19,011 nt of DNA from Deltaproteobacteria bacterium (GTDB lineage Bacteria > Desulfobacterota > UBA8473), in NCBI GenBank assembly GCA_030621455.1, contig JAUXHQ010000006.1, positions 1-19,011 of the forward strand. The letters are read 5' to 3'. Positions 1 through 19,011 of this stretch are shown one piece after another. Below the pieces are notes generated by a model. It worked only from the letters and a program-made list of their open reading frames with translations, was not told the DNA's origin and did not search any database. Position 1 is the stretch's first letter. Each line of letters opens with the position of its first letter. The translations under genes were made by a program, and so were the position numbers.

Positions 1-64
1 CCTTGAGTTTTTCAGAGAGATTCTCCATAAATGTGGCGTTCGTATCTACCAACATAACTTTCAA
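1..64 (-). CDS. Partial receiver-like protein, N-terminus only
   Basis: Reading leftwards from a TTG at 64, or an ATG at 55, the minus strand encodes MKVMLVDTNATFMENLSEKL and then leaves the window. This has the beta1-alpha1 pattern of a response-regulator receiver domain and resembles the complete receiver encoded at 503-871 (KVLLVDDEEEFVTTLSERM). The second residue of the acidic pair is Thr rather than Asp or Glu, so the phosphorylation pocket may be degenerate. A GGAG lies nine bases before the TTG. With only 21 residues visible, the family call rests on this similarity, and nothing can be said about output domains. Confidence 0.5.
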   Translation of the reverse strand, partial: MKVMLVDTNATFMENLSEKLK

Positions 65-502
65 TTCAACCGTCTCCCATAGGAACAAAATAAATATTTA
101 CCTCTGCGCCTTGATAATCTTTTCTTTATTTCCTCCCTGCCAGGGACACCTTTAGAAAAACCTTTGACGATCTTGTATCGGCCTGTCCCGGGAGTTTTCC
201 CCAATGAAGCTGGGTATGGAAACTCTAACCTCAGACTCGTCCCTGGTTGAGGCCACAAGCCCTGTCCTTAGAATCCCGGAAGGCGGACATGAGGCACCAA
301 AGATTGACAATTCACGGCAATGAAAGGGGGTTTTAAAATGCGCTGAAGGCCGATAGTAGCAAAAGCCATGCCACTAATAACAAACCCGAAGAAACAATTG
401 GTTAGGAGATTTACACATAGATGCTGTATCTAAATGGTACAGTATGGGACAAAATGCTGGACACAAAACTGTTTCAAATCGTTACGGTAGATGGATTCAC
501 CT
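65..502. other. Intergenic stretch, no gene recognised
   Basis: This stretch lies between the receiver-like start at 64 and the end of the response regulator at 503. I find no convincing coding region, RNA gene, well-spaced promoter or strong terminator. A TTGACA is present near 304-309 on the plus strand, but no acceptable -10 follows it. Short ORFs at 61-258 (minus) and 421-528 (plus) have no recognisable domain and are treated as chance. Confidence 0.5.
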
Positions 503-871
503 TCATGTGTGATTCACCGCCTCATTGATCTTCGCCAATAAATCCTCTATGTCGACAGGTTTCATCAAGTAATCAAAGGCACCCTGCCGCATACCCTCGA
601 TCCCGTCTCTGGTAGAGCCGCGCCCTGTAAGAAGGATTACCGGGATATGAGGCAATATCCTCTTAATCTCCCTGAGCACGTCAAAACCGTTTAACCCGGG
701 CATAACAACATCCAGCACAACAATATCCGGTGGTCTTTCGGCAACCCTTGCCAGGGCATCGTCACCGCTGAAAGCCGTCTCCGGTTCGACACCCTTTAGT
801 GCCATCCTCTCGGATAGCGTAGTTACAAATTCCTCTTCGTCATCAACCAGCAATACCTTCAATCGAGACAT
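503..871 (-). CDS. Single-domain response regulator (receiver only)
   Basis: This 122-residue protein is a stand-alone CheY-like receiver with no output domain. Numbered from the ATG at 871, the acidic pocket is D10-D11, the phosphoacceptor is D54 (in DIVVLDVVMPG), the switch threonine is T82 and the conserved lysine is K104 (in LMKPVD), so it should be phosphorylatable. I chose the 871 start because AGGA lies five bases upstream and MSRLKVLLVDDEE is the normal beta1 beginning. The frame continues to another ATG at 889, but its upstream sequence is a poor ribosome binding site. A second receiver-like gene lies about 440 bp downstream on the same strand. No partner histidine kinase is in the window. 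Such proteins act by protein-protein contact in phosphorelays or as diffusible modulators; the target here is unknown. Confidence 0.9.
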   Translation of the reverse strand: MSRLKVLLVDDEEEFVTTLSERMALKGVEPETAFSGDDALARVAERPPDIVVLDVVMPGLNGFDVLREIKRILPHIPVILLTGRGSTRDGIEGMRQGAFDYLMKPVDIEDLLAKINEAVNHT

Positions 872-950
872 GACTATCCTATCATACATTCCACCGCCCG
901 AGGCATGCTCCCTCAGGACCCGAGGCTATCCCTTTGACAGCAAAAAACCC

Positions 951-1181
951 CGACCTGTGCAGTTACACAACCTAGTATCTTGAAGTGGCTTTGATGATAA
1001 AGTTAAGCGCCGGCTGCTTGTTTCGTTTGCTTGTTATACGTAAGGACCTGGCCGACATTCTAATATACAGACGAGACTTGTCATCCCCTTACACCTACAG
1101 CATTATGCCAGAATGTAGTTCATAAGAAGCAAACGAAACAACCAGCCGGTAAGCGGCACACCTGCCCAACTGCACAGGTCG
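951..1181. repeat. Inverted-repeat element bounded by a 14-bp terminal repeat
   Basis: The ends are CGACCTGTGCAGTT (951-964) and its exact reverse complement (1168-1181). Inside lies a 28-bp arm pair at 1010-1037 and 1122-1149 matching at 26 of 28 positions (core TTGTTTCGTTTGCTT). A further GTAAGG/CCTTAC pair sits at 1040-1045 and 1087-1092. The right arm carries an extra small hairpin (CTACA at 1094 onwards, TGTAG near 1114). The whole could fold into a long branched structure or be a non-autonomous mobile element. It fills most of the 399-bp gap between the NifX-like gene and the response regulator. I see no ORF and no clear target-site duplication. It could also act as a transcription terminator for the genes to its right. 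Confidence 0.6.
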
Positions 1182-1270
1182 AACCCCCCCTTACCTTTTC
1201 TTTAGGCACTGGTTTAGTGAAGACCTTCTTTTGGCAAGAAACACGTAGAGGCTGTGCTTGAGATTGGTTG

Positions 1271-1609
1271 TCAAGCTCCGAACAGGTTAGACCCCTGTGC
1301 CAAACGATTCGCCAAAAAAAGCTCCAAGACATCTTCGTATGGACCGATCACAGAATCCAGGACCCTCACCCTCTTCCATTTGAGGTATTGGTAAAATTCA
1401 TCTTCGATCCCACCACAAATTACGTCTGTGACGCCCTGTGATAGGATCATATGGCATAATTCCTCTGCGGATGCAGAGGTCATGACTATCGTCTTACTCT
1501 CCACAACCTCTCTGCCATCGTTTAGGGAGGCTATAAATATCTCGGATGTGTAATCAAAACGGGGGGCCACATCTTTTCCATAGATCGTTATGAGGACTTT
1601 TTCTGTCAT
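1271..1609 (-). CDS. NifX/NifB C-terminal-like (dinitrogenase iron-molybdenum cofactor biosynthesis) family protein
   Basis: The protein has 112 residues beginning MTEKVLITIYGKDVAPRFD, which is the start typical of the NifX/NafY/NifB-C fold. The family binds iron-sulfur or FeMo-cofactor precursors in nitrogen fixers, and many stand-alone copies in anaerobes have unknown roles. The pattern VAPRFDYTSEIFIASL, followed by a central VTDVICGGIEDE, matches the fold of about 100 residues. A GGGGAG lies four bases before the ATG. The gene sits between a PAS/sigma-54 activator and an inverted-repeat element on the same strand. No nif structural genes are visible, so nitrogen fixation should not be inferred; a metal-cluster carrier or sensor is equally plausible. 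Dispersed-repeat copies in opposite orientation lie on either side, at 1168 and 1652. Confidence 0.75.
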   Translation of the reverse strand: MTEKVLITIYGKDVAPRFDYTSEIFIASLNDGREVVESKTIVMTSASAEELCHMILSQGVTDVICGGIEDEFYQYLKWKRVRVLDSVIGPYEDVLELFLANRLAQGSNLFGA

Positions 1610-1651
1610 AGTTCTCCCCTACGACAATTTCTCTTGTCCGGAAATTTTTCT

Positions 1652-1666
1652 ACCTGTGCAGTTGGG
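1652..1666 (-). repeat. Copy of dispersed CCCAACTGCACAGGT repeat
   Basis: On the minus strand this reads CCCAACTGCACAGGT, identical over 15 bases to plus-strand 1165-1179 at the right end of the 951-1181 element. It sits in the short gap between the sigma-54 activator stop and the NifX-like gene start. The shared core AACTGCACAGGT also occurs at 953-964 and 9303-9314. Confidence 0.7.
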
Positions 1667-1675
1667 TTAAACCTT

Positions 1676-3088
1676 CTACCCAACCCGGTACTTCTTCATC
1701 TTTCGATAGAACGTGGATCTGCCCCACCCCAGAAGCTTGGCCGCGCCCGTGCGATTCCCTCTGGATTGGGCAAGGGCTTCTATAATCATATGCCTCTCCA
1801 TCTCATCCCAATCGAATGGGTTGGCACCTTTGGAGAGAGACCTTCTCTTCAGAAAGGGGTTCGGCGAATAATAAGGATGCCTTATCCTATCAACGGTTTC
1901 CGGTTTATTAACGGCCAAAGATTCATTCAAGTATGAGGAGAGGTGGGCAGAATGGATCGTGTCATCCTGACACAGGTTGACGGCAAATTCTATTATGTTT
2001 CTCAACTCCCGAACATTGCCGGGATACGGATAATTCAACATAACCGGGATAGCATCGGAGGAAAATCCTTTTATCCGTTTATTAAAAGTCTTGGCGAAGT
2101 GCTGGACGAAGTGATTCATCAAGAGCCTGATATCGTCCCCCCTCTCCCTCAATGGGGGTAATTCAATCTGGACAACCTTCAGACGAAACATCAGATCCTG
2201 TCGAAACGTCCTCTGCCTCACCATCTCATCCAGGTCCCTGTGCGTCGCAGCTATGACTCTGGCGTTCGATTTCACCGGTTTGTTACTACCGAGGGGGTAA
2301 AACTCCTTATCATCGAGGAACGTCAGCAATTTGACCTGGAGGGGTAATGGAAGATCGCCTATTTCCGTGAGGTAGATAATTCCATTGTTAGCCAGACGGA
2401 ATCGTCCGGGTTTGTCTTCAATCGCCCCCGTAAATGCCCCGCGTCTGTGTCCAAACAGCTCAGATTCCAAAAGGTTCTCAGGCAAAGCACCGCAATTGAT
2501 CTTAATGAAAGGTCCATTGGCTCGACCGGAAGAGTGATGTATCGCCTCTGCCAGCAAATCCTTTCCAGTGCCGGTTTCGCCGGTTATAAAGACCGAGGAA
2601 TCAGTTTGAGATATGAGTTGCAGTGTACTGAAGATCTCTTCCATCTGAGGGCTTTGTCCAATAATATTGTAGTGATGGTAGGGATCCTGGATCTTCTGAT
2701 CAACTTCCTTTACCAGAGATATGTCTTCAATTGTTTCAATGAATCCAACACGTTGTCCATCAACGTTCTGCAATTCCGAGATATTGATCATAACAGGTAT
2801 CTTCTGCCGGGCCAGGTTGATGATATCCCCCTCTACGCTGATAGAGTCCTCCTTTCCCACATTCTCTGTAGCCGGGCATTTCTTCGTGCAAAGGCTGTTT
2901 CTCAAGATATACCGGCAGGGAACACCATAGGCATCTTCTCGATCGACGCCGGTAATGGCCTCCATAAAGCGATTCATGGTATGAATGCGAAGGTCAAGGC
3001 CAATGAGAGCCACTCCCATGGGTATAGAGTCAAGAACCTCCCTGATGTCTAATTTGTGATAATCAATCCCCCATCTTTCCTTTTTCAT
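1676..3088 (-). CDS. PAS-domain sigma-54-dependent Fis-family transcriptional activator
   Basis: This is a bacterial enhancer-binding protein. Residue numbers count from a GTG at 3094; I prefer the ATG two codons later. A PAS domain spans about 15-130 and carries a cysteine cluster C60, C69 and C73 (CTKKCP). The AAA+ domain follows with Walker A GETGTGKD (172-179), the sigma-54 contact loop GAFTGA (219-224), Walker B, and arginine-finger region FRQDLMFRL. A Fis-type helix-turn-helix occupies about 445-470 (NRTGAAKLLGWGRSTFYRKM). Walker B reads IIYLTEIGDL, so the usual Asp before Glu is Thr243 (codon ACG at 2366-2368). In related proteins that aspartate is needed for ATP hydrolysis. There is no receiver domain, so sensing is probably through PAS. 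It lies downstream of the decarboxylase genes on the same strand. Its target promoter was not identified. Confidence 0.93.
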   Translation of the reverse strand: MKKERWGIDYHKLDIREVLDSIPMGVALIGLDLRIHTMNRFMEAITGVDREDAYGVPCRYILRNSLCTKKCPATENVGKEDSISVEGDIINLARQKIPVMINISELQNVDGQRVGFIETIEDISLVKEVDQKIQDPYHHYNIIGQSPQMEEIFSTLQLISQTDSSVFITGETGTGKDLLAEAIHHSSGRANGPFIKINCGALPENLLESELFGHRRGAFTGAIEDKPGRFRLANNGIIYLTEIGDLPLPLQVKLLTFLDDKEFYPLGSNKPVKSNARVIAATHRDLDEMVRQRTFRQDLMFRLKVVQIELPPLRERGDDIRLLMNHFVQHFAKTFNKRIKGFSSDAIPVMLNYPYPGNVRELRNIIEFAVNLCQDDTIHSAHLSSYLNESLAVNKPETVDRIRHPYYSPNPFLKRRSLSKGANPFDWDEMERHMIIEALAQSRGNRTGAAKLLGWGRSTFYRKMKKYRVG

Positions 3089-3331
3089 GTCCACTCAGGA
3101 TAAAAGCCTTTGGCCAAATACACGGCGCGGGTTATCCTTTCCCTTGGTGTTTGTTCATATGGTAGAAAATAACAATGGAGATTACGCTCTTGAACCTGTC
3201 AAACCAGAAGAACTCTGATGGGAGGGATTAGGGGAGGGAAATTCTTAGGGGCACACCAGTTGAGTGTTTACCAGGATAAAAAGACTATCCACGACAGGAC
3301 TACTAAACCGTTTGAGGAAGATGATTTGACT

Positions 3332-3799
3332 TCAGCCGGCTGCGTTTCTTGCCTCAGTCCTTTTGACCAGACCGGATACGACTTTTCCCGAGATGTACAT
3401 TCCAAGGAACAGGAACGTCAGTACCACAAAAACCCCAATATACCTAAGGACAAGGGTCCCGATTATCCAAGTCCAGTTGTCCTTCACTATAGTAATGGTG
3501 GTTTCCTTCCCTGTTTTTTTTGATATGGTGATGGAATGCCAGGGTCGACTCCCATCGTCTTCAATATAGGTGGCATCTCTCCACTCACGATACTTGATGT
3601 CCTTAAAGCCCTCCAAAGCGCCCCTGTAAAATGTAACTACCTCATCATGAGATAAATTAACCTTCATTTCCAATCGGTCGCCGGTTTTTTTTGTAGTCCT
3701 TCCTTCATGGATAACGGGAACTCCTAAAAAATCTTCGGCAATCGAGTAAATCGGGAAAAACAACACTACAATCAAGATAAAAAGCACATAATTCTTCAT
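3332..3799 (-). CDS. Small exported membrane protein with OadG-like C-terminal helix
   Basis: The protein has 155 residues. It starts with a signal-peptide-like segment (MKNYVLFILIVVLFFPIYSIAEDF, with a likely cleavage after SIA), followed by about 90 polar residues with no motif I recognise. A single strong transmembrane helix (YIGVFVVLTFLFLGMYISG) comes near the end, followed by a short basic tail. The last part resembles the gamma subunit (OadG) of sodium-translocating decarboxylases, whose single helix anchors the complex. The neighbour 69 bp upstream encodes the beta subunit, which supports a gamma-like role. The long extracytoplasmic domain is not usual for OadG, so it may be a variant gamma subunit or an unrelated accessory. 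I chose the ATG at 3799 because GAAGGG lies six bases upstream; the frame also extends to a TTG at 3805. Confidence 0.65.
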   Translation of the reverse strand: MKNYVLFILIVVLFFPIYSIAEDFLGVPVIHEGRTTKKTGDRLEMKVNLSHDEVVTFYRGALEGFKDIKYREWRDATYIEDDGSRPWHSITISKKTGKETTITIVKDNWTWIIGTLVLRYIGVFVVLTFLFLGMYISGKVVSGLVKRTEARNAAG

Positions 3800-3874
3800 T
3801 CTCAACCCTTCATGTGATTTAGATATACGTTATGTATCACTTGATCTGAGGGTTTTCTCAAGGAAACCATACCC

Positions 3875-5017
3875 TCAGTCAAACATGGCAATAAACATTC
3901 CCGCTGCCGACGCTGAGCCTATAACGCCTGCGAGGTTCGGTCCTACCGCGTGCATCAGAAGGTGATTCGTCTTGTCATATTTTATACCTTCAGTCTGAGC
4001 AACCCGTGCTGCCATTGGGACTGCAGAAACCCCGGCTGCGCCAATAAGAGGATTGATCTTTTCTTTTAAGAACAGGTTCATAATCTTTACGGTCAAGATC
4101 CCACCTATGGTACAGACTACAAAATCTGCGAGGCCCAAACCGAAAATGAAAAGCGGCTTCCAGCTCAGGAATTTGTCCGCTTGCATTGTGGCCCCTACTG
4201 AAATGCCCAAGAGTATGGTAACAATATTCATGAGCGAACCCTGGGCTGTCTCTGTTAGTCTCTCCACAACACCGCTTTCTTTCATCAGATTGCCGAGCAT
4301 AAACATGCCCATCAAAGGGATGACACTAGGAACGAGGAGCGCAATTATGCCTGAAGTTATTAAGGGGAAAAGGATCTTCTCTCGCGTTGAAACTTGTCGC
4401 AACTGACGCATGCGGATACTTCTCTCCGCCTTAGAGGTCATGAGCCTCATAATAGGAGGTTGGATGAGAGGAACCATGGCCATGTACGAATAGGCTGCCA
4501 GCGCATTTGGCCCGAGGAGTTGGGGTGCAAGGTGCTGGGTTAAGTAAATGGTTGTTGGACCATCAGCGCCTCCAATAATGCTCACGGAGGCAGCTTCCTT
4601 GAGCGTGAAGCCAACCAGCACAGTGCCGGTAAAAGTGATGAAAACTCCTAACTGTGCGCCGGCGCCGATAAACAGGGTTTTAGGATTTGCGATAAGGGGA
4701 CCGAAATCGGTCATGGCCCCTAAACCCAAAAAGATAATGCAGGGCATAACCTCCCATTTGAGACCATAGTGGTAAAACACCTGGAGGAGTTGTGGGTGGT
4801 CATGAGAGTAGCCCATCAGGGGAACCAGGGGGAAGTTGACGATAAAGATTCCGAAACCGATGGGGAGAAGCAACAGTGGTTCATATTTTTTTACGATCGC
4901 GAGATATACAAAGAGACAGCCCACACCCCACATAATAAAGATCTTCCAATGAAGGTTATATAGCCCTGTCGTCTGAAGCGTGCTATACAACATATCCATA
5001 ATTTCATTGAGAGTCAT
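3875..5017 (-). CDS. oadB: Sodium ion-translocating decarboxylase, beta subunit
   Basis: This 380-residue polytopic inner-membrane protein belongs to the OadB/MmdB/GcdB family, which couples decarboxylation of a biotin-bound carboxyl group to sodium export. Family signatures are present: GGADGPT with the ion-site aspartate at residue 152, then GVSAVPMAARVAQ, and the C-terminal HAVGPNLAGVIGSASAAG. The length fits the shorter beta subunits of methylmalonyl-CoA or glutaconyl-CoA decarboxylases. The reading frame runs upstream to 5107, but AGGAGG four bases before the ATG at 5017 and the MTLNEIMDML start favour 5017. A putative gamma-like subunit follows. No carboxyltransferase or biotin-carrier gene is in the window, so the substrate (oxaloacetate, methylmalonyl-CoA or glutaconyl-CoA) cannot be assigned and the symbol denotes the family only. 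Confidence 0.93.
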   Translation of the reverse strand: MTLNEIMDMLYSTLQTTGLYNLHWKIFIMWGVGCLFVYLAIVKKYEPLLLLPIGFGIFIVNFPLVPLMGYSHDHPQLLQVFYHYGLKWEVMPCIIFLGLGAMTDFGPLIANPKTLFIGAGAQLGVFITFTGTVLVGFTLKEAASVSIIGGADGPTTIYLTQHLAPQLLGPNALAAYSYMAMVPLIQPPIMRLMTSKAERSIRMRQLRQVSTREKILFPLITSGIIALLVPSVIPLMGMFMLGNLMKESGVVERLTETAQGSLMNIVTILLGISVGATMQADKFLSWKPLFIFGLGLADFVVCTIGGILTVKIMNLFLKEKINPLIGAAGVSAVPMAARVAQTEGIKYDKTNHLLMHAVGPNLAGVIGSASAAGMFIAMFD

Positions 5018-5067
5018 GAAACCTCCTGTGTTGAAATGCATAAAAACTGCTAAATCGTTGAAAACTA

Positions 5068-5095
5068 ATGATATGCAAATAGAACTGTTTGTCAC
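5068..5095 (-). promoter_or_regulatory. Candidate proximal sigma-70 promoter of the oadB-type gene
   Basis: On the minus strand GTGACA (5090-5095) and TATCAT (5068-5073) are separated by 16 bases. Each matches five of six consensus positions. Transcription would begin about 45 bases before the ATG at 5017. Confidence 0.4.
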
Positions 5096-5119
5096 ACTTT
5101 TTTCCAAAATGAGTTTGTA

Positions 5120-5148
5120 AATTTAAAAGAGCTATCAATGTTTGTCAA
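5120..5148 (-). promoter_or_regulatory. Candidate distal sigma-70 promoter of the oadB-type gene
   Basis: On the minus strand a perfect TTGACA (5143-5148) is followed after 17 bases by TAAATT (5120-5125), in AT-rich surroundings. It would give a leader of about 95 bases. It may act in tandem with the candidate at 5068-5095. Confidence 0.4.
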
Positions 5149-5201
5149 GAAAAAAGTAACAGCTGCTCAATTAATCAGGGCAGATTACTGATGGCCCTTC
5201 G

Positions 5202-5351
5202 TTACTCTTGCCCGGATTTTTTCAGAAGGTGCAAAATGTTATTATCCATCGTGTCCTGTTGAATACGGAGGGGACTATTCATCCGCGTCAGAAAGGCATG
5301 GGCAGATTTATCCATGGCATCTCTGCCACTAAAGGCCTTTACAAGTCCCAT
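5202..5351 (-). CDS. Small hypothetical ORF (49 residues)
   Basis: An ATG at 5351 opens a 49-residue frame with a protein-like composition, beginning MGLVKAFSGRDAMDKSAHAF and ending HLLKKSGQE before a TAA. No good ribosome binding site precedes it, and no domain is recognised. The frame is open for a few residues upstream of the ATG, so this may be a small protein, the remnant of a larger gene, or chance. It lies between the oadB promoters and the palindromic element at 5407-5551. Confidence 0.25.
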   Translation of the reverse strand: MGLVKAFSGRDAMDKSAHAFLTRMNSPLRIQQDTMDNNILHLLKKSGQE

Positions 5352-5406
5352 AGATATTGGTAGTCTAGTGCCTAAATGGAGTCTTCATCAAGAAAGTCAC
5401 GAACCA

Positions 5407-5551
5407 AGTTTCCAATTCAGAAATGAGAAAAATTTTCTCTGAGTAAGGCCGCACGAGGGTTTTCGCCGAGGCGTACATTAGCGTACGTCGCAGGTGGAAA
5501 CCCGAGGAGAACGCAGCTCAGGGGGAAAAGGCCCATTTCTGGATGGAAACT
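5407..5551. repeat. Large imperfect palindrome (hairpin or MITE-like element)
   Basis: The left end AGTTTCCAATTCAGAAATGAG pairs with the right end CCCATTTCTGGATGGAAACT. Further in, TTTTCTCTGAG pairs with CTCAGGGGGAAAA, and CGAGGGTTTTCGCC with GGTGGAAACCCGAG. The centre is GGCGTACATTAGCGTACGTC. The symmetry is imperfect but continuous over about 145 bp, with no coding frame. It lies directly upstream of the SPFH operon promoter. It looks like a chromosomal repeat of the palindromic type, but only one copy is in the window. Confidence 0.6.
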
Positions 5552-5584
5552 AGTCTAAGATCGATATGGATGGGTCAAAATAGG

Positions 5585-5613
5585 TTTACAAATATGCAGA
5601 CCACTAAAGTAAT
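5585..5613 (+). promoter_or_regulatory. Candidate sigma-70 promoter of the CDF-SPFH operon
   Basis: TTTACA (5585-5590, five of six matches) and AGTAAT (5608-5613, four of six) are separated by 17 bases. The AGTAAT belongs to an AGTAATCC repeated 32 bp downstream in the palindrome at 5640-5653, so the -10 may overlap a regulator site. Confidence 0.4.
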
Positions 5614-5639
5614 CCGTCTCACACTTAACCCCCGTCAGG

Positions 5640-5653
5640 AGTAATCCATTACT
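5640..5653. promoter_or_regulatory. Perfect 14-bp palindrome AGTAATCCATTACT, operator-like
   Basis: The palindrome has 6-bp arms around a CC centre. It lies between the AGGAG at 5637-5641, which it overlaps, and the ATG at 5659. A half-site AGTAATCC recurs at 5608-5615 over the proposed -10, exactly 32 bp (about three helical turns) away. This layout suits a dimeric repressor of the operon. A metal-responsive regulator is a guess prompted by the transporter domain encoded first. Confidence 0.4.
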
Positions 5654-5658
5654 AGATT

Positions 5659-7413
5659 ATGGCTGAACAATCAAACTCTGACAAGTTAAAAGGGCACGAT
5701 ATAAAGGTCAAGACCGCTACCGCGGTGATGGTAATGAATATCTTTCTGACCTGTATCAAGTTCCTGCTCTATTCATTTTCAGGCAGTATGGCAATACTGG
5801 CAGAAGCATGGCACAGCTTTAGTGACATTGCAACGAGCGGACTGGTCTTAATTGCTGTAAGAAGGTCAGCCATAGACTCACAGAAACATGACGAGAAATC
5901 TTCCGATGATCCCGCAGCTACCTCACAAAATGCCCCAAACAGAATGGAGATGCTCGTTTCTCTCGGTATCGGAATTCTGTTAACGATTGTAGCCGGGCTC
6001 CTTCTCAGAAAGTTTATTTATGCAGAATCGCTTACAATAAGAAATCCGCTGGTGTCAGGCATCCTCTTCTTGATATTTTCAACAGGTTCCTATTTCATCT
6101 ATTATTTTGAGACCCGTATTGGTGAAAAGGAGGGTTCCATCGGGCTTGTCACTGATGGGAGGCATGCAAAGGCGGATATGACGGCATCGCTTTTGACCGG
6201 CTTTTCCCTGATCGTTTATTCCATGGGCTTGAATCTTGATCGTTGGGTGGCTGGATTGATAGCCCTTTTCATCCTTTCTTTTGCCCTTGAAACATTTGTT
6301 AATGTAGCCACAATCTTTTTTCGCTGTCAATCAGAGTATCTTTTCAAGTACCGGTCTTTAACTATAATAGCATCCCTCTTTGACAGGATCGCCATGCAAC
6401 GGGCCGCAGAAAAAGCAGGCTCCCTTTTTGAAGCAAAATTCGGCAAAACAGAGAAAAGAAGAATTAAAGCAAAGGCCCTCATACTTTCCTTCCTCTTTCT
6501 CAGTATTGTTTATCTTTTTACGGCATTTTTTGCGGTTGGGGTTCGTGAGAAAGCTATTATTGAACGCTTCGGCAGACCTTTGAATGTAGACAGTCCGATT
6601 GGTCCCGGACTTCATAGCAAGCTGCCGTGGCCCGTGGATCGGGTAAAAAAAATAAAAACTACCTACATTGAAGAATTGAATATCGGCAATATTAGCGACA
6701 AACAGAACAGAGCCCTCATATGGTCAAGAAAGCACGGAACTGAGGAACCTTTCCTGAGCGGAGACAATAACTTTTTCTATCCTTACATCGTTCTACATTA
6801 TCGCATTAAAAATGTATTCCAGTATCTTTATGAAAATATAGATCCAAGAATGCTTGTTAATGAAGTGGGCCACCAGGTTGCCACGGCTCTTTTTGTTAAG
6901 GAAACCTTTTATGATATAGCAACAACACATCGAAAAAGGATAGAAGAGGAAATGCTGACACTGCTTCAAAGCAGCCTGGACAAACTTGAAAGCGGCATAG
7001 AACTGCTTTCTGTAAATTTCAAGGATATCCATCCTCCGATTTCAGTAGCAGATTCTTTCGAAAGGGTCATTGCAGGATACCAGGAGAAACAAAACATAAT
7101 AAATGATGCCTTAAGTTATAAAAACAACATAGTGCCGGAATCCCGCGGCAAGGCTATAAAAAAACTCGAGACAGCCAGAAGCTATATTATAGACCGAGAG
7201 AAAAGAGCGGAAGGTAAGGCAACACGCTTCAACCTCTCCCTGCCGGCATCCGGAATAGAAAAAGAAGTTGCCATGTATCGTATCCATCTCCAAACTCTTA
7301 AGGATGTCTTAAAAGAAAAAACAAAAATTGTTATCGACCCAACGGCAGGTGAGCCGGAAATATGGATGGATTTTGATAGTTTTGGTGCGATAGATTTGAA
7401 TGGAGGTGATTAG
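5659..7413 (+). CDS. Fusion: cation diffusion facilitator transporter + HflK-like SPFH protein
   Basis: This 584-residue protein joins two families. Residues 20-220 form a six-helix cation diffusion facilitator (CDF) transporter. Helix 2 carries H52-x3-D56 (EAWHSFSD) after SGSMAILAE, and helix 5 carries H169-x3-D173 (GRHAKADM). These are the four metal-site residues typical of zinc-type CDF antiporters. The usual cytoplasmic CDF C-terminal domain is missing. A basic linker (about 225-270) and a seventh helix (272-294) lead instead into an SPFH/Band-7 domain of the HflK kind (VREKAIIERFGRP, then GLHSKLPWPVDRVKKI) and a helical tail ending about 584. An in-frame TAG at 5653-5655 fixes the start at 5659. 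AGGAG is 17 bases upstream, unusually far. HflC- and HflK-like genes follow at once. Inference: a metal exporter scaffolded in an SPFH membrane assembly. Confidence 0.9.
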   Translation: MAEQSNSDKLKGHDIKVKTATAVMVMNIFLTCIKFLLYSFSGSMAILAEAWHSFSDIATSGLVLIAVRRSAIDSQKHDEKSSDDPAATSQNAPNRMEMLVSLGIGILLTIVAGLLLRKFIYAESLTIRNPLVSGILFLIFSTGSYFIYYFETRIGEKEGSIGLVTDGRHAKADMTASLLTGFSLIVYSMGLNLDRWVAGLIALFILSFALETFVNVATIFFRCQSEYLFKYRSLTIIASLFDRIAMQRAAEKAGSLFEAKFGKTEKRRIKAKALILSFLFLSIVYLFTAFFAVGVREKAIIERFGRPLNVDSPIGPGLHSKLPWPVDRVKKIKTTYIEELNIGNISDKQNRALIWSRKHGTEEPFLSGDNNFFYPYIVLHYRIKNVFQYLYENIDPRMLVNEVGHQVATALFVKETFYDIATTHRKRIEEEMLTLLQSSLDKLESGIELLSVNFKDIHPPISVADSFERVIAGYQEKQNIINDALSYKNNIVPESRGKAIKKLETARSYIIDREKRAEGKATRFNLSLPASGIEKEVAMYRIHLQTLKDVLKEKTKIVIDPTAGEPEIWMDFDSFGAIDLNGGD

Positions 7414-7415
7414 AA

Positions 7416-8312
7416 ATGAGATATTTCTTCATCATTTGTGCGACAGTTGCATCCCTTCTGTTGCTCGTGTGTATTAGCAGCTTTACAGTATCGAAAAGGG
7501 AATATGTGATTTTAACACAGTTTGGCAAGCCAACCGATACCATTAAAACTGCCGGTTTCAACTGGAAGCGTCCGGGTTTTCTTGAGACCGTAAACCGGAT
7601 AGACCGCCGCACTCACTCATTTACGATTCAACCTATTCAGCTTTTACTCGGAGACAAAAATCCTATTGTTCTTACATTCTATGTTTGCTGGCGTGTACAT
7701 GACCCCCTTCTCTTCTTTCAGTCACTGATAAATACTGAAAACGCTACCCAGAAGCTGGGGGACATGATTAATTCACAGCTAGGCAACGCCTTGGGTGATT
7801 TTAAGCTAAGCAATGTCATTAATACAAATCCTACTGAGGTAAAGCTCGCCGCTCTCGAGAGCCGTATTTTAAGAAACACTGATACGAGTGCACAGGATAA
7901 GTACGGGATTGAAGTAGTCCAGGTAGGAATACGCAGAATTGCCTATCCAACCATTGTGGCCGATGCCGTTTACAACCGGATGCGCTCCGAAAGAGAAAAG
8001 GAGGCCATGAAGTTCAGAGCAGAGGGACGTGAGGAGGCAACCAAAATCAAGGCTAAAGCCGACCGTGAAGTAACAGAGATACTTGCCGAGGCATACAAAC
8101 AGGCCGAAATTCTGAAGGGGGAAGGCGATCAAAAAGCCCTCAAAATCTATTCTGAGGCCTATTGCCGGGATAATGAATTTTTTGAGTTCATTAAATCAAT
8201 GGAAGCATACAAAGACATTCTAAGCCAAAAAAGTACGCTTGTCCTGTCTACGGACTCGTATATTTTCAAGTATCTCAATAACTTATACGGACATAAAAAG
8301 GATGGGCATTGA
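7416..8312 (+). CDS. HflC-like SPFH membrane protein
   Basis: The protein has 298 residues. An N-terminal membrane helix (about 3-21, IICATVASLLLLVCISSF) is followed by an SPFH domain beginning VSKREYVILTQFGKP. A charged coiled-coil at about 188-245 (REKEAMKFRAEGREEATKIK and following) leads to the HflC-type tail SMEAYKDILSQKSTLVLSTDSYIF, a motif family that ends in a short helix and strand. Classical HflC forms, with HflK, a ring on the periplasmic face that encloses the FtsH protease. Here no ftsH is nearby, and the gene starts two bases after the stop of the CDF-SPFH fusion, so its partner is probably that protein and the HflK-like product encoded next. GGAGG lies just upstream of the ATG. 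Confidence 0.88.
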   Translation: MRYFFIICATVASLLLLVCISSFTVSKREYVILTQFGKPTDTIKTAGFNWKRPGFLETVNRIDRRTHSFTIQPIQLLLGDKNPIVLTFYVCWRVHDPLLFFQSLINTENATQKLGDMINSQLGNALGDFKLSNVINTNPTEVKLAALESRILRNTDTSAQDKYGIEVVQVGIRRIAYPTIVADAVYNRMRSEREKEAMKFRAEGREEATKIKAKADREVTEILAEAYKQAEILKGEGDQKALKIYSEAYCRDNEFFEFIKSMEAYKDILSQKSTLVLSTDSYIFKYLNNLYGHKKDGH

Positions 8313-8322
8313 AGGGAACAGA

Positions 8323-9291
8323 ATGCGGCAAACCTTTATAGAGGCCTATGTTCATCTAATATCTTTTCTGCGTTGGATTATTGTATGCTTGGTCATACTC
8401 TACCTTTGCTCTGGTATTTATGCCGTTTCTTCCAATGAGATAGGCATCTTGCAACGATTCGGAAAGGTTCTGAATGACAAAATTCAGCCAGGAATTCACT
8501 TTGCGTTTCCTTGGCCCATCGACCGGGTAACCAAAGTGCCGACACGAATTGTTAACAGAATGGTGATAGATGATTTTTATTCCGCTTATTCAAGTCTGAA
8601 TTCGACTTCAAGGGCCTTCGTCGAAATGACCGGGCTCGATTCATACTGTGTGACAGGTGACAATAATCTTGTCAATATAATATGCGTTATTCAATATAAC
8701 ATCTCCAATCCCTTTGATTATATTTTTCATGTGAAAGACACAGATATTATGCTGCGCAGCATGGCTGCCAACACTATTATCCGCTGCCTGGCCAGGATGC
8801 CGATTGGCGATTCCTTGACCCGCGGCAAGCAGCAGATTTCAAGCTATATTAAAGTTGAGCTTCAAAAAAGGCTGGATGATGCCCGTAGCGGTCTGAATCT
8901 CTCGTTTATTGAGCTGCGCGACATTAAACCGCCGGATCGAATACAGAATTTCTTCTCCGATGTAGTAAAAGCCGGTATCGACCGTATTAAAATGATCAAT
9001 GGGGCTGAGGCATACCGGAATGAAAAAATACCAGCGGCCAAAGCGGATGCAAATCGGATCTTGCAGGAAGCAGAAGGATATAAGCGAGGTGTGGTTTTAC
9101 GAGCCGAAGGTGATGCAGATCGGTTTACACGTCTTCTTGATCAGAATCGTGGGAAGGGTGATTCTATCAGGAAAATGATCTATATCGAAACTATGCAGGA
9201 GATTATGAAGAAGGTCGAAAAAAAGCGCATCGTAGTTCTAGATAAAAACAGCAAGGTCCCTGCCCGATTAAAACTTTACTGCCCGCCATAA
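8323..9291 (+). CDS. HflK-like SPFH membrane protein
   Basis: This 322-residue protein has a transmembrane helix at about 14-34 (FLRWIIVCLVILYLCSG), then an SPFH domain starting SSNEIGILQRFGKV with the HflK signature FPWPIDRVTKVPTR. A coiled-coil-forming helix follows (AEGYKRGVVLRAEGDADRF) and a C-terminal strand with RIVVLD. The frame is open from 8239. The ATG at 8323 is preferred because GAAGGG stands six bases before it; an ATG at 8302 would overlap the upstream stop at 8310-8312. It is the second HflK-type protein of the operon, after the CDF fusion. A 2:1 or alternating assembly with the HflC-like partner is possible. It ends at a stem-loop shared with the convergent MFS gene. Confidence 0.87.
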   Translation: MRQTFIEAYVHLISFLRWIIVCLVILYLCSGIYAVSSNEIGILQRFGKVLNDKIQPGIHFAFPWPIDRVTKVPTRIVNRMVIDDFYSAYSSLNSTSRAFVEMTGLDSYCVTGDNNLVNIICVIQYNISNPFDYIFHVKDTDIMLRSMAANTIIRCLARMPIGDSLTRGKQQISSYIKVELQKRLDDARSGLNLSFIELRDIKPPDRIQNFFSDVVKAGIDRIKMINGAEAYRNEKIPAAKADANRILQEAEGYKRGVVLRAEGDADRFTRLLDQNRGKGDSIRKMIYIETMQEIMKKVEKKRIVVLDKNSKVPARLKLYCPP

Positions 9292-9293
9292 CC

Positions 9294-9320
9294 ATTTCGA
9301 CTAACTGCACAGGTCGAAAT
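9294..9320. terminator. Stem-loop between convergent genes, containing the dispersed repeat
   Basis: ATTTCGAC (9294-9301) pairs perfectly with GTCGAAAT (9313-9320) around an 11-base loop. The right half is a copy of the dispersed AACTGCACAGGTCGAA repeat (9303-9318). It sits just after the SPFH operon stop and covers the stop codon of the MFS gene. There is no clear T-tract on either strand, so intrinsic termination is only plausible. Confidence 0.4.
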
Positions 9321-10527
9321 CTTTCCCCCACAGGGCAAAAGCAATTGTACCTGAAAGACCGCACGAGAAAGCAACCAGGAAATTGACATTTGGGCCTATC
9401 TGCCACAGGAAGGCCCCGCCAAAGGCGGCCACTGACACGATCACATCACGCATGAGGTAGTAAAGGCCGAACATGGCCGCCTTTCGGTCTTCGGGTGCCA
9501 GGTCCATGATGAGGGCCTTTCGTGTCGGTTCTCCAAACTCCTTGAGCCCCCGCAAGATGAATGCAAATATGAGCCATGTAAAGGATTGACAGAAGAGAAG
9601 GACCAGTGGAAAGAGAGTGAAAAAGACGAATGTGGTAACAATAAAGGGTTTCTTCGCGGTTCGATCAGCAAAATAGGCCACCGGAATATAGATGAGCAGG
9701 GCTGTCGCCATTTCAATACTGGTAAGGATACCGAAATGAAAAGCCGTTACTGGCGATGTAACCGTCTTCATGCACCATACCACTACGAAAGCATACGGTA
9801 TCTGTTCACAAAACCGGACGAGAATGTCGGAAACAAGTAATCGTTTGAGAAACGGTGACATCTCGCGGAACAGCCGTAATGGGTTCTTTTCCGGTGTGTG
9901 GGGGTCTCCATTGCCCGCTGTTTCAGACGCGTCCTCTTCTATGAGCGCCTGTTGTAAAATCGCTGCCACAAATGACAAGAAAAAGGCGACTACAAAAGCA
10001 AATCGGACGCCGTTCACTTCTCCCCAAATGCCGATGCAGAAACCACCCAGAACCGGCCCAAGAGCCATAGGTATACGTCGAACAAAGGAGTGCATAGAAA
10101 CCCCCATGGTTCGTTTGTTCGTGGGCAGCACTTTCGCTACAAGGCTCATGGTTGCCGGTAAAGATACGGCAGTCCATGACAGGAAAAAGACCGCCCCCAC
10201 CAAGACGAACTGCCATGAGGGAACTAGAATGACAATAAGAAATCCGCTCATAGCAATGATGTTGAAGACAAGTAATGCCCGTTTGGTGCCGAGGCGGTCG
10301 GAAAGGTATCCTCCTGGGAAAGAATAGAGTGCGGATAACAGATTATCGAGACCGTTGAGAAGCCCAATGGACAAAGCACCACCACCCAGGGCCATCAAAT
10401 AGATGGGCAGAAACCTCTCAGCCATCTTTTCACCCATGCCCACAAGGATGACCATGCAAAGCATACCGATAGTGCTTCTTTGGAGGCCAAGAAAATCTGA
10501 AACAGGCTTTAGCTTAAGTAGTGCCAT
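9301..10527 (-). CDS. Major facilitator superfamily transporter
   Basis: This 408-residue, highly hydrophobic protein has about twelve predicted membrane helices and a hydrophilic central loop near residues 200-225 (rich in D, E and P). Motif A of the superfamily is visible between helices 2 and 3 (GGYLSDRLGTKRAL), and a related GVSMHSFVRR/MALGPVLGG stretch follows helix 4. It is probably an inner-membrane secondary transporter of the drug or small-molecule efflux type. The substrate cannot be read from the sequence. The start at 10527 has only a weak AAGG upstream. The last five codons (FDLCS) and the TAG are supplied by the dispersed repeat at 9303-9318, suggesting that the repeat altered the original C-terminus. 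It converges on the SPFH operon with a 9-bp gap. Confidence 0.88.
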   Translation of the reverse strand: MALLKLKPVSDFLGLQRSTIGMLCMVILVGMGEKMAERFLPIYLMALGGGALSIGLLNGLDNLLSALYSFPGGYLSDRLGTKRALLVFNIIAMSGFLIVILVPSWQFVLVGAVFFLSWTAVSLPATMSLVAKVLPTNKRTMGVSMHSFVRRIPMALGPVLGGFCIGIWGEVNGVRFAFVVAFFLSFVAAILQQALIEEDASETAGNGDPHTPEKNPLRLFREMSPFLKRLLVSDILVRFCEQIPYAFVVVWCMKTVTSPVTAFHFGILTSIEMATALLIYIPVAYFADRTAKKPFIVTTFVFFTLFPLVLLFCQSFTWLIFAFILRGLKEFGEPTRKALIMDLAPEDRKAAMFGLYYLMRDVIVSVAAFGGAFLWQIGPNVNFLVAFSCGLSGTIAFALWGKDFDLCS

Positions 10528-10554
10528 TTCTTAATTACCTTACACATGGTATTT

Positions 10555-10652
10555 TGAAGATTGAGACAGCTATCAGCGGTAAGCGATCAGCATTCAGCTA
10601 AATGGCGGAAATCCTTATTTTAAGGGCTGATAACTGACGGCTCAAAATCTTC
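10555..10652. repeat. Inverted repeat built of 7-bp AGCNNNN units
   Basis: Five consecutive 7-bp units start with AGC at 10568-10602 (AGCTATC, AGCGGTA, AGCGATC, AGCATTC, AGCTAAA). On the opposite strand three more units occupy 10622-10642 (AGCCGTC, AGTTATC, AGCCCTT). The flanks TGAAGATTGAGAC (10555 onwards) and the reverse complement of 10643-10652 (TGAAGATTTTGAG with the adjoining bases) also pair. The result is a degenerate hairpin of about 100 bp with internal periodicity. No ORF is present. It lies just upstream of the MFS gene. Confidence 0.6.
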
Positions 10653-10813
10653 ATTTCCAGAGTGCATCATTAATTCCTTATAATTAAAGGCTTTTCTAGG
10701 TTTCGGTCAGTCACTATCTATATATAATTAAGGTTATAAAATCAAATTAAAAATTGTTTTTGAAATGATTGACGAACCCTATGATTTTGTAGTAAAAGAG
10801 TTGAAAAGAGTGG

Positions 10814-10850
10814 ATTGAGGATCAGGTGGCCTAGCCACCTGATCCTCGAT
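10814..10850 (+). promoter_or_regulatory. Strong hairpin in the leader of the 2-oxo-acid decarboxylase gene
   Basis: GAGGATCAGGTGGC (10817-10830) and GCCACCTGATCCTC (10834-10847) are perfect complements around CTA, and three more weaker pairs (10814-10816 with 10848-10850) extend the stem. It ends 40 bases before the ATG at 10891. An AT-rich stretch lies upstream with a possible -10, TATGAT (10780-10785), but the nearest -35-like TTGTTT is 20 bases away. No plus-strand gene ends nearby, so it is either a large DNA operator or a leader structure controlling expression rather than an upstream gene's terminator. Confidence 0.6.
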
Positions 10851-10890
10851 TTGAGAGACACCAAGTGTGCCTGGCAGGGAGGAGGTTATT

Positions 10891-12516
10891 ATGAACACGG
10901 CAGAAGCGCTGCTTCACGCGTTGAAAGACCACGGCGCAAGACAAATATTCGGGATTCCCGGTGATTTCGTTCTTGCATTTTTCAAGGTAATCGAAGAATC
11001 GGGCATTCTTCCCCTTTACACTCTGAGCCATGAGCCGGCCGTTGGCTTTGCAGCGGATGCGGCCGCGCGGTTTAACTGCGCCATTTCCGTAGCGAGCGTA
11101 ACCTATGGGGCCGGAGCGCTGAATATGGTCAATCCGGTGGCGGCCGCCTATGCTGAAAAATCCCCGGTGGTTGTTATCTCCGGTGGCCCGGGCGAGGGCG
11201 AAAGTCATGCCGGTCTTCTGCTCCACCACCAGGCGAAGACCGTGGACTCTCAATTTGAGATATACAAGGAAGTCACTTGCGATCAAACAAGACTCGACGA
11301 TTTACGCCGAGCCCCTGAGGATATCGCAAGGGTTTTAGCCAGTTGCCGTACAGATTCCCGACCGGTCTATATTGAACTGCCGCGCGACAAGGTTTTTGAA
11401 CCCTGCCGACCCGTGACGCCTGTTAAACCCATTCCCCCCGATCCCGATGCACTTGAGGCCTGTGTTGATGAGATCCTGCTGCGCTTGGCCAAAGCGAGAT
11501 CCCCAGTGTTGATGGTGGGTATTGAGATCCGTCGTTACAACCTGGAAGACAAGGTCGCGGAAATGGCTCGCAAACTAGGACTGCCCGTGGTAACCGGCTT
11601 TATGGGCCGAGGACTCCTTGCCGATTCCGACGCGCCTCTGCTCGGCACTTACATGGGTATGGCGGGCACGGCGGAGATAACCCGTCTCGTTGAAGAGTCC
11701 GATGCCCTGCTACTTTTGGGCGTTATCCTGTCCGATACAAACCTTGGCGTGTCGGAACAGCAAATCGACCTGCGCAGAAGCATCCAAGCCCTTGAGGGCT
11801 GTGTAAGCCTTGGCTATCATACCTACCCCCATATCCCATTGAACTCCCTGGTGGACGCCTTGCTGGAGCGGCTCAAGGATCGCGCCGACGCAAAAGGAAC
11901 TCCGAAACCGGTTTATCCCCGTGGCCTCAAAGCAGATGACCAGCCCGTTACACCCACGGACATCGCCAAATGTGTGAATGACCTTATGGACAGAGTGGGC
12001 CGCATGCCGATGGCCGTCGATGTTGGGGATTGCATGTTCACAGCCCTGGACATGGAGAACACGGACTTGGTGGCGCCGGGCTATTACGCCAGTATGGGCT
12101 TCGGAGTTCCCGCGGGACTCGGCATACAAGTGGCTACAGGCCGTCGTCCGTTGGTCCTGGTGGGTGACGGCGCTTTCCAGATGACCGGCTGGGAACTGGG
12201 CAACTGCCGCCATTACGGCTGGGACCCCATTGTCCTATTATTCAACAACTGCAGCTGGGAGATGCTGCGGACCTTCCAACCCGAATCGAAATTCAACGAG
12301 CGGGATGAGTGGGGCTTTGCGCAGATGGCGGAGGGTCTCGGCGGCACAGGGATAAGGGTAAGAACCCGGCGAGAACTGCAGGAGGCATTGACCCGGGCCA
12401 CCGCAGATCGAGGTAAGTTTCAGCTGATCGAAATTATGATACCCCGTGGGGCTCTTTCCAAAACCATGTTGCGCTTCACAGAGGCCATGAAACGCCTGCA
12501 GGGGGGAGAGGAGTGA
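10891..12516 (+). CDS. ipdC: Thiamine diphosphate-dependent 2-oxo-acid decarboxylase (phenylpyruvate/indolepyruvate type)
   Basis: This 541-residue cytosolic enzyme of the pyruvate decarboxylase superfamily should decarboxylate an aromatic 2-oxo acid to an aldehyde. The N-terminal domain has GIPGDF with D25 and the cofactor-activating glutamate E48 (LSHEPAVGFAADA). The paired histidines are in LLLHHQAK. The C-terminal domain has the cofactor/magnesium motif G425-D426-G427 (GDGAFQMTGWELGNCR) through N452-N453, followed by CSWEMLRTFQPE. The last stretch closely recalls the Azospirillum-type phenylpyruvate decarboxylase. The GTG at 10867 is rejected because GGAGGAGG precedes the ATG at 10891. 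The gene looks GC-richer than the SPFH operon, a possible sign of transfer. Substrate assignment is by family resemblance only; phenylpyruvate, indolepyruvate or an aliphatic 2-oxo acid are all possible. No aminotransferase or aldehyde dehydrogenase is adjacent. Confidence 0.85.
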   Translation: MNTAEALLHALKDHGARQIFGIPGDFVLAFFKVIEESGILPLYTLSHEPAVGFAADAAARFNCAISVASVTYGAGALNMVNPVAAAYAEKSPVVVISGGPGEGESHAGLLLHHQAKTVDSQFEIYKEVTCDQTRLDDLRRAPEDIARVLASCRTDSRPVYIELPRDKVFEPCRPVTPVKPIPPDPDALEACVDEILLRLAKARSPVLMVGIEIRRYNLEDKVAEMARKLGLPVVTGFMGRGLLADSDAPLLGTYMGMAGTAEITRLVEESDALLLLGVILSDTNLGVSEQQIDLRRSIQALEGCVSLGYHTYPHIPLNSLVDALLERLKDRADAKGTPKPVYPRGLKADDQPVTPTDIAKCVNDLMDRVGRMPMAVDVGDCMFTALDMENTDLVAPGYYASMGFGVPAGLGIQVATGRRPLVLVGDGAFQMTGWELGNCRHYGWDPIVLLFNNCSWEMLRTFQPESKFNERDEWGFAQMAEGLGGTGIRVRTRRELQEALTRATADRGKFQLIEIMIPRGALSKTMLRFTEAMKRLQGGEE

Positions 12517-12529
12517 ACGCGGACACACG

Positions 12530-13699
12530 CTAATACAAGAACATGGGCTTGCCAACAACATGACGGACCCTGGGTCTATACTCGTTTACATCATAGAGTT
12601 CTCGGATATCTACCCTTTTTTGGCCCGTGGTAATGGTGCTTAGGGGAATATCTGTGTATATTCCCCTGTTCAGTGCAATAAGGCGCCCAAAAGCACCCTT
12701 TTGGAAAAGGTCTACAGCCATATTGGCAAAATTAACAGCAACCATCAAATCGAGGGAGTCAGGCGTTCCACTCCGCATTAGGTAGGAAAGCCGCTGATTG
12801 AGCACATCCTCTCCTGTGAGTTCCTTCAGAACGGCCCCGGTTTCCTCCCCGACCCCCCCCAATCTTCTATGACCGTAGGCATCGGATTCTCCGAAGAGAA
12901 ACATGTCACCCCCTACCATCTTTGCCCCTTCCGAAATAGTGATCATGGCATAATTCTTGGGATTGGCCCTTTTATCTTTCATGATGAGCCCTGCCAACCT
13001 CTTTGGATCAAAGGGAACTTCGGGGATAAGGGCACGCTCCACGCCCGCCAGATATGCGGCTATCAGGGATGTTTCACCACAATACCTGCCAAATAGCTCA
13101 ATAACGGCGATTCTCTCATGTGAACCGGTAGAGGTTCTCAATGAATGTATAAAACTGACACTTCTGGCAACGGCTGTGGAAAAACCGATGCAATAGTCTG
13201 TTCCAAAGACGTCATTATCCATTGTCTTGGGGATGGCAATTACAGCAAATCCTTCCCTGCTTAACCTCTCCGCAAAACTGAGGGTATCATCGCCCCCAAT
13301 GGGAATAATGGCGTCGATTTTAAGGTGCTCCAGATTCTTCAAGACATGGTCTGTGAAATCTTGTTTCCCTTTCTTGAACGCTTCCTTCAAAAAATCCGGT
13401 ACATCCTTCTCTCTCACAGCACTGGGATTGGTTCGAGATGTGTGTAGATATGTGCCTCCGGAACGGTCTATGGTTCTTACTTCTGCTGTTTCCAGTTCCT
13501 GGATACACCTGATCGTTGTTCCTGGATCATCCGGGTTGTACTCTAGAATACCGGCCCAGCCCCTTCTAATTCCTATGACTTTAATGCCTTCAAAACGCGC
13601 ACGATAAACCAGGGTCTTAATGCAGGGATTAAGCCCCGGCACATCTCCACCACCTGTAAGTATGGCTATTGTTGACCCTCTCTTGCTCTTTTCTTCCAT
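12530..13699 (-). CDS. 6-phosphofructokinase, probably pyrophosphate-dependent
   Basis: This 389-residue glycolytic enzyme phosphorylates fructose 6-phosphate. The phosphoryl-donor loop starts [13 protein letters not shown]. The catalytic region has GGDDT with D137-D138 and PKTMDND with K158. The spacing of 20 between D138 and K158 equals that between Gly104 and Gly124 of the E. coli ATP enzyme, and Asp plus Lys at these places is the established mark of pyrophosphate-type enzymes. The substrate region [18 protein letters not shown] is intact. Two earlier starts (GTG 13720, ATG 13714) are in frame. I prefer the ATG at 13699, which has GGAG nine bases upstream. It converges with the decarboxylase gene across 13 bp. 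A reversible pyrophosphate enzyme would serve both glycolysis and gluconeogenesis, useful in an energy-limited anaerobe. Confidence 0.92.
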
Positions 13700-14091
13700 C
13701 TGTGTGGTCTCCATAAACACTTATTTTGTGGCTTCGCAATACTTCCAATGTCCAGCAGACATAACGCAGCATGAAAATATTGATTGTTTCCATATAAACT
13801 CTTGGTAATTTACTGTTGCCCCTAAAGGGGCGCTTGGATTCTCGCTGACCGTACCCCGACACTTTGTGAAGACACAATTATTAAAAAGAATACCATATTG
13901 ACACTTGGAATGTAAAAGGTTTTATGATGTTCTCTGTAATGCGAGTCATGGATACCCGTTCAAGTGACACGGGACACCACCTCCTTCTTGCTCACGAGCT
14001 TACATAGTGCCCGCCCATTAATGCATTCTTGAGAAAGTGTGCAGGAGAAAGTTTCCATGCAGTGGCTTTTTTAAGAGGCTACATAATTGAG
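13700..14091. other. Divergent intergenic region between phosphofructokinase and the radical SAM operon
   Basis: About 390 bp without a convincing gene. It contains a small GC hairpin (GCCCC TAAA GGGGC, 13818-13831) without a T-tract. A plus-strand TTGACA (13898-13903) and TATGAT (13923-13928) have a suboptimal 19-base spacer and could be a second promoter or start a short RNA. I could not find a well-formed minus-strand promoter for the phosphofructokinase gene. Confidence 0.4.
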
Positions 14092-14120
14092 TTGACCGCT
14101 GAAGTGTGCGAGTCTATAAT
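14092..14120 (+). promoter_or_regulatory. Near-consensus sigma-70 promoter of the radical SAM-RtcB operon
   Basis: TTGACC (14092-14097) and a perfect TATAAT (14115-14120) are separated by exactly 17 bases. Transcription should begin near 14127, about 29 bases before the ATG at 14156. AGGAGG at 14145-14150 is the ribosome binding site. This suggests fairly strong housekeeping expression rather than sigma-54 control. Confidence 0.75.
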
Positions 14121-14155
14121 GAGATCAACCTACAGGGAGATATTAGGAGGGGTTC

Positions 14156-15367
14156 ATGTTATATGTAGCACAACACATACGAGAAAGATGCACCCGCTGT
14201 GGTGCATGTTTTGAGATCGTTGCCTGCCCCGGAGCAGAAAAAGAGATCTGTGTCGGCTGTGGTGCGTGTGCCCTTGCATGTCCCAACGAAGCGATAATAA
14301 TGGTGGAGGAGGTAAGAAAAGGCAAGGTAACGATCGAGGTCGATGGTGAGCAGAGGAATGTATCTGAACGTATAACCGTGAAAGAAGCATTGCGTGAACT
14401 TGGGTACAGATTTGCCGACTTGACGTCAGAGCCGGGGATATTTGCACCCTGCGGGGTTGGTGGTTGCGGGAGTTGTATGGTCGAAATTGACGGTATATTG
14501 AAACCGGCTTGTGTAACTGAAGCAAGGGATGGCATGAAGATTAGCACCAGAGCTTCAGAAAGTAAGGTGCCTGTAAGGATCATAGAGAATTTCATGGGAC
14601 ATCCCGCCGGCGGTGTAGGCACACCGTGGCATCTCAGGAAAGATCCCTTTGAGATTCTTGAGATAATTTGTTTTGCGGGGGGGTGTAACTTCAGATGCCC
14701 TCAATGCCAGAACTGGAAGATCGCCTACCGGGGAAAAGGCTCTACACTGACACCAAAAGAGGCAGCCAAGAACATGTCTATGATGAGGGCACAAGTAGGT
14801 GTTAACCGGATGGGAATTTCCGGGGGTGAATCCACCCTGAACAGACCATGGCTAGTCCAGTTTATAGAAGAACTCAAGAGGCGCAATCCCGACACAAATG
14901 CCCGTTTTCATGTGGATACAAACGGTTCATTACTTACGAAAGACTACATAGATGAACTCGTTGACGCAGGAATGACCGATGTAGGCATAGACCTCAAGTC
15001 TTTGAATAGTGACACGTTTATGCGGATAACAGGTCTGGAAGATAGGGAACTTGCCGATAAGTATCGAGATGTTGCCTGGAACGCAGTGGAATACTTAACA
15101 CGCTGTCACAAGGAAAAGGTTTTCTTGGGTATTGGGATTCCGTATAATCATGATTTCATCTCGTTGGAAGAAATAGCTGGTATTGGAAAAAAAATATCCG
15201 AGATCGATCCTTATGTCCAGGTCTGTGCCAACAATTATGTGCCCGAGTTCAGGAGTCGAATTTCCCCTCCCACGTATCAGGAGATGAAGCGTGTTCATGA
15301 AATATTGAAGGACACAGGGCTCAAGACCGTTATCTGTCAGACTCCCCGCGGGTATATCGGTCCTTAG
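14156..15367 (+). CDS. Radical SAM protein with fused 2x[4Fe-4S] and [2Fe-2S] ferredoxin domains
   Basis: This 403-residue protein carries, in order, a dicluster ferredoxin module (C12, C15, C18, C24-Pro and C32, C35, C38, C42-Pro), a [2Fe-2S] ferredoxin-like module (C99, C104, C107, C119 in APCGVGGCGSCMV and KPACV) and a radical SAM domain with C177-x3-C181-x2-C184 (GGCNFRCPQCQNW) and the SAM-binding GISGGE. The radical domain resembles pyruvate formate-lyase-activating-enzyme-like proteins, including HVDTNGSL. The first ferredoxin cluster has an extra residue or two before its Cys-Pro. Up to four clusters in one chain suggest a built-in electron supply for SAM cleavage. It is first in an operon with nicotinamidase, archease, RtcB and a PHP enzyme, after a strong promoter and AGGAGG. 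The substrate is unknown; no glycyl-radical partner is present. Confidence 0.9.
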   Translation: MLYVAQHIRERCTRCGACFEIVACPGAEKEICVGCGACALACPNEAIIMVEEVRKGKVTIEVDGEQRNVSERITVKEALRELGYRFADLTSEPGIFAPCGVGGCGSCMVEIDGILKPACVTEARDGMKISTRASESKVPVRIIENFMGHPAGGVGTPWHLRKDPFEILEIICFAGGCNFRCPQCQNWKIAYRGKGSTLTPKEAAKNMSMMRAQVGVNRMGISGGESTLNRPWLVQFIEELKRRNPDTNARFHVDTNGSLLTKDYIDELVDAGMTDVGIDLKSLNSDTFMRITGLEDRELADKYRDVAWNAVEYLTRCHKEKVFLGIGIPYNHDFISLEEIAGIGKKISEIDPYVQVCANNYVPEFRSRISPPTYQEMKRVHEILKDTGLKTVICQTPRGYIGP

Positions 15368-15436
15368 AGACGAGGTTGAAATAAGCCGCGGAAAGAACTA
15401 CGCAGAAATGCAGAAATTCCGGAGGGCTATTTATAA

Positions 15437-15982
15437 ATGAGTAAAGATGCCTTGATCATAGTAGATATGCAGAATGATTTTTGTGAAGGGGGTCCTCTAG
15501 AGGTACCCGGGGCCATGGAGATTATACCGATAATCAATCGGTTGATCGACAAACTCGAACTGGTCATAGCTACTCAAGACTACCATCCCCCCAATCACTG
15601 CAGCTTTGTAAGTCAATGGCCGGTTCATTGTGTAGCCGGAACTGAGGGGGCGGAACTCAATAAAGGCCTTAAGACGGACAGGATAAAACATTTTGTGCGG
15701 AAGGGCACATCGAAAGATAAGGAGGCCTACAGCGGTTTCCAGGGAACGGAACTCTCGACCATCTTAGACTCGAAGGGGATAGAGACTATATATCTCTGTG
15801 GATTGGCCACGGATGTCTGTGTGAAGGCCACGGCTCTTGACGGCTTGAGCAAAGGATTTAGGGTAATCGTTATCTCAGATGCGGTAAGAGGTGTGACAAA
15901 AGAGACCGGGGAAGCGGCCATTGAGGAGATGAAGCGTGAAGGTGTTGAATTCACGGAAAGCGGTTCTCTGGAGGGTGAATGA
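15437..15982 (+). CDS. pncA: Nicotinamidase (isochorismatase-like amidohydrolase)
   Basis: This 181-residue cytosolic enzyme should deamidate nicotinamide to nicotinate for NAD salvage. The catalytic triad is visible: D10 (ALIIVDMQNDF), K89 (FVRKG) and the nucleophile C128 (GLATDVCVKATA). Metal ligands D48, H50 and H54 (TQDYHPPNHCSF) mark the nicotinamidase branch rather than isochorismatase. GGAGGG stands ten bases before the ATG. Its stop overlaps the archease start by four bases (ATGA at 15979-15982), implying translational coupling. It lies 69 bp after the radical SAM gene. Confidence 0.92.
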   Translation: MSKDALIIVDMQNDFCEGGPLEVPGAMEIIPIINRLIDKLELVIATQDYHPPNHCSFVSQWPVHCVAGTEGAELNKGLKTDRIKHFVRKGTSKDKEAYSGFQGTELSTILDSKGIETIYLCGLATDVCVKATALDGLSKGFRVIVISDAVRGVTKETGEAAIEEMKREGVEFTESGSLEGE

Positions 15983-16395
15983 AGAAGTACGAGCTTATAG
16001 ATCACACTGCAGACCTCGGGTTGGAAATCTATGGCAAGGATCTGAAGGAACTCTTTGAGAACGCCGGAGAAGCATTATTTGAAATAATCTGTGACCTGTC
16101 CCAAGTGGCGGAGTCAATGAAGAAACGAGTGGTTGTGGATGGAGAGGACCTGGAACAATTAATGGTAACCTGGCTGGGAGAACTCTTGTATCTACATGAT
16201 GTGGAGGGATCGCTCTTCAAACGTTTCGAGATCGAAGAGATAGGAAGTAAAAGTCTCAAAGCGACTGTTTATGGCGAAAAATTTAAGGAAGGTCATCATA
16301 CCATAAAAACAGAGATAAAGGCTGTTACCTATCATCAGATTCAGGTAAGAGAAGAAGAAGATAGATGGACATCGAGGGTAATACTTGATCTTTGA
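15979..16395 (+). CDS. Archease, RtcB RNA ligase activator
   Basis: This 138-residue protein has the archease pattern. The N-terminal YELIDHTADLGLEIYG supplies the metal-binding Asp residues (D8, D12), ELLYLHDVEG lies in the middle, VTYHQIQV is the conserved His strand, and the chain ends in the acidic tail ILDL. Archease speeds guanylylation and turnover of RtcB and broadens its nucleotide use. The gene overlaps pncA and ends 15 bases before rtcB, exactly the partnership expected. Confidence 0.95.
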   Translation: MKKYELIDHTADLGLEIYGKDLKELFENAGEALFEIICDLSQVAESMKKRVVVDGEDLEQLMVTWLGELLYLHDVEGSLFKRFEIEEIGSKSLKATVYGEKFKEGHHTIKTEIKAVTYHQIQVREEEDRWTSRVILDL

Positions 16396-16410
16396 GAGAA
16401 GGCCATAGAT

Positions 16411-17874
16411 ATGAATCAAAAAAACTCTACACATTCCATAGAGATTGAGAAGATAGATGACTACCGGTGGAGGATACCTAAGACCGGCAAAATGAAGACG
16501 GACGGAATCATCTATGCTGACGAGAAGATGTTGGAAGACATAAGGAACGACCAGAGTCTTCTCCAGGTGACCAATGTAGCATGGCTTCCCGGGATAGTGG
16601 GTCATTCCCTGGCAATGCCGGATATCCATTGGGGCTACGGGTTTCCAATCGGAGGTGTTGCCGCCTTCGATCTAAAGGAAGGTGTAGTTTCCCCAGGGGG
16701 CGTGGGATACGACATCAACTGCGGTGTCAGACTGATGCGCTCAGGACTGACTCGCAGTGATATTGAGGACAAGATAGGCGCTCTTGTTGATACCCTCTTT
16801 ATCAACATCCCGTCCGGGGTGGGGGGCCATCGTAAGGATTTGAAGCTGAACAGGGAAAAGGAAAAGAGGGTCTTATTAAATGGAGCTGAGTGGGCTGTAA
16901 ATCAGGGGTATGGCACAGAAGAAGATTTAGAGCATATCGAGGAGAGGGGATGCCTACAGAATGCAGACCCCAGTCTCGTTTCCGAAAAGGCTCTGAGGAG
17001 GGGCGCGGCTCAACTGGGAACCCTTGGCTCCGGAAACCACTTCGTTGAAATAGGTTTTGTTTCGGATATCTATGATCAGGAATTGGCAAAAGCACTGGGG
17101 CTTGAGGAGGACCAGGTGACAATCATGGTCCATACCGGGTCCAGGGGGTTGGGGCACCAGGTCTGTGATGATTATATAAGGGTTATGCTGCAATCTTCTG
17201 CCAAGTATGGCATTGAACTTCCCGACAAACAGCTATGCTGTGCCCCCGTGGACTCTGAAGAGGGAAGGAGGTATCTGGGGGCTATGGCCTGCGCCGCCAA
17301 TTATGCCTTCGCCAACCGCCAGGTAATAACCCATTGGGTCAGAGAGACTATGGAGCAAGTAATGAAGATAGGGCCTAAGGACCTCCAGCTTGACCTGATA
17401 TACGACGTGTGTCATAACATAGCCAAGATTGAGGAACACGTTGTTCATGGAAAAAAAAAGAAGCTCTGTGTCCACAGAAAGGGAGCCACGCGGGCCTTTC
17501 CACCGCATCATCCGGATGTTCCCGGAGACTATCGATTGGCAGGCCAACCAGTACTGATCCCGGGTGATATGGGAAGGTATTCCTATGTCATGGTGGGAAC
17601 CGAACGTGCTTTTAAGGAGACTTTTGGCAGCACATGCCATGGGGCGGGCAGGGTGATGAGTAGGCGTAAAGCAGTAAAAGCCGCCAAAGGCAGGGCCATT
17701 GTCAGAGAATTGAAAGACAGGGGGATAACGGTTCGCTCAGCCGGGAAGACCACCATTGCAGAAGAGATGCCAGAGGCATATAAGGATGTAACTGACGTTG
17801 TAAATGTAGTTCATAATGCAGGTATCGGCCGGAAGGTAGCGCGGATCAGGCCGATGGGTCTAATCAAGGGTTAG
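16411..17874 (+). CDS. rtcB: RtcB, 3'-phosphate/5'-hydroxyl RNA ligase
   Basis: This 487-residue GTP- and manganese-dependent ligase seals RNA ends left by cleavage during tRNA splicing or toxin and stress damage. All key elements are present: GGVGYDINCGVRL with metal ligand C104, GSGNHFVEI, the histidine in VHTGSRGLGHQV, and the guanylylated histidine H410 in STCHGAGRVMSRR. The length is the family norm. The start ATG at 16411 follows GAGAGAAGG in the intergenic gap, and archease is immediately upstream. In E. coli rtcB is controlled by the sigma-54 activator RtcR. Here the operon has a sigma-70-type promoter and no RtcR is adjacent, suggesting constitutive repair. Confidence 0.97.
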   Translation: MNQKNSTHSIEIEKIDDYRWRIPKTGKMKTDGIIYADEKMLEDIRNDQSLLQVTNVAWLPGIVGHSLAMPDIHWGYGFPIGGVAAFDLKEGVVSPGGVGYDINCGVRLMRSGLTRSDIEDKIGALVDTLFINIPSGVGGHRKDLKLNREKEKRVLLNGAEWAVNQGYGTEEDLEHIEERGCLQNADPSLVSEKALRRGAAQLGTLGSGNHFVEIGFVSDIYDQELAKALGLEEDQVTIMVHTGSRGLGHQVCDDYIRVMLQSSAKYGIELPDKQLCCAPVDSEEGRRYLGAMACAANYAFANRQVITHWVRETMEQVMKIGPKDLQLDLIYDVCHNIAKIEEHVVHGKKKKLCVHRKGATRAFPPHHPDVPGDYRLAGQPVLIPGDMGRYSYVMVGTERAFKETFGSTCHGAGRVMSRRKAVKAAKGRAIVRELKDRGITVRSAGKTTIAEEMPEAYKDVTDVVNVVHNAGIGRKVARIRPMGLIKG

Positions 17875-17903
17875 GGATGATACTAAACTGGTGAGGCACA
17901 AAA

Positions 17904-18755
17904 GTGGGTTCTATAGATTTGCACGTACATACAACGGTGTCCGACGGTACGTTGACCCCTCGTGAGGTGGTAAGGTATGCAAAGAAGAAGGGGTTAAAGG
18001 TTATCGCCATAACGGATCATGACAGTGTAGAAGGAAACAAAGATGCTATAGATGAGGGCGCCGCCATTGGCCTGGGTATTCTTCCCGGTATGGAGATAAG
18101 CGTGGAGTACTCTTGCGGATCGATGCATCTCCTGGGATATTGTCTTGACATAGAGAGCGATTTCCTGAAAGAAAAACTGGAGTTTTTACAGGGGGTAAGA
18201 CGGGAAAGAAATGCAAAGATATTGAACAAGTTGAGGGCTTCGGGCATTGCTCTGGAATATGGTGATATCCTCCGACTTTCAAGTGGAAAGCAGATCGGGA
18301 GACTCCATTTTGCTACCGCTCTAACCAACCTGGGTTATTCTGCTACCCGTCAAGAGGCATTCAACCGGTTTCTAAAAAAAGGTCGGCCGGCCTATGCGGA
18401 CAGGTTTCGTTTTAATCCTGAGGAGGCCATCGGTCTTGTTCTGAAGTCCAAAGGCATCCCTGTTTTGGCCCATCCGTGCACCCTCGGGAGCCGAAGTCCG
18501 AAAGAATTTGAAGCCCTCATAATGGAGTTGGTTCAATGGGGACTGCAAGGCATAGAAGTGTACTATCCGGACCATACGGATGAGCAGGTTCACTACTACA
18601 GATCCGTAGCAGAGAAATATGGGATTTTGACCACCGGAGGGTCGGACTATCATGGGGACAACAAACCGGGGGTAGATATAGGGGTTTACAACGGTGATGA
18701 TCAGCTTTCTATTTCACTGATTGATGCTATGAGAGAGTTCAGGGGTAATTCTTGA
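17904..18755 (+). CDS. PHP-domain phosphoesterase (TrpH/RNase AM-like)
   Basis: The 283-residue protein has the polymerase and histidinol phosphatase fold with a trinuclear metal site: H7-x-H9 (DLHVHTTVSDGT), D14, D38-H39 (AITDHDSVEG), E64 (LPGMEIS), the later histidine in VLAHPC, and D/H in GGSDYHG. E. coli TrpH (RNase AM) and related enzymes remove 5'-phosphates from nucleoside 3',5'-bisphosphates and trim RNA 5' ends. That is a sensible companion for RtcB, which needs 5'-hydroxyl ends. The start is a GTG with GGTGAGG upstream, 29 bases after the rtcB stop. An exact substrate cannot be fixed from sequence. Confidence 0.88.
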   Translation: MGSIDLHVHTTVSDGTLTPREVVRYAKKKGLKVIAITDHDSVEGNKDAIDEGAAIGLGILPGMEISVEYSCGSMHLLGYCLDIESDFLKEKLEFLQGVRRERNAKILNKLRASGIALEYGDILRLSSGKQIGRLHFATALTNLGYSATRQEAFNRFLKKGRPAYADRFRFNPEEAIGLVLKSKGIPVLAHPCTLGSRSPKEFEALIMELVQWGLQGIEVYYPDHTDEQVHYYRSVAEKYGILTTGGSDYHGDNKPGVDIGVYNGDDQLSISLIDAMREFRGNS

Positions 18756-18783
18756 CAATTTCCAAGGAGATAGCGGAAGATGT

Positions 18784-18806
18784 GCAGGGGGCAAAGTACC
18801 CCCTGC
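18784..18806 (+). terminator. Stem-loop terminator after the radical SAM-RtcB operon
   Basis: GCAGGGGG (18784-18791) pairs perfectly with CCCCCTGC (18799-18806) around a seven-base loop, followed by CTTTAG. It lies 28 bases after the PHP gene stop. The T-run is short, so termination may be partial, with read-through into the sigma factor gene. Confidence 0.6.
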
Positions 18807-18830
18807 CTTTAGATAATTAACCGCCACTGA

Positions 18831-18843
18831 ACTTCTGAGAAGT
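18831..18843. promoter_or_regulatory. Perfect palindrome ACTTCT-G-AGAAGT upstream of the sigma factor gene
   Basis: Six-base arms around a single G, 31 bases before the ATG at 18875 and downstream of the operon terminator. It may be a binding site for a dimeric regulator, but only one copy was seen and chance cannot be excluded. Confidence 0.25.
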
Positions 18844-18874
18844 CATGCCCCAATTACCTGGAACAGCGCCCTAA

Positions 18875-19011
18875 ATGGACAGTGGAAAAGTGGAAAAGGC
18901 ACAAAAGGAAGACGATGTTGAAAAGGCTGAAGTGGGGGGACCAACAGGGATTTCTCTGGTCCCATTCGATCCTTTACAACGATACCTTGCAGAAATCAGA
19001 CGTTATCCGTT
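18875..19011 (+). CDS. Sigma-70 family RNA polymerase sigma factor (RpoH-like), N-terminal fragment
   Basis: From the ATG at 18875 the frame stays open to the window edge. After a charged leader of about 20 residues it reads GISLVPFDPLQRYLAEIRRY and then a proline. This is region 1.2 at the start of sigma-70 family factors; the short N-terminus and LVPFDPLQRYL pattern fit heat-shock (RpoH-type) sigmas of Deltaproteobacteria better than the long RpoD. A TAA just upstream excludes an earlier start. The ribosome binding site is poor, and a GTG at 18890 is an alternative. A perfect 13-bp palindrome (18831-18843) lies about 30 bp upstream. The call rests on about 25 recognisable residues. Confidence 0.65.
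   Translation, partial: MDSGKVEKAQKEDDVEKAEVGGPTGISLVPFDPLQRYLAEIRRYP

Follow-up and report, generated by a model that had tools for sequence, protein, structure and literature searches.

A metal transporter fused to an HflK-like subunit heads a three-gene SPFH cassette and suggests a metal-handling chamber at the bacterial inner membrane

Why would a metal transporter be built into the same polypeptide as a subunit of an SPFH dome? The question is raised by a gene at positions 5659..7413 (+) of the 19,011-nucleotide stretch of DNA analysed here (the window; features lie on the + strand unless marked otherwise). This gene encodes a 584-residue CDF-HflK fusion, which we call K1, recognised from its open reading frame, Pfam domains, a structure model and fold matches. 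In K1 the likely content of a dome is fused to one of the dome's own subunits and, unlike that of most SPFH domes, can be read directly from the genome: a metal transporter. Together with two dome genes, the fusion suggests a built-in metal-handling chamber just outside the inner membrane.

An earlier note on this DNA had given the coordinates, the frame and both domains of the gene, and all were correct (Pfam, ORF). The CDF transmembrane core occupies residues 22–216 (5722..6306), where Pfam Cation_efflux scores 67.4 bits against a cut-off of 26.6. As the note had claimed, this core is complete, and the alignments place intact metal ligands in TM2 (H52xxxD56, 5812..5826) and TM5 (H169xxxD173, 6163..6177). 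The SPFH domain, in the same stop-free frame, is marked by a Band_7 match at residues 293–481 (6535..7101; 47 bits, cut-off 23.6) and contains a WxxxH signature at W355–H359 (6721..6735; WSRKH in the window). In the structure model, six long helices are followed by two short ones (232–240 and 243–261), a membrane helix (residues 265–287, 6451..6519) and an SPFH fold. The match to HflK in the fold comparison spans residues 272–562, making the membrane helix the counterpart of the HflK anchor; both halves of K1 and the seventh helix that the note had described are backed by fold matches. Loop charges give modest support for the topology, the stretch past TM7 being likewise positively charged, and by this topology we infer that the SPFH domain is periplasmic. 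A cytoplasmic dimerisation domain is usual in CDFs but not universal, some CDFs having none. The note had reported it missing from K1, and a Pfam scan found no PF16916 match there at E ≤ 0.1. The scores of K1 against two NCBIfam models were under their cut-offs: 66.5 bits (cut-off 82.35) for TIGR01297, the CDF superfamily, and 140.4 bits (cut-off 159.4) for TIGR01933, the HflK equivalog.

The earlier note had proposed a search for the same domain pairing in homologues, and had held that separately encoded halves or unconserved ligands would count against its reading. A protein search returned 415 relatives of K1 at E ≤ 1e-3. Among these, 118 of the 120 listed (query included) contain both Pfam domains, the other two (P0094 and P0101) having Band_7 alone. 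A frame or assembly error behind the fusion is therefore very unlikely. In the 120-row alignment H52 is present in 118 rows, D56 in 117, H169 in 119 and D173 in 119; the other rows have gaps and none has a substitution. A second alignment of 121 rows, which took in seven divergent members, gave H52, H169 and D173 in all rows and D56 in 120 (one gap). HxxxD in TM5 is reported for Zn- and Fe/Zn-CDFs but not for Mn-CDFs, and a histidine in TM2 for Zn-CDFs as well as for the MMT- and WmFieF-like clusters (PMC1868760). Given HxxxD in both TM2 and TM5, a quartet that points to Zn-CDFs and some Fe/Zn-CDFs rather than Mn-CDFs, the substrate of K1 is likely to be Zn2+ or Fe2+. The note's author had known of no characterised protein with this architecture. 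Our literature search, thin on subscription journals, likewise found no paper on a CDF–SPFH fusion or on a transporter–SPFH cassette; the architecture itself, however, is widespread in databases, where it goes by names like 'protease modulator HflK family protein'.

Two SPFH genes, missed in the earlier note, lie directly after the fusion. The first (7416..8312), 2 nt past K1, encodes a 298-residue HflC-like subunit, C, which scores 185.4 bits against the HflC equivalog model TIGR01932 (cut-off 134.4). The second (8302..9291) overlaps C by 11 nt and encodes K2, an HflK-like subunit of 329 residues counted from the ATG at 8302; its TIGR01933 score of 193 bits (cut-off 159.4) was computed from the TTG at 8239 given in the ORF list. 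Band_7 matches in C and K2 (90.7 and 71 bits), like that in K1, exceed the Pfam cut-off. All 21 loci (the window, L007–L016, L037–L040, L062 and L071–L075) have their genes in the order K1-C-K2. A contig end cuts the first gene of L062, so the CDF half of that K1 is unseen, and the third gene of L016 is cut.

The records of L007–L016 are named as Thermodesulfobacteriota, Desulfobacteraceae, Desulfobacterales, Deltaproteobacteria, Planctomycetota, Spirochaetales, Muiribacteriota or simply 'bacterium', and the spread of the cassette across the sampled genomes is patchy. With the centre genome counted in each case, the alignment, searched at E ≤ 1e-75, matched 9 of the 395 genomes sampled from the window's phylum, 2 of 343 from the planctomycete genome's phylum, 1 of 198 from the Spirochaetales genome's phylum and 7 of 85 from the order of G251. 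With the protein as query, a previous sample of the window's phylum, which overlaps the larger one, had given full-length matches in 8 of 297 genomes. A conjugative plasmid of Aquibium oceanicum encodes a 515-residue protein that combines the two domains and has HxxxD in TM2 as well as TM5; after it come HflC-like, HflK-like, PPIase, heavy-metal P-type ATPase, PCu(A)C, SCO and DsbB genes; this K1 and that of L010 are without the WxxxH. Plasmids also came up in a separate observation: matches to the HflC-like subunit (<60% identity) occur in 615 plasmid records, 415 of them from Escherichia and 513 predicted to be conjugative.

A tree of 94 SPFH domains splits the cassettes into lineage A (15 loci, including the window) and lineage B (6 loci). 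The K1, C and K2 domains of lineage A each form their own supported group outside canonical HflK/HflC (100/98, 98/90 and 100/98, respectively), and lineage B lies nearer the canonical proteins. The window's C passes the HflC equivalog cut-off yet falls outside the canonical HflC group, and the window's genome also encodes a separate canonical HflK–HflC pair (G000:C61). The CDF domains of lineages A and B group together against 18 other CDFs with a support of 89/84, which is not decisive. Cassettes of both lineages occur in G251 (L037 and L040), and G300 contains two of lineage A (L012 and L062).

A sister type of three-SPFH cassette is accompanied by a metal P-type ATPase in all seven loci opened, of the Zn/Cd-type subfamily in 4 of 4 tested. 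The C subunit there has a His-rich N-terminal tail in five of six plasmid loci (L107 9228–10265, L108 9232–10296, L110 8251–9270, L112 8263–9273 and L113 8275–9270), with 7–12 histidines within the first 40 residues; some of the ATPases also bear His-rich N-terminal tails. The C subunit of a planctomycete ATPase-linked cassette (L063) is without such a tail; its genome, G297, also contains one CDF cassette (L013). The first gene of the ATPase-linked cassette gives a CDF-like model with no conserved HxxxD pair. The window's cassette shares with this type the K1-C-K2 order and the WxxxH of K1; it has no P-type ATPase as a fourth gene, and an MFS gene lies downstream on the opposite strand. In the trees, the K1 SPFH domains from lineage A, lineage B and the ATPase-linked type did not come together as one group.

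In Pseudomonas aeruginosa, PA2434–PA2439 comprise the P-type ATPase HmtA and three genes of the HflC/HflK family; they are reported as upregulated on zinc depletion, with a weak putative Zur site (PMC4542158). Proteomics is described as agreeing with this response, with statistical significance for some of the proteins (PMC11761036). According to a further report, Zur fully binds the PA2439 promoter only with zinc, and added zinc did not repress hmtA (PMC8531726). In strain PA14, the three SPFH genes PaFlo5–7 are predicted to form a single operon, and their deletion is described as giving 'subtle' phenotypes, including less biofilm and attenuation in Galleria (PMC13086221). From gene order and names alone, PaFlo5–7 are probably PA2437–PA2439 and of the ATPase-linked type.

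The genes beside the CDF cassettes also bear on function. Gene order and Pfam domains place a calcineurin-like phosphoesterase gene (PF00149) next to the cassette in 9 of the 20 loci with flanks (L009, L011, L014, L037, L038, L039, L062, L072 and L073), the other 11, the window among them, having no such adjoining gene. The L062 copy runs into the contig end, so that its PF00149 domain is incomplete and scores below the cut-off, while its MetallophosN domain scores above. The neighbouring phosphoesterases have signal-like N-termini by eye, and GNH is present in 10 of 11 and GHxH in 8 of 11; these are the usual metal motifs of such enzymes. A search of 19 genomes placed PF00149 no more than 1 kb from the cassette in 8 of them against 0.12 expected (nominal P = 1.4e-13), and in 4 of 15 groups against 0.10 expected once close kin are merged (nominal P = 2.2e-6), both P-values being post hoc because the association was first spotted in part of the same loci. 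The expectations for 5-kb flanks are 0.42 (genomes) and 0.34 (kin-merged groups). Among the six loci fetched later (L062 and L071–L075), three have the gene, two of these being kin of L039. FeoB lies near four cassettes (L007, L009, L011 and L075), and a DtxR-type regulator, DUF1007 and NicO genes lie beside two (L007 and L075). Upstream genes in two further loci encode a cyclase-family protein (L071) and a transglutaminase-like protein (L074). None of PF00149, FeoB, NicO or DtxR was found by Pfam among the 16 window genes scanned. The surroundings of the window's cassette are OAD-beta, a 157-aa protein without a hit, a sigma-54 activator, a Nitro_FeMo-Co protein, a response regulator and the MFS transporter, with TPP enzyme, PFK, radical SAM, isochorismatase, archease, RtcB and PHP genes farther downstream.

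Several known systems share parts of this arrangement. K1 has in common with YiiP/FieF and the ZnT (SLC30) proteins the six-helix core, the fold match and the TM2/TM5 ligand pairs. It differs from them in having no detectable C-terminal dimerisation domain, a TM helix and SPFH domain following the core instead. The E. coli HflK/HflC–FtsH dome likewise has HflK-like and HflC-like subunits with an SPFH domain and a long helix, but the cassette has three genes rather than two and its first subunit bears a transporter. PA2439–PA2437 with hmtA and the ATPase-linked cassettes, which have the WxxxH seen in the window's K1, also combine three clustered SPFH genes with a metal transporter; there, in contrast, transporter and SPFH subunit are different proteins, the transporter being a P-type ATPase, and the likeness to Pseudomonas comes from gene order and names. 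Stomatin domes are reported to enclose AQP1 and UT-B (PMC12407830), and so resemble the proposed complex in surrounding a transport protein, which is separate there and fused in K1. ZnT5–ZnT6 and ZnT7 are CDFs described as loading alkaline phosphatase in the secretory pathway with metal (PMC3799634); the likeness to K1 would be functional and is hypothetical, since they belong to a eukaryotic pathway and the account given there describes no SPFH dome. Both protein families, and domes around transporters, are thus already known; the mechanism given for K1 is a proposal.

We propose that K1, C and K2 act as one inner-membrane complex, and a complex shared by the three subunits is highly probable. 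Judging by family and fold, the HflC-like and HflK-like subunits would assemble, like HflK/HflC, into an SPFH dome on the periplasmic side. K1 would anchor CDF transporters in the membrane patch beneath it, because in sequence and model the CDF core precedes an HflK-type anchor helix and SPFH domain in a single chain. Known CDFs transport metal out of the cytoplasm. Export of Zn2+ or Fe2+ by the CDF part would thus release metal into the dome-enclosed space, and it is probable that K1 does move metal into the dome. The likeliest purpose, more speculatively, would be to keep the exported metal local and to pass it to exported metalloenzymes such as the neighbouring metallophosphoesterases, although allocation to exported enzymes is somewhat doubtful. 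The model as a whole, one inner-membrane complex for metal allocation rather than bulk detoxification, we regard as evenly balanced. The conservation of all three subunits and the metal genes that recur near relatives agree with a metal-exporting microdomain, as the earlier note had suggested.

Alternatively, the dome might merely cluster or stabilise an exporter in a membrane patch, the cassette conferring metal resistance. CDFs are usually exporters, the NicO, DUF1007 and DtxR genes of L007 and L075 would suit this role, and the fusion is the only CDF at E ≤ 1e-6 in three genomes (G071, G342 and the window's own G000, which is 78% complete). However, plain efflux would leave unexplained both the phosphoesterases as direct neighbours and the response to zinc starvation seen at the similar locus in Pseudomonas, and we consider it unlikely. 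That response, together with the description of HmtA as an importer, fits scavenging better than export, and the dome could hold scarce metal at the outer mouth of an inward transporter, as suggested for HmtA. The behaviour of PA2434–PA2439 under zinc depletion, the binding of Zur to the PA2439 promoter with zinc present and the FeoB importers near four CDF cassettes all favour such capture; the outward transport of known CDFs and the reported failure of zinc to repress hmtA make it decidedly improbable for K1. The earlier note had also raised metal control of membrane proteolysis, in which the CDF part would sense metal and an HflKC-like dome relay the signal to FtsH. The cassette subunits are homologous to HflK/HflC, the assemblies of which are reported to surround FtsH (PMC12048511), but the idea gained no specific support: the genome keeps its separate canonical pair, from which the cassette subunits stand apart in the tree, and we judge it highly improbable. 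The earlier interpretation as a whole is partly supported.

We tentatively extend the metal-allocation model to a metalation chamber, a reading that we rate as less likely than not: exported metallophosphoesterases and other enzymes would be loaded with Zn2+ or Fe2+ that CDF exporters release into the periplasmic space enclosed by the dome, as a prokaryotic counterpart of ZnT5–6/ZnT7; in the sister cassette the CDF would have decayed to a scaffold, with the P-type ATPase supplying the metal. The cassette makes it testable whether SPFH domes serve as membrane compartments for transporters, and how bacteria supply exported enzymes with metal while keeping it from escaping into the medium. It could also account for the three HflK/HflC-like genes in the zinc-responsive Pseudomonas cluster.

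Some further features of these loci were noted. A Nitro_FeMo-Co gene lies ∼4 kb upstream of the window's cassette (1271–1609, −) and another directly downstream of the L013 cassette (13627–13965). In a third case (L088 1477–2661) the domain is fused after the dimerisation domain of a CDF, the one with the highest score among standalone CDFs against the CDF profile of the fusion. An ARMT1-like phosphatase gene is immediately 5′ of the planctomycete cassette (L013 8944–9825). In the window, the 157-aa membrane protein adjoins the gene for a Na+-transporting decarboxylase beta subunit (3332–5107, −) and might be its gamma-like partner. The archease and RtcB genes adjoin each other at 15979–17874; the P. 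aeruginosa SPFH gene PaFlo8 is reported in an rtc locus (PMC13086221), perhaps a chance coincidence. Finally, a 149-nt near-perfect palindrome at 5405–5553, 105 bp upstream of K1 (z = −8.2 for a 156-nt fold), has 29 matches in its own genome including itself, several of them full-length at ∼90%, and is a MITE-like dispersed repeat.
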